From Peptoanaerobacter stomatis (lineage in GTDB: Bacteria; Bacillota; Clostridia; Peptostreptococcales; Filifactoraceae), in the NCBI RefSeq assembly GCF_000238095.2, contig NZ_JH815225.1, forward strand, positions 398,724 through 462,723: a stretch of 64,000 nt of DNA, given 5' to 3'. Shown piece by piece: positions 1-64,000 of the stretch. Position 1 is the first letter of the stretch. Every line of letters begins with the position of its first letter. Under the pieces are notes generated by a model, which searched no databases, was not told the DNA's origin, and was given only the letters and a program-made list of their open reading frames with translations. Position numbers and translations under genes: made by a program.

Positions 1-381
1 GCCAAGCGGTTGATGTATCATGATTTCACTGTTAGGAAGCGCAAATCTTTTGCCTTTAGTTCCACAATTAAGAAGAAATGCTCCCATTGATGCTGCCATA
101 CCTATGCATATTGTTGACACATCCGGTTTTATATATTGAATTGTGTCATATATAGCCATACCTGCTGTTATACTTCCACCAGGAGAATTTATATATAGGG
201 ATATATCCTTATCAGGATCTTCCGATTCTAAGAAAAGTAATTGAGCTACTACAAGCGAAGCGGTCTGGTCATTTACTTCATCTCCAAGAAATATTATTCT
301 GTCTTTTAAAAGTCTTGAATATATGTCATAGCTTCTTTCTCCTCTGCTTGTCTGCTCAACGACTACAGGAACATATGCCAT
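1..381 (-). CDS. clpP: ATP-dependent Clp protease proteolytic subunit (partial, C-terminus beyond window)
   Basis: The reverse strand encodes the first 127 residues of ClpP, the serine protease ring that partners with ClpX or ClpC in the cytoplasm to degrade unfolded and tagged proteins. The N-terminus [20 protein letters not shown] and the segment [11 protein letters not shown] are family hallmarks. The nucleophile is Ser98 in GMAASMGA and the catalytic His is His123 in MIHQPLG; the catalytic Asp lies beyond the left edge. An SD-like AGGAGG precedes the ATG. It lies 54 bases downstream of tig on the same strand, the common tig-clpP order, so the two are probably co-transcribed. Confidence 0.97.
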
Positions 382-435
382 TATCGTACCTCCTCATAAA
401 CTGTTTACAGCAAAAAAATATTTGCTGTAATAAAA

Positions 436-1722
436 TTATATTCTCTTTGTCTCAGCTTTTAAGAACTCTATTGTATTTCTAAGTATTATATTGTCAATCA
501 TATATTCTCTTTGTTCGCCTTTGAATATATCTTTTAATTTGTCTACTTCCATTCCATACATTTGTGCCATTTGTTCAAGTTCTCTTTCAACTTGATCTTC
601 ACTGTAACCTACATTTTCAAGTTTTTTTACTTTTTCTAACACCAATGAACCTTTTACTCTTTTTTCTGCTTCAGGTTTCATTTCATTTTTTAATTCATCT
701 ATTGATTTATTGATGTATTTTGAATACATATCAACGTTCATACCTTGATATGAAAGTCCTTGTGCAAATTCATTAAACATATGATCAGCCTCTGTGTCTA
801 TCATCTCTTTAGGTAAATCAATTTTTGAATTTTTCACTATTTGTTCAACTATATCATTTTCAAATTCTCTTGTAGCATCTTTTTCTTTTCTTTGTGATAT
901 AGTCTTTTTTATGTCTTCTTTTAATTGATCTAATGTATCAAATTCACTTATATCTTTTACAAATTCATCATCAAGCTCAGGTAATTGTTTTTCTTTGATT
1001 TCATTAATCTTTACGTCAAAAGTTGCTTTTTGACCTGCTAAAGATTTCTCCATATATTCTTGTGGGAAAGTCACTTCAATTACTTTTTTTTCTCCTATGT
1101 TCATACCTATAAGCTGTTCTTCAAATCCATCTATGAATGATTTTGAACCTATTGTAAGCGAATAATTTTCTCCTTTTCCACCTTCAAAAGGAACTCCATC
1201 TTTTTTGCCTTCAAAATCAAGTTTAACAATATCTCCGTCTTTAACTGCTCTATCTTCGATAGTTACAAATCTTGCGTTTTGATTTCTTCTATTTTCAAGT
1301 TCTCTTTCAACTTCTTCATCAGTTGGAGTAGTATCACCAAATTTTACTTCAAGCCCTTTGTACTGTCCTATTTCTATATCAGGTTTTATTACTACTTTTA
1401 CGTCTATAACAACATCTTTTCCAGTTTCTATTTCTTCTACATCTATAACAGGTCTTGCAACAGGTTCTATACCTATTTGTTCAACACCTTTTGAAAATTC
1501 TTCAGAAAAAGCGTCATTTAAAGCATCTTCATAGAAAAAACCTACTCCATAATATTTTTCTATTATTTGTTTAGGCACTTTACCTTTTCTAAATCCAGGT
1601 ATGCTTATTTTACCTTTATTTTTATTATAAGCTTTTGTACAATATTTTTCAAAATCTGCTGAGTTTATTACCATTTTTAATTCAGCGTTATATCCTTCTT
1701 TTTTCAATAATTCTAATGACAT
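436..1722 (-). CDS. tig: Trigger factor, ribosome-associated chaperone and prolyl isomerase
   Basis: At 428 residues this matches the usual trigger factor length. The N-terminal ribosome-binding domain holds the signature GFRKGKVPK near residues 43-51, which contacts ribosomal protein L23 at the exit tunnel. An FKBP-type prolyl isomerase domain follows at about 150-245 (KDGDIVKLDFEG, then VTFPQEY), and the rest is the helical chaperone domain. GGGAGG lies 7 bases before the ATG. The gene is first in a reverse-strand unit with clpP, which is the conserved arrangement. A TATAAT-like -10 on the reverse strand sits at 1757-1762, without a convincing -35. Confidence 0.97.
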   Translation of the reverse strand: MSLELLKKEGYNAELKMVINSADFEKYCTKAYNKNKGKISIPGFRKGKVPKQIIEKYYGVGFFYEDALNDAFSEEFSKGVEQIGIEPVARPVIDVEEIETGKDVVIDVKVVIKPDIEIGQYKGLEVKFGDTTPTDEEVERELENRRNQNARFVTIEDRAVKDGDIVKLDFEGKKDGVPFEGGKGENYSLTIGSKSFIDGFEEQLIGMNIGEKKVIEVTFPQEYMEKSLAGQKATFDVKINEIKEKQLPELDDEFVKDISEFDTLDQLKEDIKKTISQRKEKDATREFENDIVEQIVKNSKIDLPKEMIDTEADHMFNEFAQGLSYQGMNVDMYSKYINKSIDELKNEMKPEAEKRVKGSLVLEKVKKLENVGYSEDQVERELEQMAQMYGMEVDKLKDIFKGEQREYMIDNIILRNTIEFLKAETKRI

Positions 1723-2040
1723 TTTAGCCTCCCATTTTTTTCAATCTAACTTATATATTATATCATAAGTTTAGGATATTTCTATAATAAATTTATATTT
1801 TGAAATATATTTTAACATATTTTTACGGATTTGTATAATGTTTAATATTAATGATTCAAAAAAAATTTGTTTTATGTTATAATTTTTGTAATAAATTTTA
1901 CTTTATAGCGGTGTATTATAAAATTATTATATCCTGAAATTTGAATAAAATAATTCAAATATTTATTAAAAAATATAACCATAATTAAGATATTGATTAT
2001 TTTAAATTAACTGCATACATAACATTAAATCTTTTACGAG
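1723..2040. other. Divergent intergenic region, tig / ATP-grasp gene
   Basis: This AT-rich gap separates two divergent genes and holds no supportable ORF. A forward promoter candidate is TTCAAA at 1855-1860, a 17-base spacer, and TATAAT at 1878-1883. It would give the ATP-grasp mRNA a leader of nearly 200 bases. A reverse -10 for tig is at 1757-1762. No riboswitch fold was recognised. Confidence 0.4.
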
Positions 2041-2079
2041 AAAGGAGAGTATGATAGACGCTTATCATACAATAAAACT
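2041..2079 (+). promoter_or_regulatory. Hairpin between Shine-Dalgarno and start codon (copy 1)
   Basis: The SD AAAGGAG (2041-2047) is followed after one base by an 8-bp perfect stem, GTATGATA (2049-2056) and TATCATAC (2063-2070), with the 6-base loop GACGCT. The ATG begins 9 bases after the stem. Linear SD-to-ATG distance is 32 bases, far too long for normal initiation, but a folded stem reduces it to about 10. The same arrangement precedes rseP and glyQ. Confidence 0.75.
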
Positions 2080-3297
2080 ATGGATATATCAAATACTATA
2101 CAACCTGTTTTAATAGGAGGAGATATAAACGCATATTCTGTTGCAAGAGCGTTTCATGAACAATATGGTATAATAAGTATAGCTATTGCAAAAGATGTAC
2201 TCGGTGCAACGGATAATTCTAAAATAATAGATTTTTATGTTGATGAAAATTTTACAGATATCAATCATTTTATAGAATCTATGATAGAATTAGGCAATGA
2301 TTTAAAAGAAGAAGGCAAGACAGCTATACTTATAGGTACCAAAGATGATTATGTAGATCTTATAATAAAATCAAAAGAAGAACTGAAAGATTTATTTATA
2401 ATTCCATATATTGATGAAACTTTAAAAAACAGTCTTATTAATAAAGAAAATTTTTATAAACTGTGTGAAGAAATGAATGTAGATATTCCTAAGACAAAAA
2501 TATTGTCAAAAGACATGGAAATAACCGATTTTGGAATTATGTATCCAATTGTAATAAAACCTTCAAACCCTGTACTTTTTTGGAGTGACAGATTTGAAGG
2601 AATGGAAAAAGTTTATATAGCACAAAATAAAAAAGATTTTATAAGAATAGTAAGGCTGATATATTCAACTTATTATGATGATACACTCATAATACAAGAA
2701 TATATACCCGGTGATGACAGCAGTATATGGACACCATCATTTTATTGTGACAGAAATAAAAAGGTCAAGATGATGGCATTAGGTCATGTACTTTTGGAAG
2801 AGCACGTTCCTACCGCAATAGGTAACGATGCGGCTATAATAATGCAATATGTTGAAGAACCGATGGAAAAGATAAAATCATTTTTAGAAAAAATAGAATT
2901 CACAGGCTTTTGCAATTGTGACTGCAAATATGATTATCGTGATGGAAAATATAAACTATTTGAAGTAAATATACGTCAAGGAAGAAGTAACTACTCTGTA
3001 ACAGCAGCCTGTGCCAATATAGCGAAACTACTTGTAGAAGACAGAGTACAAAGAAAAGACCTTCCACTTATAAAACAAACAAAAGAATTATATTGGCATT
3101 TAATACCTAATTCAATAGTCTTTAAATATGTAAAAGACGAAAACTTAAAAAATAGAGTTAAGGAATTGATAAAAGAAGGCAAGGAAGTAAATACTTTCGA
3201 TTATCCTTATGACCTCAAACACAACCTGAAAAGAAGTATATATATAATGCTTTACAAATTAAACCACATCAAAAAATATATACAATATATGAAATAA
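2080..3297 (+). CDS. ATP-grasp carboxylate-amine ligase-like protein
   Basis: A 405-residue cytoplasmic protein with an ATP-grasp fold. The N-terminal lobe starts with PVLIGGDINAYSVARAFHEQ, a pre-ATP-grasp segment typical of this clostridial/lactobacillal group. The nucleotide-binding lobe has YPIVIKPSNP near 165 and IIQEYIPGDDSS near 208. The metal-binding acidic cluster is in the KLFEVNIRQGR segment near 300. The group includes D-aspartate ligases that amidate the peptidoglycan precursor, but the substrate cannot be decided from sequence. It stands alone, with its own terminator downstream and an unusual leader hairpin. The family call is secure; the substrate is unknown. Confidence 0.8.
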   Translation: MDISNTIQPVLIGGDINAYSVARAFHEQYGIISIAIAKDVLGATDNSKIIDFYVDENFTDINHFIESMIELGNDLKEEGKTAILIGTKDDYVDLIIKSKEELKDLFIIPYIDETLKNSLINKENFYKLCEEMNVDIPKTKILSKDMEITDFGIMYPIVIKPSNPVLFWSDRFEGMEKVYIAQNKKDFIRIVRLIYSTYYDDTLIIQEYIPGDDSSIWTPSFYCDRNKKVKMMALGHVLLEEHVPTAIGNDAAIIMQYVEEPMEKIKSFLEKIEFTGFCNCDCKYDYRDGKYKLFEVNIRQGRSNYSVTAACANIAKLLVEDRVQRKDLPLIKQTKELYWHLIPNSIVFKYVKDENLKNRVKELIKEGKEVNTFDYPYDLKHNLKRSIYIMLYKLNHIKKYIQYMK

Positions 3298-3307
3298 CTA
3301 TAACAAC

Positions 3308-3352
3308 AAAACAGTAGGCAACTAATATTACTTTTTAGTTCTCTACTGTTTT
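3308..3352 (+). terminator. Rho-independent terminator after ATP-grasp gene
   Basis: The stem is AAAACAGTAG (3308-3317) with CTACTGTTTT (3343-3352). A second inner helix, AACTAA/TTAGTT, is separated from it by a 2x2 internal loop. It starts 10 bases after the stop codon and ends in a short T run. Confidence 0.75.
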
Positions 3353-3627
3353 ATATTATTGTGAAGTAAATCAATACAAACCACCATTTAAGATACCAAG
3401 TATTTTATATTTGAAGAAATTATATATTTTACGAATTATAAATAATTTTGTTGTAATACAATCACATTGTTATTTAATAAGTTTTCAGCATAATACTGTT
3501 TTCTAATAAAATTATGGATAACTTGTATAATTATATAACATTCATATAAATAGTTTATTTGAAAAATTAATTATTATGATTTTTCCATTATTTTATAAGA
3601 TTTTTATATAAGTATATATAATTAACT
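3353..3627. other. Intergenic stretch without recognised features
   Basis: This is AT-rich spacer between the ATP-grasp terminator and the convergent end of the methyltransferase gene. No ORF with an SD, RNA gene or clear hairpin was seen. Confidence 0.5.
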
Positions 3628-4422
3628 TTATTTATTATAAGTGTACATTCCTAATCTATCGTTTGCAATATACATTAACGGCAAAAATATCTTTTTAATA
3701 CCGAGCGGAAATTTTTTCATTTCTCTTGTAAAATTTATAAGACCGATTTGTTTTAACTTAGGATTAAGTTTAACCAGCTCACTGCCGTCTTTCACCCCAT
3801 ATTCAAAATTTACTTTCATATGCTTTAAAGTATCATGCTCTTTGGATCTCTTAACCAAGCCTTTATACAAAAGATCAAAATGAGCCTCGAAACTGTCAAA
3901 TGAATCAGTCAATATATTCAAAAATTTCTTTACTTCATCCTCTTTGAGATACATAAGTACTCCTTCTGATAATATTAAAAGAGGCTTTCCATTTGTTTTT
4001 ATGTCTTTTCCCCAGCTTTCATCAAGTGCTGACTTAGATATATCTATAACTCTTGAATTTTTTTCAAAAAGCAATTTTCTCTTTTCAATAACCTCAGGAA
4101 AATCCAAATTATACCAAGTTATTTTTCCGTTATCAACTCTTTCAAATCTTGTATCAAGGCCGCAACCGACAGATACAATTACACAATCAGGATTTTTCGC
4201 TATAAATTTTCTTGTTTCCTCGTCCATAACCTTAACCCTTGCAAGTGTTCCATAATAAGAACCCCACGCATTTTCAAACTTTGAAAAATTATAATCTATT
4301 TTCGATATGATTTGAGCCGCTTTCTTATCATTTATAATAGGTTCTTTGCTATTTGCATCTTTTGCCCTTATATAAAGTGTTATAAGTAATGTTTCCATTA
4401 CACCGTCAAATTTAATTTCCAT
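3628..4422 (-). CDS. Class I SAM-dependent methyltransferase, leucine carboxyl methyltransferase/TcmP-like family
   Basis: 264 residues from the chosen start. GGAGG followed by 7 bases precedes the ATG of MEIKFDGVMETLL; an ATG eight codons upstream would overlap this SD and was rejected. The SAM-binding glycine motif is VIVSVGCGLDTRFER near 90-105. It is followed by WYNLDFPEVI and by LILSEGVLMYL, both typical of the LCM/TcmP-type O-methyltransferase family, which methylates carboxyl or phenolic oxygens. The substrate is unknown. It is a single gene facing away from any pathway neighbours, so context gives no help. Confidence 0.8.
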   Translation of the reverse strand: MEIKFDGVMETLLITLYIRAKDANSKEPIINDKKAAQIISKIDYNFSKFENAWGSYYGTLARVKVMDEETRKFIAKNPDCVIVSVGCGLDTRFERVDNGKITWYNLDFPEVIEKRKLLFEKNSRVIDISKSALDESWGKDIKTNGKPLLILSEGVLMYLKEDEVKKFLNILTDSFDSFEAHFDLLYKGLVKRSKEHDTLKHMKVNFEYGVKDGSELVKLNPKLKQIGLINFTREMKKFPLGIKKIFLPLMYIANDRLGMYTYNK

Positions 4423-4538
4423 AACAAAACCTCCATATGTGTCCAAATTTATAAAAATTATTAAATAATAATAATTTTCTATACTATTATACTATCTTTA
4501 TCAATATATGTATACAATTTTTAATTTATATATTGTAT

Positions 4539-4572
4539 AAAAAAAGACTGTATGTTTTTAAACACACAGTCT
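4539..4572 (-). terminator. Terminator-like hairpin, reverse strand
   Basis: AGACTGTATG (4545-4554) pairs with CACACAGTCT (4563-4572) with one mismatch. On the reverse strand the stem is followed by seven Ts. It would end a transcript carrying the small ORF at 4707-4802 or gpmA. The arms also resemble the AGAGACTGTG end of the IS fragment near 50.25 kb, so an IS-derived origin is possible. Confidence 0.6.
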
Positions 4573-4706
4573 CTTAATGCTGATTTAATATAACAAATCA
4601 TATTTACCGAAAATACTCAAAAATTATAAATATTTCAATATAAAATATTCAATTTCATATCGGCATAATAAATAAATTAGAACGAAAAACAGTATATACC
4701 GCTTGG

Positions 4707-4802
4707 TTAAAATCTATATACAACTTTCAACAACAATAAAATCATACTTGTAATTTCAAGCAAAACTGCCGTTATTATAAAAACAGATGATAATATTTTC
4801 AT
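4707..4802 (-). CDS. Putative 31-residue single-span membrane peptide
   Basis: ATG at 4802 opens a 31-codon frame ending in TAA at 4707. It starts MKILSSVFIITAVLL and ends LLLLKVVYRF. The composition is one continuous hydrophobic segment flanked by Lys at the N-terminus and Lys/Arg at the C-terminus, as in small membrane proteins or type I toxin peptides. GAGGG lies 4 bases before the ATG. It sits between gpmA and a reverse-strand terminator. I do not recognise the family. With such a short frame in AT-rich DNA, a chance ORF cannot be excluded. Confidence 0.4.
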   Translation of the reverse strand: MKILSSVFIITAVLLEITSMILLLLKVVYRF

Positions 4803-4820
4803 TAGTCCCTCTCTAATAAA

Positions 4821-4855
4821 ACTAATACCATTGCCTAATTACCAATGGATAATTA
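4821..4855 (+). repeat. Possible single arm of dispersed AT-rich palindrome family
   Basis: The segment ACTAATACCATTGCCTAATT, continuing into AATGGATAATT, resembles the arm consensus CTAATACCTAATnnAATAATGGATATT seen at 8.9, 28.4, 53.9 and 55.4 kb. A matching second arm is not obvious here. Confidence 0.35.
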
Positions 4856-4954
4856 CTATATATTTTTTAATATCAAATAAATTAAGACATTTTTATAAAT
4901 AATAACAATGCCAATTTTTTCAAAAAGAGATTAGTACAAATTCTATTTACTTAA

Positions 4955-5641
4955 TTAAAATAATTCAGGTGATTTTGTTATTTTTAAATCTTTATCTATT
5001 TCAAATATAAGCGGAACACCTGTTGGAAGATTAAGATCAAGTATGCGCTGATTATCTATATTTAGCAAATATTTTATAAGTGCTCTTAATGAATTTCCGT
5101 GTGCAGCTATTATTACATTTTTACCTTCTTTTATATCTTTTGATATATCGCTGTCCCAAAAAGGTATAACTCTGTTTATTGTATCTTTTAAGCTTTCTCC
5201 TTTTGGTAAATCTGAAGGATTTAAGTTTTTATATTTAGGATCGAATTTTACATTTCTTTCATCATCGTCATCTAAAGGAGGAGGAGGTACATCAAAACTT
5301 CTTCTCCATATATGCACTTGTTCATCTCCGTATTTTTTTGCAGTTTCAGCTTTATTTAATCCTTGCAATGCTCCATAATGACGTTCATTTAATCTCCATG
5401 ATTTTTTTACAGGTATATAAAGTTCATCTATTTCTTCAAGCACTATATTTAATGTCTTTATAGCTCTTTTTTGATAAGAAGTGTACGCTATGTCAAATGT
5501 AAATCCGTCTTCTTTTAATTGCTCTCCAGCTTTTTTCGCTTCTTCTACTCCTTGCTCAGATAAATCAACGTCTTTCCAACCTGTAAATCTGTTTTCCAAA
5601 TTCCATTGGCTTTGTCCATGTCTTATCATTACTAATTTCAT
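4955..5641 (-). CDS. gpmA: 2,3-bisphosphoglycerate-dependent phosphoglycerate mutase
   Basis: 228 residues, the normal GpmA length. The enzyme interconverts 3- and 2-phosphoglycerate in glycolysis. The phospho-accepting histidine is His8 in [12 protein letters not shown], the second catalytic histidine is in [12 protein letters not shown], and the family segment [11 protein letters not shown] is present. GGAGG precedes the ATG. It is separate from the eno-tpiA-pgk-gap cluster 25 kb away. Upstream, a reverse-strand TATAAT at 5672-5677 and a TTGACA at 5707-5712 are candidate promoter elements, but they are 29 bases apart and cannot belong to the same promoter. Confidence 0.97.
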
Positions 5642-5822
5642 ATATTATCCTCCAAATTTTACTTTTTATTTATTATACCACAATATTAAAATTTTATTAC
5701 AATTTTTGTCAATATAAAGTAATTTTATTTATAATTATGCTTATATATAAACTACTTTTTCAAATTTATAATAGATTTAAGCAAAAATACAATATCTATA
5801 ATTTTAAAATCATTTTTTTAAT

Positions 5823-6908
5823 TTACATACTTTTTATTTTGTTTTTCATATCTGTTTGTAATTGAAGTATTCTCTGTTTTCCTTGCTCTCTTGCAGATCT
5901 GTTTTCTTCTTCTATTCTAATAGTCTCTTCTATCCCTTGCATTATTGTATTAAATGTATTTTCCAATGTTTCTATCTTTATACTTGATGAGCCGGACAAC
6001 TTAGCTATATCCACTGATTGTGCAGATATATTTTTTGCGTTTCTAATAAGCATTTCGTTTGTTCTTTCATCTAATGCTTTCATAGAATCTGATTGTACTT
6101 TTTGTCTTTTTATAGTAACGGCTTGTATTATGCCTGTTTTAAACACCGGTATTGTTACTACAAATGCACTTCCTATTTTTCTAAGTAAATTATAATTACC
6201 TCTTTGAATTAATTTTATTTGTGGTGCTGATTGTACTGCTACCATTTTGGCAAGCTCCAAATCATACACTCTTTGCTCCAACATTTCAAGAGATGCTCTT
6301 GCATTTTGTGCATTCAAATTATCCAGCTCATTACCTGTTTCAAGTGCTTTTTGCTCATATTGTGGTATCAATGTGTTTCTCAAATTTTCTATAGCTAAAT
6401 TTCCAGCCATTATATATTTTTCCAATTCTTGATAATACTCTATGTTTTTAGCATACATATTGTCAAGCATATCATTTGTTTTTCCTATTTCAGCTTCGTA
6501 TTTTTTTATTTCTACATATATTTTAGATACTTCGCTGTCCATAGTTTCATATTTTTTAAGTAGGCTTTGTATATTGTCTTTTGCCTTGCCGAATATATTT
6601 GACAAAAATCCTTTTGAGCTTTTATCCTCAAAATCTTTTACATCAAATTTATCCATTATATCGGATAATTGTTTCATCATTCTACCGCTGTCTTCTATCT
6701 GTGAATTGTTTATTGATGAAAGTATCTTATCACTAAATTTTGAAATTTCTGTCGCTGTTTCCTGTCCGAAACTCATTATATTTTTAACATCTCTTACATC
6801 AAGATTTCTTGCAATCTGTTGTATTTCAGGAGATGCTTTTACTTGATTACTTATAGTTTGCAACTGTGTGTTATAATCTTCTTCTTGTCTTACAAAATCT
6901 TCACTCAT
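5823..6908 (-). CDS. TelA/YaaN/YceH-family protein (toxic anion resistance family)
   Basis: 361 residues, long and helical, of the TelA family (Pfam 'toxic anion resistance'). The N-terminal SFGQETATEISKFSDKIL and the LIQRGNYNLLRKIGSAFVVTIPVFKTG core are characteristic, with coiled-coil segments before and after. No signal peptide or clear membrane span is present. GGAGG precedes the ATG. It follows, on the same strand, a YceG-like gene, as in the yceG-yceH pair of Bacillus subtilis. The biochemical role is not established; a link to tellurite or envelope stress comes from family members only. Confidence 0.88.
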   Translation of the reverse strand: MSEDFVRQEEDYNTQLQTISNQVKASPEIQQIARNLDVRDVKNIMSFGQETATEISKFSDKILSSINNSQIEDSGRMMKQLSDIMDKFDVKDFEDKSSKGFLSNIFGKAKDNIQSLLKKYETMDSEVSKIYVEIKKYEAEIGKTNDMLDNMYAKNIEYYQELEKYIMAGNLAIENLRNTLIPQYEQKALETGNELDNLNAQNARASLEMLEQRVYDLELAKMVAVQSAPQIKLIQRGNYNLLRKIGSAFVVTIPVFKTGIIQAVTIKRQKVQSDSMKALDERTNEMLIRNAKNISAQSVDIAKLSGSSSIKIETLENTFNTIMQGIEETIRIEEENRSAREQGKQRILQLQTDMKNKIKSM

Positions 6909-7220
6909 ATTGAACCTCCAAAATGTATTAATTTATTTATTTTATTTTTTATCTTTAAATCTGTAATATAAACTTTTTTATAAATCTAAAAGTTAAAAAT
7001 ATTTTTTAATAATTTTGCAAACAGGTCTAAAATCAAGGTTAGAAATAATAAAATCTTATATCAACACTATTTTAATTTAAGATATTTTCAAATTATTTTA
7101 CAAACAAAATTACTAACACTTTCATAAATATCTGCTTTGAAAACATTTATAAAAAAGTTCTATGAACAAAATATATTTGAGTCTTATATAAAAAATATCT
7201 ATGTTTATTAGATAATTATA
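6909..7220. other. Intergenic stretch between YceG-like and TelA-like genes
   Basis: 312 bases of AT-rich DNA with no ORF, RNA gene or convincing hairpin. It is long for a gap inside a presumed co-functional pair, so the TelA-like gene may have its own promoter, but no -35/-10 pair stood out. A 20-base string at 7191-7210 recurs exactly at 26762-26781. Confidence 0.4.
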
Positions 7221-8831
7221 TTAATTTCCAAAAAGACTTGCCCAAAATCCTTTTTTTTGAACTTTTACATATTTACTTTTATCTTTTAATCTTAAATTTG
7301 AATCATATGTATCCAATTTATGTGTATCATAATTGAACTCATTTATCACTAATTCTACATCATTGTAGCCACTCGGTGTAAATATGACTATATCAAGACC
7401 TGCCAATAAGAAAAAACCTACTCTTATCCCGTCATTTTTAGTAAAAGGTGTTTCATTATCATGAAATATTACTATTCTTGGGATTTTATAAGGATAATCA
7501 AAATTTTGCAATAAATCAAGGTATCGTCTTTCAAGCATCAATATTTCATATATTATATCAGTATCAACATCTTTATCATGGCAAAACTTGAATAAAGCTT
7601 CTTTTTTATTTATCATATCTTGAATGGTATCAAGTATATAATCTTGAACGCTTTCTCTTAAATGTTTTAATTTGTATTCTGATAATTTTTTTATGCGCTC
7701 TTTGTCTATCAAGCCATCCTTTGATACTAAACCTGGCGCTTTATAATAGCCTCTTTGCACGCTAAACGGTACGTTTTCTATCAAAAGTGCATTTTGTGAT
7801 GCTAAGTCAAAAAATTTAAAATATTCATATCTATCTGTGTTTACTCCGCTTATTTTTGCAAAAATATTTGGAATATATATTTGGCCGTTTTCAACTTCAA
7901 ATCCTTGTCTGAATCTTGCATCAACTGAATTTAACTGAAGCACTTCGTCATATGTGGCTTTGATTGTATTGGCATTTACAATATAATTTTCAAATTGCCA
8001 GTTAGAATATATTCCGCCCTGCTCATCGTGTAATATACTTCTTATTTCTTGAGTTGCTCTGTATGCTACAGTTTCATGCCTATCACTTTTCTCTTCTACA
8101 TTTTTTTTGACAAACATATTTGTGACATTAGATGTTCTGTCATATTTGACATTTTGTATATAACTCACAACATCTCTTGGAAAAGGAAATTTTTCCTGTC
8201 TTGTAGGATTGAAATAAATTATATCTATAGAGCATAAAAACATAAGCAATAAAAAATATAGATCATCTCTGTATATTTGTCCGTAACACATTATTTTGGG
8301 ATTTTCTTCCCCTATGTAATAATCGTTCATCAATTCGCTGTAATATTTCTTGCTCAAAAACAATATTTTTATTATGGAGTTTTTTGCTATGCTCATATTA
8401 AGCTGTTGTTTCAAATAAGCAGTAAGCATAATTTCAAACTTTTCTATAAAAATTTTTCTAAGTACAATATCACCACAAACCGATACAAATATATTGCTCA
8501 AATTTTTCATAATAAACGGAATATCTGCAACTTTTATGTCAACCCAATCTTGATTGAATTTTTCTATAAAATTATTGTCTATCTGATGATTGAAATTATA
8601 CAGTTTTATATACCCTCTGTTTTTTGACAATTTTTCATCAAAATCAAGCAATTTTTTTTCATAGTCATCAAATGTGCCTTGTATATGATAAAAAAAAGTA
8701 GGAACGGAAAGTATATTTTCATTTTGTGCATACCCTTTTCTTAGACTCGGATATTTGAATACATCTTCAAATATATCATCAGATTTTGCATTAAATGCTA
8801 TTATATGTCGATATTGTTCTCTTAAATACAT
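7221..8831 (-). CDS. YceG-like protein of the YceG-TelA module
   Basis: 536 residues, the same length class as B. subtilis YceG, which is annotated only as a putative component of a predicted biosynthetic module. It has no signal peptide and no strongly hydrophobic span. The C-terminal part (GIRVGFFLLAGLDIVIFTPSGYNDVE) is the most family-like region. AGGAGGG lies before the ATG. Assignment rests on length, C-terminal resemblance and its position next to TelA. The function is unknown and no catalytic motif could be named with confidence. Confidence 0.65.
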   Translation of the reverse strand: MYLREQYRHIIAFNAKSDDIFEDVFKYPSLRKGYAQNENILSVPTFFYHIQGTFDDYEKKLLDFDEKLSKNRGYIKLYNFNHQIDNNFIEKFNQDWVDIKVADIPFIMKNLSNIFVSVCGDIVLRKIFIEKFEIMLTAYLKQQLNMSIAKNSIIKILFLSKKYYSELMNDYYIGEENPKIMCYGQIYRDDLYFLLLMFLCSIDIIYFNPTRQEKFPFPRDVVSYIQNVKYDRTSNVTNMFVKKNVEEKSDRHETVAYRATQEIRSILHDEQGGIYSNWQFENYIVNANTIKATYDEVLQLNSVDARFRQGFEVENGQIYIPNIFAKISGVNTDRYEYFKFFDLASQNALLIENVPFSVQRGYYKAPGLVSKDGLIDKERIKKLSEYKLKHLRESVQDYILDTIQDMINKKEALFKFCHDKDVDTDIIYEILMLERRYLDLLQNFDYPYKIPRIVIFHDNETPFTKNDGIRVGFFLLAGLDIVIFTPSGYNDVELVINEFNYDTHKLDTYDSNLRLKDKSKYVKVQKKGFWASLFGN

Positions 8832-8945
8832 ACCTTCCCTCCTTTCTTAGCTATTATTTTCTTCTAAATTATATTGTACATAAATTAATTACAATATCAA
8901 TTTAAGACAGAATTATTGTTATAAAAATATTTAATTGGGTTAATT

Positions 8946-9071
8946 TAATACTAATATTCATTTAATTATTGGATAAAATTTATATAAGTTATTTTTTAGT
9001 ATCTTTAATTTACTTATATAATAAACTCTTAAAAGTAAAAATATCCATTATTATATTAGAAATTAGTATAA
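8946..9071. repeat. AT-rich imperfect palindrome (dispersed family member)
   Basis: The left arm, around TTTAATACTAATATTC with ATTATTGGATAAAATTTATATAAG, mirrors the right arm 9040-9071, which read backwards is TTATACTAATTTCTAATATA with ATAATGGATATTTT. The right arm is almost identical to 53893-53921. The element fills most of the gap between ispG and the YceG-like gene. Confidence 0.55.
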
Positions 9072-9097
9072 GGTTTTTATTTTCATCAAAGCTTTAT

Positions 9098-10144
9098 TTA
9101 AAATTCATCTATCATTTTAAGCAATTCTGATATTATCATATCTTCCTTAACTTTTTTTAATGTTTTTCCGTCTTTGAAAAACAATGCCTCTCCTTTTCCA
9201 CCTGCTATACCTATATCAGCATCTTTTGCTTCTCCCGGTCCATTTACTACGCATCCCATAACGGCAACTTTTATATCTTTTTTTATTCCTCTTGTTGCAT
9301 TTTCAACCTTATTTGCAAGATTTATTATATCTATATCTGTTCTTGCACAAGTCGGACAAGAAATTACCTGCACACCGAAATTATATCCTATGTTTTGTAA
9401 TATCATTTTTGCTACATCTATTTCTTCTACAGGATCTGCAGTAAGTGATACTCTTATAGTATCTCCTATTCCGTTTAACAATAAATATCCTATTCCCATA
9501 GAAGATTTGACTGCACCTGCTCTTGCTGTTCCTGCTTCTGTAACACCTAAATGAAGCGGATAATTACTTATTTTAGAAAACTCTTCATATGCTTGTATTG
9601 TAGTTTTTATATCCGATGCTTTTAATGATACAACAGTATTGTAAAAGTCGTTTTCTTCCAATAACTCTATATTGTACAAAGCCGATTCAACCATAGCTTT
9701 AGGTGTACGTCCATATTCTCTTTGAATATTTTTTTCCAACGAACCCAAGTTCACACCGATTCTTATTTTTATGCCGTATTGTTTCGCTTTTTTTACTACT
9801 TCTCTTACTCTTTCATCGCTTCCTATATTCCCCGGGTTTATTCTAAGCCCATCAACACCATTTTCTATAGCCATTAAAGCAAGTCTATAATCAAAGTGTA
9901 TGTCTGCAATAAGAGGTATATTTATATTCTCTCTTATCTTTGATATTGCTTTTGCTGATTCTTCGTCAGGCACAGATACTCTCACAAGTTCACAACCGGC
10001 TTTTTCTAAAGAATGTATCTGATTTATTGTAGAAATAAAATCGCTCGTCTTTGTATTTGTCATAGACTGTATAACAATAGGATTATTTCCACCTATTTTT
10101 ACATTTCCGCATTTTACTTCTACAGTTTTTTTTCTATCAAACAT
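9098..10144 (-). CDS. ispG: 4-hydroxy-3-methylbut-2-en-1-yl diphosphate synthase
   Basis: 348 residues. The enzyme reduces MEcPP to HMBPP in the MEP isoprenoid pathway using a [4Fe-4S] cluster. The cluster cysteines are in ISCPTCART and GCVVNGPGEA. The TIM-barrel part opens with KIGGNNPIVIQSMTNT and contains LRINPGNIG. AGGAG precedes the ATG. It follows rseP by 19 bases and dxr lies upstream, the widespread dxr-rseP-ispG order, so two MEP pathway enzymes are co-expressed. Confidence 0.97.
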   Translation of the reverse strand: MFDRKKTVEVKCGNVKIGGNNPIVIQSMTNTKTSDFISTINQIHSLEKAGCELVRVSVPDEESAKAISKIRENINIPLIADIHFDYRLALMAIENGVDGLRINPGNIGSDERVREVVKKAKQYGIKIRIGVNLGSLEKNIQREYGRTPKAMVESALYNIELLEENDFYNTVVSLKASDIKTTIQAYEEFSKISNYPLHLGVTEAGTARAGAVKSSMGIGYLLLNGIGDTIRVSLTADPVEEIDVAKMILQNIGYNFGVQVISCPTCARTDIDIINLANKVENATRGIKKDIKVAVMGCVVNGPGEAKDADIGIAGGKGEALFFKDGKTLKKVKEDMIISELLKMIDEF

Positions 10145-10163
10145 AGGTTTCTCCTATAAATTT

Positions 10164-11162
10164 CTAACCTTTTTTAAATATATTTAAAACGTCTTTGTAC
10201 GTTACAATTATCATAAGACCTATTAAAAATATCATTCCTGCAAAATTTACCACATACTCCATTTTTTTATTAAGTTTCTTCTTTGTAACAAATTCACAAA
10301 ATGCTGTCAATATTCTAAAACCGTCAAGAGCAGGTATAGGAAGTAAATTCATTACACCCAAGTTCAACGAAATAAAAGCTATATAACTGAAAAACGTAGA
10401 AAAACCTGAACTTGTAGAATTTCCCATTTCTCTTACTATTCCCACAGGTCCGCTCACATAGTTAAAATCAACTTTGCCTGTAAATAATTTTGAAACAAAA
10501 TCCAACATTTGAGCAGTCATAGATGCTGTCTGATTAAAAGCATATGGAATTGCATTTACAAAGTGTTTTTCATATTTAGGATATATACCTATAGTTCTTC
10601 TACCACTTTTTTCATCAGGCATAACTTTTAATTCAGATAATTCACCATTTCTTTTAACTCCAATCGTAACTTCTCCGCTCGTTTTTCCAAGAGTTTTTGT
10701 TATTTCTCCCCAAGATGTTATTTTCACTTCATTTATAGATACTATTTCATCATCAATTTTTAAATTTATATCACTTGCAGGAGAATTTTCTACTACTCCT
10801 CCTACTTTATTTACAGGTACACCGCTTACTGAAAACAAACCTATAAAAACAACTATTGTCAATACAAAATTCATAAATGGCCCTGCAAATACTACAGCCA
10901 TTCTTTGTAAAGGAGTTTTTTTGCAAAAAGCATTCGGATCATCACTTTCATCATCTTCACCTTCCATGCTAACATATCCTCCCATAGGCACAAGCCTAAG
11001 ACTATATTTTGTACCGTTATACTCTTTTTGAAATATTGCAGGTCCCATACCTATAGCAAATTCATGAACAGTTATACCGTTCAACTTTGCAACCGCAAAA
11101 TGTCCAAGCTCATGAATTGCAACAACTATTCCAAAAACCAATAAAGCTAATATTATATTCAT
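10164..11162 (-). CDS. rseP: RIP metalloprotease RseP (site-2 protease)
   Basis: 332 residues, an intramembrane zinc protease that cuts transmembrane anti-sigma factors or remnant signal peptides. The zinc motif HELGH is at residues 17-21 in the first membrane span, and the third ligand is the Asp of NLLPIPALDG near 277. A PDZ domain (GGVVENSPASDINLKIDDEIVSI, shortened here) lies between the spans. The family zinc residues are intact, unlike the paralogue at 62307-62915. The start codon is preceded by a hairpin inserted between SD and ATG. Confidence 0.96.
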   Translation of the reverse strand: MNIILALLVFGIVVAIHELGHFAVAKLNGITVHEFAIGMGPAIFQKEYNGTKYSLRLVPMGGYVSMEGEDDESDDPNAFCKKTPLQRMAVVFAGPFMNFVLTIVVFIGLFSVSGVPVNKVGGVVENSPASDINLKIDDEIVSINEVKITSWGEITKTLGKTSGEVTIGVKRNGELSELKVMPDEKSGRRTIGIYPKYEKHFVNAIPYAFNQTASMTAQMLDFVSKLFTGKVDFNYVSGPVGIVREMGNSTSSGFSTFFSYIAFISLNLGVMNLLPIPALDGFRILTAFCEFVTKKKLNKKMEYVVNFAGMIFLIGLMIIVTYKDVLNIFKKG

Positions 11163-11199
11163 CTAATATCGTATGACAGTTTATATCATACTCTCCTTT
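11163..11199 (-). promoter_or_regulatory. Hairpin between Shine-Dalgarno and start codon (copy 2)
   Basis: On the reverse strand the SD AAAGGAG (11199-11193) and one A are followed by GTATGATA (11191-11184), the loop TAAAC, and TGTCATAC (11178-11171). The stem is 8 bp including one G-T wobble. ATG starts 8 bases after the stem. The wobble and the changed loop with a preserved stem argue for RNA structure, not just a copied sequence. Confidence 0.75.
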
Positions 11200-11217
11200 C
11201 TAATCATCATTTTTATT

Positions 11218-12384
11218 TTATACAAATTTTTCTTTTAAATACTCTTTTACAAACAACCTTGTTTTTAAATCAGTAACCAATATTTCTTCCAATGTAGGAT
11301 TATTTATAAACTTATGTTGTTCAAGAGCTTTTTCAATTATTTCATTAATATCATAAAACTTAATCTTGTCTGCAAGATATGCGTAAACAAGCTCTTCATT
11401 TGCAGAATTCAATACACAAGTAGATGTGCCTCCCTGTTTCAAAGACTCTTTAGCCAATTTTATGCAAGGAAAAGTATCTTCGTCTACCATATCAAAGGTC
11501 ATATTTTTTCCAAACAAATCAAGCTCATTCATAACACTTGGTGTCCTATTCGGATAAAAAAATGCGTAAGATATTGCCCCTCTCATATCAGGTACGGCAA
11601 TTTGTGCTTTTATAGAGTTATCCACAAATTCTACCATAGAATGTATTAAACTTTGTTTGTGTACATACACTTTTATTTTTTCAAGCGGTGTATTGAAAAG
11701 ATGATATGCCTCTATTATCTCAAGTCCCTTATTCATAAGAGTTGCGGAATCTATGGTAATTTTTGCACCCATAGACCAATTAGGATGTTTCAATGCCTCT
11801 CTTGCCTTTTTATTCATTATTTGAGATTTTTCCATACCTCTGAATGCTCCTCCTGACGCTGTGAGCATTATATTTTTTATCTCGCTGTTTTTTTCTCCTA
11901 CCAGGCATTGAAATATAGCACTATGCTCAGAATCAACCGGCAATATTTTTACACCATATTCTCTTGCCTTGCTAATAACAATATCACCTGCAACTACTAA
12001 AGTCTCCTTATTTGCAAGTGCAATATCTATTTTATTTTCTATAGCTTTTACAGTGGGTATCAGCCCTATCATTCCTACAACACAAGTCAAAAGCAAATCT
12101 GTTCCTTTGCAAGTAGCAACTTTTACAAGCCCATCCATTTTTGTACACAGCTCAACATCTTTTATATTCTCTTCAATAAGCTTTTTCCCAAGCAATTCAT
12201 ATGATTTTTCATTATATACACAAACAAGAGCAGGTTTAAACTCTTTTATCTGCTCCAACAACAAATCTATATTGTTATTTGCACTTAATGCAACCACATT
12301 AAATTTTTCTTTATGATGTCTTATAACATCCAATGCTTGAGTACCTATAGAACCTGTAGAACCTAATATAGATATATTTTTCAT
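11218..12384 (-). CDS. dxr: 1-deoxy-D-xylulose 5-phosphate reductoisomerase
   Basis: 388 residues. The enzyme makes MEP from DXP, the committed step of the non-mevalonate pathway. The NADPH-binding loop ILGSTGSIGTQALDVI is at the N-terminus. LPVDSEHSAIFQ carries the metal and substrate residues, and the segment HPNWSMGAKITIDSATLMNK follows. A GGAAT-type SD precedes the ATG. It is first in the unit with rseP (55 bases downstream) and ispG. No cdsA or uppS is seen just upstream, where the gap leads to a glycosyltransferase gene. Confidence 0.97.
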   Translation of the reverse strand: MKNISILGSTGSIGTQALDVIRHHKEKFNVVALSANNNIDLLLEQIKEFKPALVCVYNEKSYELLGKKLIEENIKDVELCTKMDGLVKVATCKGTDLLLTCVVGMIGLIPTVKAIENKIDIALANKETLVVAGDIVISKAREYGVKILPVDSEHSAIFQCLVGEKNSEIKNIMLTASGGAFRGMEKSQIMNKKAREALKHPNWSMGAKITIDSATLMNKGLEIIEAYHLFNTPLEKIKVYVHKQSLIHSMVEFVDNSIKAQIAVPDMRGAISYAFFYPNRTPSVMNELDLFGKNMTFDMVDEDTFPCIKLAKESLKQGGTSTCVLNSANEELVYAYLADKIKFYDINEIIEKALEQHKFINNPTLEEILVTDLKTRLFVKEYLKEKFV

Positions 12385-12561
12385 AACATTCCTTTTTCAA
12401 CGAATTTGATTTTTATATAAATCTTAAATCACTATAATTGTTTTTATAAAAAATTTTATTTTGTTAGCAATTATTTTTTATCATTAAATAATAAATACCA
12501 TAATAATTTTAACATAAAGAAAATAAATTTTAAACATTTACATTAAATTTAAAATCTCATT

Positions 12562-13326
12562 CTATTTACTGAATTTGTTCTTATCTTTTTTAAGCAAAAC
12601 TCTTGTTAAAAATACCGGTAATGCACCCATCCTTGTTATTCTTTGGGGTTCTTTTGATAATCTGTACAACCATTCCAAACCGTGTTCCTGATAAAATTTC
12701 GGCGCTCTTTCTATAGTTCCAGAATATACGTCAAGTGAGCCCCCTACTCCGATAAAAACTTTTGCATCTATAATATCTTTATATGCGTCTATAAAATATT
12801 CTTGTTTTGGAGAGCCAAACGCAACGAATAATATATCCGGCTTACTCTTGTTTATCATATCTATTACTTCTTTTTCTTCTTCGCTACCTTTTGCACCACT
12901 ATGAATCCCTTTATAATAACCGTGATATGTTCCTGCCAATCTTATATTTGGATATTTTTCTTTTATTTTTTCTCCGGCTTTTTGTGCAATACCTTGTTTC
13001 GCTCCTAATAAAAATATTGATTTGCCTTTTTCGTTACAATATTTAAGCAGACTTTCCATAAGATCTATACCTGTTACTCTCTCTTTTAGAGGTTTTTTCA
13101 TCATCTTTGATGCTATCACGAGTCCTATTCCATCAGGTACAACCATATCTGCCGATTTTATTATATTAAATAAAGTTTTATTTTCTCCAGCATTTACTAT
13201 TATCTCTGAATTTGGCGTTACTATAAATAATTTTTTATGATTTTCTATAGCATTTATACAATTTTCAGTAGCTTGTTTCATATCTACTCTGTCAACTTCT
13301 ACACCAAGTATATTTATTTTTTCCAT
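12562..13326 (-). CDS. WecG/TagA/CpsF-family glycosyltransferase
   Basis: 254 residues from the ATG of MEKINILGVEVDRVD. GAGGG with a 5-base spacer decides for this codon; the ATG four codons upstream overlaps the SD. Family hallmarks are VTPNSEIIVNA, MVVPDGIGLV, and FVAFGSPKQEYFID near 165-180. Members add N-acetylmannosamine or a related sugar to undecaprenyl-linked GlcNAc in wall teichoic acid or capsule synthesis at the inner face of the membrane. No other polymer genes are adjacent, so the exact acceptor is open. Confidence 0.9.
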   Translation of the reverse strand: MEKINILGVEVDRVDMKQATENCINAIENHKKLFIVTPNSEIIVNAGENKTLFNIIKSADMVVPDGIGLVIASKMMKKPLKERVTGIDLMESLLKYCNEKGKSIFLLGAKQGIAQKAGEKIKEKYPNIRLAGTYHGYYKGIHSGAKGSEEEKEVIDMINKSKPDILFVAFGSPKQEYFIDAYKDIIDAKVFIGVGGSLDVYSGTIERAPKFYQEHGLEWLYRLSKEPQRITRMGALPVFLTRVLLKKDKNKFSK

Positions 13327-13610
13327 TATTTCCCTCATATTTTTATTGTAATATTATATATTTTTTACTTTTGAATTAATACACATAAATCATTATATGC
13401 AATTACATTTTTTAAAAGTATAACAAAAAAACTGTTTTTTTTCAATTATTATTGATATTTGCAAAAAATCTTTCTATTATTTTTAAAATATATGTTAAAA
13501 TATAGATATAATATTTTTATGTATACAAAATATAAGTATATTAAGCTCATTCTTATAATTAGCATCAATTTACAAAATGTTTTTTATTTTTTATAAAACG
13601 GGGATTATTT

Positions 13611-14480
13611 ATGATAAAGAAAGAATTTTTTGAAAGCTTTGATATCCCAAAAAACACTGCTTTTATCGATATGGAAACAAGCGGATTATCTCCAATAAAT
13701 GATGATATTCTTATCATATCCATAGCAAAATTTTTTGATGATAAAAAAGTCAAAATACTGCAAATAATATCTAAAAATGATGAAAAAGAAGTATTAATCG
13801 AGTTTTTGACAAGTATAATAGGAATATATGAAATATATAGCTTTAACGGATATGAGTTTGAGGAAAAATTTATAAATCAAAAATTGCAAAAATATGATAT
13901 ATATTACGATTTAGGTAATATAAATTTCATATCTATAAAAAATATACTTAAAAATTACTCAAATTTTATAAATCTGAAATATTTTTCAAGACAAGCTGTT
14001 GAAAATCATTTTAATATTGAGCGTGACAGATATTATGATATGAAATTGCTTATAAAAGATATGAAAAAAAACTCTTTCAATGCGAGTGAAAATCTTATAA
14101 ATCATAATATTGATGAGATACATACTCTATTACAGCTTTACAAAAAAATATACGAATTTCAATATTCAAACAAAGCTGCTATAAATGATACATACTTTTA
14201 TATATATAATTTTGAAATATCAGAGCAAATTACCAAATTATACTTCAAGTCAGATAAAAAATATAAATTTTCCAATTTTTTCATGCAAAATGGTCAAAAA
14301 TTAATAATATTTCAAAATAACATACAACTGGACATATTTACAAAAACTTTATATGGACAAAATGACAGTATCATATTATATGAAACTGAAAACGAATATA
14401 TACCTATCTTTATAAAAAATGATATAATATATAAAAATATATACTATATTTTAAGTATTTACAGCAAATATATCAGATAA
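13611..14480 (+). CDS. RNase H-like DEDD exonuclease domain protein (YprB-like)
   Basis: 289 residues with an RNase H-fold 3'-5' exonuclease core. The first acidic pair is Asp20 and Glu22 in FIDMETSGLSP. A second Asp/Glu motif is near IYSFNGYEFEEKF, and the last is in RYYDMKLLIKD with HNIDEIHTLL. This matches the YprB-like family found next to helicase or repeat domains in firmicutes, here as a stand-alone protein. The C-terminal third, about 190-289, has no recognised domain and is rich in Ile, Lys and Tyr. The nucleic acid substrate is unknown. Confidence 0.72.
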   Translation: MIKKEFFESFDIPKNTAFIDMETSGLSPINDDILIISIAKFFDDKKVKILQIISKNDEKEVLIEFLTSIIGIYEIYSFNGYEFEEKFINQKLQKYDIYYDLGNINFISIKNILKNYSNFINLKYFSRQAVENHFNIERDRYYDMKLLIKDMKKNSFNASENLINHNIDEIHTLLQLYKKIYEFQYSNKAAINDTYFYIYNFEISEQITKLYFKSDKKYKFSNFFMQNGQKLIIFQNNIQLDIFTKTLYGQNDSIILYETENEYIPIFIKNDIIYKNIYYILSIYSKYIR

Positions 14481-14585
14481 TCTGCTTTTATAAAAGTTTA
14501 AAATCAGGTTTATTGACTCTTTACATATATTTCAAAATTTTTAAAATACTGAATATTATCTTGACGATAAAAAGGAGGATTTAGA

Positions 14586-15422
14586 TTGCAAAACTTTAAA
14601 TTATCGAACTCCGGCAGTATTCCATGCATTGGACTTGGAACTTATAAGATGACGGATGAAAATGAGCTTTATACAGCATTAAATACTGCATTTGAGCATG
14701 GCTATACCATGATAGATACAGCTTATTTTTATAAAAATGAAGGCACAATCGGAAAAATAATTAAAAATAAAAAAAGAAGTGATATAATTCTTGCTACAAA
14801 GGTATGGCCGAGTGACTTCGGTTATGATAATACTATGTATTCTATAGAGCGTTCGTTAAAATCTTTACAGACTGATTATATTGATATAATGTATATACAT
14901 TGGCCCGGAGATGATATGGAGCAATCGTGGAAGGCATTTGAAAAAATGTATGATGAAAAAGTTATAAAAAATCTCGCTGTCGCAAATTTTTTGCCTAAAC
15001 ATTATGAAAAACTGACAATATCTGCCAATATAAAGCCTGTAATAAATCAAATAGAATTACATCCATATAATCAATCCACAGAACTTACAGACTACTTTAA
15101 ATCAAAAGATATACAGATTATATCGTGGTCTCCGCTTGCAAAAGCTACAGACAAACTTTTAAATGAACCTATCTTGTGTGAAATTGCAAAAAAATATGAT
15201 AAGTCAATATCACAAATAGTTCTTAGATGGCATATACAACAAGGTTTTGTGGTTATTCCAAAAACAAAAACTCCACATAGAGTAAAAGAAAATATAGATA
15301 TATTTGATTTTGAATTAGATGATAATGATATGAAAAATATAAAATCACTTGATGAAAAAAAGACAATAAGCCACAGCTCAAATGAAGAAGATTGGCTAAA
15401 ACAGTTAAGATATGGCAATTAA
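14586..15422 (+). CDS. Aldo/keto reductase
   Basis: 278 residues starting at TTG. GGAGG with a 7-base spacer sits before it and the alignment begins at once (NFKLSNSGSIPCIGLGTYKM). The catalytic tetrad is Asp44, Tyr49, Lys72 and His105 in IDTAYFYKNE, LATKVW and YIHWPG. The NADPH-binding end holds VVIPKTKTPHRVKEN. It is a cytoplasmic NADPH-dependent carbonyl reductase of the AKR5-like type; the natural substrate is unknown. It is not obviously linked to the selenium genes downstream, from which it is separated by 188 bases. Confidence 0.93.
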   Translation: MQNFKLSNSGSIPCIGLGTYKMTDENELYTALNTAFEHGYTMIDTAYFYKNEGTIGKIIKNKKRSDIILATKVWPSDFGYDNTMYSIERSLKSLQTDYIDIMYIHWPGDDMEQSWKAFEKMYDEKVIKNLAVANFLPKHYEKLTISANIKPVINQIELHPYNQSTELTDYFKSKDIQIISWSPLAKATDKLLNEPILCEIAKKYDKSISQIVLRWHIQQGFVVIPKTKTPHRVKENIDIFDFELDDNDMKNIKSLDEKKTISHSSNEEDWLKQLRYGN

Positions 15423-15610
15423 TAAAAAGCTGCTTATTTATAAATCAAGTTCATATAAACTTGTTTAATAACATTATCAAAAAAATTATAAATTATATTA
15501 CAATTATAAGTAATGAAGATAATTTACTTTATCAGATTATTTGATTTTTTATTATTACAGTTGTAAATAATAGAACAAGTCTAACATATTTTTTAAAGGA
15601 GGTAAATGAA

Positions 15611-16657
15611 ATGAGCGATATTGTAAAACTTACACATATGTCAAAATCTGCCGGCTGAGCGGCTAAACTATCGCCAATGGATTTGGCGAACGCACTTAAA
15701 AATTTAAAACAAGTAAATAATCAAAATCTTTTAGTAGGTTTTGACACATCTGATGATGCCGCTGTTTATAAAATAAATGAAGATACCGCTATGATACAAA
15801 CGCTTGATTTTTTCACACCTGTTGTAGATAATCCTTATATATTCGGACAAATTGCAGCTGCAAACGCACTTTCCGATGTATATGCAATGGGAGGAGAACC
15901 TGTACTTGCTCTTAATATAGTATGTTTTCCAACTTGTCTTGATATGAGCATATTAGGTGAAATACTTCGTGGAGGTCAGGATAAAGTTATCGAATCAGGT
16001 GCCGTATTAGTTGGTGGACACTCCATAAAAGATGATGAACCTAAATATGGTCTAAGTGTATGTGGTTTAATCAACCCTAAAAATATTTGTAAAAATAATT
16101 CTGCAAAAATAAATCAAAATATAATTCTTACAAAACCTATAGGAACAGGGATAATAAATACAGCGGTAAAAGCTGAAATGGCAAAAAAAGAAGAAATTGA
16201 AGAATCTATCAAGGTTATGTCCAAACTCAATTCTTATCCTAAAGAGATACTGCAAAAATATGACATACACACCATGACTGATGTTACAGGTTTTTCTTTA
16301 TTGGGACATTTAAAAGAGATGAGCGAAGGAAACGAAATTTCAATAAAGATAGATGTCTCTTCAATACCTGTGATTAGAGGTGCAGAGTATTATGCTTCAA
16401 TGGGTATAATTCCAGGCGGTGCATATCAAAATAAATCATTCGTAGAACCTCATATAAAGTGTATAGATGAAAATCTTAAAACAACTCCTTTGTATGATGT
16501 GCTCTTCGACCCTCAGACATCAGGCGGTTTATTGATTTGTGTAGATGAAAAATATACATCATCTCTTGTATCGGACCTAAAAGATTATGGTTGTCTATCT
16601 TATTCGGTTATAGGTAAAACCATAGAAAAAACAGATAAAAATATAATTTTGAAATAA
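15611..16657 (+). CDS. selD: Selenide, water dikinase, itself a selenoprotein (in-frame UGA = Sec16)
   Basis: The frame from ATG 15611, with AGGAGG upstream, reads MSDIVKLTHMSKSAG, then TGA at 15656-15658, then AAKLSPMDLANALKNL and on to the stop at 16657. That gives 348 residues if UGA is read as selenocysteine. The UGA replaces the catalytic Cys of the SelD GxxC/U-G motif. The rest is a complete SelD: DDAAVYKI, DFFTPVVDNPY, ALSDVYAMGG, VGGHSIKDDEP and FDPQTSGGLL. SelD makes selenophosphate from selenide and ATP. A SECIS-like hairpin follows the UGA. A gene caller that treats UGA as stop would begin at ATG 15677 and lose the active site. Confidence 0.95.
15656..15689 (+). promoter_or_regulatory. 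UGA codon with bacterial SECIS-like hairpin in selD
   Basis: After the UGA (15656-15658), TCGCCAA (15671-15677) pairs with TTGGCGA (15683-15689), leaving the 5-base loop TGGAT. A G sits at loop position 2 (15679), 20 bases after the UGA, which fits the described bacterial SECIS rule. It would recruit SelB, encoded 3 kb downstream. Confidence 0.85.
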
Positions 16658-16669
16658 AAAGAGAATATT

Positions 16670-18130
16670 ATGCAAAAAAAAGAATTATTTAAAAATATTC
16701 CGTCGGTTCACGAAATATTAAATTTTTGTGAATCAAAGAACATAACAAAAAAATATAAAAAAGAAATACTAAAAAAGATTATAATACAAACATTAGACGA
16801 ACTTAGAGAAAGCATAAGTTCGTCTAATAATTCTTATTTTCAAAATTTTGAAAATAAAGAAGATATTTTTTCATATATAATATATATGTTAAATCAAAAA
16901 ATAAATAAATTAGAAAATAAATCATATGAAAAAATAATAAATGCAACAGGTATTGCAATACATACAAATTTTGGCAGAAGTCCAATAAACAAACAAATAT
17001 CTGAAAAAACTGTAGATATTGCAAGTACATATATGAGTATAGAATATGATATAAAAAATTCTTCACGCTTTGACAGAAATGAACCTATAAAAAATATTAT
17101 GCAATTACTTACAGGTTGTGAAGATGCAATCGTAGTTAATAACAATGCTGCTGCACTACTACTTGTATTTGACACTTTTTGCAAAAATAAAAACGCTTTA
17201 ATATCAAGAGGAGAGCTCATTGAAATCGGTGACAATTTCAGAATATTAGATATAATTTCATCCACTGAGGCTAATATAAAAGAAATCGGTAGTACAAACA
17301 GAACCTATACGAATGATTACGAAAAAAATATAGATGAAAATACAAGCCTTATACTGAAGGTGAATAAAAGCAATTATAAAATCACAGGCTTTACAAACGA
17401 AGTATCTACAAAAGAATTGTCAAATATATGCAAAAGGAATGATTTAATTCTATTTGAAGACTTAGGAAGTGGCAATCTTACAGATTTTTCAAAATATGGC
17501 TTCAATTATGAAAAAAATGTTCAAGATATATTAGATGAAGGTGCAGATATAGTATGTTTCAGCACAGACAAATTAATAGGAGCTTGTCAGGGAAGTATAA
17601 TAATCGGAAAGAGCAAATATATACAAAAGCTTAGAAAAAATCCGATATTTAGAGCTCTAAGAGCAGGCAAAACAGTTATAACTACAATATTTGAAACATT
17701 AAAACTATATATGTATAAAGATTTTAATGAGCAAATCCCTATTTTAAGTATGATATTTACAAAACAAGAGAAATTATATGAAAAAGCACAAAAATTATAT
17801 AATCTTTTGGATAAAAATTTATTTGAATATATAGAAATTGAAAAATCAATTGCCCAAATAGGTGGTGGAGTATCTTCAAACACAGATATAAACAGTTATT
17901 CTTTAGTTTTAAAATGCACTAATATTTCTACAAACAAATTTGAAAATATATTAAGAATGTGCAAAGAACATATTATAGGATATATAAGAGATGATAAACT
18001 CATTTTAGATATGCTTTGCATATTTGATGATGAAATAGAAATAATAGCACAAAAAATAAACTCATTAAAGCCTATGATTGAAATTTTAGATAAAAAAGAT
18101 GGACCTACTTCTATTTTTATTGCAGATTGA
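16670..18130 (+). CDS. selA: L-seryl-tRNA(Sec) selenium transferase
   Basis: 486 residues. A PLP enzyme that converts Ser-tRNA(Sec) to Sec-tRNA(Sec) with selenophosphate. The N-terminal domain is LFKNIPSVHEIL. The PLP core contains NATGIAIHTNFGRSP, the segment DAIVVNNNAAALLLVF, and the Schiff-base lysine in CFSTDKLIGACQGSIIIG, followed by NPIFRALRAGKTVI. It begins 12 bases after selD with a modest AAGAGA SD, so it is probably coupled to selD translation. Codon use and AT content match the neighbours. Confidence 0.96.
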   Translation: MQKKELFKNIPSVHEILNFCESKNITKKYKKEILKKIIIQTLDELRESISSSNNSYFQNFENKEDIFSYIIYMLNQKINKLENKSYEKIINATGIAIHTNFGRSPINKQISEKTVDIASTYMSIEYDIKNSSRFDRNEPIKNIMQLLTGCEDAIVVNNNAAALLLVFDTFCKNKNALISRGELIEIGDNFRILDIISSTEANIKEIGSTNRTYTNDYEKNIDENTSLILKVNKSNYKITGFTNEVSTKELSNICKRNDLILFEDLGSGNLTDFSKYGFNYEKNVQDILDEGADIVCFSTDKLIGACQGSIIIGKSKYIQKLRKNPIFRALRAGKTVITTIFETLKLYMYKDFNEQIPILSMIFTKQEKLYEKAQKLYNLLDKNLFEYIEIEKSIAQIGGGVSSNTDINSYSLVLKCTNISTNKFENILRMCKEHIIGYIRDDKLILDMLCIFDDEIEIIAQKINSLKPMIEILDKKDGPTSIFIAD

Positions 18131-18139
18131 TTTTTTAAT

Positions 18140-18235
18140 ATAATGCTCAAATACATTATAATCAACTTTATTGCTGTATTAAATAGCTTTTTAAAGTTTA
18201 TGCCACTTAATCGAGTTTTAGCATTTTATAAAATC
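18140..18235. repeat. AT-rich intergenic segment related to dispersed palindromes
   Basis: The segment contains AATGCTCAAATACATTATAA and, further on, CTTAATCGA followed by AGCATTTTATAA. The last two words occur in the same order at 24721-24745. It separates selA from the VOC gene. The relationship is a by-eye word match in AT-rich DNA. Confidence 0.35.
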
Positions 18236-18278
18236 ATTTTTACGATAGAATAAATTAGACTTTATGGAGGTAATTCTT

Positions 18279-18662
18279 ATGAAAATCGAACATATAGCAA
18301 TGTACGTAGATAATCTTGAAAAAACTAAAGAATTCTTCGAAAAATATTTTCTTGCTAAGAGTAATTTAGGATATCATAATAAAACAACAAACTTCCGCTC
18401 ATATTTTATGGAATTCGATGATGGTGCAAGATTAGAGATTATGAACAAGCCTGCAATGGTAGATGTTGAAAAGAGCTTAAATAGAACAGGATATATCCAT
18501 ATTGCTTTCAGCGTCGGAAACAAAGAAAAGGTCGATGAGTTGACCAATAGATTGCAGGCAGATGGGTATACAGTTGTAAGCGGACCAAGAACTACCGGAG
18601 ATGGTTACTATGAAAGCTGTATAGTTGCTATTGAAGGTAATCAAATAGAGATTACTGTGTAA
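18279..18662 (+). CDS. VOC-family metalloprotein (glyoxalase/bleomycin-resistance fold)
   Basis: 127 residues from ATG 18279. GGAGG with a spacer inside an upstream ATG frame fixes this start, giving [16 protein letters not shown]. The vicinal oxygen chelate fold has two beta-alpha-beta repeats with potential metal ligands His5, Glu53, His74 and Glu124, the spacing of glyoxalase I-like enzymes. The substrate is unknown. It lies between selA and selB on the same strand, 42 bases before selB, so it is likely transcribed with the selenium genes. Whether that has functional meaning is unclear. Confidence 0.88.
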
Positions 18663-18703
18663 AAAATAAACTTAAATCTGTGAAATAAATTATAGGATAA
18701 AAT

Positions 18704-20593
18704 ATGAAAAATATAATATTATCGACAGCAGGCCATATAGACCATGGTAAAACAAGATTAATAGAAGAACTTACCGGAAAAAATACTATGCACCACAAAG
18801 AAGAAAAGCTGAGGAATATAACAATAGATCTCGGTTATGCTGATATCACTCTTAAAAGTGAAATAAATGTAAGTATTATAGATGTTCCGGGACATAAAGA
18901 TTATCTCAAAAACACAATATGTGGAATTTTAAACTCAAATATGTCTATTTTGGTAATATCTGCAATAGATGGTGTATGCAAACAAACAATACAGCATTTT
19001 AATATAATAAATTTAACATCTATCAATTATTTGATAATAGCTGTAACAAAAATTGATCTTGCAAGCGAAGCTCAGATACAAGATACACTTAACCAAATAA
19101 ATGAGCTTATAAATTCAAGCAATATCCAAAATATATCTACTTTGATAATAGACTATGAAAACAAAGAGAGTATAAAAAAACTATCAGAAAAAATATACGA
19201 ATTAGCAAAAGACATCAATCAAAAAAATATATCTAAAAATATTTTTAAAATAGACAATTCATTCACTGTAAAAGGTTACGGCACAGTAATTTCAGGAAAT
19301 TTAATATCAGGAAGTTTAACAAAAAATGATGAAATAACAATATATCCTCAAAATTTAAAATCTAAGATTAAAAATATGCAATCACATTCAAAAACTGTTG
19401 AAACAGCATATGCAAATACAAGATTGGCAATAAACATTCCGAGTATAAAAAAAGAAGACGTATTTAGAGGCAATGTATTATCCACATCATCAAATTTACA
19501 GCCTTCAAATATTATAAATGCACTTATATATACTGATAATATTTCAAAAAATATAAAAAATCACGAATTCGTAAAACTATATACAGGTACTACAAGCATA
19601 ACTGCCAAAATAATAAATTTACAAGATAAATTAATCTATCCAAACTCAAAATTATTGGTACAGCTAAGATTGAAAGACAATATTATACCATTCATATCAG
19701 ATGATATTATACTGCTTGACACATCATCAAACGAAATCATATCAGGCGGAAAGATAATAAACGTATCAAATCATAAAAAAAACAAAATAGATTTTGATAT
19801 TTCAATATTTGACATAGATGAATTAATATTTTTATTTGCAATAAAAGAAAAAAAAATAACAGATATATCAACACTTAAAAATATATATAATATAAACTGT
19901 GACCAATTTTTGAATTGTTTAAAAAAACTCGAAAAAACAAATTTTATAAAATTAATAAGTTTTGATAATCATACACAAAACAATTTAAAATATAACAAAA
20001 ATTCAAAATATGTGGCAGATTATGATTTTTATATCAAAATATATGAAAAAATAAAAATCATTATAAAAGATTTTTCACAAAAATTTATATATAAGAAATC
20101 TATAAATTTAAATATATTACATTCAAAACTAAATTTTGTAGATAAAAAATATCTGCTTTCAATGCTTATAGATATGGGTTATAATATTCAAAGTGATTGT
20201 TTAATATTAGACAATAAAAATTCAAATAAAGTTAGTGAAATGAAAAAATTGTCCGACAATTTAGAAATTTTAATCGAAAGCTCAGAAGCTCCTATAAAAT
20301 TAAAAAACATAACTTCTGATGAACTGTCAAAAGAAATACTGCACAACAATCTCAAAGATAAATTTGTAAAAATATCTGATGACTACATATGTTCAAAAAA
20401 AATGTTAAATAACTATAAAAATATAATTTTTAATCATTTCAAAACAAATAAAACCCTTGATATATCAGAGTTTAAGGCATATACAAATCTTTCAAGAAAA
20501 TTATCTGTAACAGTTCTTGAATACTTCGATTTGCAAAAAATAACCAAAAGGTTTGAAAATTATCGAATAAAATTGTATAATGGTAAATTATGA
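18704..20593 (+). CDS. selB: Selenocysteine-specific elongation factor
   Basis: 629 residues. It delivers Sec-tRNA(Sec) to UGA codons next to a SECIS hairpin. The EF-Tu-like GTPase part has G1 GHIDHGKT, G3 DVPGH and G4 TKID, followed by beta-barrel domains (VKGYGTVISGNLISG). The C-terminal half, about 350-629, is the winged-helix array that binds SECIS RNA, more divergent as is usual. The short TAGGAT SD lies 5-6 bases before the ATG. No tRNA(Sec) gene was found in the 126 bases after it or elsewhere in the window. Confidence 0.95.
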   Translation: MKNIILSTAGHIDHGKTRLIEELTGKNTMHHKEEKLRNITIDLGYADITLKSEINVSIIDVPGHKDYLKNTICGILNSNMSILVISAIDGVCKQTIQHFNIINLTSINYLIIAVTKIDLASEAQIQDTLNQINELINSSNIQNISTLIIDYENKESIKKLSEKIYELAKDINQKNISKNIFKIDNSFTVKGYGTVISGNLISGSLTKNDEITIYPQNLKSKIKNMQSHSKTVETAYANTRLAINIPSIKKEDVFRGNVLSTSSNLQPSNIINALIYTDNISKNIKNHEFVKLYTGTTSITAKIINLQDKLIYPNSKLLVQLRLKDNIIPFISDDIILLDTSSNEIISGGKIINVSNHKKNKIDFDISIFDIDELIFLFAIKEKKITDISTLKNIYNINCDQFLNCLKKLEKTNFIKLISFDNHTQNNLKYNKNSKYVADYDFYIKIYEKIKIIIKDFSQKFIYKKSINLNILHSKLNFVDKKYLLSMLIDMGYNIQSDCLILDNKNSNKVSEMKKLSDNLEILIESSEAPIKLKNITSDELSKEILHNNLKDKFVKISDDYICSKKMLNNYKNIIFNHFKTNKTLDISEFKAYTNLSRKLSVTVLEYFDLQKITKRFENYRIKLYNGKL

Positions 20594-20719
20594 TAATATT
20601 TTATGTAAAAAATAAGTGTAAACAAAAATATTATCAGACTTATTATATGTTCATATTTATTTTTTAAATAGAAAATTAGATTATCATTATAAACATCATT
20701 AAGTTAATCAGGAGGTTTT

Positions 20720-21520
20720 ATGCTTAATAATGAAATATATGAAGAATATTTTCTAAATGCCTCCATATCTACATTCAGCATAAATATTGGAGGATTTGTA
20801 TCAAAATGTGGAGGAATAGACATAAGTTCAAATTGTGTATTCCCAATTTATGAGAAAAATGACTCACAAATAGACAAAAAAATATCCGAAATAGAAAATT
20901 TTCTGCTTGAAAAAGATATAGTTCCAATATATAGGATAGTCTATCAAGACAATTATCAAAAGCTCGACAGGGTTCTGTTTAACAAGCATTATGAAAAAGT
21001 TGCTAATAATATTGTGCTTGCATGCCCTCTTCAAGGTAAGAAAAATGAATTGTTCAAATTCGCAGATTTCAATGAAAGCGGAATATATATAGACACAGAA
21101 ATTACAGGTGGAGACGGATTTTTAGAAGATTATTTTTATTTAAGAAAAATATCAAAAAATGACCAAATCATATTTAATACTGCTATAGACATATGTCCTC
21201 TAAAAAAATATTCAGCATCTTTGCTTGAAGAAGGTCACCTAATCGGACAGGCATATTTTATTCGTCAAGGCGATGTAGTAATAATCAAAGATATTGTTAT
21301 ATCTACAAAATATAGAGGACTCGGATATAGTTCAAAGATACTTTACAGCATATTGACATATTGTCTAAAAAACGGTGCAGAGCTTGTAATAGCTGAAATA
21401 CCTACTGATAATGAAAATGTGATGAATCTGTTCGGCAATAACCCGATGTTTTTTAAATTATATGACATTTTCTATAGACAACTTATAAAAAATACAAAAG
21501 GCAGATTTATTTTTGATTAA
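20720..21520 (+). CDS. GNAT-family N-acetyltransferase with extended N-terminus
   Basis: 266 residues. The C-terminal half carries the acetyl-CoA-binding motif region VVIIKDIVISTKYRGLGYSS (about 190-210), where R-G-L-G-Y fits the Q/RxxGxG/A loop, followed by a helix and ELVIAEIPTDNENVMNLF. The first 130 residues look like a degenerate second GNAT lobe (YRIVYQDNYQKLDRVLFNKH). AGGAGG precedes the ATG. It sits between selB and glyQ with its own spacers, so the substrate cannot be inferred from context. Confidence 0.72.
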   Translation: MLNNEIYEEYFLNASISTFSINIGGFVSKCGGIDISSNCVFPIYEKNDSQIDKKISEIENFLLEKDIVPIYRIVYQDNYQKLDRVLFNKHYEKVANNIVLACPLQGKKNELFKFADFNESGIYIDTEITGGDGFLEDYFYLRKISKNDQIIFNTAIDICPLKKYSASLLEEGHLIGQAYFIRQGDVVIIKDIVISTKYRGLGYSSKILYSILTYCLKNGAELVIAEIPTDNENVMNLFGNNPMFFKLYDIFYRQLIKNTKGRFIFD

Positions 21521-21610
21521 AATAAGAATAATTATATTATTTTTTAGGTTTACAATATAAGTACAAAACTTAATAATTTAAATTATCACAATAATTTTAT
21601 ATAAAATAAG

Positions 21611-21648
21611 AAAGGAGAGTATGATATTATTTATCATACAGTCAAAAA
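21611..21648 (+). promoter_or_regulatory. Hairpin between Shine-Dalgarno and start codon (copy 3)
   Basis: AAAGGAG (21611-21617) and one A are followed by GTATGATA (21619-21626), the loop TTATT, and TATCATAC (21632-21639), an 8-bp perfect stem. glyQ ATG begins 9 bases after the stem. Layout and spacing match the copies before the ATP-grasp gene and rseP. Confidence 0.75.
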
Positions 21649-22542
21649 ATGAATTTTCAAGATATGATACTTAAACTGCAATCATACTGGGCTGATAAAG
21701 GTTGTATAATGGTACAAGCCTATGACAGCGAAAAAGGTGCAGGTACTATGAATCCTAATACATTTTTACGCTCACTCGGCAAAGAGCCTTGGAGAGTATG
21801 TTATGTAGAGCCGTCAAGAAGACCGGCCGATGCAAGATATGGAGAAAATCCAAACAGACTTTATCAACATCACCAATTTCAAGTTATATTAAAACCATCA
21901 CCTAATAATGTTCAAGATTTATACTTAAAATCTCTTGAAGCAATAGGGATAAATCCGTTGGAGCATGATATAAGATTTGTAGAAGATAACTGGGAAAATG
22001 CAACCTTCGGTGCTTGGGGCTTAGGTTGGGAAGTTTGGCTTGACGGCATGGAAATAACACAATTCACATATTTTCAACAAGTCGGCTCAATAGACTGCGA
22101 ATTGGAATCTGCCGAACTCACTTACGGATTAGAAAGAATAGCACTTTACTTACAAGAAAAAGACAATGTTTTTGATATAGACTATACAGACAATATAAAA
22201 TATGGCGATATATTTAAAAAAGCTGAATATGAACATTCCGTTTACGGTTTCGAAGCCTCTGATACAAAGATGTTGTTTGAGCTTTTTAACATATACGAAA
22301 AAGAGGCAAACTCTCTAATAGATAAAGGGCTTGTTATGCCCGCATATGACTATGTATTAAAAACTTCGCATGCATTCAACCTGTTGGATGCAAAAGGTGC
22401 AATAGGTGTCAGTCAAAGAGCATCATACATTGCAAGAGTAAGAAATATGGCAAAAAAAATAGCCTCTGCATATGTAGAGCAAAGAGAAGCTATGGGCTAC
22501 CCTCTTATGAAACTTGAAAAACTGCTAAGCGAGGTGAAATAA
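21649..22542 (+). CDS. glyQ: Glycyl-tRNA synthetase alpha subunit
   Basis: 297 residues, the catalytic subunit of the bacterial alpha2beta2 GlyRS that charges tRNA(Gly). The start [19 protein letters not shown] and the motifs [15 protein letters not shown] and [18 protein letters not shown] (class II active site) are typical. [16 protein letters not shown] follows. The SD lies upstream of an intervening hairpin. glyS follows directly. The 128-base upstream gap is too short for a glycine T-box, and none of its conserved words were seen. Confidence 0.97.
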
Positions 22543-24606
22543 ATGAATAACGACTTACTATTAGAGCTTGGAACTGAAGAGATTCCTGCAAGATTTATCT
22601 CATCAACAAAAAAATCAATGAAAACTTTTTTGGAAAAGAAATTATCAGAGCTTAGAATTCCATTTGATTCTATTGAAATAAAATGCACACCGAGAAGATT
22701 TGCAATATTTATAAAAAATTTAGCAAATACTCAACAAGCATCAACAGAAGAAATAAAAGGACCTGCAAAAAAAATAGCTTTTGATGAAAGTGGCAATCCT
22801 TCAAAAGCTCTTCAAGGATTCTTGAAAAGCAAAAATGTTACAATAGACGATATAAAAATTGTACAAAAAGGCAAAGAAGAATATGTATTTGTAGTAAAAA
22901 CTTTAGAAACAAGTGATACAGTAAATTACTTAAAAGAGATATTTGAACAAATGATAGACTCTCTTTCTTTCCCTAAACCTATGAGATGGGGAGGAAATAA
23001 AATTAAATTCATCCGCCCTATCAGATGGATATTATGTCTTTATCAAGGAAAAGTTCCAAACTTTGAAATGTTTTCTCTAAATGCTGCAAATCTTACAAGA
23101 GGTCATAGATTTTTAGGAGAAAGTTATATTGAAATTAACTCGATAGACGAATATGAAGAAAAATTAGAGCAAAACTATGTGATATTGGACGATACTAAAA
23201 GACGTGAACTAATAAGAAAACAGATAGTAGAAGTAGCCGAAAAATTAGGTGGAGAATATATGCAGGACGAAGACTTACTTGAAGAAGTAAATTATATAGT
23301 AGAATATCCTACCGCACTTTATGGAGAATTTAAAGAAGAATATTTGAAACTTCCTAAAGAAACAATCATAACACCTATGAAAGAACATCAAAGATACTTT
23401 CCTGTACTCGACAAAAATGGCAATCTTATGAACAAGTTCATAACTGTAAGAAACGGTAATGACTATATGATTGAAAACGTCAAAAAAGGAAATGAAAAAG
23501 TCCTTGATGCAAGATTATCAGATGCAAAATTCTTCTATGAACAAGACACAGCAAAAAAACTCGAATCATATGTTCCAAGATTGCAAACTATTGTATATCA
23601 CGAAAAACTCGGAACTATGCACGACAAAATGCTTAGAATACAAAAATTGTCAGAAGAATTTGCATATATATTAAATGTTGATAAAAATGATACATCAAGA
23701 GCTGCATTACTTTGCAAAGCAGACCTTACAACATCTATGGTATTTGAATTTACGGAATTACAAGGTATAATGGGCAGATATTATGCAAAAGTATCCGGAG
23801 AAAATGAAAATGTTGCAAATGCTATATATGAACACTATCTTCCAAGATTTGCAGGTGATGAGCTTCCACAAAGTAAAGTTGGCATAATTTTGAGTTTAGC
23901 AGATAAATTAGATTCAATCGCAGGATTTTTCAGCGTAGGAATAAAACCTACAGGCTCACAAGATCCATATGCTCTCAGAAGATTAGCATTAGGCGTTTTA
24001 AATACACTTATAGACAGCAAAATTGATACAAGATTACAACTTTTTGTAGAAATAGCTTTAAAACAATTTGAAGATAAACATAAATTTGATTTTAATGAAG
24101 TTTATAACGAAATTTTAGAATTTATGAAATTAAGATTAAAAAACATATTCTTAGATAAAAAAATAAGATATGATGTTGTAGACTCAGTTATAGATAATAA
24201 TATATCAACAGTATATGAATTATCTCAAAAAGCCGTTCAACTCGAAAAATGGCTCAAACTTCCGGAATCGACTTCTTGCCTAAATACATTCGCAAGAATA
24301 TCAAATATATCTAAAGATGTAAAAAAATCTGAAGTAAATCCTGAGTTGTTTGACCAAAAAGAAGAACAAGAGCTTTTTGGAGCTTATAATAATGCAACAC
24401 CGAAAATATACGAGCTTATTTCTGCAAAACAATATGAACAATCACTTGATGAGATTGCAAAATTAAGACCGTTCATAGACAACTATTTTGAAAAAGTAAT
24501 GGTAATGGACAATAATGAAGATATAAAACAAAACCGTCTTGCAACCATAGCAACTATAAGAGATACAATAGAAGAAATAGCAGATTTTTCAAAAATAGTA
24601 CAATAA
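22543..24606 (+). CDS. glyS: Glycyl-tRNA synthetase beta subunit
   Basis: 687 residues. The beta subunit binds tRNA(Gly) and completes the heterotetramer. It starts with NNDLLLELGTEEIPARFI and contains KCTPRRFAIFIKNL and IRWILCLYQGKVPNF, all family hallmarks. The C-terminal anticodon-binding region includes VMVMDNNEDIKQNRLATI. The ATG directly abuts the glyQ stop, with the SD (GAGGTG) inside the glyQ end, indicating coupled translation and equal stoichiometry. Confidence 0.97.
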   Translation: MNNDLLLELGTEEIPARFISSTKKSMKTFLEKKLSELRIPFDSIEIKCTPRRFAIFIKNLANTQQASTEEIKGPAKKIAFDESGNPSKALQGFLKSKNVTIDDIKIVQKGKEEYVFVVKTLETSDTVNYLKEIFEQMIDSLSFPKPMRWGGNKIKFIRPIRWILCLYQGKVPNFEMFSLNAANLTRGHRFLGESYIEINSIDEYEEKLEQNYVILDDTKRRELIRKQIVEVAEKLGGEYMQDEDLLEEVNYIVEYPTALYGEFKEEYLKLPKETIITPMKEHQRYFPVLDKNGNLMNKFITVRNGNDYMIENVKKGNEKVLDARLSDAKFFYEQDTAKKLESYVPRLQTIVYHEKLGTMHDKMLRIQKLSEEFAYILNVDKNDTSRAALLCKADLTTSMVFEFTELQGIMGRYYAKVSGENENVANAIYEHYLPRFAGDELPQSKVGIILSLADKLDSIAGFFSVGIKPTGSQDPYALRRLALGVLNTLIDSKIDTRLQLFVEIALKQFEDKHKFDFNEVYNEILEFMKLRLKNIFLDKKIRYDVVDSVIDNNISTVYELSQKAVQLEKWLKLPESTSCLNTFARISNISKDVKKSEVNPELFDQKEEQELFGAYNNATPKIYELISAKQYEQSLDEIAKLRPFIDNYFEKVMVMDNNEDIKQNRLATIATIRDTIEEIADFSKIVQ

Positions 24607-24626
24607 GATAAGAAATTTAATTCATT

Positions 24627-24770
24627 CTAATACCTAATTAAATGCTCATATTAAAAATGCTGAATTGAATGTATTTGCTTAAGGGGCACTTTTATCTATA
24701 CCATCGTTAGAAATATCCTTAATCGAACACATTCAAAAGCATTTTATAAGCAGTATGTATTATTTTAAAT
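24627..24770. repeat. AT-rich imperfect palindrome (dispersed family member)
   Basis: The left part runs CTAATACCTAATTAAATGC through GCTGAATTGAATGTATT to GCTTAAGG. It mirrors the right part, which read backwards contains AAAATGCTTTTGAATGTG and GATTAAGG. The apex is about 24685-24715. The left part matches 50107-50155 over roughly 45 bases. Confidence 0.5.
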
Positions 24771-24793
24771 ACGCTTTAGTATCAACTAATCTA

Positions 24794-24843
24794 AAAAAAC
24801 ATCAAACTATCAGAAATATAAATCAGATAATTCGATGTTTTTT
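24794..24843. terminator. Bidirectional terminator between convergent glyS and glnS
   Basis: AAAAAACATC (24794-24803) pairs with GATGTTTTTT (24834-24843), and the interior also pairs in part (CTATC...GATAA). A/T tracts flank both sides, so it can end glyS on the forward strand and glnS on the reverse strand. Confidence 0.7.
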
Positions 24844-24861
24844 TATTTGTTTGCTTTATAA

Positions 24862-26511
24862 TTATTTTTTATTAAAGTTATCTTTAAGTCCTACTATTTG
24901 ATTGAATACGAGTTCATTCTCTTTTGTATCTTTTACATCTACTGAAAAATATCCGTGTCTGTTAAATTGGAATCTTTCTCCTTTTTGTGCCGTTTCAAAG
25001 CTTTTCTCCATTATACAGTCTTTTAATACTGTTATTGAATCTTCATTGTATTCATATTGTCCTGTTTCTTCGTTCAATTTGAAAAGATAGTCATATAATC
25101 TCACTGTTGCTTTAACATTTTCTTTTGCACTTACCCAATGTATTGTACCTTTTACTTTTCTTCCTGTAAAGCCCGTACCTGATTTTGTTTCTTCGTCGTA
25201 TGTTCCATGTATTTCTATTACTTTTCCGTTTTCATCTTTTATTACATCTGTACATTTTACAAAATAAGCATTTCTAAGTCTTACTTCATTTCCAACAAAA
25301 AATCTGTAATATTTTTTTGGAGGATTTTCCATAAAATCATCTGCTTCTATATATATTTCTCTTGAAAATGGTACTTTTCTTGAACCCAATTCTTCATTTT
25401 CAGAATTGTTTTCTGCATCAAGATATTCAATTTTATCTTCAGGATAGTTTGTAATTACTAATTTAAGTAGATTTAATACTGCCATTTTTCTTGTAGCTTT
25501 TAGTTTTAAATCCTCTCTTACTGCATGCTCAAGCATTGCTATATCAACTACTGAATTTGATTTAGATATTCCGATTGATTCTGCAAAATTTCTTATAGAC
25601 TCAGGTGTGTAGCCTCTTCTTCTTAATCCTGATATAGTTGACATTCTCGGATCATCCCAACCATCAACTTTTCTTTCATCTACCAATCTTTTCAGATATC
25701 TTTTGCTCATTATCATATTTGTCAGTTCAAGACGTGCAAATTCTATCTGTTTTGGAGGCATAGCAAATTCTGTTTCTTTTACTACCCAATCATAAAACGG
25801 TCTGTGTTCTTCAAATTCTAATGTACAAAGTGAATGTGTTATTCCTTCAATTGCATCTTCAAGAGGATGTGCATAATCATACATCGGATATATACACCAC
25901 TTATCTCCTGTTCTATGATGTGATGAATGCGCAATTCTATATATTACAGGATCTCTCATATATATATTAGGTGATGACATATCTATTTTTGCTCTTAAAG
26001 TCAACTCCCCATCTTTAAATTCCCCATTTTTCATTCTTTCAAATAGGTCTAAACTCTCTTCAATAGGTCTGTTTCTGTATGGTGAATTTTTTCCGGGATT
26101 ATTGAAATCCCCTTTATACTCTCTCATTTCATCTACTGACAGCTCGCATACGAAGGCTTTGTCTTTTTTTATCAACAATACTGCCAATTCGTACATCTTA
26201 TCGAAATAATCCGATGCAAAGCATAACTCATCCCAATCAAAGCCGAGCCACTTAACATCTTCTTTTATAGATTCTACATACTCTACATCTTCTTTTACAG
26301 GATTTGTGTCATCAAATCTTAAGTTGCATTTTCCACCATATTTTTGAGCTGTCATAAAGTTAAGGCATATTGATTTTGCGTGTCCCATATGCAGATATCC
26401 GTTAGGCTCAGGTGGAAATCTTGTATATACTTTTTTCCCATATGTATTTTCTTCATTATCTTTTTCTATTATGCTGTGAATAAAATTTCCTTGCATTACA
26501 TTTTCTTGCAT
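24862..26511 (-). CDS. glnS: Glutaminyl-tRNA synthetase
   Basis: 549 residues from ATG 26511. AGAGG with a spacer points to this codon; a GTG three codons upstream overlaps the SD. The class I HIGH-type motif is [15 protein letters not shown] and the KMSKS-type motif is [33 protein letters not shown] and the C-terminal anticodon-binding beta barrels are GlnRS-specific. Most firmicutes lack GlnRS and make Gln-tRNA by GatCAB transamidation, so its presence is notable. A good promoter lies upstream at 26616-26644. Confidence 0.96.
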
Positions 26512-26615
26512 AGTTAACACCTCTATTTTTTATTTTTATATCTATTTATATTTTTGTTTTTATGATTTCAATTCAATCAGTTTAATCTGAATTTTATTCA
26601 TTTACCGTACATTAT

Positions 26616-26644
26616 ATAGTATTATAAATTTTATAAATTGTAAA
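26616..26644 (-). promoter_or_regulatory. Sigma-A-type promoter for glnS
   Basis: On the reverse strand, TTTACA (26644-26639), a 17-base spacer and TACTAT (26621-26616) lie about 100 bases before the glnS start. This is a good -35 and a fair -10. Confidence 0.5.
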
Positions 26645-26955
26645 GATTAAATTTAAGTTTTTGAGTTTGAATTTCAACTTTTTATCTATTAAAAAATTGT
26701 TAATAAAAAATATATGATTTTATCTTTCCCCTATTTTAATTAAGCGATGTTTAAATACATAAAAAAATATCTATGTTTATTTATTATGACAGTTTTTGAT
26801 AAAAAATAAAGATTTATTTTTCAATATATGATATTATATTTTTTGTATTCAAATTTAATAGTAAAAATAATCTTAAAAACTTACTAAAAATATCTAAAAT
26901 TTAACTTAATTATATAGCGTTCCCTAATAAAAATAATATTGTTGGAGATAAATTT
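26645..26955. other. Intergenic stretch upstream of cobyrinate amidase gene
   Basis: 311 bases with high AT and no ORF or RNA gene. I looked for cobalamin-riboswitch words before the cobyrinate amidase gene and found none. The 20-base string at 26762-26781 repeats one at 7191-7210. Confidence 0.4.
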
Positions 26956-28320
26956 ATGAAAAAAATAATAATAGCCGGGACATCATCAGGAGTCGGCAAA
27001 ACTACAATAACCTGCGGAATAATGAGAGCATTGAGAGATATATCAATAAAAGTTGTACCGTTTAAAATAGGTGCAGACTACATAGATACGACTTATCATT
27101 GCCTTGCAACAGATAATACTTCTACAAATCTGGACGAATTTATGCTCAACAAAAATACAATTAAAAGAATATTTATGCAAAATATGAAATCTAACGATAT
27201 AGCGATTATAGAAGGCGTAATGGGACTGTTTGACGGTTATCAAGACAGAGATGATTATTGCTCAACCGCATCTATGTCAAAAATTTTAGACTCTCCTATA
27301 ATACTTATAATAGATGCCGGTAAAATGGCTACTTCAATAGCTCCAATTATAAAAGGTTTTTTAGAATATGACAAAAAATTAAATATAGTCGGAATAATAT
27401 TAAATAACGTATCTACAGATAGTCACTATAATATATTAAAAAATTCAATAAAAAAAATAAGCAATATAAAAATATTGGGAAGAATACCAAAACAAAAAGA
27501 TATTAATCTAAGTAGCAGACATTTAGGGCTTAAATTAGCAACAGAAGACGCTGAAAATGAAGAAAAACTAAAAAAAATATCCCAAATAGTAAAAGAAAAT
27601 ATTGATTTGCAAAGTTTGTTAGACTTGTCAGTATCACCTGATTTATCATATATACCGGATAACATTAATAAAAATTATGATATAACGCTTGCTGTGGCAA
27701 TGGATAAGGCATTCAATTTCTACTACAAAAACTCAATAGAAGAATTTGAAAAAAGAGGAGTAAAAATTGTAAAATTCAACACTTTTACAGACAATAAGCT
27801 CCCAAAATGTGATGGAATATATATAGGTGGAGGGTATCCTGAACTCTATGCAAGAGAATTATCTCAAAATAAATCTCTTATACAAGACATAAAAGAAAAA
27901 TCTGAAAACAATATGCCTATATATGCAGAATGTGGCGGGTTAATGTATCTTGGAAGACATATAGAAATAGAAAACATATCATATGAAATGACAGGTATAT
28001 TTGATGGCATAAGCAAAATGACACCAAAACTGCAACGTTTTGGCTACTGTATCGCAAAATCACTATACGATACACCACTTACAAAAAAAGGAGAGATTTT
28101 AAAAGGACACGAATTTCATCATTCGGTATTTGAAACAAATCTTGATACAGCATTTGAAATGGAAAAAGAATTATATGACAAAAGTGTAAAAAAATGGAAT
28201 GGCGGTTATTTATATAAAAATACACTTGCATCATATTTACACATACATTTTGCATCAAACCCTAATATTACAAATAATTTTTGTCAAAATATGTTGAATT
28301 ATAAATTATTAAATCCATAA
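26956..28320 (+). CDS. Cobyrinate a,c-diamide synthase (CobB/CbiA family)
   Basis: 454 residues. It amidates the a and c carboxylates of cobyrinate or a related tetrapyrrole using glutamine and ATP. The N-terminal dethiobiotin synthetase-like domain has the P-loop GTSSGVGKTTITCG. The C-terminal class I glutamine amidotransferase-like domain has IYIGGGYPELYA and the nucleophile Cys in IYAECGGLMYL, with HEFHHS near the end. GGAG precedes the ATG. No other cobalamin genes are adjacent; CfbB (coenzyme F430) or hydrogenobyrinate homologues share the fold, so the substrate is inferred. Confidence 0.9.
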   Translation: MKKIIIAGTSSGVGKTTITCGIMRALRDISIKVVPFKIGADYIDTTYHCLATDNTSTNLDEFMLNKNTIKRIFMQNMKSNDIAIIEGVMGLFDGYQDRDDYCSTASMSKILDSPIILIIDAGKMATSIAPIIKGFLEYDKKLNIVGIILNNVSTDSHYNILKNSIKKISNIKILGRIPKQKDINLSSRHLGLKLATEDAENEEKLKKISQIVKENIDLQSLLDLSVSPDLSYIPDNINKNYDITLAVAMDKAFNFYYKNSIEEFEKRGVKIVKFNTFTDNKLPKCDGIYIGGGYPELYARELSQNKSLIQDIKEKSENNMPIYAECGGLMYLGRHIEIENISYEMTGIFDGISKMTPKLQRFGYCIAKSLYDTPLTKKGEILKGHEFHHSVFETNLDTAFEMEKELYDKSVKKWNGGYLYKNTLASYLHIHFASNPNITNNFCQNMLNYKLLNP

Positions 28321-28352
28321 AATAAAAACTTAAAAAAATATCGTCATATTAC

Positions 28353-28449
28353 ACTAATACCTAATAAAATAATGGATATTTTAAATTTATAACCATTAAA
28401 AAATTAATTATTTTATAATATCCATTAATCAAATAGGTATCAGTATTAT
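28353..28449. repeat. AT-rich imperfect palindrome (clearest dispersed family member)
   Basis: The left arm ACTAATACCTAATAAAATAA plus TGGATATTTTAAA matches the reversed right arm TACTGATACCTATTTGATTA plus ATGGATATTATAAA at about 26 of 34 positions. The whole 97-bp unit lies between convergent cobyrinate amidase and rpoN genes and could act as a terminator-like structure. Confidence 0.6.
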
Positions 28450-28471
28450 GAATCATTATATAATTTTTATA

Positions 28472-29794
28472 TCAATATTTCTTTCTGCTTTTTGTTATCG
28501 GAATATTTAATTCTTCTCTATATTTTGACACAGTCCTACGTTTTATATCTATACCCATTGCATTTAATATATCTGTTATTTTTTGATCTGATAATGGCTT
28601 TTGCGGATTTTCTTTTGATATAATGTCTTTTATATGCTTACAGACGCTATCCTTTGAAACATCTTCATTGGATGTTGATATATGAGATGAGAAAAAATAT
28701 TTGAGTTCATATATACCTTTTGGTGTTTGAATATATTTATTCTTTGTAGCTCTTGATACAGTTGATTCCGATATTTGAGCAAGCTGGGATATATCTTTAA
28801 GTCCCATTGGTTTTAAAGGTGAATTATTTAAAAAAAACTCTTTTTGAACTTCAACTATTTTATCAGCCACTTTTTGTATTGTTCTTCTTCTTTTTTCAAT
28901 ACTTTCTATCAAAAACATAGTTCTTGAAAGCTTTTGTTTAAGATATGTTCTTGTATTATTATCGATATCACTATCCAACATATTCAAATAATGCTCATTT
29001 ATATGCACATTTGATACAGAATCTTTTAATCTTACCGTTAAGCTATCCCCTACTACATCTACAAATATATCCGGATATATGTATAGCGTATCATAATTAT
29101 TATCCGTTTTATATCCTCTTGAAGGCTTAGGATTCAAAGTTTTAATCTTCTTTACATATTCTTTTAATGTATCGAGTTCTATATTTTGAGACACAGCTAT
29201 TTTATCAAGATTGTTTTTATAAATATCATCTAAATGATAATTTATTATATTAAACAACAACTCGTCCGTTTGATCTATTTGTAATAATAAACACTCTTTT
29301 AAATTTCTTGCGCCTACACCTAAAGGTTCAAAACTTTGTATTTTTTTAAGTACAGATAAGATTAAAATATCATCTGCATTAACCACATCTGAAATTTCTT
29401 TTATATCAATCCTAAAATATCCGTCATCATCAATATTATGTATTATTGCCATGCCTATAGACAGTTCCAATTCATTTAATGGTAAAGTCCCAAGCTGTTC
29501 AAACAGTACATCTTTTAATGTAGGTTCATATTTGACACTGTCTTGAATTTCTATATCCTCGTTTTCTGAATTATTGAACGAATAATCTTCATATCTCTTA
29601 TTGTTTTGTCTTATATAATCTCTAAACATTTTATCTTCAAAAAAAGCGTCGTAATCTATAAATACATTATCTTCACTCTCTTTTTCTAAAAAAGAGTATA
29701 ATTCTATAGAATTTAAGGCGATTATTTCTATTGATGTGATAAGATTCGTTGTTAAATTAAGTTTTTGTTTTAAAGTTAGATCTAATTTTGTCAT
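28472..29794 (-). CDS. rpoN: RNA polymerase sigma-54 factor
   Basis: 440 residues from ATG 29794; GGTGAT precedes it and a GTG four codons upstream was rejected. Region I begins TKLDLTLKQKLNLTTN, the activator-responsive Gln/Leu-rich segment. The middle has core-binding GVGARNLKECLLLQ. The C-terminus has the helix-turn-helix ISESTVSRATKNKYIQTP and the RpoN box RRTVSKYREELNIP that reads the -24 promoter element. Its activators (bEBPs) are not in this window. The preceding gene on the strand is eno, 216 bases away. Confidence 0.95.
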   Translation of the reverse strand: MTKLDLTLKQKLNLTTNLITSIEIIALNSIELYSFLEKESEDNVFIDYDAFFEDKMFRDYIRQNNKRYEDYSFNNSENEDIEIQDSVKYEPTLKDVLFEQLGTLPLNELELSIGMAIIHNIDDDGYFRIDIKEISDVVNADDILILSVLKKIQSFEPLGVGARNLKECLLLQIDQTDELLFNIINYHLDDIYKNNLDKIAVSQNIELDTLKEYVKKIKTLNPKPSRGYKTDNNYDTLYIYPDIFVDVVGDSLTVRLKDSVSNVHINEHYLNMLDSDIDNNTRTYLKQKLSRTMFLIESIEKRRRTIQKVADKIVEVQKEFFLNNSPLKPMGLKDISQLAQISESTVSRATKNKYIQTPKGIYELKYFFSSHISTSNEDVSKDSVCKHIKDIISKENPQKPLSDQKITDILNAMGIDIKRRTVSKYREELNIPITKSRKKY

Positions 29795-30010
29795 ATATAT
29801 CACCAATTGAATTATATAGCTTCTTTATTTACTAATTTACTATTTTTATTTTATATTGTTATTATATTTTAAATCCAAAATTGTAAAATTTCAATTTGAC
29901 AGCCATATTATCATATTTGATTATAATAAAAAACAGCTATATAAATATCTTAATTATAAAGATAAATCTACAGCCATTTTTTATTATAATCTTAATAATC
30001 TATTAACACT

Positions 30011-31318
<1,308 letters not shown>

Positions 31319-31400
31319 CTAATATTTTTTATTTTACAAAATTTACTTTTAAAACTTGCAGTTATTTTTTAATAAAATGAATTAATACTCAATACTTTTT

Positions 31401-31424
31401 TACTACTATATAAATATAGTAGTA
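31401..31424. promoter_or_regulatory. 24-bp near-perfect palindrome upstream of eno
   Basis: TACTACTATAT-AA-ATATAGTAGTA has 11-bp perfect arms with a 2-base centre, about 92 bases before the eno start. The tiny loop and missing T tract make a dimeric-protein operator more likely than a terminator. The regulator is not identified. Confidence 0.45.
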
Positions 31425-31548
31425 TTTATAGCAAACATATAACGAATAATGAAAAAATATCACCATATTAGTATGATTGTATAGTCTTTTATCAAATATC
31501 AGTATAAAATCATATTAAAATTTGCTTTAAAATCAGATTTATTTAAAA

Positions 31549-32295
31549 TTAAAAATTAACCAACTTAATAAAATCAACAGCTTTTAGTGATGCCCCTCCT
31601 ACCAATGCTCCATCTATATCATCTTCATTCATGATTTCCTGCACATTTTCAGGTTTAACACTTCCGCCATATTGTATTCTTATATTTTCTGAAACTTCAT
31701 CATCGTACAAATCTTTTACAACTTCTCTTATATATGCTATTACTTCATTAGCTTGCTTGCTTGTAGCTGTTTTACCTGTACCTATAGCCCATATAGGTTC
31801 ATATGCTATAACAAGTTTTGATACAAGAGCTTTGTCAAGACCTGCAATATCAGCCACTACTTGTGATTTTACAATCTCATTTGTCTTACCTGTTTCTCTT
31901 TCTTCAAGAGTTTCACCAACACAAAGTATAGGAACTATATCATATTTAAAAGCTTGTTTCAATTTTTTATTTACAGTTTCATCTGTTTCTGCAAAATACT
32001 GACGTCTTTCACTATGACCTACTACACAATAGTCTATACCGATTTCTTTCAACATAGGTGCAGATACTTCACCTGTAAACGCTCCGCTATCTTCAAAATG
32101 CATATTTTGAGCAGCTATTTTTATATTAGTTCCTTCAACAGCTCCTTTTAAATCCTTCAAGAATGTAAAAGGCGCACAAATAACACTCTCTACGTCTGTT
32201 CCGGAAACTTCAGATTTTATATCTTCTACAAATTTAACAGCTTCTTTTATTGTTAAATTCATTTTCCAATTTCCTGCAATTATAGGTTTTCTCAT
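31549..32295 (-). CDS. tpiA: Triosephosphate isomerase
   Basis: 248 residues from ATG 32295; a GGAG four codons inside the longer frame acts as the SD, so the true start is [13 protein letters not shown]. It interconverts DHAP and glyceraldehyde 3-phosphate. The catalytic Lys is in GNWKMN, His in [11 protein letters not shown], and Glu in [14 protein letters not shown]. The phosphate loop [11 protein letters not shown] is intact. It lies 72 bases downstream of pgk on the same strand. Confidence 0.97.
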
Positions 32296-32367
32296 AATTA
32301 TCTCCATTTTAGCAAATAATTTTAAAAATTATTATTGCAAACTAAAAACAAAATCTCTATAAACAAA

Positions 32368-33555
32368 TTATTTATTTTGTAAACAATCTATTCCTGGAAG
32401 TATCTTTCCTTCTAAAAACTCTAATGATGCTCCGCCACCTGTTGATATATGTGTCATCTTATCTGCAAAACCTAATTGTTCAACAGCTGCGGCAGAATCT
32501 CCACCACCAATTATAGATATAGCATCAGTTTTTGAAAGTGCTTCTGCAAGAGCCTTTGTTCCTACTGCAAATTTTTCCATTTCAAATACACCCATAGGTC
32601 CGTTCCATATAGCAGTTTTTGCATCCGCTATTACAGCACAATACATTTTTACTGTTTTTGCACCTATGTCAAGCCCCATAAAGCCATCAGGTATATTTTC
32701 ATCATCAGTATTTTTAGCTTCAGCATCATTGCTGAATTCTTTTGCAACAACATGATCTATAGGCAATAACAGCTTTATTCCTGCTTTTTCAGCTTTTGCA
32801 AGTAAATCTTTTGCCAAATCAAGCTTGTCTTCTTCCACTCTTGATGTACCTACGCTTTTTCCTTGTGATTTAAGAAAAGTATAAGCCATAGCACCACCAA
32901 TAACAAGTGTATCTACTTTATTTATCAGATTTTCTATAACTGATATTTTATCTGAAACTTTTGCTCCTCCAAGTATTGCAACAAAAGGTCTCTGTGGATT
33001 TTCAAGCGCCTTACCCATTATAGAAACTTCTTTTTCTATCAAAAATCCCATTACAGCAGGTATATAATCAGCTATTCCCGCAGTAGATGAATGAGCTCTA
33101 TGTGCTGTACCGAAGGCATCATTTACAAATATATCTGCAAGTGATGCAAGTTCTTTTGCAAAATTTGCATCATTTTTAGTTTCTCCTGCTACAAATCTTA
33201 CATTTTCAAGTAAAACCACATCTTTTTCTTTCATTTCTGAAGTTAATTTTTTTGCATTTTCTCCGACTACGTTTTCATCTTCAGCCAACTTAACTTCTTG
33301 TCCAAGTAATTCTGATAACCTCACAGCTACCGGTTTCAAAGAATATTTAGGATCATAGCATTTATCCGGTCTTCCTAAATGCGACATAAGTATTACTTTT
33401 GCATTATTATCAATCAGATATTTTATAGTTGGAAGTGCACTTACTATTCTTATATCATCTGTAATTTTGCCGTCTTTCATAGGAACATTAAAGTCGCATC
33501 TAACTATAACTTTTTTTCCGCTTACATCTATATCTTTTACAGATTTTTTTGCCAT
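32368..33555 (-). CDS. pgk: Phosphoglycerate kinase
   Basis: 395 residues from ATG 33555, 9 bases after AAAGGA; a TTG three codons upstream was rejected. It transfers phosphate from 1,3-bisphosphoglycerate to ADP. The N-terminal signature is [16 protein letters not shown], with LMSHLGRPD. The nucleotide-binding end has [10 protein letters not shown] and [17 protein letters not shown]. It leads pgk-tpiA; the upstream gap to the gap gene is 419 bases and contains a stem-loop. Confidence 0.97.
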
Positions 33556-33915
33556 ACAATCCAATCCTTTCCTAATTTTTTATATATTAAAATATATATT
33601 GACAGACAACATAAATACTTTTATATATGTGTTTTAAATAATTAAAACTTAAAATATTTTTTCTTAAACCTAAACGAGCATATTGTTGATTAATCATTAT
33701 ATATTTATACAGTTTTTATGTCGGTATTATAATGTAATAAGATATATAACTTTTTATTTATGACGTATTTATAAGAGCTATACAGTATGCGTTATAGATT
33801 ATATTAATCAGTATGTTGTCATTAAACAGATAAAAACATCTACTTATTAAAATCTCTCTAATAAAAAAGATTAGCAGAAAATTGAATATAGATATTTTAA
33901 TTTTCAGTACCAATC
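33556..33915. other. Intergenic region between gap and pgk
   Basis: 360 bases, AT-rich. No ORF with an SD and no RNA gene was recognised. A promoter for pgk-tpiA is expected here, but no convincing -35/-10 pair stands out. A small inverted repeat, CTAAT/ATTAG, occurs near 33854-33870. Confidence 0.4.
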
Positions 33916-33949
33916 AATATGCCATTTGATTATCTTCAAATGGCATATT
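33916..33949 (-). terminator. Strong stem-loop after gap
   Basis: AATATGCCATTTGA (33916-33929) and TCAAATGGCATATT (33936-33949) form a perfect 14-bp stem with loop TTATCT, about 25 bases after the gap stop. No T tract follows on either strand, so it may be an mRNA-stabilising or pausing element instead of a classic terminator. Confidence 0.55.
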
Positions 33950-33974
33950 TGTGTAAATTAAATTTGGATATAAA

Positions 33975-34973
<999 letters not shown>

Positions 34974-35024
34974 TTATACCTCCAGTTTGTGTAATGAGAA
35001 AATTCTTCTCTATTTTTTAAATAT

Positions 35025-35053
35025 ATACTACTGTAAACTATAATTACAGTAAA
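35025..35053 (-). promoter_or_regulatory. gap promoter overlapped by an inverted repeat
   Basis: On the reverse strand, TTTACT (35053-35048), a 17-base spacer and TAGTAT (35030-35025) form a promoter candidate. An inverted repeat TACTGTAA (35029-35036) / TTACAGTA (35044-35051) with a 7-base centre spans from the -35 to the -10, which would suit a repressor operator. Nothing identifies the regulator. Confidence 0.45.
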
Positions 35054-35068
35054 TAACAAAATAAGTAT

Positions 35069-35482
35069 TTATTTTACAACAAGGACAGATTTGTCTGTGT
35101 TGTTTATAACTTTATGTGATATACTGCCTAAAAAAGTTCTTGATATTACTCCAAGTCCTCTACTTCCCATAACTATTAAATCGACGTCATCTTTTTCAGC
35201 TTTTTCAACTATTTCTTTTGCAACGTCTCCCACTTTATATAAGGTTGTAAGCTTTATGGAAGAATCTTTAAAAGATTCTTTAACACTATCAAGCAACTGT
35301 TCTCCCATAGCTATATTTTGACTAATTATATCAATTTTATAATCAACATTTACAGCAATTAAATCAGATACTACATTCATTACTATAACTTCACTGTTAA
35401 ACGCTTCTGCAAGCAATTTAGCTTTGTCTAAGGCTTTAAAAGAATGCTTTGAACCGTCGATCGGAACTAATATTTTTTTCAT
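35069..35482 (-). CDS. Universal stress protein, UspA family
   Basis: 137 residues from the ATG of MKKILVPIDGSKHS, with GGAG upstream; a GTG three codons earlier overlaps the SD. The ATP-binding signature of the UspA/MJ0577 type is visible at the C-terminus: MGSRGLGVISRTFLGSISHKV, where G-x2-G-x9-G-S/T lies. It is a small cytoplasmic alpha/beta protein of uncertain function, induced by starvation or stress in other bacteria. It is upstream of gap on the same strand. Confidence 0.92.
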   Translation of the reverse strand: MKKILVPIDGSKHSFKALDKAKLLAEAFNSEVIVMNVVSDLIAVNVDYKIDIISQNIAMGEQLLDSVKESFKDSSIKLTTLYKVGDVAKEIVEKAEKDDVDLIVMGSRGLGVISRTFLGSISHKVINNTDKSVLVVK

Positions 35483-35721
35483 AAAAATCACTCCTCTTTA
35501 AATTACTATGTCGAAAAAAAATCAATTTAATTTATTTATAATATACCCAAGATTGCATCATTTAAAAAATAATTTAACATTTTGTTTTAAATATTATCTA
35601 AAATTTAACAAAATAATTTTGCCACATCTTTGCAATTCCGGTACATTAATTTTGTTGTAATTATACATCTGTTATTTATTTTTATTGAATAAATAATTAT
35701 TCAAATATAAATTCAATAATA

Positions 35722-36945
35722 TCATTCATCTTCAGAAAATTCTTTCGCAATATTAACTATCACATCTACAGCTTTTTTCATTGAATTTATAGGAATATAC
35801 TCGTACCTTCCGTGGAAATTATGACCTCCTGTAAATATGTTAGGGCAAGGTAATCCGTCAAAAGACAATTTTGAACCGTCTGTACCTCCTCTTATAGGTA
35901 TTATAAGCGGTTTTACTCCAGCTTTTTCCATAGCCGTTTTAGCTTTATCAATTATATACATAACAGGCTCAATTTTTTCTTTCATATTGTAATATTGGTC
36001 TTTCATCTGTATTTTTATTCTATCTTCGCCAAATTCATCATTTAATTTTTTTATACAGTCAAGTAAATATTGTTTTTTACTTTCAAACTCAGTTCTGTCA
36101 AAATTTCTGATAATATAATACATTTCACATTTCTCTTCATTGCCGTTGAAGTCGCATATATGATAAAAACCTTGATATTTTTCAGATTTTGCCGGTATTT
36201 CGTCTTTAGGCAACATATCATTCAATCTTATGGCAAGAAGTATGGCATTTATCATTTTATCCTTTGCAGAACCCGGATGTACGTTTCTTCCTTGAACAGT
36301 TATCTTTGCATAAGCTGCATTAAAGTTTTCATATTGTAATTCACCTATATATCCACCATCTATTGTATATGCAAAATCTGCTCCAAATTTTTTAACATCA
36401 AATTTATCAGCACCTCTTCCTATTTCTTCATCAGGTGTAAAGCCTATTCTTATATTAGGTCTTTTTATCTCATCATTGTTTTTAAGGTATTCTATTGCTG
36501 TTATTATTTCGGCAATTCCCGCTTTATCATCTGCTCCCAAAAGAGTACTTCCGTCTGTCGTAATTATATCTTGACCTATATAATTCCTTATTTCAGGAAA
36601 ATCATCCACTTTTATTGAAAATTCATCATTTAATCTTATATCTTTTCCATCATAATTTTTTACAATTTGCGGATTCACATTTTCTCCACTCAAAGCCGGA
36701 GATGTGTCCATATGTGATATAAATCCTATAGTTTTTACTTTTTTATCTTTAATATTAGTAGGTAATGTAGCCATAACATAGCAATTTTTATCAAGAGTTA
36801 CATCATTAAGTCCAATAGATAAAAGCTCCTCTTTTATATAATTAGCTAATACAAACTGCTTATCACTTGAGGGACAGTTTTCGTTATTTGGATCTGATTT
36901 AGTATCAAATTTTACATATTTTAAAAATCTATCTTCAACATTCAT
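35722..36945 (-). CDS. pepT: Peptidase T (tripeptide aminopeptidase)
   Basis: 407 residues, M20 family dizinc aminopeptidase that removes the N-terminal residue from tripeptides. Zinc ligands His78 and Asp80 are in GFISHMDTSPA, the bridging Asp is in LLGADDKAG, the catalytic Glu pair is in FTPDEEIG, Asp in YTIDGG, and the C-terminal His in FTGGHNFHGRYEYI. The insert dimerisation domain lies near 205-310. The SD AGAGG is upstream. It is monocistronic in appearance. Confidence 0.96.
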   Translation of the reverse strand: MNVEDRFLKYVKFDTKSDPNNENCPSSDKQFVLANYIKEELLSIGLNDVTLDKNCYVMATLPTNIKDKKVKTIGFISHMDTSPALSGENVNPQIVKNYDGKDIRLNDEFSIKVDDFPEIRNYIGQDIITTDGSTLLGADDKAGIAEIITAIEYLKNNDEIKRPNIRIGFTPDEEIGRGADKFDVKKFGADFAYTIDGGYIGELQYENFNAAYAKITVQGRNVHPGSAKDKMINAILLAIRLNDMLPKDEIPAKSEKYQGFYHICDFNGNEEKCEMYYIIRNFDRTEFESKKQYLLDCIKKLNDEFGEDRIKIQMKDQYYNMKEKIEPVMYIIDKAKTAMEKAGVKPLIIPIRGGTDGSKLSFDGLPCPNIFTGGHNFHGRYEYIPINSMKKAVDVIVNIAKEFSEDE

Positions 36946-37136
36946 AATTTATTATCCTCTTAAAATTAAGTTAATCATTTATATTTTTATATTAAACACT
37001 ATTTAAAATAAGTGCTAATTTCTAAATTCAATAAAATTTATATTTATAGTACATCAAAATTTATCATAAATATACAGGATATATTATAAATCCTTTATTT
37101 ATAATATTGGTAACATATTTTTTAGTTAAACCGGTA

Positions 37137-37766
37137 TTAATAAGACACGAATACCAACGTGCCATTTACATATTCGCCTAAAAAAATTTCCGAATATTGA
37201 TTAAATCCTCTTTTTTTCATTTCTTCCAGCAACCATTCTTCTGTTTTTCCTATTATACCAAGAATATCGCCTTGCAATTGCCCATCTGTGATTAATGGAA
37301 ATTTCGGATTTTCCTCTCCATAAGTTATGATTATAAACTGTCCGTTTTGTTCTACTATAGCCCTTTTTACTTTAGTTACTGAATAAATATTATTCGTTCT
37401 TAAACGAAATGCGACATCATGTGCACTAAGTCCGGCTTTTTTACAATTCTCTATGTTTATTTTTCCATCATTAATGATAATAAGTGCTTTTCCGTCAAGT
37501 ATCTGTTTTGCTCTTACATTATGAGTTTTTATCCATTTAAAACATAAAACGAGCGCCAGCCATATAAAAAGAATCATAAGATATTCTAATATACGAATAT
37601 TTCTGTTATATATTACACCACCTATTATTCCACCTAAGACATAGTTTTGAATTTGGTCACTTGCCGAAGTTGGCGATAGATTTCCTTTTCCGCTCAGATT
37701 TATAATTGCTATTAATGCCAAAAATCCAATTAATAATTTCACTGAAACTAAAACAAAATCATTCAT
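37137..37766 (-). CDS. DUF421 / YetF-family membrane protein
   Basis: 209 residues. Three hydrophobic segments fill the first 75 residues (LLIGFLALIAIINL, a middle LGGIIGGVIY and LMILFIWLALVLCF). A soluble domain follows, with LIINDGKINIENCKKAGLS and FPLITDGQLQ. This is the layout of the YcaP/YetF family. B. subtilis homologues are linked to spore or membrane physiology, but the molecular function is not known. GGGAG precedes the ATG. No partner gene is adjacent. Confidence 0.85.
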   Translation of the reverse strand: MNDFVLVSVKLLIGFLALIAIINLSGKGNLSPTSASDQIQNYVLGGIIGGVIYNRNIRILEYLMILFIWLALVLCFKWIKTHNVRAKQILDGKALIIINDGKINIENCKKAGLSAHDVAFRLRTNNIYSVTKVKRAIVEQNGQFIIITYGEENPKFPLITDGQLQGDILGIIGKTEEWLLEEMKKRGFNQYSEIFLGEYVNGTLVFVSY

Positions 37767-38022
37767 TATAATTCTCCCTGAAAAATGTTATTTTTATTAT
37801 AACCTGTCAAATATACCGGATTTTATTTATAATTTTTCATAAGAGCAAATATTTTTGATACTTAATATGTCCAATTTTTCGGATATTTCTCTTTTTCTTA
37901 TTACCTTGTAATTTTAGATTTGTTGCTTTAATTCTCGTATCTTATTTTTTGTTATTTGTTCTTTATTTAAGTTTCTAAGTTTAATATATATTTTTCTACA
38001 CTCTATATATTATACTGTTTTT
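37767..38022. other. Intergenic stretch without recognised features
   Basis: 256 bases between two reverse-strand genes. A short reverse-strand frame of about 27 codons (KVIRKREISEKLDIL...) near 37840-37920 has no start or SD and was not called. Confidence 0.3.
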
Positions 38023-39279
38023 TTATTTTAAAAGATTTTTAGTATTGAGCATCTTTACTTTATTTATTCTATTTTTGTCCATACTTATTATTATAAACTT
38101 CCAGTCATCTTCTTCTAAAATTTGTCCTTGTGTAGGTATTTCACCAAGTTTATCTATGATATATCCTCCGAGTGATTCATAATCTTCAGATTTTAATTGT
38201 ATTCCTATAGCCTCTTCAATATCTGTGAGTTTTGCATTTGCATTTATTATATATCCGCCATCTTTTACTTTTTTTATCTCTTCATCAGTGTTGTCATATT
38301 CATCATATATATCTCCGACTATTTCTTCAATTACATCTTCCATTGTAACTATTCCTGCCACTCCGCCATACTCATCCAAAACGATGGCTATATGGGTTTT
38401 GTTTTGTTGCATTTTTTTGAAAAAATCTGATATTTTGACAAATTCATTAACAAAAACAGGCTTTCTCATAATGCTGTCAATATCAAAGTCTTTTTCTTCA
38501 CTTACTGCAAAAAATAAATCTTTTGCATACAAAAATCCTATGATTTCATCAATTGTGTCTTTATATACAGGAAGCCTTGAAAGTTTTTTTTCTTTAAAAA
38601 CAGTTATTATTTCGTCATATGTTGTATCATGTTCAATAGCTACTATATCTCTTCTTTGTATCATTATATCTTCAATAGTCAAGTCTTTAAACTCAAAAAT
38701 ATTTTGTATCATTTCAGTTTCGCGAAGTTCCAATATGCCCTCTTTACTCGATACATCTACTATTGTTTTCAATTCATCTTGTGTTATAAAAGGTTGCTCT
38801 GCAAATTTGTCCGAGCCCAACAGTTTTGATATTAAACCTGATATATTTGTGAGTATAAATAACACAGGAGTAAAAAATTTTACCAAAAAATTTATTATGG
38901 GTGCTATTTTCAATGATATTTTTTCTGAATTTTCAAGAGCATAGTTCTTCGGTGTTATCTCTCCAAAAACAAGAATTACAAAAGTAGTAAAACCAACTGC
39001 TACACCAAGACCGGCGTTTGAAAATTTATTTGTAGCAATTGTAGTTGCAATAGATGACGCAGCTACATTCACAAGGTTATTCCCAATTAGTATAGCACCG
39101 AGCAATTTATCACTGTCAACATATAAATTTTCCAAAATATCAGCATTTTTAACATTTTCTTTAACAAGATGTTTAAGTCTTATCTTGTTCATATTTATAA
39201 GCGCCGTTTCCGATGCTGAAAAAAAAGCTGAAAAAGAAATCAAAATTATCAATATTATGATGTTTTGAACTTCTGACAT
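38023..39279 (-). CDS. CNNM/CBS-domain membrane protein (HlyC/CorC family)
   Basis: 418 residues. An N-terminal DUF21/CNNM membrane domain with four hydrophobic spans (FSAFFSASETALINMNK start, VFGEITPKNYALEN end) is followed by a CBS pair at about 200-320 (IEDIMIQRRDIVAIEHD; VLDEYGGVAGIVTMEDVIEE). A C-terminal CorC/HlyC domain (YIINANAKLTDIEEAIG) ends the protein. Family members are linked to magnesium or cobalt efflux and, historically, to hemolysin annotations. The transported ion is not shown by the sequence. A short SD (AAGGAG) is 13 bases before the ATG. Confidence 0.93.
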   Translation of the reverse strand: MSEVQNIIILIILISFSAFFSASETALINMNKIRLKHLVKENVKNADILENLYVDSDKLLGAILIGNNLVNVAASSIATTIATNKFSNAGLGVAVGFTTFVILVFGEITPKNYALENSEKISLKIAPIINFLVKFFTPVLFILTNISGLISKLLGSDKFAEQPFITQDELKTIVDVSSKEGILELRETEMIQNIFEFKDLTIEDIMIQRRDIVAIEHDTTYDEIITVFKEKKLSRLPVYKDTIDEIIGFLYAKDLFFAVSEEKDFDIDSIMRKPVFVNEFVKISDFFKKMQQNKTHIAIVLDEYGGVAGIVTMEDVIEEIVGDIYDEYDNTDEEIKKVKDGGYIINANAKLTDIEEAIGIQLKSEDYESLGGYIIDKLGEIPTQGQILEEDDWKFIIISMDKNRINKVKMLNTKNLLK

Positions 39280-39382
39280 AATAAAATAATATCTCCTTAC
39301 AATAAAGTTTTCTAAAGAAAATAACTGTAATTTTCATAAATTCAATATAAAATATAAATACTGCTTTTTATAATCCTTATGC

Positions 39383-40222
39383 CTAAATATATCTTTTTAT
39401 ATCTACTATTCTGTCTTTGAAATAAGGTCCTTTTATATCTTCAATAACTATTTTTTTCTTAGATGAAGACGCATGTATAAACTTACCTTCTCCGATATAT
39501 ATACCTACATGTGTAGGTTCAGTAGGTTTAAGTTTTAAATCAGATTTAGAAACATCAGATTCATTTATAATTATATCTTCAAACGCCAAAGTTTTATCAT
39601 CTATTGTCTTGGCAACAGTCAATTTTTCCTTTGACCTTGTATCAAAAAATATCAAGTCATATTCTTTTATATCGTTCATATTCACAGATTTGCCCAATTT
39701 TATCTGAGTATAAGTTGTACGAGGTATAGTTATATTAAATTTAGCATACACATACTTTACAAAACCGGAACAGTCAAAACCTTTAAGCGTACTTCCCCCA
39801 TAAACATAAGGAATATCAAGTAAAGTTTTTGCAAAATTACCCATATCCGAATAATCAGACGCTGAAATACTATAGTTGTCGTTTTTTACTTTTAATTCAG
39901 CAGCTTTTAATTCTGATTTTTCTTTATCCGCTTTTTCTTTGGCAGATTTTTCAGCAGATAATTTTTTCTCTTCTTCCTTCATTGCATTTGCAATAGCCTG
40001 TTCTATAAATTTATCTATATCTTTCTTTGCACTTTCATCTATCGAATTAACTGTTACCGGATTAATTGCTATTGTACTTGTATTTTCAAGTATATCATCT
40101 ATTTTTACATTATTTTCTTCAATAAAAATTATATTGCTTATATCACTATTAGCATATGAAACATTTGAAAGAGATGATATAATTATTATTGACAATAAAA
40201 ATCTTAGTTTATTAATTTTCAT
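39383..40222 (-). CDS. Secreted NlpC/P60 cell-wall hydrolase
   Basis: 279 residues. A signal peptide occupies about 1-24 (LRFLLSIIIISSLSNVSYA). A Lys/Glu/Ala-rich charged linker lies at about 65-115. The NlpC/P60 domain has catalytic Cys151 in FDCSGFVKYVYA, His238 in THVGIYIGEG and the third polar residue His250 in KFIHASS. About 40 extra residues lie between FFDTRSKEK and the THVGIY strand, more than in typical domains. It probably cuts D-Glu-DAP-type peptide bonds in peptidoglycan. It has no neighbour partners. Confidence 0.92.
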   Translation of the reverse strand: MKINKLRFLLSIIIISSLSNVSYANSDISNIIFIEENNVKIDDILENTSTIAINPVTVNSIDESAKKDIDKFIEQAIANAMKEEEKKLSAEKSAKEKADKEKSELKAAELKVKNDNYSISASDYSDMGNFAKTLLDIPYVYGGSTLKGFDCSGFVKYVYAKFNITIPRTTYTQIKLGKSVNMNDIKEYDLIFFDTRSKEKLTVAKTIDDKTLAFEDIIINESDVSKSDLKLKPTEPTHVGIYIGEGKFIHASSSKKKIVIEDIKGPYFKDRIVDIKRYI

Positions 40223-40376
40223 GAGAAAAATATCCTTTCTGAATCTCTTTTACCTATTTTTATCATTATAACACAAATTTCAGATAAATAAACAGCAAAA
40301 AGCATAAAATGTAATTAAATTTTTAAACAAATAAAGTTATATGAATTGCCAAATAAAAAATAAATTACAAAACAAC

Positions 40377-40405
40377 TTGACACATAAATATATTTGTGTT
40401 ATTTT
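40377..40405 (+). promoter_or_regulatory. Promoter for rplU-prp-rpmA
   Basis: TTGACA (40377-40382), a 17-base spacer and TATTTT (40400-40405). The perfect -35 and optimal spacing fit a strong ribosomal-protein promoter. Confidence 0.65.
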
Positions 40406-40411
40406 ATACAA

Positions 40412-40495
40412 GTATATTTCCGCTCATAAAAAGGTTATTAATTGTATTTATACAAACCTCAAATGGCGAGACTTGAAAAAACAGGAGGTGTAAAA
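40412..40495 (+). promoter_or_regulatory. Probable L21 leader region
   Basis: The untranslated leader of rplU includes CAAACCTCAAATGGCGAGAC at 40453-40472 and then GAAAAAACAGGAGGTG. The GGCGAGAC-containing element upstream of rplU resembles the L21 leader described in firmicutes, an autoregulatory RNA. CCTC (40456-40459) could pair with GAGG of the SD and block it. The assignment is from memory of the motif and needs a covariance-model search. Confidence 0.5.
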
Positions 40496-40795
40496 ATGTA
40501 CGCTATAATCAAAACAGGTGGTAAACAGTATATGGTAGAGCAAGGCGACAAGATATTAGTTGAAAAGCTAAATGCCGCTGAAGGTGATACTGTTAATGTA
40601 GAAGTAGTAGCTGTATCTGATAACGGAGATGTAAAAACAGGAGTAGCTGCCGGAAAAGTAACTGCTAAAGTTTTATCTCATGGAAAAGGCAAAAAAATAA
40701 TAGTTTTCAAATACAAGGCTAAAAAAGATTACAGAAACAAAAAAGGACACAGACAACCATTTACTGAATTAGAAATTCAATCTATACAAGCATAG
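40496..40795 (+). CDS. rplU: 50S ribosomal protein L21
   Basis: 99 residues from ATG 40496, 6 bases after AGGAGGTG; longer in-frame starts run through the leader. It begins [19 protein letters not shown], the family signature, and ends in the conserved [13 protein letters not shown]21 binds 23S rRNA domain I. It is first of rplU-prp-rpmA, the usual firmicute arrangement. Confidence 0.98.
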
Positions 40796-40799
40796 TACA

Positions 40800-41138
40800 A
40801 TGATAAATATAGAGATTACTAAACTTGATGATAACATCAAGCACATATCTATTAAAGGTCATGCACAAAGCGCAAAGTATGGTAATGATTTGGTGTGTTG
40901 CGCTGTATCAGTATTATCACAAAGCATCGTAAATGCCATGATAAAGGCACTTGATTTTAGAGAAGATTTTTTCTCTATTAGCAATAATGGAAATTTAGAA
41001 ATAGATATTCCTGATAACCTTACTGATATACAGCTTATTAAAATGCAAACTCTTGCAGATGTACTCGATATAAATCTTAAAGATTTATCAAAACAGTACA
41101 GAAAATATATAATTTTTAAAGAAAAAAAGGGGGTTTAG
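40800..41138 (+). CDS. prp: Ribosomal-processing cysteine protease Prp
   Basis: 112 residues. The protease removes the N-terminal extension of L27 before ribosome assembly. The catalytic pair is His21 in IKGHAQSAKYG and Cys33 in DLVCCAVSVLSQS, the GHA...VC pattern of the YsxB/Prp family. The start has no recognisable SD, lying 4 bases after the rplU stop, so translation is probably coupled to rplU. Its substrate is encoded 3 bases downstream. Confidence 0.95.
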   Translation: MINIEITKLDDNIKHISIKGHAQSAKYGNDLVCCAVSVLSQSIVNAMIKALDFREDFFSISNNGNLEIDIPDNLTDIQLIKMQTLADVLDINLKDLSKQYRKYIIFKEKKGV

Positions 41139-41141
41139 AAA

Positions 41142-41426
41142 ATGTTAAGAATTAATCTCCAGTTGTTTGCCAGTAAAAAAGGGGTTGGATCTTCTAAAAA
41201 CGGTAGAGATTCAAGAGCTCAAAGATTGGGAGTAAAAACAGGCGACGGACAAGCAGTTACTGCCGGTTCAATATTGGTAAGACAAAGAGGAACAAAAATA
41301 CATCCCGGAAACAATGTAGGTATAGGTAAAGATGATACATTATTTGCACTTGTTGAAGGTGTAGTAAAATTTGAAAGAAAAGATAAGTTCAGAAAAAAAG
41401 TAAGTGTTTACAAAATAGCTGAATAG
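41142..41426 (+). CDS. rpmA: 50S ribosomal protein L27 with Prp-cleaved leader
   Basis: 94 residues. The first ten, [10 protein letters not shown], form the conserved firmicute extension that Prp cuts before [11 protein letters not shown] to expose the mature N-terminus near the peptidyl transferase centre. The remainder ([12 protein letters not shown], then [17 protein letters not shown]) is standard L27. GGGGG precedes the ATG. A strong terminator follows at 41438-41466. Confidence 0.98.
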
Positions 41427-41437
41427 TAGTTAAAATC

Positions 41438-41466
41438 ACCACCGGTAATATTTCCGGTGGTTTTTT
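41438..41466 (+). terminator. Rho-independent terminator after rpmA
   Basis: ACCACCGG (41438-41445) pairs with CCGGTGGT (41454-41461) around an 8-base loop, with T6 at the end. This is the only GC-rich classical terminator in the window. Confidence 0.9.
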
Positions 41467-41498
41467 AATGTAGATTAAATTATAGTATATCCGCATAT

Positions 41499-41549
41499 AA
41501 AAAAACCTCCATAAGTAGTTTTGGTTATTTACCTTGTCTACTTATGGAG
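41499..41549 (-). terminator. Terminator for the csbD-like gene
   Basis: CTCCATAAGTAG (41507-41518) and CTACTTATGGAG (41538-41549) form a perfect 12-bp stem. On the reverse strand it is followed by T7 (41505-41499), 77 bases after the csbD-like stop. Confidence 0.75.
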
Positions 41550-41625
41550 TATCCTATCATTTCGACTTACTATTTAATGATAAAATATAAAGTATTTGTT
41601 ATCACGCATGAAAAAGATTTTGAAG

Positions 41626-41829
41626 TTATTCTTTATCTTTGTTTACAATGTTTTTGACACCATCAATTGTTCCTTCTATAGCATCTTTAACATCTTCAGC
41701 TACTTCTTTAACTTTTGCAGTTGCTTTTTCTGCAGCCCCTTCTTTTTCCATTTTTTTATCACCAGTTAACTTACCTACGCCTTCTTTTACTGCACCTTTA
41801 GCTTGGTCCATTTTTTCTTCAATTGACAT
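41626..41829 (-). CDS. CsbD-family general stress protein
   Basis: 67 residues from the ATG of [22 protein letters not shown] precedes it, and the ATG six codons upstream lies before that SD. It is a small, highly charged, helical protein with [20 protein letters not shown], the CsbD signature. In B. subtilis CsbD belongs to the sigma-B stress regulon, but its molecular role is unknown. A decayed GlsB/YeaQ-like gene lies just upstream on the same strand, a common partner in stress loci. Confidence 0.9.
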
Positions 41830-41878
41830 AATTATAACTCCCTTCATTTAAAATTATTTTTTATTTTTAAATATATTA

Positions 41879-41910
41879 TTTGAAAAAAGATTGTTTATTC
41901 TTTTTTCAAA
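41879..41910. repeat. 12-bp inverted repeat
   Basis: TTTGAAAAAAGA (41879-41890) and TCTTTTTTCAAA (41899-41910) flank 8 bases. It overlaps the end of the decayed gene and could be its old terminator or just a chance A/T palindrome. Confidence 0.4.
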
Positions 41911-42043
41911 AGAAAAACGATAACATTAACAACAATTACTGCACCTAAGATAGAATAATACCATTAATGCTATCATATATAAACGGCGCTTGAGCTAAAT
42001 ATGAATATCTAATAAACCTTCCAATAATAATTGACCAAATCAT
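41895..42043 (-). pseudogene. Remnant of GlsB/YeaQ/YmgE-type small membrane protein gene
   Basis: On the reverse strand, ATG 42043 opens MIWSIIIGRFIRYSYLAQ and continues to INGIILS before a TAG. The next frame then reads LGAVIVVNVIVFLLKKE to a stop at 41895. The opening and the closing glycine/hydrophobic helix with terminal Lys resemble the first and last spans of the transglycosylase-associated (GlsB/YeaQ) family of about 80-90 residues. The centre appears deleted and one frameshift is present. The match is by pattern only. Confidence 0.45.
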
Positions 42044-42339
42044 AGTCTTACCACATTTACAGGTTATTTAATGTTTATCTTTAAACTTTTAAACTAAACA
42101 ATTTTTGTATATATTTAATATATAAAATGTATTATACACCATTTTATATTAAAAGTCAAATAAACACCTCTTGATAATAGCATTGAACAGTAGTTATTCT
42201 ATAATAAAAAATATTTATAACTACTGTTAAAAATAATATTTTCTTGGCTAAAAATGGTTAAATGAACAAAAAATTGAAGTATATAAAGATTAGTGAAGTC
42301 CTTATAAAAAATTATTAAAGAATATCTTATTTATAAACT
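42044..42339. other. Intergenic stretch upstream of stress genes
   Basis: 296 bases downstream of mtaB and upstream of the decayed gene. AT-rich, with no ORF, hairpin or RNA gene that I could support. Confidence 0.4.
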
Positions 42340-43803
42340 CTATACAATTTCACCTATCAACTTTTCATCTTCTAATTTTTTTATATGAATATTTAATATA
42401 TTTCCTGACAAATTTTTATCTGATTTTACATAGATTTTTACATAATTTTTTGTATGACCTTCGTAGTAATCTCCTACTTTTTGCTCAAATAATACGCTTT
42501 GTATTTTATTTATCATATTTTTTTCAAACTCTGCTTTGTTTTGTTTTGCTAAGTTTATCAATATTTCGCTTCTCTCATGCTTTGTTTTGTTATCTAACTG
42601 ATTTTTCATATCATAGGCTTTTGTTCCTGAACGCCTTGAAAATGGAAATATATGCATCTCATATAAGTTTATTTCTTTTAAATATTGATATGTCTTTTCA
42701 AATTCTTCTTGTGTTTCAGATGGAAAACCTGTAATTATATCTGTAGTTATTGCCGGATTATCAAAATATTTTCTTATTTTTTCAACTGCATCTTTATATT
42801 CTTTTGTTGTATACCGTCTATTCATACGTTTTAGAGTTTCATCACATCCACTTTGAAGAGACAGATGAAAATGAGGACAAAATTTTTCTATTTTAGATAC
42901 TCTTTGCAAAAAATCATCTGTTATTATAAGAGGTTCTACGGAACTTGTTCTTATTCGCTCTATGCTTTGTATTTTAGATATTTCTTCTATTACATCTATG
43001 AGTGAGATTTTACTGTTTATATCGAGATGATTTATTTCTTTACCGTATATAACTTCATCTTCATTACTTACATCTATAGCGTTTTTTATAATTTTATCAT
43101 TTGTGTGCAATTCATAAGTGTTTTTTTCTATTTCACTGCTTAATTCATTTTGTATAAGACCTGTATATATATCTTTCTTTTTAAAATCTTTTCCATAAGA
43201 TGCAACGTGTATTCCTGTAAGTACGACTTCTTTGTATCCGTTTTCAGCTAAAGTCGTAACTTCTTTTATTATATCTTCCAATTTCCTGCTTCTTACTTTG
43301 CCTCTTGTATATGGTATGATACAGTATGTGCAATATCTGTCGCAACCGTCTTGTATTTTTACAAATGCTCTTGTATTTTTTGCATAATTTTTTACACTCA
43401 AATTTTCAAATTCTGTTTCTTGCATTATATCTGTAACTTTTACAATTTTATCTGTATTTGTTATCTTCTGCACTTCTTCGTAAATTTTATTCTTATCCTT
43501 AGTTCCCATTACCAAATTTACATCTTGTATCTTGATAACTTCATCAGGTTCATTTTGTGCATAACACCCTATTACAACAACTACCGAATCTTTATTATTT
43601 TTTTTGGCACGCCTTATAACTTGCCTTGATTTTTTATCTGACATTGATGTTACTGTACAAGTATTTATTATATATATATCAGCTTTGTCTTCAAAATCTA
43701 TTAGTGTATATCCATTATCTGTAAAAACTTCTTCTACTGCGTTTGTTTCATACTGATTAACTTTACAACCTAATGTATAAGTTGCAATCGTTCTGTTTGT
43801 CAT
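42340..43803 (-). CDS. mtaB: tRNA (t6A37) methylthiotransferase with an internal insertion
   Basis: 487 residues. A radical-SAM enzyme that makes ms2t6A at tRNA position 37. N-terminal MTTase cysteines are Cys13, Cys49 and Cys80. The radical-SAM motif is CDRYCTYC (Cys154, Cys158, Cys161), and a TRAM-like domain ends the protein. Family members are usually about 430-450 residues. Here about 58 extra polar residues (about 209-266) lie between TGIHVASYGKDF and LIDVIEEISK. AGGAG precedes the ATG. It is the last gene of a five-gene operon. Confidence 0.93.
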   Translation of the reverse strand: MTNRTIATYTLGCKVNQYETNAVEEVFTDNGYTLIDFEDKADIYIINTCTVTSMSDKKSRQVIRRAKKNNKDSVVVVIGCYAQNEPDEVIKIQDVNLVMGTKDKNKIYEEVQKITNTDKIVKVTDIMQETEFENLSVKNYAKNTRAFVKIQDGCDRYCTYCIIPYTRGKVRSRKLEDIIKEVTTLAENGYKEVVLTGIHVASYGKDFKKKDIYTGLIQNELSSEIEKNTYELHTNDKIIKNAIDVSNEDEVIYGKEINHLDINSKISLIDVIEEISKIQSIERIRTSSVEPLIITDDFLQRVSKIEKFCPHFHLSLQSGCDETLKRMNRRYTTKEYKDAVEKIRKYFDNPAITTDIITGFPSETQEEFEKTYQYLKEINLYEMHIFPFSRRSGTKAYDMKNQLDNKTKHERSEILINLAKQNKAEFEKNMINKIQSVLFEQKVGDYYEGHTKNYVKIYVKSDKNLSGNILNIHIKKLEDEKLIGEIV

Positions 43804-43815
43804 AAATTCTCCTGA

Positions 43816-44544
43816 TTATTTAATTATATTCTCGTATTCATATATCAATATGCTTGTGGCTACCAAGCCTGCTGTTTCTGTTCTTAATATTGTATTTCCT
43901 AATGTCAATACATCTGTGTAATCTTTTAATATATCCAATTCTTCTATGGATATTCCTCCCTCAGGACCTATTATTATACCTAATGTTTTTATATCCTTGT
44001 TATTTTCCAAAAAATCTTTTATATTTTTTTTCTTTTCATCTTCATAAAACAGGATATTTTTATCATTTTGTTTTAATTCTTCTATAAGTTCATCGAAAGT
44101 TATAGGAGGTGTTATTTGTGGGATTATCAATCTTTTTGATTGTTTTGACGCTTCTTGTATTATTTTTTGCAATCTTGATATTTTGTTATAATTTATATCT
44201 GTAGATACACATCTTTCCATTTTTACAGGAACTATTTTTTGTACTCCTACTTCTGTAAGTTTTTGACAAATATATTCCATTTTAGGATTTTTTGGTATTC
44301 CTTGATATAGAGTTATTTTTATATCTGCTTCTCTTTTAGCAGTGATTTCTTTAAAATTTACAAGTTCTATTTTATCTTTTTTTATATCTTTTATTTTCAT
44401 TATATATTCTTTAGCATTTGAGTCAACTATCTCTATTTCATCATCTTTTTGCAATCTTAATACTTTTTGTATATGTTTTATATCTTCTGTGTCTGTGATA
44501 CTATTTATCTCATCTGCTATTTCATTTATAAAAAATCTGTTCAT
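43816..44544 (-). CDS. rsmE: 16S rRNA (uracil1498-N3)-methyltransferase
   Basis: 242 residues from the ATG of MNRFFINEI, placed by GAGGTAGTG upstream; an ATG six codons earlier lies within the SD context. A SPOUT-class methyltransferase for U1498 of 16S rRNA. The N-terminal PUA-like part is followed by the knot region with VKMERCVSTDIN, IGPEGGISIEELDILK and LGNTILRTETAGLVA, the SAM-binding signatures. It starts 10 bases after the prmA stop and is followed by mtaB at 12 bases. Confidence 0.95.
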   Translation of the reverse strand: MNRFFINEIADEINSITDTEDIKHIQKVLRLQKDDEIEIVDSNAKEYIMKIKDIKKDKIELVNFKEITAKREADIKITLYQGIPKNPKMEYICQKLTEVGVQKIVPVKMERCVSTDINYNKISRLQKIIQEASKQSKRLIIPQITPPITFDELIEELKQNDKNILFYEDEKKKNIKDFLENNKDIKTLGIIIGPEGGISIEELDILKDYTDVLTLGNTILRTETAGLVATSILIYEYENIIK

Positions 44545-44554
44545 CACTACCTCT

Positions 44555-45505
44555 TTAAACATCTGTTTTATTTACTTTTGCCACAATGCAATTCCACTCT
44601 TTGTCATTATTGTGTTCTATTATTTCAAATCCGTTTTTTATCAAATTTTCTTTTACATAATCAGCTTTTTCATTGATTATACCTGATGATATGAAATATG
44701 CATCTTCTTTCATAAAATCCTTGATATTTTCAGACAACATAACTATTGCATCTGCTATTATATTAGCAACTATTATGTCAGCTTTTTCAGTTATTACGTC
44801 TGTTAAATTCCCATGCCTTACTTCTATTATATCTTGATAGTTGTTCAACTCAACATTTTCTTTGCTGATTTTTACAGCCAATTTATCAAGGTCGACAGCA
44901 ATCACTTTTTTTGCTCCCAAAATCGCTCCTGCTATTGAAAGTATACCACTTCCACAACCTATATCTATAAGTATATCTTCCTGTTTTATATATTTTTCTA
45001 TTGCATTTATACACATCTTTGTAGTTTCATGTGTTCCTGTTCCAAATGCCATACCTGGATCTATTTCTATTATTTTTTCATCTGCTTGTTTCTCATAGTT
45101 TTCCCAAGAGGGTTTTATTACAATATTTTTAGAAATTTTTTGAGTTTTAAAATATTTTTTCCATTCATTTTCCCAGTTTTTTTGATATATTATTTTTTTT
45201 GATATTTTTAATGTTCCTAATTCTACACCTATGTCTCCTAATTTTAACAATCTTTCTTTTAGGTCATTTATCTTTTGCTCAATATCTTCCTCTTGTGAAA
45301 AATATCCTATTATTTTTACATCTTCGTGACCGTAGTCAAATACTTCTTTTTCTATATAATCCCACGCCAATTCATCTTTTGTTTGATAATAAAAATCGCT
45401 TGGATCTTCTATCATAACACCTTTTGAGCCTATTTCTATAAATATATTTGAAATTATCTCCGTTGCTTGTGTAGTAGTTGATACACTTATCTCATTCCAA
45501 TTCAT
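44555..45505 (-). CDS. prmA: Ribosomal protein L11 methyltransferase
   Basis: 316 residues. It methylates lysines and the N-terminus of L11. The N-terminal substrate-recognition domain begins NWNEISVSTTTQATEII. The SAM domain has IDPGMAFGTGTHETTKMC, DIGCGSGILSIAGA and VANIIADAI. GGGG precedes the ATG. It lies in the tight tcdA-birA-prmA-rsmE-mtaB unit; prmA-rsmE-mtaB is a widespread firmicute order devoted to ribosome and tRNA modification. Confidence 0.97.
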   Translation of the reverse strand: MNWNEISVSTTTQATEIISNIFIEIGSKGVMIEDPSDFYYQTKDELAWDYIEKEVFDYGHEDVKIIGYFSQEEDIEQKINDLKERLLKLGDIGVELGTLKISKKIIYQKNWENEWKKYFKTQKISKNIVIKPSWENYEKQADEKIIEIDPGMAFGTGTHETTKMCINAIEKYIKQEDILIDIGCGSGILSIAGAILGAKKVIAVDLDKLAVKISKENVELNNYQDIIEVRHGNLTDVITEKADIIVANIIADAIVMLSENIKDFMKEDAYFISSGIINEKADYVKENLIKNGFEIIEHNNDKEWNCIVAKVNKTDV

Positions 45506-45531
45506 TTTATACCCCTTTATACAATTTATTT

Positions 45532-46494
45532 TTATACGTTTCTTATGCTTATTTCTCCGTAGTTTAGATACTCTATTTCTCCGTTTTCATATTGAACTTT
45601 TAAGAATCCTTTTTCATCTATATCAAGTGCTGTTGCATTTCTTGTTTCATCTAAACTTATAACAGATATTTTCTTACCCAATATGGATGAATTTTTTCTA
45701 AGTATGTCAATCATTTCATTATAATCATTTTTTTCAAATTTTTGATAAAAATAATCAAAATGTCTTAAAATTCTCCAAAACAAGTCTAATTTATTTATAT
45801 AATGCCCTTCTTTTTCAAGTGTAGTGGCTATTTTTTGTAAATCTTCATCAAATTCAACATTTGCAATATTTATTCCTATACCCGCTACAACATAACTTAC
45901 ATAATCCATTTCACAGCTCATTTCGCACAATATACCGCATAACTTTTTATCGTTTAGTATTATATCGTTCGGCCATTTTATTTTTGTGCCTATTTTTAAT
46001 TCTTCCATAGCTTTATACACGCTGCAAGCTGATAACTGTGTCAAAAACGGTATTTTGTCTATACTTACATTCGGTTTTAATATTATGCTGAAATACAATC
46101 CTCCGTATTCAGAAGCAAAATCTCTGCCTCTCCTTCCCTTACCTCTTGTTTGCAAATTTGAAGTAACAACTGTACCTGTTTTATTGTTTTTCGCTATTTT
46201 TTTTGCATATTCATTTGTGGAATCTACTTCTTCTAAAGCAAATATTGTATTACCTATAACTTGATTTTCTAAAATACCTAAACTTGCATTCTCTTCGCAT
46301 ATATTGTTTGATAAAAATTTGAGTTTATATCCTTTGTTAGTGACAGCCTCTATTTCTATTCCTTTGTCTTTCAGCTTAGCTATCCTTTTTGATAAAGCAG
46401 CTCTTGATATATTAAACCTGTTTGCCATCTCTTCTCCAGATACAAATTCTCCTTTATTTTCATATAAAATCTTTAATACATCTGAATTTTCCAT
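45532..46494 (-). CDS. birA: Bifunctional biotin-protein ligase / biotin operon repressor
   Basis: 320 residues from ATG 46494 (SD TGGAG; an in-frame TTG five codons earlier overlaps it). The N-terminal winged helix-turn-helix (SGEEMANRFNISRAALSKRI) would bind DNA. The central ligase domain has the biotinyl-AMP loop GRGKRGRDFASE, as TRGKGRRGRDF here, and KWPNDIILNDKKLCGILCE. A small SH3-like C-terminal domain follows. It activates biotin and loads it onto carboxylases. No biotin synthesis genes are adjacent. Confidence 0.95.
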   Translation of the reverse strand: MENSDVLKILYENKGEFVSGEEMANRFNISRAALSKRIAKLKDKGIEIEAVTNKGYKLKFLSNNICEENASLGILENQVIGNTIFALEEVDSTNEYAKKIAKNNKTGTVVTSNLQTRGKGRRGRDFASEYGGLYFSIILKPNVSIDKIPFLTQLSACSVYKAMEELKIGTKIKWPNDIILNDKKLCGILCEMSCEMDYVSYVVAGIGINIANVEFDEDLQKIATTLEKEGHYINKLDLFWRILRHFDYFYQKFEKNDYNEMIDILRKNSSILGKKISVISLDETRNATALDIDEKGFLKVQYENGEIEYLNYGEISIRNV

Positions 46495-46518
46495 TATATT
46501 ATACTCCAATATTAAATT

Positions 46519-47217
46519 TTATAAAAAACTTCTTACAACTTCGCTTGCTATCATAATACCTGCTACTGACGGTACAAATGCAGTTGAACCGTTTATCATC
46601 TTGTTTCCGTTTAATATTTTTTCACTTACTGTAATTTCTTCCGATGAATATACACATTTTAAATCTGTTATTCCCAAACTCTTCAGTTCTTTTCTCATAA
46701 CTTTTGCCAATTTACACATATTTGTCTTATCTATAGTAGTTATTTTTATCTTACTGGGATCAAGTCTATTTCCCATTCCCATAGAGCTTATTATTGGAAA
46801 TTTTTTTTCATATGCCGTCTTTATAAGACTTATTTTGCTTGTAACCATGTCTATAGCATCAACTATATAATCATAATCTGCAAAAAATTCATCTTTTTCT
46901 TGCTCTGTATATTTTTTTGTTATTTTATTTATTTTTATATTAGGATTTATTTTTAGAAGCCGTTCTTCAAACAAATCTGTCTTATATTTACCCAAGCTGA
47001 ATCTGTCAGCTATTATTTGTCTATTTATATTGGTTACATCAACTATATCATAATCAACTATTGTAAGAGTTCCTATCGCACTTCTTGCTAAGCTTTCGAC
47101 TGCAAATCCCCCTACTCCGCCAAGCCCGAAAACTGCTATATGTTTTTTTGAAAGCTCTTTCAATTTTTCTTGTCCTATTACTATTTCTAACCTCGTAAAC
47201 TCACTGCCTAAATCCAT
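46519..47217 (-). CDS. tcdA: tRNA threonylcarbamoyladenosine dehydratase (ThiF/MoeB-fold, TcdA-like)
   Basis: 232 residues. The E1-like ATP-binding loop is VFGLGGVGGFAVESLAR, with the SLGKYKTDLFEERLLKINPN and YIVDAIDMVTSKI segments typical of TcdA/CsdL. Adenylation followed by dehydration of t6A37 gives cyclic t6A in tRNA. It fits its position in an operon that also encodes MtaB, acting on the same tRNA nucleotide. GGAGATAAT precedes the ATG. It leads the operon. Confidence 0.9.
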   Translation of the reverse strand: MDLGSEFTRLEIVIGQEKLKELSKKHIAVFGLGGVGGFAVESLARSAIGTLTIVDYDIVDVTNINRQIIADRFSLGKYKTDLFEERLLKINPNIKINKITKKYTEQEKDEFFADYDYIVDAIDMVTSKISLIKTAYEKKFPIISSMGMGNRLDPSKIKITTIDKTNMCKLAKVMRKELKSLGITDLKCVYSSEEITVSEKILNGNKMINGSTAFVPSVAGIMIASEVVRSFL

Positions 47218-47603
47218 ATTATCTCCATAATAAAATATTACAAATTAATAAAATAAAAAATAAGTATATATATATTATAACTGTTTGTGATATAATTATA
47301 AAGTTAAAAACTTTCATAATTTATAAATTTATTATAATTATTTAAAATTCATTTTTAATTCTTGATGTAGTATATCAGAAAATGGATATTAATAACAGTA
47401 AATTTTTTATTTTGAAAGCAATAACTAATTTTTCAAAAAAAATGTTTATAATTATTATAGGCATTAACTATTATAGCTTTTTTAAATATATACTAAACTT
47501 AATACTATAAAAATGTAATTATATGTTTTCAATAAAACAATATAATTTAACAATTTTTAAAAATAAGATTAGTGTCAGCTATAATTAGTTCTTAGGAGGT
47601 ACA
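47218..47603. other. Divergent intergenic region, tcdA operon / class A PBP
   Basis: 386 bases, very AT-rich. A forward TATAAT lies at 47580-47585, with only a weak TTAAAA at the -35 position, just before the PBP SD (AGGAGG 47594-47599). A reverse TATAAT about 60 bases upstream of tcdA also has a weak -35. No RNA or ORF was found. Confidence 0.35.
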
Positions 47604-50057
47604 ATGAGTAAACAAAAAAAAGGTGTGGTAAAAAGTATATTCAAGTATTTCTTTTTATTCATAATCTTGATTTCATTACTTGGCGGTATAGTTTTAATGG
47701 CAGGATACTTAGCGTTAGCTAACGGTTTTCCTGATGTAAAAACACAAAATATAGACTCTTTATTGCAGGAAACTTCATTCATATACGATGATGAGGGTAA
47801 TATTTCCGAAAAAGTACAAAGCAATGTATATAGAACTATAGTTCCTATAGAAGATATACCTATGCAATTACAAAGAGCCTTTATATCAATAGAAGATGAA
47901 CGTTTTTACGAGCATTTCGGTATTGATATCAAAAGATTGTTTGGAGCGTTGTGGCATGATATAAAAGTAGGAGCATTGGCACAAGGTGGCTCAACCATTA
48001 CAATGCAGCTTTCTAAAAATCTTCTCACTACTTCTGATCCTAATTTTACAAGAAAACTTACTGACATAGTATATGCCATAGAAATGGAAAAGAGACTGAG
48101 CAAAACACAAATATTATATGCATATTTGAATACTGTCTTTTTAGGAAGTAATGTTCATGGCGTACAAGCCGCTGCAAAATCATATTTTAACAAAGAAGTA
48201 TCTGAATTAAATCTCGCAGAATCTGCTATGATTGCCGGTATAACACAATATCCTTCGAAATATATACCTTACAAATTGAAAGAGATAACTTATGGCGAAG
48301 ACGTATCAAACTTGCAATTAAAGTTATATCCGCCTAATAATTCTTATACTCCTACCGAAAATGACTTACAAGTCTATTCTGTACTTAGAAATAGCGGAAA
48401 AATAGACCAATATGAATATATGTTATTAAAAAACGGCTCACTTGTAGTAACAAAAGCCGAGCTGAATCCGGATTCAGTAAACAGACAAAAAGTTGTTCTT
48501 AAAAAAATGCTGGAGTTGGGAGCAATAAATAATGAACAATATCAAGAAGCTCTTAACACTCCTATAATTATAAGCTTTCCTCCAAGAAATAACAGCGGTA
48601 TATCATCATATTTCAATGACAGAGTAAAAAATGAAGCTGTAAAAATATTAATAGAACTTGGCAACTCAGAAGAAAAAGCTAATAATTTATTAAAATTTGG
48701 CGGATTAAAAATATATTCTACTCTTAATACAAAAATACAAAGAATTTTAGAAAATGAGTTTGCAGATTCTTCAAACTTTCCAAATTCATTTGTTGATGAT
48801 AATGGAGTTATACAGCCTCAAAGCGCTATGGTCGTAATAGATCAAAAAACAGGTTATGTAAAAGCATTAATCGGCGGTAGAGGACAAGCCGGTAATTATA
48901 TATATGACAGAACTGACAGTCCAAGACAACCCGGTTCAGCCATAAAACCTCTTGCAGTATATTTGCTGGCACTTAAAGACGGTATGAGACCTACTACAAT
49001 AATAGACGATTCGCCAAGAAAAGATGATTCTATGCCTGGCGGATATTGGCCAAGTAATATTTACAATGTATATTATGGAAATGCTACTATGAAAAAACTT
49101 TTAGAAGTATCATCAAACGTAGCTGCCGTAAAAACTCTTGAAACTTTAGGCTCTACAAGAATAAAAGCTGTAAACAGATCACTCGATTATCTTGAACAAA
49201 TGGGTTTCAACCATCTTGTAAGAAGCTCACAAAATGCTGTAAGCAATGACGAAAACTTATCTCTTGCATTAGGAGGTATAACAAACGGTGTTACTCCATT
49301 AGAAATGGCATCCGCATACTCAGGCATTGCAAATTTGGGTAAGCAGGTAAAACCATCTTTCATAACAAAAATAGTAGATGCAAATGATAAATTGATATAT
49401 GAATTTAATCCTAATGTTTTTGAAATGATAGATGAAGAAAATGCGTATAGAATGACAGATATGTTGGAAGGTGTAGTAAAAAACGGTTCTGCCAAAAGTG
49501 CAATACTTAATAATATGCCTTCAGCAGGTAAAACAGGAACTACAGATTCCAGAAAAGATGTTTATTTTGTAGGCTATACACCATATTATACAGCAAGTGT
49601 ATGGATAGGTGCAGATACACCTACTCCACTTGATTATTCATCAAGCGTGCCTGCAACAATATGGAAAAAAGTAATGAACAGTATAGATAAAGAACTTAAT
49701 TTACAAAATGTTCCTTTCCAAGTTCCATCCACTATGAATGTAGAAAAGGAAAAAGAAGAAGAACAAAAAGTAATAGATATGAGAAGAACAGATCCTGATC
49801 AAGAACAATTGTTAGACGGATTATTATTCAATGAAAACGGTGAAAATTCACAACAAAATAACAGTCAAGAAACTCAAAATACCAATAATACACAAAATAA
49901 TAATGATAACACTACACAACAACAAAATGTTCAACAGCAACCTGTTCAACAAAATACTACACAACAGCAAGATACAGCCCCACCACCTGAAGCACCTTAT
50001 GAAGATACAAATAATAACAATAATACAGGAAGTGACGATTCATCAAGCATATTCTAA
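47604..50057 (+). CDS. Class A penicillin-binding protein (transglycosylase/transpeptidase)
   Basis: 817 residues, of the PBP1A type. A short cytoplasmic stretch and one signal-anchor span (FLFIILISLLGGIVLMAGYL) lead into the GT51 domain, with catalytic Glu in SIEDERFYEHFGID and the QGGSTITMQLSKNL motif. The transpeptidase domain has the Ser nucleophile in QPGSAIKPL, the SSN-like box in EVSSNVAAVK and KTG in SAGKTGTTD. The last 70 or so residues are Gln/Asn-rich low complexity (NNTQNNNDNTTQQQN). It polymerises and cross-links peptidoglycan outside the membrane. AGGAGG precedes the ATG. Confidence 0.95.
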   Translation: MSKQKKGVVKSIFKYFFLFIILISLLGGIVLMAGYLALANGFPDVKTQNIDSLLQETSFIYDDEGNISEKVQSNVYRTIVPIEDIPMQLQRAFISIEDERFYEHFGIDIKRLFGALWHDIKVGALAQGGSTITMQLSKNLLTTSDPNFTRKLTDIVYAIEMEKRLSKTQILYAYLNTVFLGSNVHGVQAAAKSYFNKEVSELNLAESAMIAGITQYPSKYIPYKLKEITYGEDVSNLQLKLYPPNNSYTPTENDLQVYSVLRNSGKIDQYEYMLLKNGSLVVTKAELNPDSVNRQKVVLKKMLELGAINNEQYQEALNTPIIISFPPRNNSGISSYFNDRVKNEAVKILIELGNSEEKANNLLKFGGLKIYSTLNTKIQRILENEFADSSNFPNSFVDDNGVIQPQSAMVVIDQKTGYVKALIGGRGQAGNYIYDRTDSPRQPGSAIKPLAVYLLALKDGMRPTTIIDDSPRKDDSMPGGYWPSNIYNVYYGNATMKKLLEVSSNVAAVKTLETLGSTRIKAVNRSLDYLEQMGFNHLVRSSQNAVSNDENLSLALGGITNGVTPLEMASAYSGIANLGKQVKPSFITKIVDANDKLIYEFNPNVFEMIDEENAYRMTDMLEGVVKNGSAKSAILNNMPSAGKTGTTDSRKDVYFVGYTPYYTASVWIGADTPTPLDYSSSVPATIWKKVMNSIDKELNLQNVPFQVPSTMNVEKEKEEEQKVIDMRRTDPDQEQLLDGLLFNENGENSQQNNSQETQNTNNTQNNNDNTTQQQNVQQQPVQQNTTQQQDTAPPPEAPYEDTNNNNNTGSDDSSSIF

Positions 50058-50106
50058 GGCTATCACCTGATTATGTGATTTATACTTACTAAACCATATT
50101 TAACAT

Positions 50107-50160
50107 TATCACCTAATTAAATATACACATAATAAAAATGTGAAATTGAATGTATATTTA
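50107..50160 (+). repeat. Dispersed AT-rich repeat segment
   Basis: ATCACCTAATTAAATATACA through AATAAAAATGTGAAATTGAA to TGTATATT resembles 24631-24675 over about 45 bases. The downstream stretch to about 50200 (GTTCAAATT) may form the opposite arm. Confidence 0.4.
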
Positions 50161-50249
50161 TATTTTAATGTTCAAATTGTATTTTTAGATAGTAGTATAA
50201 ATTAAGATATGCTCAAATATATTTTATTTGATTTATATGGATATTATAA

Positions 50250-50440
50250 GAGACTGTGAAAAATTTTGTGTATGAAAACCCTCCAACTTAATGTAAAATA
50301 AACTTAAGAAGGAGGGTTTTAAAATGCAAGGAAAAGACAAGAAACAAATAGAACAAAAATAGCAAGAATATTAATAAAAGAATATAAACCAAATACAGTA
50401 AAAGATATACAAGATATCTATTATATTATCAAGTATTAGT
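50250..50440 (+). mobile_element. 5' fragment of an IS256-like insertion sequence
   Basis: The fragment opens with GAGACTGTGAAAAATTTTGT, an IS-end-like string. Then AAAACCCTCC (50275-50284) pairs with GGAGGGTTTT (50311-50320) in a hairpin that buries the SD. The ATG at 50324 gives only 12 codons (MQGKDKKQIEQK) before TAG. A second frame reads ARILIKEYKPNTVKDIQD and then diverges. The words KPNTVKDIQD resemble the N-terminus of IS256-family transposases. No right end or catalytic region remains, so it is a dead remnant. Confidence 0.55.
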
Positions 50441-50450
50441 ATTATACAGC

Positions 50451-50501
50451 AAAAAATTCCCAACACACATTATATTTCTGAATGTGTTTTGGGAATTTTT
50501 T
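50451..50501. terminator. Bidirectional terminator
   Basis: AAAAAATTCCCAA plus ACACAT pairs with ATGTGT plus TTGGGAATTTTTT, with A/T tracts on both sides. It lies 10 bases from the stop of the reverse-strand glucosaminidase gene and ends its transcript; it also blocks read-through from the IS fragment side. Confidence 0.8.
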
Positions 50502-50510
50502 ATAGTATAT

Positions 50511-51131
50511 CTAATCATATTCATATAATTTGTATTGTTCTATTATCTCTATCAGTTTTTGTGCATAAGACGGATCTGTTGCATATCCACACTCATAAAG
50601 CATATTAGCAGCCTCCACATAATCTTTTGCCTCTACAACTTTTTGATATATTTTAGCTGTTCCAATCAATAATCCGTGATATTTTACACTATCTTCCATG
50701 CTGTCAAACACTTTAAAGGCGTCTTTTATTTCAATTTGGTTATTATTAACATATTCTTTTGTAGAAAATGTTACTCTTTTTTCATCTTTATTTATACTCT
50801 TTATACCAAAATAATTGTTATATTCTTTGGATAAAGCTGACCTTCCAAAATCAGACTCTAATATTGCCTGCGCTATTGTAATACTTGGTAATATGCCATA
50901 TTCTTGATAATTTTGCTTGGCATATACACTCACATCTTCTATAAACTTCAAATTAGGATTTAATACTCTTGATATTTCATTTTCTATTTTCTTGAAGTCT
51001 TCTTTGAATAATGTAGATACAATAATCGTAGATGCAATTATAAGTAAAATTGATATTATCGGTAAACTCTTTACAATTTTACTTGATTTTCTCTTTCTTT
51101 TTTTAGGATATTTATCCTTTCCTTTTTTCAT
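50511..51131 (-). CDS. Membrane-anchored glucosaminidase-domain protein
   Basis: 206 residues. A very basic N-terminus (KKGKDKYPKKRKRKSSK) precedes one membrane span at about 22-41, leaving the C-terminal domain outside the cell. The glucosaminidase/FlgJ-type domain has the catalytic Glu92 in SITIAQAILESDFGRSALS, followed by NNYFGIKS, the typical fold signature. It probably cleaves N-acetylglucosaminyl bonds in peptidoglycan during wall turnover. The SD (GAGAGTG) is weak. Confidence 0.9.
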   Translation of the reverse strand: MKKGKDKYPKKRKRKSSKIVKSLPIISILLIIASTIIVSTLFKEDFKKIENEISRVLNPNLKFIEDVSVYAKQNYQEYGILPSITIAQAILESDFGRSALSKEYNNYFGIKSINKDEKRVTFSTKEYVNNNQIEIKDAFKVFDSMEDSVKYHGLLIGTAKIYQKVVEAKDYVEAANMLYECGYATDPSYAQKLIEIIEQYKLYEYD

Positions 51132-51341
51132 CTTTCACTCTCTTACATAACAATTTTTCTATTTATAAATTACTTCATAAAAATATTTTTCAATACTTTA
51201 TTATTTTAGGTTTACGATTTTTCAAAATTATACATAATATCATTGTTAGACTGTATAAATACCCTTAAATTTATAAAAAATAAAACCAAAATATCCATAA
51301 ATACTTTGATTTTATTTTTATAATAATTTTTGATATTAAGT

Positions 51342-52337
51342 TTATTTTTTCTTTAAATATTTTCTTACGTCTATTGCAACAGCAATTATTATTATAAGTC
51401 CTCTAACTAAATATTGAACATTGGCATCCACCTTGATATAGTTAAGCCCATAGTTTATAAATTGAAGTAATATGGCTCCTATAAGCACTCCGGGAATAGT
51501 TCCTACTCCACCTGAAAAAGAAACTCCACCTACTACACAAGCTGATATTGCATCAAGTTCGTATGAAAATCCTGTATTAGGGTTTACAGAGCCCAATCTT
51601 CCACCTTCCAAAAAACCTGCAAAACCGTATAAAGCTCCTGATATTATATATACGAGCATTATAGTTTTTACTATATTTATTCCTGATACCTCTGCTGCCT
51701 CAGGATTTCCACCTATTGCAAACATATTTTTACCAAGTGTAGTCTTATTCCATATTATCCACATAATAACTGCTGTTATAAGTAAATAAAATACGAGATA
51801 TGGTATTGTCATAAATCTTCCTGTTACAAACTGAACATATTTGGGATTAAGCGTTCCTAAAGGTTGTGCACCGAATCTCTGGCTGTTTATATATAAATTT
51901 ATTATACCGAATGCTATAAGTTGTGTTCCTAATGTGATTATAAATGCGTGAATTTTTAAAACAGCAACACCGAATCCGTTTATAGCACCAAAAATTACAC
52001 CTGATGCTACTGCAACTATGAATGGAATAAAAAGTCCAATATCTCCCAATTCAGGATACATTCTTGCCGCAAATGTTGTAGACTGTAACAATGATGCTGC
52101 AAATGCTGCCGACAATCCCATAACTCTACCGGCTGACAAGTCAGTACCTTGTAAAACTATAAGCCCTGCAACTCCAAGTGCCATTATAGCTCTTGTCGAT
52201 GCTTGCATAAGAATATTCAAAAAGTTATTTTTTGATAAAAATGTAGGATCATATACTATTATTCCTACTATCAACATACCAAGTATTATATATAAAGCAT
52301 AATTAATAAAAAGTTCTTTATAATTCTTTTTCTCCAT
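51342..52337 (-). CDS. mglC: Galactose/methylgalactoside ABC transporter permease
   Basis: 331 residues with about ten hydrophobic segments. The family pattern GVAGLIVLQGTDLSAGRVMGL and TLGTQLIAFGI appears in the N-terminal half, and the conserved GGVSFSGGVGTIPGVLIGAI near 280 contacts the ATPase. The PLGTLNPKYV segment is MglC-like as opposed to RbsC-like. AGGAGG precedes the ATG. It lies 9 bases after mglA, completing the mglB-mglA-mglC importer in the cytoplasmic membrane. No repressor or galactose catabolic genes are adjacent. Confidence 0.93.
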   Translation of the reverse strand: MEKKNYKELFINYALYIILGMLIVGIIVYDPTFLSKNNFLNILMQASTRAIMALGVAGLIVLQGTDLSAGRVMGLSAAFAASLLQSTTFAARMYPELGDIGLFIPFIVAVASGVIFGAINGFGVAVLKIHAFIITLGTQLIAFGIINLYINSQRFGAQPLGTLNPKYVQFVTGRFMTIPYLVFYLLITAVIMWIIWNKTTLGKNMFAIGGNPEAAEVSGINIVKTIMLVYIISGALYGFAGFLEGGRLGSVNPNTGFSYELDAISACVVGGVSFSGGVGTIPGVLIGAILLQFINYGLNYIKVDANVQYLVRGLIIIIAVAIDVRKYLKKK

Positions 52338-52346
52338 AATATCCTC

Positions 52347-53843
52347 CTATAAATATTTAGTAGCAAGCTGCATGATTTTTTCTTGATTAAGATTTTTTGT
52401 TTCATCTATGCCCGCCACTTTACCGTTAGACATTACCATTATTCTGTCGCATATACCTATAAGTTCCGGAAGTTCTGATGATACGACTATTACGCCTTTA
52501 CCTTTTTTTGCCAAGTCTATTATAAGCTGGTATATTTCATATTTCGCACCGACATCTATTCCTCTTGTAGGTTCATCTAATAAAAGTATTTCCGGATCTG
52601 TCAATAGCCATCTTCCTATTATAACTTTTTGTTGATTTCCTCCAGAAAGTGTCCTTATATGCGTTTTTTGGTTGGGTGTCTTTACCTTCATAGAGTCTAT
52701 CACCCATTTTGTATCGGTTTCCATATGTTTATCATCTAAGAATCCATTTTTTCTATATTTTTTCATATTTGCTATTGTAGAGTTAAATCTTATATCAAGC
52801 ATAGGAAATATACCTGTTGCTCTTCTTTCTTCAGTTAACAATGCAAAACCGTTATTGATAGCATCTTTTGGCGAATTATTATTAACTTTCTTTCCATCTA
52901 AGAGAATTTCACCGTTTTCTTTTGTACGAAGCCCGAATATTGTTTCTAAAAGTTCAGTTCTTCTTGCTCCTACAAGACCTGCAAGCCCTAATATTTCACC
53001 TTTGTGCAAATCAAAAGTAACATCCTTTACACAAGGTTCATACTTTCCGTCAAGATTTCTTACTTGTAATATGGGTTCACCTACTATGTTATCTTTTGGT
53101 GGAAATCTGTCTGTCAATTCTCTTCCTACCATTAAATTTATTATCTTTTCTGTTGTCATATCACTGCAATCACGTGTATCTACCCATTTACCGTCTCTAA
53201 ATACTGTAATTTCATCTGAAATCTCTAAAATTTCCTCCATTTTATGAGATATGTAAACTATTCCCATACCTCTTTCTTTTAACATCCTTATTGTTTTAAA
53301 AAGTACATCAACTTCTTGATTTGTAAGTGATGATGTCGGTTCATCAAGAATTAGTATCTTTGCATCATAGCTGACCGCTTTTGCAATTTCCAACATCTGT
53401 CTTTGAGATACCGATAATTTTTCTGTCAATACTTTAGGATTTATATCAACCCCTATATCGTCAAATGCCTTTTTTGTAAAATCATACATTTCTTTTTGAT
53501 CTATAAATAAACCTTTTTTTGGAAATCTTCCGAGCATCATATTTTCCATAACAGGTCTTTTCATAACTTGATTAAGCTCTTGATGAACCATAGCAACTCC
53601 ATTTTCCAAAGCTTGCTTAGGGTTCGTAAATTTAACTTTTTTCCCGTCTAAATATATTTCTCCTTCATCTTCGATATATATACCGAACAAACACTTCATA
53701 AGAGTTGACTTACCTGCTCCATTTTCACCCATAAGAGCATGAACTGAGCCTGCTCTTACTTTCAGCTGAACTTTGTCAAGTGCTTTTACACCCGGAAATG
53801 ATTTTGATATGCCCTTCATCTCAAGTAAATATTGCTCATTCAT
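52347..53843 (-). CDS. mglA: Galactose/methylgalactoside ABC transporter ATPase (two ABC domains)
   Basis: 498 residues from ATG 53843, 6 bases after GAGGTG; a GTG three codons upstream was rejected. Domain 1 has Walker [18 protein letters not shown], signature [14 protein letters not shown] and Walker [12 protein letters not shown]. Domain 2 has a degenerate Walker A ([19 protein letters not shown]), signature [15 protein letters not shown] and Walker [15 protein letters not shown]. This asymmetry is normal for the CUT2/MglA family. It powers sugar import with MglB and MglC. Confidence 0.95.
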
Positions 53844-53892
53844 CTGACACACCTCTTTTCTTAAAAACCTAATTAAATCTCATTATCCATAT

Positions 53893-53968
53893 TATACTAA
53901 TTTCTAATAGAATAATAGATAGTTTATTATTAAAAAATCTATAAATAATAAATATTATATAATTTTTT
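53893..53968. repeat. AT-rich palindrome (dispersed family member)
   Basis: TATACTAATTTCTAATAGAA plus TAATAGATA (53893-53921) is nearly identical to the reversed right arm at 9042-9070. A looser opposite arm follows to about 53968. Confidence 0.45.
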
Positions 53969-53980
53969 ACATAACTCTAA

Positions 53981-54010
53981 AAAAAATCGCACCAAATCAG
54001 TGCGATTTTT
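53981..54010 (-). terminator. Terminator/attenuator between mglB and mglA
   Basis: AAAAATCGCAC (53982-53992) and GTGCGATTTTT (54000-54010) form an 11-bp stem with a 7-base loop. A T tract follows on the reverse strand. It lies 29 bases after mglB and before mglA, so partial termination could make more binding protein than ATPase and permease. Confidence 0.75.
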
Positions 54011-54038
54011 CAATAATCTTAATTTGCGCTAAAATTTA

Positions 54039-55100
54039 TTATTTTTCAAATTTTTTGTAAGGTATTCTTACTGCTATTCCTGATTCATCCCATTTATATT
54101 CTGTTTCATCAAGATAATCTTTACCTTCTACTGAATTTTTAGCCAATTTGTACATCGCTTCCGCCATAGCCGCTCCGTCTTGCATTACTGTTCCGTCCAT
54201 AGAGCCGGCTTCTATTGCCGCCTTAGCTTCTTCAGTAGCATCAACCCCGAATACACCTACATGTTTTTCAGCATCTTTATCATTATATCCTAATGCTTTC
54301 AATGAATTTATTGCACCTATAGCCATACCGTCATTATTGGCTATTACTACGTCTATATTTGCTTCATCTTTTGCCAACCATGCATCCATAGCCTGTTTAG
54401 CTTTTTCTGTATCCCAGTTAGCTATTTGCATTCCTATTTCATTAACTTCTATACCTGCTTCTGTTATTGTATCTACTGAATATTTACTTCTCGCATTAGC
54501 TTCGGCATTATCTAATCCACCATGTAATAATACATAGTCAAGTTTACCGTTTTTATTTCTGTCTACTGTATCTTTATTTGCATTCCAGTATTCAGATATT
54601 ATATTTCCTTGTATAACTCCGGCTTCTTCTTTTTTAGTTCCTACAAATCTTGCTTTATCATAAGCTTTATAAGAGTTGATATCGTCCGGCTCTCTGTTGA
54701 ACAATATAGCAGGTTTATCAGTAGGTTTTAATTTTTCAAGAACTATTTGAGCTGCACCTGTATCAACAAGATTTACAAGATAACCATCTACTTGATCAAG
54801 AAGAGTATCTATTTCATCATTTTGTTTTCCTTGATCATTTTGAGCATCTTGGAATATGAACTCTATACTATCATCCTTATCATCAAGTTCTTTCAAAGCA
54901 TTTCTTACTGTTGAAAGATAAGTATCATTAAATTGATAGAAGAATACTCCTATCTTTTTACTATCTGTTTTTTCTGCACTTTCAGTTTTAGCCTTATCAT
55001 CTGTTGCAGGTTTTTCTTCTGTTTTTCCACAAGCAGCTATAGGTAATAACATAGTAGCCACCATTGCAGTTGCTAAAAGTTTTTTTAAATTTCTTTTCAT
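54039..55100 (-). CDS. mglB: Galactose/glucose-binding lipoprotein of the Mgl importer
   Basis: 353 residues. A lipoprotein signal peptide ends in LLPIAAC (lipobox Cys near residue 24), followed by a charged linker (TEEKPATDDKAKTESAEKTD). The type I periplasmic-binding fold contains VFFYQFNDTYLSTVRNAL, ILFNREPD and ANNDGMAIGAINSLKALG, characteristic of MglB. In a Gram-positive cell it would be tethered to the outer face of the membrane. AGGAGG precedes the ATG. A strong promoter lies at 55143-55171. Confidence 0.95.
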   Translation of the reverse strand: MKRNLKKLLATAMVATMLLPIAACGKTEEKPATDDKAKTESAEKTDSKKIGVFFYQFNDTYLSTVRNALKELDDKDDSIEFIFQDAQNDQGKQNDEIDTLLDQVDGYLVNLVDTGAAQIVLEKLKPTDKPAILFNREPDDINSYKAYDKARFVGTKKEEAGVIQGNIISEYWNANKDTVDRNKNGKLDYVLLHGGLDNAEANARSKYSVDTITEAGIEVNEIGMQIANWDTEKAKQAMDAWLAKDEANIDVVIANNDGMAIGAINSLKALGYNDKDAEKHVGVFGVDATEEAKAAIEAGSMDGTVMQDGAAMAEAMYKLAKNSVEGKDYLDETEYKWDESGIAVRIPYKKFEK

Positions 55101-55142
55101 TAAAATATGTCCTCCTAATAATTTAATTATATTGCTTAGACC

Positions 55143-55171
55143 ATATTATCAAAAATCGTTTTTTTTGTCAA
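55143..55171 (-). promoter_or_regulatory. Promoter for mglBAC
   Basis: On the reverse strand, TTGACA (55171-55166), a 17-base spacer and TAATAT (55148-55143), ending 42 bases before the mglB start. No catabolite-response element matching the usual TGWAANCGNTNWCA form was recognised with confidence. Confidence 0.7.
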
Positions 55172-55241
55172 TGAATTTCTTAAATTAATGTTAAATGCTT
55201 GTTACAATAGTTTTATTGCGACTTAACAGTGCCTAAAAATT

Positions 55242-55297
55242 AAAAAGATGAATATTAATAAAATTACTTTTTAAAAGTATGTTTATTAATATTCATC
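55242..55297 (-). terminator. Long stem-loop, probable terminator of the cad operon
   Basis: GATGAATATTAATAAA (55247-55262) and TTTATTAATATTCATC (55282-55297) form a perfect 16-bp stem; the loop itself is partly self-complementary (ACTTT/AAAGT). On the reverse strand it runs into TTTTTAATTTTT. It lies 210 bases after the cadA-like stop and just before the mgl promoter, insulating the two units. Confidence 0.65.
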
Positions 55298-55394
55298 TCA
55301 TGCTTAAATAATTACATATAAAACATATTATAAGCTTTATCTTATATAAGTTATAAAATACAATTTCAAACTGTAGTTTAATGAAACAATGAAC

Positions 55395-55494
55395 AGTTCT
55401 ATTTTTAAAAATTAAATTGGATAAATAAAATTAAGTATAGTTAAAATAAACAACTTATATAATATCCATTAATTAAAATAGATATTCGTATTAG
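55395..55494. repeat. AT-rich palindrome (dispersed family member)
   Basis: The right arm, read on the reverse strand, is CTAATACGAATATCTATTTT then AATTAATGGATATTATATAA (55494-55455). It matches the 28.4-kb copy closely. The left arm near 55395-55435 (TCTATTTTTAAAAATTAAAT, then TGGATAAATAAAATTAAG) is a looser mirror. Confidence 0.5.
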
Positions 55495-55508
55495 TCACTT
55501 TCGATTGT

Positions 55509-57362
55509 TTAAATATTATCTTCTTCAATTATAAGCGTTCTTGATGAGTTTATTATTGCTATTATGGATACTCCTACATCTGCAAATATACCTAATTGTA
55601 TTCCTGCCAATCCTAAAGCTCCAAATATCATTACCAAAACTTTTACTCCTATGGCAAATATTATATTTTGTTTTACTACTCTCATAGTTTTTTTAGCTAT
55701 TTTTATAGCCAGTGATACTTTTTTAGGATCATCATCCATAAGCACTATATCCGCCGCCTCTATCGCCGCATCAGATCCCATAGCTCCCATAGCTATGCCT
55801 ACATCTGCTATGGAAAGTACAGGCGCATCATTTATTCCGTCACCTACAAACACAACTGCACCGTTATTTTTTTTGTTTTCCATTATTTGTTCCAATATTT
55901 CAGATTTTTCATTCGGTAACAGTTGCGATTTCACTTCATCAATATTTAATTCTCTTGCTACACTTTCAGCTACTTGCTTGGTATCTCCTGTGAGCATTAT
56001 TGTTTTTTGATTGTATTTTTCTTTTAAAAGTCTTATCGCATCTTTTGAGTTTGATTTTATTTCGTCTGATATTACAATATGTCCTGCATATTCACCGTCT
56101 ACTATTGTATGAACTATACTTCCACTCAAATGGCAATGCTTTTCTTTTATATTCATCTTTGCCATCAGTTTGTCATTACCTACATATATTTTTTTACCGT
56201 CGATTTGAGCAGATACTCCAAGACCTGCAATTTCCTGCACATCTATAACTCTTTTTATATCTATCTCTTTTTTATATGCTTCTTTTATTGATTGTGCTAT
56301 CGGATGAGTTGAGTATATTTCTGCTAAAGCTGAATACTCTAATAACTGTTCTTCTTCTATTTCAGGATGTATGGCTACTACTTGAAAATTACCTTTTGTA
56401 AGTGTACCTGTTTTATCAAATACTATATATCCTGCATTTGATAACGTTTCAAGATAATTACCGCCTTTTATCAATATACCTTTTTTAGACGCACCGCCTA
56501 TACCTCCAAAAAATCCGAGCGGAATTGATATTACAAGTGCACAAGGACAAGAAGTGACTAAAAATACAAGTGCTCTCTTAACCCACATATCAAAACTTCC
56601 TAATGACAATAAAGGTGGTATAACAGCTAATATTATAGCCAATCCTACCACTATAGGAGTGTAATATTTAGCAAATTTTGTAACAAATTTTTCCGCCTTA
56701 GCTTTTTTACTTGATGCATTTTCTACAAGCTCCAATATTTTTGCTACCGTTGAATCATCAAATTCTTTAGTAACTTTAACTTTAAGAGGTCTATCGGTAT
56801 TTATACATCCACTTATTATTTCATCTCCAACTCCAACATCTCTCGGCTTATATTCTCCTGTTATTGCAGATGTATTCAAAGATGAGTTTCCTTCTATAAC
56901 AACTCCGTCAAGCGGAACTTTCTCACCTGTTTTTATTACTATTATATCTCCTATTTGTACATCATCGGGATCTACTTTAATTATCTGCCCATCTTTTTCA
57001 ATATTGGCATATTCCGGACATATATCCATAAGTGCTGATATTGATTTTCTTGATTTATTAACTGCAATACTTTGAAATAACTCTCCTACTTGATAAAAAA
57101 GCATTACTTCTATCGCCTCATGATATTCACCAAGTATGAAAGCGGCTACTGCTGCAAAACCCATAAGAAAATTTTCGTCCAGAAATTCTCCTTTTATTAT
57201 ATTGCTTACAGCTTTATATACTATATCATATGCTATCAATACAAATAAAGCTATAAAAAAATATAACTCATATTCTTCAAATATTTTGAATACAAAATAC
57301 GAAGTCAACAGTAAGGTTGTCAATATTATTCTGGTAATTACAATTCTTTGTCCTTTACTCAT
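55509..57362 (-). CDS. Heavy-metal P1B-type ATPase without N-terminal HMA domain (Cd/Zn/Pb type)
   Basis: 617 residues. It starts directly with membrane spans. The actuator domain has SAITGEYKPRDVG. The metal-binding span motif is Cys-Pro-Cys at 272-274 (TSCPCALVISIPLGFFGG). The phosphorylated residue is Asp316 in VFDKTGTLTKGNF, and the hinge is VGDGINDAPVLSIADVGIAMG. The Lys/Asp-rich last span region (VGVSIIAIINSSRTL) fits zinc/cadmium exporters. The usual N-terminal HMA domain is absent; a separate HMA protein is encoded just upstream in the operon. Confidence 0.93.
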   Translation of the reverse strand: MSKGQRIVITRIILTTLLLTSYFVFKIFEEYELYFFIALFVLIAYDIVYKAVSNIIKGEFLDENFLMGFAAVAAFILGEYHEAIEVMLFYQVGELFQSIAVNKSRKSISALMDICPEYANIEKDGQIIKVDPDDVQIGDIIVIKTGEKVPLDGVVIEGNSSLNTSAITGEYKPRDVGVGDEIISGCINTDRPLKVKVTKEFDDSTVAKILELVENASSKKAKAEKFVTKFAKYYTPIVVGLAIILAVIPPLLSLGSFDMWVKRALVFLVTSCPCALVISIPLGFFGGIGGASKKGILIKGGNYLETLSNAGYIVFDKTGTLTKGNFQVVAIHPEIEEEQLLEYSALAEIYSTHPIAQSIKEAYKKEIDIKRVIDVQEIAGLGVSAQIDGKKIYVGNDKLMAKMNIKEKHCHLSGSIVHTIVDGEYAGHIVISDEIKSNSKDAIRLLKEKYNQKTIMLTGDTKQVAESVARELNIDEVKSQLLPNEKSEILEQIMENKKNNGAVVFVGDGINDAPVLSIADVGIAMGAMGSDAAIEAADIVLMDDDPKKVSLAIKIAKKTMRVVKQNIIFAIGVKVLVMIFGALGLAGIQLGIFADVGVSIIAIINSSRTLIIEEDNI

Positions 57363-57517
57363 TTAAAATCCCTCTTATTAAAAAATTAATTATCTCCGCT
57401 TTATATTATTTTTGAATAACTAAATTACATCAATTAAAATTTTTCTAATTTTTAGATAAACTTTGCAATTTGACAATCTAATTTAAAAATATCTTTTTTA
57501 TATAAAATAATATAAAT

Positions 57518-57736
57518 CTATATTTGTATAGAGCAATCTTTTTCTATTTTTCTGCATATGTCATTAGCCTTTTGAACTATATCATCAAATCTGTCATCAT
57601 CTGCATCTATAGTTATTTTTTGCATCACAAAACTTATACTTGCCTCATTTACTCCATCTAATTTATTGATTTCTTCTTCCATTTTATTAGCACAATTTGC
57701 ACAATCCAAGTTATTAATTTTAAATTTCTTTTTCAT
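57518..57736 (-). CDS. Stand-alone heavy-metal-associated (HMA) domain protein
   Basis: 72 residues, one ferredoxin-like HMA domain with the metal-binding pair in NLDCANCANKMEEEINKL (Cys-x-x-Cys at about 11 and 14). It looks like the N-terminal module of a CadA/ZntA ATPase encoded as its own protein, with 155 bases to the ATPase gene and no trace of a broken fusion between them. It may deliver or sense metal for the exporter. GGGG precedes the ATG. Confidence 0.9.
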   Translation of the reverse strand: MKKKFKINNLDCANCANKMEEEINKLDGVNEASISFVMQKITIDADDDRFDDIVQKANDICRKIEKDCSIQI

Positions 57737-57777
57737 TTTAATTATCCCCTTTTTTATTTTTAATAATTTTGCTAAAA

Positions 57778-58203
57778 CTACTCTTGTATATGCTCAAGAC
57801 CATTATCTATAATCTTTCTTATATGGTCATCTGACAAAGAATAAAATATTATCTTACCCTCACGCCTATGCTTTACAAGTTTGCTTTGTTTTAAAAGCCT
57901 TAATTGGTGCGATACAGCTGATTTTGACATACCAAGGATACCAGATAAATCATATACACACATCTCTGACTCAAATAATATGCACAGTATCTTTATCCTC
58001 GTAGAATCTGAAAATATCTTAAATAAGTCCGCCAAATCATATACTTCTTCTTCAACCGGTATCTTATCTTGTATTTGAAGTGACGTTTGTTCATCTATTA
58101 CAAGATACTTTTGCTCTGAGGATATATTTTCTTCAAAAATATTTCGTTTTTCATTTAAATCTTTAAAGTTTTTTTCATTTTTTATATTTTCTATTTTTAT
58201 CAT
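57778..58203 (-). CDS. ArsR/SmtB-family metal-responsive repressor (CadC/ZiaR-like)
   Basis: 141 residues with a winged helix. The recognition region is GMSKSAVSHQLRLLKQSKLV. The alpha-5 zinc site is complete: Asp125-x-His127-x10-His138-x2-Glu141. The alpha-3 soft-metal site of CadC (CVC) is reduced to one Cys, Cys82 in EMCVYDLSG, so zinc sensing is more likely than cadmium sensing. The N-terminal 50 residues are an extra charged extension. It heads the HMA-ATPase operon and has its own operator upstream. The SD (GAAAGAAG) is weak. Confidence 0.93.
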   Translation of the reverse strand: MIKIENIKNEKNFKDLNEKRNIFEENISSEQKYLVIDEQTSLQIQDKIPVEEEVYDLADLFKIFSDSTRIKILCILFESEMCVYDLSGILGMSKSAVSHQLRLLKQSKLVKHRREGKIIFYSLSDDHIRKIIDNGLEHIQE

Positions 58204-58213
58204 CTTCTTTCAT

Positions 58214-58269
58214 ATGAACAACTGTTCATTCGTTAATATAAATATATACTATATTTTAAATTTTGTCAA
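58214..58269 (-). promoter_or_regulatory. Promoter and ArsR/SmtB operator of the metal-export operon
   Basis: On the reverse strand the promoter is TTGACA (58269-58264), a 17-base spacer and TATATT (58246-58241). Just downstream, at the expected start site, ATGAACA (58214-58220) and TGTTCAT (58223-58229) form a perfect 7-2-7 inverted repeat, the core of SmtB/CadC operators. Binding there would block transcription until metal is bound. Confidence 0.85.
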
Positions 58270-58320
58270 TAGTATTTCTAAGTTTTTATAGTATATTTTT
58301 CAGTTTAAGCAAATAATATA

Positions 58321-58349
58321 TTTACAAATGTAGTAAAAAACTATATAAT
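58321..58349 (+). promoter_or_regulatory. Promoter for efp
   Basis: TTTACA (58321-58326), a 17-base spacer and TATAAT (58344-58349), about 45 bases before the efp start codon. Confidence 0.7.
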
Positions 58350-58394
58350 ACTAAAGTAAATAAATGAAATAATAATTTATAAGGAGAAATTTTT

Positions 58395-58955
58395 ATGATA
58401 AGTGCAAGTGACTTCAGAAAAGGCGTAACTTTTGAAATGGAAGGTCAACCTTATTTAGTTGTTGATTTCCAACACGTTAAGCCTGGAAAAGGTGCAGCTT
58501 TTGTAAGAACTAAATACAAAAATTTAAAAACAGGTGCAACAAGAGAAGAAGCGTTCAATCCGAGCGACAAGTTTCCTAAAGCACAAATTGAAACTAAGGA
58601 AATGGAATATCTATACAATGATGGGGAATTATACTACTTTATGGATGGAGAAACTTATGAGCAAATACCTCTAAACCATTCACAAGTAGAAGATGCCATA
58701 ACTTTTATGAAAGAAAATGAAAAAGCTCTTATAAGATTTTATCAAGGTCAGGCATTTTCAGTAGAACCTCCTAACTTTGTTGAACTTGTAGTAGTAGAAA
58801 CTGAACCTGGTGTAAAAGGTGATACTGCTACTAATGTTACTAAGGCTGCAACTGTTGAAACAGGCGCTGTAGTACAGGTTCCACTATTTATAGGTGAAGG
58901 CGAAAAAATAAAAATAGACACAAGAACAGGCGAATACTTATCAAGAGTAAACTAA
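58395..58955 (+). CDS. efp: Elongation factor P
   Basis: 186 residues, exact family length. EF-P relieves ribosome stalling at consecutive prolines. Domain I begins [20 protein letters not shown], and the tip loop [16 protein letters not shown] holds the lysine (in PGKGAA) at the position modified or used directly. Domain III ends [18 protein letters not shown] precedes the ATG. It is monocistronic, with a good promoter and a palindromic terminator. Confidence 0.98.
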
Positions 58956-58960
58956 ACAAA

Positions 58961-58998
58961 AAAATACTTAGCTTTAAATTTAAAGCTAAGTATTTTTT
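58961..58998. terminator. Bidirectional palindromic terminator after efp
   Basis: AAAATACTTAGCTTTAAA and its exact reverse complement form a 36-bp perfect palindrome (58961-58996) with T or A tracts outside on both sides. It separates convergent efp and the P-loop gene. Confidence 0.85.
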
Positions 58999-59014
58999 AT
59001 TTAACTATTTTTTC

Positions 59015-59428
59015 CTATGCAATTACAAATTTTTCAACTTGTTTTTTTACTTCTTCGTCTTGCAAAGTAGCTGAGATAACTATTTCTGTTTCATATTTAT
59101 TAGATACTTTATCAAGTGCTTCTAAAAAGTCATATAACTTGCTTTCTTCAACATCCACTACTTTAAATAATCCATCTATATATATCTTTTGTATATCATA
59201 ATTAGCTGATGTCATTCCGCATATAAATCCATAAAGCCCATTATATCCTTTAAGTTTTAAATCTTCTGTTGCAACAAGTCTTATGCTTCTGTTTAAAAGA
59301 TGACTATGTTTATCTGTACTTTCAACATAAACAAATGTTCCTCTTACACCTTCTACCGCCTTGTTTGCCTCATCAATCATTACTTTTGTCTTTCCACTAC
59401 CTGCACTTCCTATCAATAGTTTAACCAT
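59015..59428 (-). CDS. Small P-loop protein of unknown function
   Basis: 137 residues from the ATG of MVKLLIGSAGSGKTK, chosen because GGAGG lies 9 bases before it; the longer frame begins before the SD. Walker A is GSAGSGKT at residues 7-14 and a possible Walker B is KIYIDGL near 83. The rest has no domain that I recognise, and the protein is too short for a normal NTPase with a lid or helicase region. Its neighbours, efp and a carboxypeptidase, give no hint of function. Confidence 0.8.
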   Translation of the reverse strand: MVKLLIGSAGSGKTKVMIDEANKAVEGVRGTFVYVESTDKHSHLLNRSIRLVATEDLKLKGYNGLYGFICGMTSANYDIQKIYIDGLFKVVDVEESKLYDFLEALDKVSNKYETEIVISATLQDEEVKKQVEKFVIA

Positions 59429-59566
59429 TGTTAAAGTCCTCCTTAAAAAAATAATTATCAAGCTATAATTAATTAGTTTTTTTTATAATTATTTATATCC
59501 TATTTATAGACTATCATAAAAGAATTAAAATATCAATATATTTTTAATTTGATTTATCAAAAATTA

Positions 59567-60868
59567 TTAAAGCTTTTTATATCTCTTTTTCCTTCTCTTT
59601 CTTTTTATATTTGATCTTATTACTCTCAATACTATAAGCAAAATTACAAAAACTATAATACCTGTTAAAATGTTTCTTTTTATATGATTTGTTTCTTTTG
59701 ACATGATCAATTCCTTTAGGTGCTTGAATGTAAATATGGATTCTACATCGTCTAAGGCAACAAGTTCATATTCTTTTGTATCATCACCTATAGTTATTGT
59801 AGCTTTACCTACTTTTTGTCCTTTTTCTATCGGAAGTTTCAACTCATCAAGTTCTATTTTTTTATCATAAGAAACTTCTGCATCTATAGGCGTTATATAA
59901 GATATATCCTCTGTCACGGCATATTTTAAATTCTTCTGAACGCTGTATTTTATAGCTTCTTTACCCAATTCTTCCATAGCCGATAAAACTTTTACAATTT
60001 TGAAATTGTCAAAACCATAATCCAACAACCTTCTTGAATCTCTAAACACATCATATTCTGTAGTCTTATAAACTACTGCTATCATTCTTATACCGTTTTT
60101 TATCCCTGTTGATGCAAGACACTTTTGAGCCTCTAATGTAAAGCCTGTTTTTATTCCGTCCACTGCGTCATATTTTATAGGTATATATTGATTTTTATAT
60201 ACTATAGGCTCATTTGACCATAAAAATCTGTTTGTATTGTTATATATTCTTTTTTCAGGCGTTTTATCGGTAGGTTCAAGAATTAATATGGGTTCTGCAA
60301 CTATTTTTCTGAAAGTCTCATTTTTCATAGCTTCTCTTGATATAAGCGCCATATCATATACTGTTGTATAATGGTTGTCATCATGCAATCCATGAGGATT
60401 ACTATAATGTGTACCGGTACATCCTATTTCTACTGCCCTTTCATTCATAAGTTTTACAAATTCTTCTACACTTCCTGATATTTCCATAGCCAATAAAACA
60501 GCCACGTCATTGGATGAATGTATTAAAAGTGCTCTAATCAAATCATTTACAGTAAACTCTTCGCCCGGTAATAAATACATTGAACTTCCGTCTACCTGAG
60601 GAAAATCTTGCGGAACAGCTATTTTTTTGTCCAAATCTAATTTTTCAAGTGCCAAAAGTGCGGTCATAACTTTTGTTGTAGAAGCAGGATACATTTTTTT
60701 ATAAGCATTTTTTTCATATAATACTTTTCCAGTTTCATTTTCCATAAGTATGGCAGCCTCACCCGATATTTCTTCTTGTGCAGGAGGGGGCTCTATAGCA
60801 TAAGAAATGTTTTGTATACTCATAAAAATTATGAATAGCAGAAATAAAATCCTATTTTTTAATTTCAT
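59567..60868 (-). CDS. D-alanyl-D-alanine carboxypeptidase (DacF/PBP5-like)
   Basis: 433 residues. A signal peptide covers about 1-24. The S11 peptidase domain has the nucleophile Ser63 in PASTTKVMTALLAL, the SxN box in IHSSNDVAVLLA and KTG in DGIKTGFTLEA. A beta-rich C-terminal domain follows, then one membrane span (TGIIVFVILLIVLRVI) and a basic tail, so it is anchored outside. It trims the terminal D-Ala from pentapeptides. AAAGGA precedes the ATG. It lies downstream of scpB, as in many firmicutes. Confidence 0.94.
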   Translation of the reverse strand: MKLKNRILFLLFIIFMSIQNISYAIEPPPAQEEISGEAAILMENETGKVLYEKNAYKKMYPASTTKVMTALLALEKLDLDKKIAVPQDFPQVDGSSMYLLPGEEFTVNDLIRALLIHSSNDVAVLLAMEISGSVEEFVKLMNERAVEIGCTGTHYSNPHGLHDDNHYTTVYDMALISREAMKNETFRKIVAEPILILEPTDKTPEKRIYNNTNRFLWSNEPIVYKNQYIPIKYDAVDGIKTGFTLEAQKCLASTGIKNGIRMIAVVYKTTEYDVFRDSRRLLDYGFDNFKIVKVLSAMEELGKEAIKYSVQKNLKYAVTEDISYITPIDAEVSYDKKIELDELKLPIEKGQKVGKATITIGDDTKEYELVALDDVESIFTFKHLKELIMSKETNHIKRNILTGIIVFVILLIVLRVIRSNIKRKRRKKRYKKL

Positions 60869-61031
60869 ATGTAAATCCTTTCGTGTATTTATTCATATCT
60901 GTGATATGATTTTAACATTTTATGTGTTTGAAGCTATAATATTTGTTATACAATTATTATAAAATAAAATATGATAAAACCCTATTAATTAAATAACAAT
61001 GTATTGAACTCAATATATTCTATAACAAATA

Positions 61032-61610
61032 TTAATCTTGTTCAACATCTTCTTTTTTCATATTCTCGATATCAGGCAATTCTTTTATTGATGATATGTT
61101 CAAATGCTTTAAAAAAACTTCTGTTGTTTTATATATTATAGGTCTTCCTATTTTATCCAATCTTCCACATTCTTCTATAAGCCCTGCCTCTAAAAGTTTT
61201 GCTATTGTTGCATCGCATTTAACGCCTTTTATCTTCTCAACGAAAGCTTTTGTTGTTGGTTGATTATATGCTATTATCGTCAAGGTTTCTATTGCTGATT
61301 GTGTCAAATTCTTCTTTTTCTTCGGTGAAATCACCTTTTCAAGATATTTAAAATTATCTCTTTTGGCAACAAGTTGATATTTATCTTCCATATGTATTAT
61401 CTCAAGACCGCTGTCAGCTTGAGAATATTTGTTTTTTAATATTTCTATTATATTTTTTATATATTTTTTATCAGCTTTTATATTATTGTTTTTGAATACA
61501 GATATAAGCTCAAAAATATCTACAGGTTCTGAAAAAGTGAACAAAAACGACTCCACTATAGACACTGCTCTATCTGTATCAATATTATTTTGTGTTAATA
61601 AATCTTCCAA
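61032..61610 (-). CDS. scpB: Segregation and condensation protein B
   Basis: 192 residues starting at TTG, 6 bases after GAGG, which overlaps the scpA stop. ScpB is the winged-helix dimer that binds ScpA in the SMC condensin complex for chromosome segregation. The hallmark is NLTQSAIETLTIIAYNQPTT, followed by GLIEECGRLDKIGRPIIYKTT. The distance to scpA is 11 bases, so the two are translationally coupled. Confidence 0.96.
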   Translation of the reverse strand: MEDLLTQNNIDTDRAVSIVESFLFTFSEPVDIFELISVFKNNNIKADKKYIKNIIEILKNKYSQADSGLEIIHMEDKYQLVAKRDNFKYLEKVISPKKKKNLTQSAIETLTIIAYNQPTTKAFVEKIKGVKCDATIAKLLEAGLIEECGRLDKIGRPIIYKTTEVFLKHLNISSIKELPDIENMKKEDVEQD

Positions 61611-61621
61611 AATATACCTCT

Positions 61622-62299
61622 CTAATTATTTGCCAACTTTATAGCTATAGTATCAAAATTATTATGTTGTTTTACATTTATCCTGTTTTCTTTCACTAAA
61701 TGCAAAACCCCAAGCATAGATACTACTTTTTCATCTTTTTTATCATTTTCTACAATATCATCAAAATGGCATTGCTTTTTTTCCTGCATATATTTGTTTA
61801 TATAGTCTATCTTTTCATTGAGCGGTTTTTGTTTTCTTGTAAATCTAAGCTGTTCCTGTTCCTGCTTTTCATTGATTTTTATACTTTTTATCATACTGTC
61901 AATTGTAAGCTTTGAAAAATCAAGTTCTTCCACTGCAAAAATTTCATCAGGTATTTTCTCAAAAAATATACATCCTTCAACATACATTTTTTTAAGTGTT
62001 TCTGATAATTTTTTGTATTTTGCATATTCTTCCAACGACAATACAAGATCATTTTCATCATCTTCATCATGTGATATAAAAAGCATATATCTTGATTTTA
62101 TCTCTATTAATTTACTGGATATATATATGAAATCACTTATCATATCTATATCTTCAACTTCCATCTTGGCTACTGTGTCCAAAAAATCATCGGCTATTTG
62201 ATTAATGGATATCTCACATATATCAAGTTTGTTTTTTTGTATCAGGCTAAGTAAAAGATCCAGCGGACCTTCAAACTTATTTATATTAAGTTTATACAT
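61622..62299 (-). CDS. scpA: Segregation and condensation protein A
   Basis: 225 residues, the kleisin subunit that bridges the two SMC heads. It begins YKLNINKFEGPLDLLLSLIQ, then KLDICEISINQIADDFLD and FIYISSKLIEIKSRYML, all family signatures. It is somewhat shorter at the C-terminus than the 240-260 residues often seen. GAGG precedes the ATG. It lies 7 bases after the S2P-like gene and is followed by scpB. Confidence 0.96.
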   Translation of the reverse strand: MYKLNINKFEGPLDLLLSLIQKNKLDICEISINQIADDFLDTVAKMEVEDIDMISDFIYISSKLIEIKSRYMLFISHDEDDENDLVLSLEEYAKYKKLSETLKKMYVEGCIFFEKIPDEIFAVEELDFSKLTIDSMIKSIKINEKQEQEQLRFTRKQKPLNEKIDYINKYMQEKKQCHFDDIVENDKKDEKVVSMLGVLHLVKENRINVKQHNNFDTIAIKLANN

Positions 62300-62306
62300 T
62301 TTTACC

Positions 62307-62915
62307 TCAAGTAAGTAGATTCACAATCATAACTAAAACAGTATATATAGGTTTTATAACATAAGATGCTAAATTTGTAAACATCAAAAGCATTATTATA
62401 ATAAGTGAATATCTTTCAAGTTTTCTAAGTTCCATACTCATTTTCAAAGGCAATATCTGCAACAAAAAATAATAACCTGCAAGCGGAGGTATAGGTAGCA
62501 GACAAAACGCACCGAGTGATAAATTAACAGCTACAACATAGTCAAGCACCACATAAAGCTCATTAAAATTTATCCCTATAAATACGAGCAATTTCTGTAT
62601 CCAAATAACAATAACTGCCACAAACACATTCATAATAGTACCTGACACAAAGTAAAGTGCCAAGCCCAAACGTCTATTCTTAAACTCTCTATCATTTATA
62701 TAAACCGGTTTACTCCAACCGAAACCTACTAAAAACAAAAGTATAAAGCCTACAGCATCCAAATGTGCTCTTGGAGATATAGATAATCTACCACTATGTT
62801 TTTGTGATTTATCCCCCATTAAATAGGCACAAAGTGATTCTGCAAAAGGTCTAAATGTAAGTGCTATCAAAACTGCCGGAAATTTAAGCAGTAATTGAAC
62901 TATATAATTTCCCAT
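62307..62915 (-). CDS. Site-2-protease (M50B)-like membrane protein lacking zinc ligands
   Basis: 202 residues with about five membrane spans. The fold and position match the YwhC-type M50 proteases found upstream of scpAB: LRLSI-type loop SGRLSISPRAHLDAVGFILL, GFGWSKPVYINDREFKN and a final CLLPIPPLAGYYF. However, the family HEFAH motif is replaced by Arg22-Pro-Phe-Ala-Glu26 in IALTFRPFAESLCAYL, and the third ligand Asp of PPLDG is Ala146. All three zinc ligands and the catalytic Glu are gone, so proteolysis is not expected. The frame is intact and the SD (GAGGAG) is good. Confidence 0.88.
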   Translation of the reverse strand: MGNYIVQLLLKFPAVLIALTFRPFAESLCAYLMGDKSQKHSGRLSISPRAHLDAVGFILLFLVGFGWSKPVYINDREFKNRRLGLALYFVSGTIMNVFVAVIVIWIQKLLVFIGINFNELYVVLDYVVAVNLSLGAFCLLPIPPLAGYYFLLQILPLKMSMELRKLERYSLIIIMLLMFTNLASYVIKPIYTVLVMIVNLLT

Positions 62916-63020
62916 AAAAGCTTTTTCTCCTCATATAACTTCAGCTTATAATAAGATAATTTTTTTATACAATACAATATCTACAAGCTATATATGAAAT
63001 TATAACTTGTAGATAATAAA

Positions 63021-64000
63021 TTACTCTATTATTATAGGCAATATCATTGGATTTCTCTTAGTTTTTTCAAACAAGAAATATTTCAAGTTATCTCTGACAG
63101 CATTTTTTATAAAACTCCATTGTCCGAGGTCTTTTTGATTGAATTGTGTAACGCTTTGAAGAACTATCTCTTTTATTTCATCTATTAAATCTTCTGATTC
63201 TCTTACATATACAAATCCTCTTGATATTATCTCTATTTTTTCAGATAATTTTTCTATATCTCTAATAGGTAAAACAACTATGATAAGTCCGTCTTCTGAA
63301 AGATGCTTTCTATCTCTTAAAACTATATTTCCTACATCTCCGACACCAAGTCCGTCTACAAGAATATTCCCTGATTGAACCTTTGAAGCAATTTTCGCCT
63401 CATTTTTATCTATTTCAAGCACATCACCATTAGATAATAAAAACGCGTTATCTTCCTCAACACCCATTTTTATCGACATATCTCTATGTTGTATAAGATG
63501 CCTTCTCTCTCCGTGTATAGGTATGAAATACTTAGGTTTTACAAGACTTAGCATCAATTTTAATTCTTCTTGCCTTGCATGACCTGAAACGTGTATTTCA
63601 GAGATTGTATCATAAATTACTTTTGCTCCTCGTTCAAAAAGTTCATTTATAACTTTTGAAACCAGTTTTTCATTTCCAGGTATCGGATGAGCTGAGAATA
63701 CAACAACATCACCTTTTCTTATCTCTATTTGTCTATGCTCCATTTTTGCCATCCTTGTAAGCGCAGACAACGGTTCTCCTTGTGAGCCTGTAGTTATTAT
63801 TACAAGTTCATTATCCTCATATTTATTTATATCTCTCAACTCTATATATGTGTTTTCAGGAATTTTTAAATATCCAAGTTCCGATGCAACGGCAAGAATA
63901 TTAGCCATAGAACGTCCTGAAACGGCAACTTTTCTATGATTTTTGTATGCAGCATCTATTATTTGTTGTAATCTATGAACATTTGATGCAAAAGTTGCTA
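63021..64000 (-). CDS. rnj: Ribonuclease J (partial, N-terminus beyond window)
   Basis: The reverse-strand frame runs from the right edge without a start codon (ATFASNVHRLQQIIDAAY, then VAVSGRSMANIL) to TAA at 63021, covering the C-terminal 325 or so residues. RNase J is a metallo-beta-lactamase/beta-CASP nuclease with 5'-3' exo and endo activity on mRNA and rRNA. Motifs include TTGSQGEPLSALTRMA, FSAHPIPGNE, HVSGHARQEELKLML and IPIHGERRHL. The catalytic HxHxDH motif lies outside the window. The ATG at 63908 is internal and not the start. Confidence 0.96.
   Translation of the reverse strand, partial: ATFASNVHRLQQIIDAAYKNHRKVAVSGRSMANILAVASELGYLKIPENTYIELRDINKYEDNELVIITTGSQGEPLSALTRMAKMEHRQIEIRKGDVVVFSAHPIPGNEKLVSKVINELFERGAKVIYDTISEIHVSGHARQEELKLMLSLVKPKYFIPIHGERRHLIQHRDMSIKMGVEEDNAFLLSNGDVLEIDKNEAKIASKVQSGNILVDGLGVGDVGNIVLRDRKHLSEDGLIIVVLPIRDIEKLSEKIEIISRGFVYVRESEDLIDEIKEIVLQSVTQFNQKDLGQWSFIKNAVRDNLKYFLFEKTKRNPMILPIIIE

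What the first reader, a model, noticed from the sequence alone, without database searches (positions are those of the whole stretch)
2041..2079. Recurring hairpin inserted between Shine-Dalgarno and start codon
Seen: three unrelated genes (ATP-grasp at 2080, rseP at 11162, glyQ at 21649) share AAAGGAGA, then an 8-bp stem GTATGATA/TATCATAC, then 8-9 bases, then ATG. Loops differ (GACGCT, TAAAC, TTATT), and in rseP one pair changes to a G-T wobble while the stem is kept. The linear SD-ATG distance is 30-32 bases, but the folded distance is about 9-10. Known: T4 genes 38 and 25 use a hairpin to bring a distant SD to the start codon. Inference: this is a cis-acting translational element, perhaps regulated by a protein or by temperature, used genome-wide. 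Also possible is a DNA operator or a short mobile insert.
Basis: partly seen in the sequence, partly recalled or inferred. Interest (0 to 1): 0.72.

Follow-up and report, generated by a model that had tools for sequence, protein, structure and literature searches.

The report
Transposon-end hairpin bridging SD and AUG
A small RNA hairpin sits between the ribosome-binding sequence and the start codon of a few genes here and in many other Clostridia; it appears to be the leftover end of a mobile element that inserts exactly there, and is probably kept because it folds the ribosome-binding sequence back to working distance from the gene it landed in.

Summary
In detail: three window genes carry AAAGGAGA, a hairpin (GTATG…CATAC base) and 8-9 nt before ATG. 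Pattern and covariance-model searches find five copies in the whole genome (adding serS and an ETF-domain gene), so it is not used genome-wide. The glyQ copy is present in all three genomes of the genus searched, with loop, spacer and upstream diverged while SD and stem base stay. Elsewhere the element precedes unrelated genes: 66 of 80 named loci show SD, a stem of at least 6 bp, and ATG 7-12 nt later. Stem pairs covary (0 of 500 shuffles reach the score). No Rfam match.

Its source appears to be mobile. In G264, five IS110-family copies found through this end all sit right after GGAG of a host SD, and each ends in its own SD plus this hairpin, next to the host ATG. Other loci look like deletion stages (36 nt, 13 nt, 0 nt of element left), including one solo hairpin identical to the repeated end. 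So the window copies are best read as solo transposon ends kept as split ribosome-binding sites, working like T4 genes 38/25. No IS110 element was recognised in the window's own genome, and bridging is untested.

The parts
2041..2047 (+). Shine-Dalgarno AAAGGAG before the ATP-grasp-like gene
2049..2070 (+). hairpin GTATGATA-GACGCT-TATCATAC (8 bp plus a closing G-U in the fold)
2080..3297 (+). ATP-grasp-like protein, 405 aa, whose ATG lies 9 nt after the hairpin
   Evidence: sub-cutoff matches only
11193..11199 (-). Shine-Dalgarno AAAGGAG before rseP
11171..11191 (-). hairpin GTATGATA-TAAAC-TGTCATAC with one U-G pair
10164..11162 (-). rseP-like site-2 protease, 332 aa
21611..21617 (+). Shine-Dalgarno AAAGGAG before glyQ
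21619..21639 (+). hairpin GTATGATA-TTATT-TATCATAC
21649..22542 (+). glyQ, glycyl-tRNA synthetase alpha chain, 297 aa

Best explanation
The hairpin is the solo remnant of the end of an IS110-type mobile element (or of a small non-autonomous derivative) that inserts directly after the GGAG of a gene's Shine-Dalgarno sequence. The element's end carries its own AAAGGAG followed by a hairpin, so the interrupted gene gets a replacement SD. Later deletion between host SD and element SD removes the interior and leaves SD + hairpin + original spacer + ATG. The hairpin is then kept by selection because only the folded form puts the SD 8-13 nt from the AUG (linear gap 25-38 nt): a split ribosome-binding site, as in T4 genes 38 and 25. 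Shown by sequence: the anatomy, covariation, taxonomic spread, insertion site, remnants of graded length. Inferred: that the 30S subunit initiates across the folded hairpin; that deletion made the remnants; that the window's own copies arose this way (no IS110 element was recognised in that genome and their loops do not resemble the mobile ends); that the noncoding segment is a bridge RNA aimed at the SD.
For: RNA structure: the sixth pair, left free as R...Y by the search pattern, is paired in 66 of 66 loci kept for their ATG (A-U 54, G-C 8, G-U 4, A-C 0) but is A-C in 5 of the 14 dropped loci; in alignment A1 (63 rows) it is A-U 50, G-C 8, G-U 5. In 65 elements of family f67, 6 of 8 pairs change on both sides, 93.4% of cells paired against 84.2% shuffled, 0 of 500 shuffles reach the covariation score. 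L266 and L306, same gene in one genus, differ by A-T to G-C with nearly identical flanks. Geometry: folded gap 8-13 nt (median 10), linear 25-38, 63 of 66 spacers hold no SD-like tetramer. Mobile origin: the five 1555-nt IS110 copies of G264 found through this end follow host GGAGA and end in AAAGGAG + hairpin + CATACAAGA; joined flanks give SD-ATG gaps of 6-7 nt (transposase PF01548/PF02371). A 242-nt derivative in G499 has the same layout. One 33-nt hairpin is identical in 17 of 104 fetched f67 copies: 15 at contig edges, one in that derivative, one solo. Remnants: L189 keeps 36 nt and L413 13 nt between host SD and element SD; L364 has the identical hairpin with one SD and no element motif in 400 nt upstream.
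Against: G000 holds no recognisable IS110 element: its one PF01548 match (32.0 bits, just over the 29-bit cut-off, 85 of 155 positions) lies in a 1461-aa frame, and the two congeners have the like. The loops of its five copies resemble neither each other nor the mobile ends. In the 225 loci fetched by then, all 80 named ones included, this transposase was found only in those of G264 and G177, so hairpins without IS110 are far commoner than hairpins with it. The reverse order (IS110 captured a host hairpin) is not excluded. The 15 contig-edge copies are taken as repeat ends, not seen whole. Folding against shuffles is weak for serS (z -0.77, 44 of 200 shuffles as good) and for the G264 end (z -1.10, 29 of 200). 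In A1 one measure does not exceed shuffles (pairs with change on both sides, 387 of 500), and the shuffles ignore relatedness. L306, half of the compensatory pair, has lost the ATG at that place; 3 of 104 copies lack one. No translation data exist here.
Confidence: 0.68

Rival explanations
1. A host-evolved split ribosome-binding hairpin, conserved in Clostridia, that IS110 elements later captured as a harmless end.
For: Solo hairpins are widespread and outnumber IS110-linked ones among fetched loci; the window genome has no recognisable IS110 element; glyQ keeps it in all three genomes of the genus searched.
Against: Solo copies are sporadic between orthologues: 2 of 30 fetched xthA genes, rseP in 1 of 19 fetched orthologues. 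Two remnants start exactly at a host SD, and a solo hairpin identical to the repeated end exists; these point from element to solo.
Confidence: 0.2
2. A regulated translational switch: the hairpin binds a protein or melts with temperature to control a regulon.
For: Conserved stem sequence GTATG/CATAC in front of unrelated genes; strong SD; the SD is partly paired in 3 of 7 predicted folds.
Against: No coherent gene set: rseP, glyQ, serS, an ETF-domain protein, an ATP-grasp-like protein and many other functions elsewhere. Loops do not conserve sequence or length. The SD is unpaired in 4 of 7 folds.
Confidence: 0.06
3. A palindromic DNA operator for a transcription factor.
For: The inverted repeat is perfect in 2 of the 3 window copies.
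Against: Distance between half-sites varies from 4 to 14 nt; position is fixed to SD and ATG; the second side changes to match the first; G-U outnumbers A-C at stem pairs 6 to 2 and 9 to 3, which a DNA palindrome would not favour.
Confidence: 0.03
4. A leader mini-ORF starting at the AUG inside the hairpin, coupled to the main gene.
For: AAAGGAG-AGT-ATG has a short but possible spacing; some leader frames stop next to the main start, and 30 of 66 inner AUGs are in frame with the gene (22 expected).
Against: The other 36 of 66 are out of frame (19 and 17); the window's rseP copy reads ATG ATA TAA; no conserved peptide was seen by eye, while stem pairing is kept.
Confidence: 0.03

Closest known systems
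T4 genes 38 and 25 split ribosome-binding site (PMC3014915, passages read)
   Same: SD too far from AUG in the linear mRNA; a structure between them brings the gap to working length (22 to 5 nt and 27 to 11 nt there; 28-34 to 9-11 nt in the five own-genome copies).
   Different: Single phage genes there; here one conserved sequence recurs before unrelated genes in many Clostridia and is carried by a mobile element. Function was tested there by mutation; not here.
IS900, IS110 family (title of Doran 1997 in the reference list and an introduction passage of PMC8141618; its exact target site is recalled)
   Same: An IS110-family element said to target translation initiation signals, with a reading frame (hed) that has no RBS or start codon of its own.
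   Different: A replacement SD plus hairpin given to the host gene is not mentioned in the passages read; elements here are Clostridial.
IS110 bridge RNA elements, IS621 type (PMC11208160, passages read)
   Same: Same recombinase family (PF01548 and PF02371), long noncoding end beside the junction.
   Different: Here the guide-like segment contains GGAGT in 8 of 9 rows, so the target would be the SD itself; RNA expression and pairing were not tested.

Membership tests
T4-type split ribosome-binding site | SD-AUG linear gap beyond the working range | tested here: met
   25-38 nt in 66 loci, 28-34 nt in the five own-genome copies
T4-type split ribosome-binding site | structure between SD and AUG that restores a working gap | tested here: met
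   in silico: folded gap 8-13 nt, stems of at least 6 bp in 66 of 66, five of these pairs fixed by the search pattern; covariation
T4-type split ribosome-binding site | no other SD nearer the AUG | tested here: met
   63 of 66 spacers lack an SD-like tetramer; L081, L083 and L116 have one
T4-type split ribosome-binding site | breaking the structure lowers translation | not testable with these tools
   needs reporter assays
IS110-family element (window copies) | DEDD transposase next to the hairpin or elsewhere in the genome | tested here: not met
   no recognisable IS110 element in G000-G002, only partial PF01548 matches in frames of 1452-1463 aa; hence the copies are called remnants, not members
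IS110-family element (G264, G177 copies) | DEDD transposase with the IS116/IS110/IS902 domain | tested here: met
   for G264; G177 was compared by sequence only, 55% identical over 294 aa
IS110-family element (G264, G177 copies) | bridge RNA with target and donor loops | tested here: inconclusive
   shared CTGTGGACTTT...GGAGT segment in the noncoding end; not folded against known bridge RNAs
SD-targeting insertion | junction fixed relative to a host SD | tested here: met
   5 of 5 G264 copies found through the hairpin end lie after GGAGA; L291 after ATGGAG. IS110 copies without this end were not looked for
Known Rfam RNA family | match at the gathering score | tested here: not met
   window and nine loci: none; only two matches far below gathering score at relaxed threshold

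The most novel reading that the evidence does not exclude
A whole group of RNA-guided IS110 elements is programmed to the Shine-Dalgarno sequence itself, a target present before very many genes, and survives there by carrying a portable split ribosome-binding site that hands the interrupted gene a new SD. Its deletion remnants have become fixed, structure-dependent start signals of housekeeping genes across Clostridia: genes dependent on a hairpin they did not need before.
Probability: 0.6. Interest if true: 0.85.

Novelty: new variant of a known kind. Interest (0 to 1): 0.7.

Why it matters
If right, it explains how a transposon can sit in the start signal of essential genes without killing expression, and it provides a large natural set of split ribosome-binding sites (the review passage read names T4 genes 38 and 25) with covariation from which the rules of initiation across a folded spacer could be read. 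It would also show an RNA-guided recombinase aimed at a universal translation signal, and warns that start-site predictors which expect a short SD-ATG gap may misjudge these genes.

Tried and rejected
Rfam search of the window, of the site at relaxed threshold, and of nine loci gave nothing. Exact-pattern search in own genome and relatives undercounts; the looser pattern and the covariance model both give five in G000, though the model search scored only 150 of 6007 first-look candidates there. In one search the reversed control pattern matched in 3 of 40 genomes (none of G000-G002), and forward hits in four other genomes lie in coding sequence or lack a following gene (L035, L038-L040). In one search, too, two genomes had control matches.

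Rows dropped: of 80 loci, 12 had no start codon in place and 2 only a TTG, leaving 66 (ATG 4-15 nt after the hairpin with a frame of at least 50 aa or running off the locus). Eight of the 66 were left out of alignment A1 by hand, which adds the five own-genome copies (63 rows). Of 120 matches listed, 104 were fetched and read; A2 uses 65 of these, leaving out by hand the 33-34-nt hairpins and some duplicate, partial or irregular rows. A1 and A2 may share loci, so their counts are not added. G196's match is a full palindrome with no gene starting in place and was set aside. Operator, mini-ORF and thermosensor readings were weighed and given low weight. L416 has the element's upstream motif but not the guide-like segment. 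Literature: listings; none of the listed titles or abstract starts describes this element; subscription papers and preprints are mostly or wholly not held.

Full report
Observation. The three sites are exactly as described. Each has AAAGGAG, one A, a hairpin whose outer strands are GTATGATA and TATCATAC (TGTCATAC at rseP, keeping a U-G pair), then 9, 8 and 9 nt, then ATG. Linear gaps from GGAG to ATG are 32, 30 and 31 nt, folded gaps 10, 9 and 10. The exact stem is expected 0.00 times in shuffled windows. Folding 60-nt pieces gives -9.9, -7.5 and -10.6 kcal/mol, z -2.46, -1.91 and -3.45, with the expected stem in each; the etfB-like copy gives z -2.30, but the serS copy only -0.77. The rseP and glyQ labels hold; the ATP-grasp label rests on sub-cutoff matches.

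Copies in the genome. The window lies in a 2.33-Mb genome of three contigs. A looser pattern and a covariance model (R1) agree on five copies: the three of the window plus serS and an ETF-domain, etfB-like gene. The model search scored 150 of 6007 first-look candidates, so weaker copies could be missed. A scan free of any stem sequence over 464 kb showed, by eye, no other recurring class of hairpin between SD and ATG. So it is a low-copy element, not a genome-wide signal.

Relatives. In the two congeners the model finds it only before glyQ. G001's contig has the same length, 304329, as the [Eubacterium] yurii contig that bears the same glyQ hairpin, and Criibacterium bergeronii bears the same glyQ hairpin as G002. 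At glyQ the SD and GTATGA/TCATAC are kept in all three while loop length, loop sequence, spacer and upstream differ; none of the five other family genomes with a glyQ match has the hairpin. At rseP only G000 has it among 19 fetched orthologues. G006, in another genus of the family, has one copy with an altered stem, TTATG/CATAA, before another gene (L249).

Spread. In 66 of 80 an ATG with a frame of at least 50 aa (or running off the locus) lies 7-12 nt after the hairpin. In a class-wide sample 9 of 391 genomes match the exact pattern, one of them a palindrome set aside; no listed genome matches the reversed control. In family f67, 53 of 117 genomes have 1 to 9 copies; in the window's own order, 33 of 297. 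The genes are unrelated, many of them housekeeping genes by their starts (names recalled from sequence).

Structure. The search pattern left the sixth pair free as R...Y. In the 66 loci kept for their ATG it is A-U 54, G-C 8, G-U 4 and never A-C; among the 14 dropped loci it is A-C in 5. The lower five pairs were fixed by the pattern and say nothing there. In A1 (63 rows) the covariation score exceeds all 500 shuffles, but the number of pairs with two-sided changes does not (387 of 500 shuffles reach it). In A2 (65 of 104 fetched f67 copies, found with the model) the outer pair is G-C 51, A-U 5, C-G 2, U-A 2 with 5 unpaired; six of eight pairs change on both sides; 0 of 500 shuffles reach the observed pairing or covariation. 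The model can favour paired sequences, and shuffles ignore relatedness, so this is support rather than proof. G-U or U-G exceeds A-C or C-A at 6 to 2 and 9 to 3, as expected for RNA read on this strand. Sixty-three of 66 spacers hold no SD-like tetramer, so the distant SD is the only candidate in nearly all. Of 104 f67 copies, 101 are followed by an ATG-led frame of at least 40 aa at the modelled place.

The mobile element. In G264, a genome of the window's order, five genes (among them xthA-, gidA- and guaA-like by their starts; names recalled) are preceded by a 1555-nt IS110-family element whose transposase points away. These five were found through the hairpin end; other IS110 copies were not sought. 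Each left junction follows GGAGA of a host SD; each right end is AAAGGAGAGTATGATTTAG...ATAATCATACAAGA, then the host spacer and ATG. Joining the flanks restores gaps of 6-7 nt. The left end starts with a 12-codon frame that would use the host SD, which recalls the host-dependent frame of IS900. G177 has a relative 55% identical with its own SD-hairpin end. In G499 a 242-nt derivative without transposase has the same order: host GGAG, a 26-codon frame, guide-like segment, SD, 33-nt hairpin, host ATG. That hairpin is identical in 17 of 104 fetched f67 copies: 15 sit at contig edges, as repeats do in draft assemblies, one is this derivative and one is the solo L364. The noncoding segment next to the SD shares CTGTGGACTTT...GGAGT in 8 of 9 rows printed; I read it as a bridge RNA whose guide contains the SD, but did not test this.

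From element to solo hairpin. L189 has host AAAGGAG, 36 nt of element end, then SD and hairpin; L413 has host AAAGGAG, 13 nt, then SD and hairpin. L411 and L301 keep roughly 25-30 nt with no host SD directly before them. L364 has the repeated hairpin unchanged with a single SD and no element motif in 400 nt upstream. Further solo hairpins keep the element's 5' letters (GTATGATTATTTAA) at shorter lengths, and others have compensated changes even in the lower stem. The simplest path is deletion between two nearby AAAGGAG copies followed by shortening of the tip. Window copies fit the end of this series, but their loops carry no recognisable element sequence, and no IS110 element was recognised in G000, G001 or G002 (partial matches in frames of 1452-1463 aa, that of G000 just over the cut-off). 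Their origin is therefore inferred from the shared SD, stem base, position and trailing letters.

Why it is kept. Orthologues show that the genes do not need a hairpin: 28 of 30 fetched xthA genes have none. Once present, the linear gap is 25-38 nt, so loss of pairing should cost translation while loss of the whole hairpin would not. That predicts what is seen: stem kept, loop free, whole element absent in many relatives. The bridging step itself is known from T4 genes 38 and 25 (PMC3014915, passages) and is inferred here.

Novelty. No paper in the listings describes, by title or abstract start, a transposon-borne split ribosome-binding site. The parts are known kinds (split RBS; SD-targeting IS110 element; bridge RNA); their combination and its fixed remnants appear new, hence 'new variant of a known kind'.

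Noticed in passing
L187, L188, L190-L192 (G264) left ends; L291 (G499) left end: The element's left end opens with a short frame (12 codons in G264, 26 in G499) placed right behind the host SD, so host SD and element SD would swap genes.
   Followed up: partly
L190, L181, L173, L291, L407, L408, L414, L420 noncoding ends: A shared segment CTGTGGACTTT...GGAGT lies beside the SD-hairpin end and may be a bridge RNA guide naming the SD.
   Followed up: partly
L250 and L424 (G018, G530): Two genera share a hairpin GTATAATGC...GCATTATAC / GCGTTATAC before what looks like the same gene, with an altered but still paired lower stem.
   Followed up: no
G000:C1:1311191-1311454: The only PF01548 match of the own genome lies in a 1461-aa frame and is probably not a transposase; the two congeners have the like.
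   Followed up: no
L306 (G468) against L266 (G522): Same gene and flanks with a compensated hairpin change, but in L306 the start codon at that place reads ACG.
   Followed up: no
window 1-64000: No Rfam family, T-box included, reaches its gathering score in the window, the glyQ leader included.
   Followed up: no
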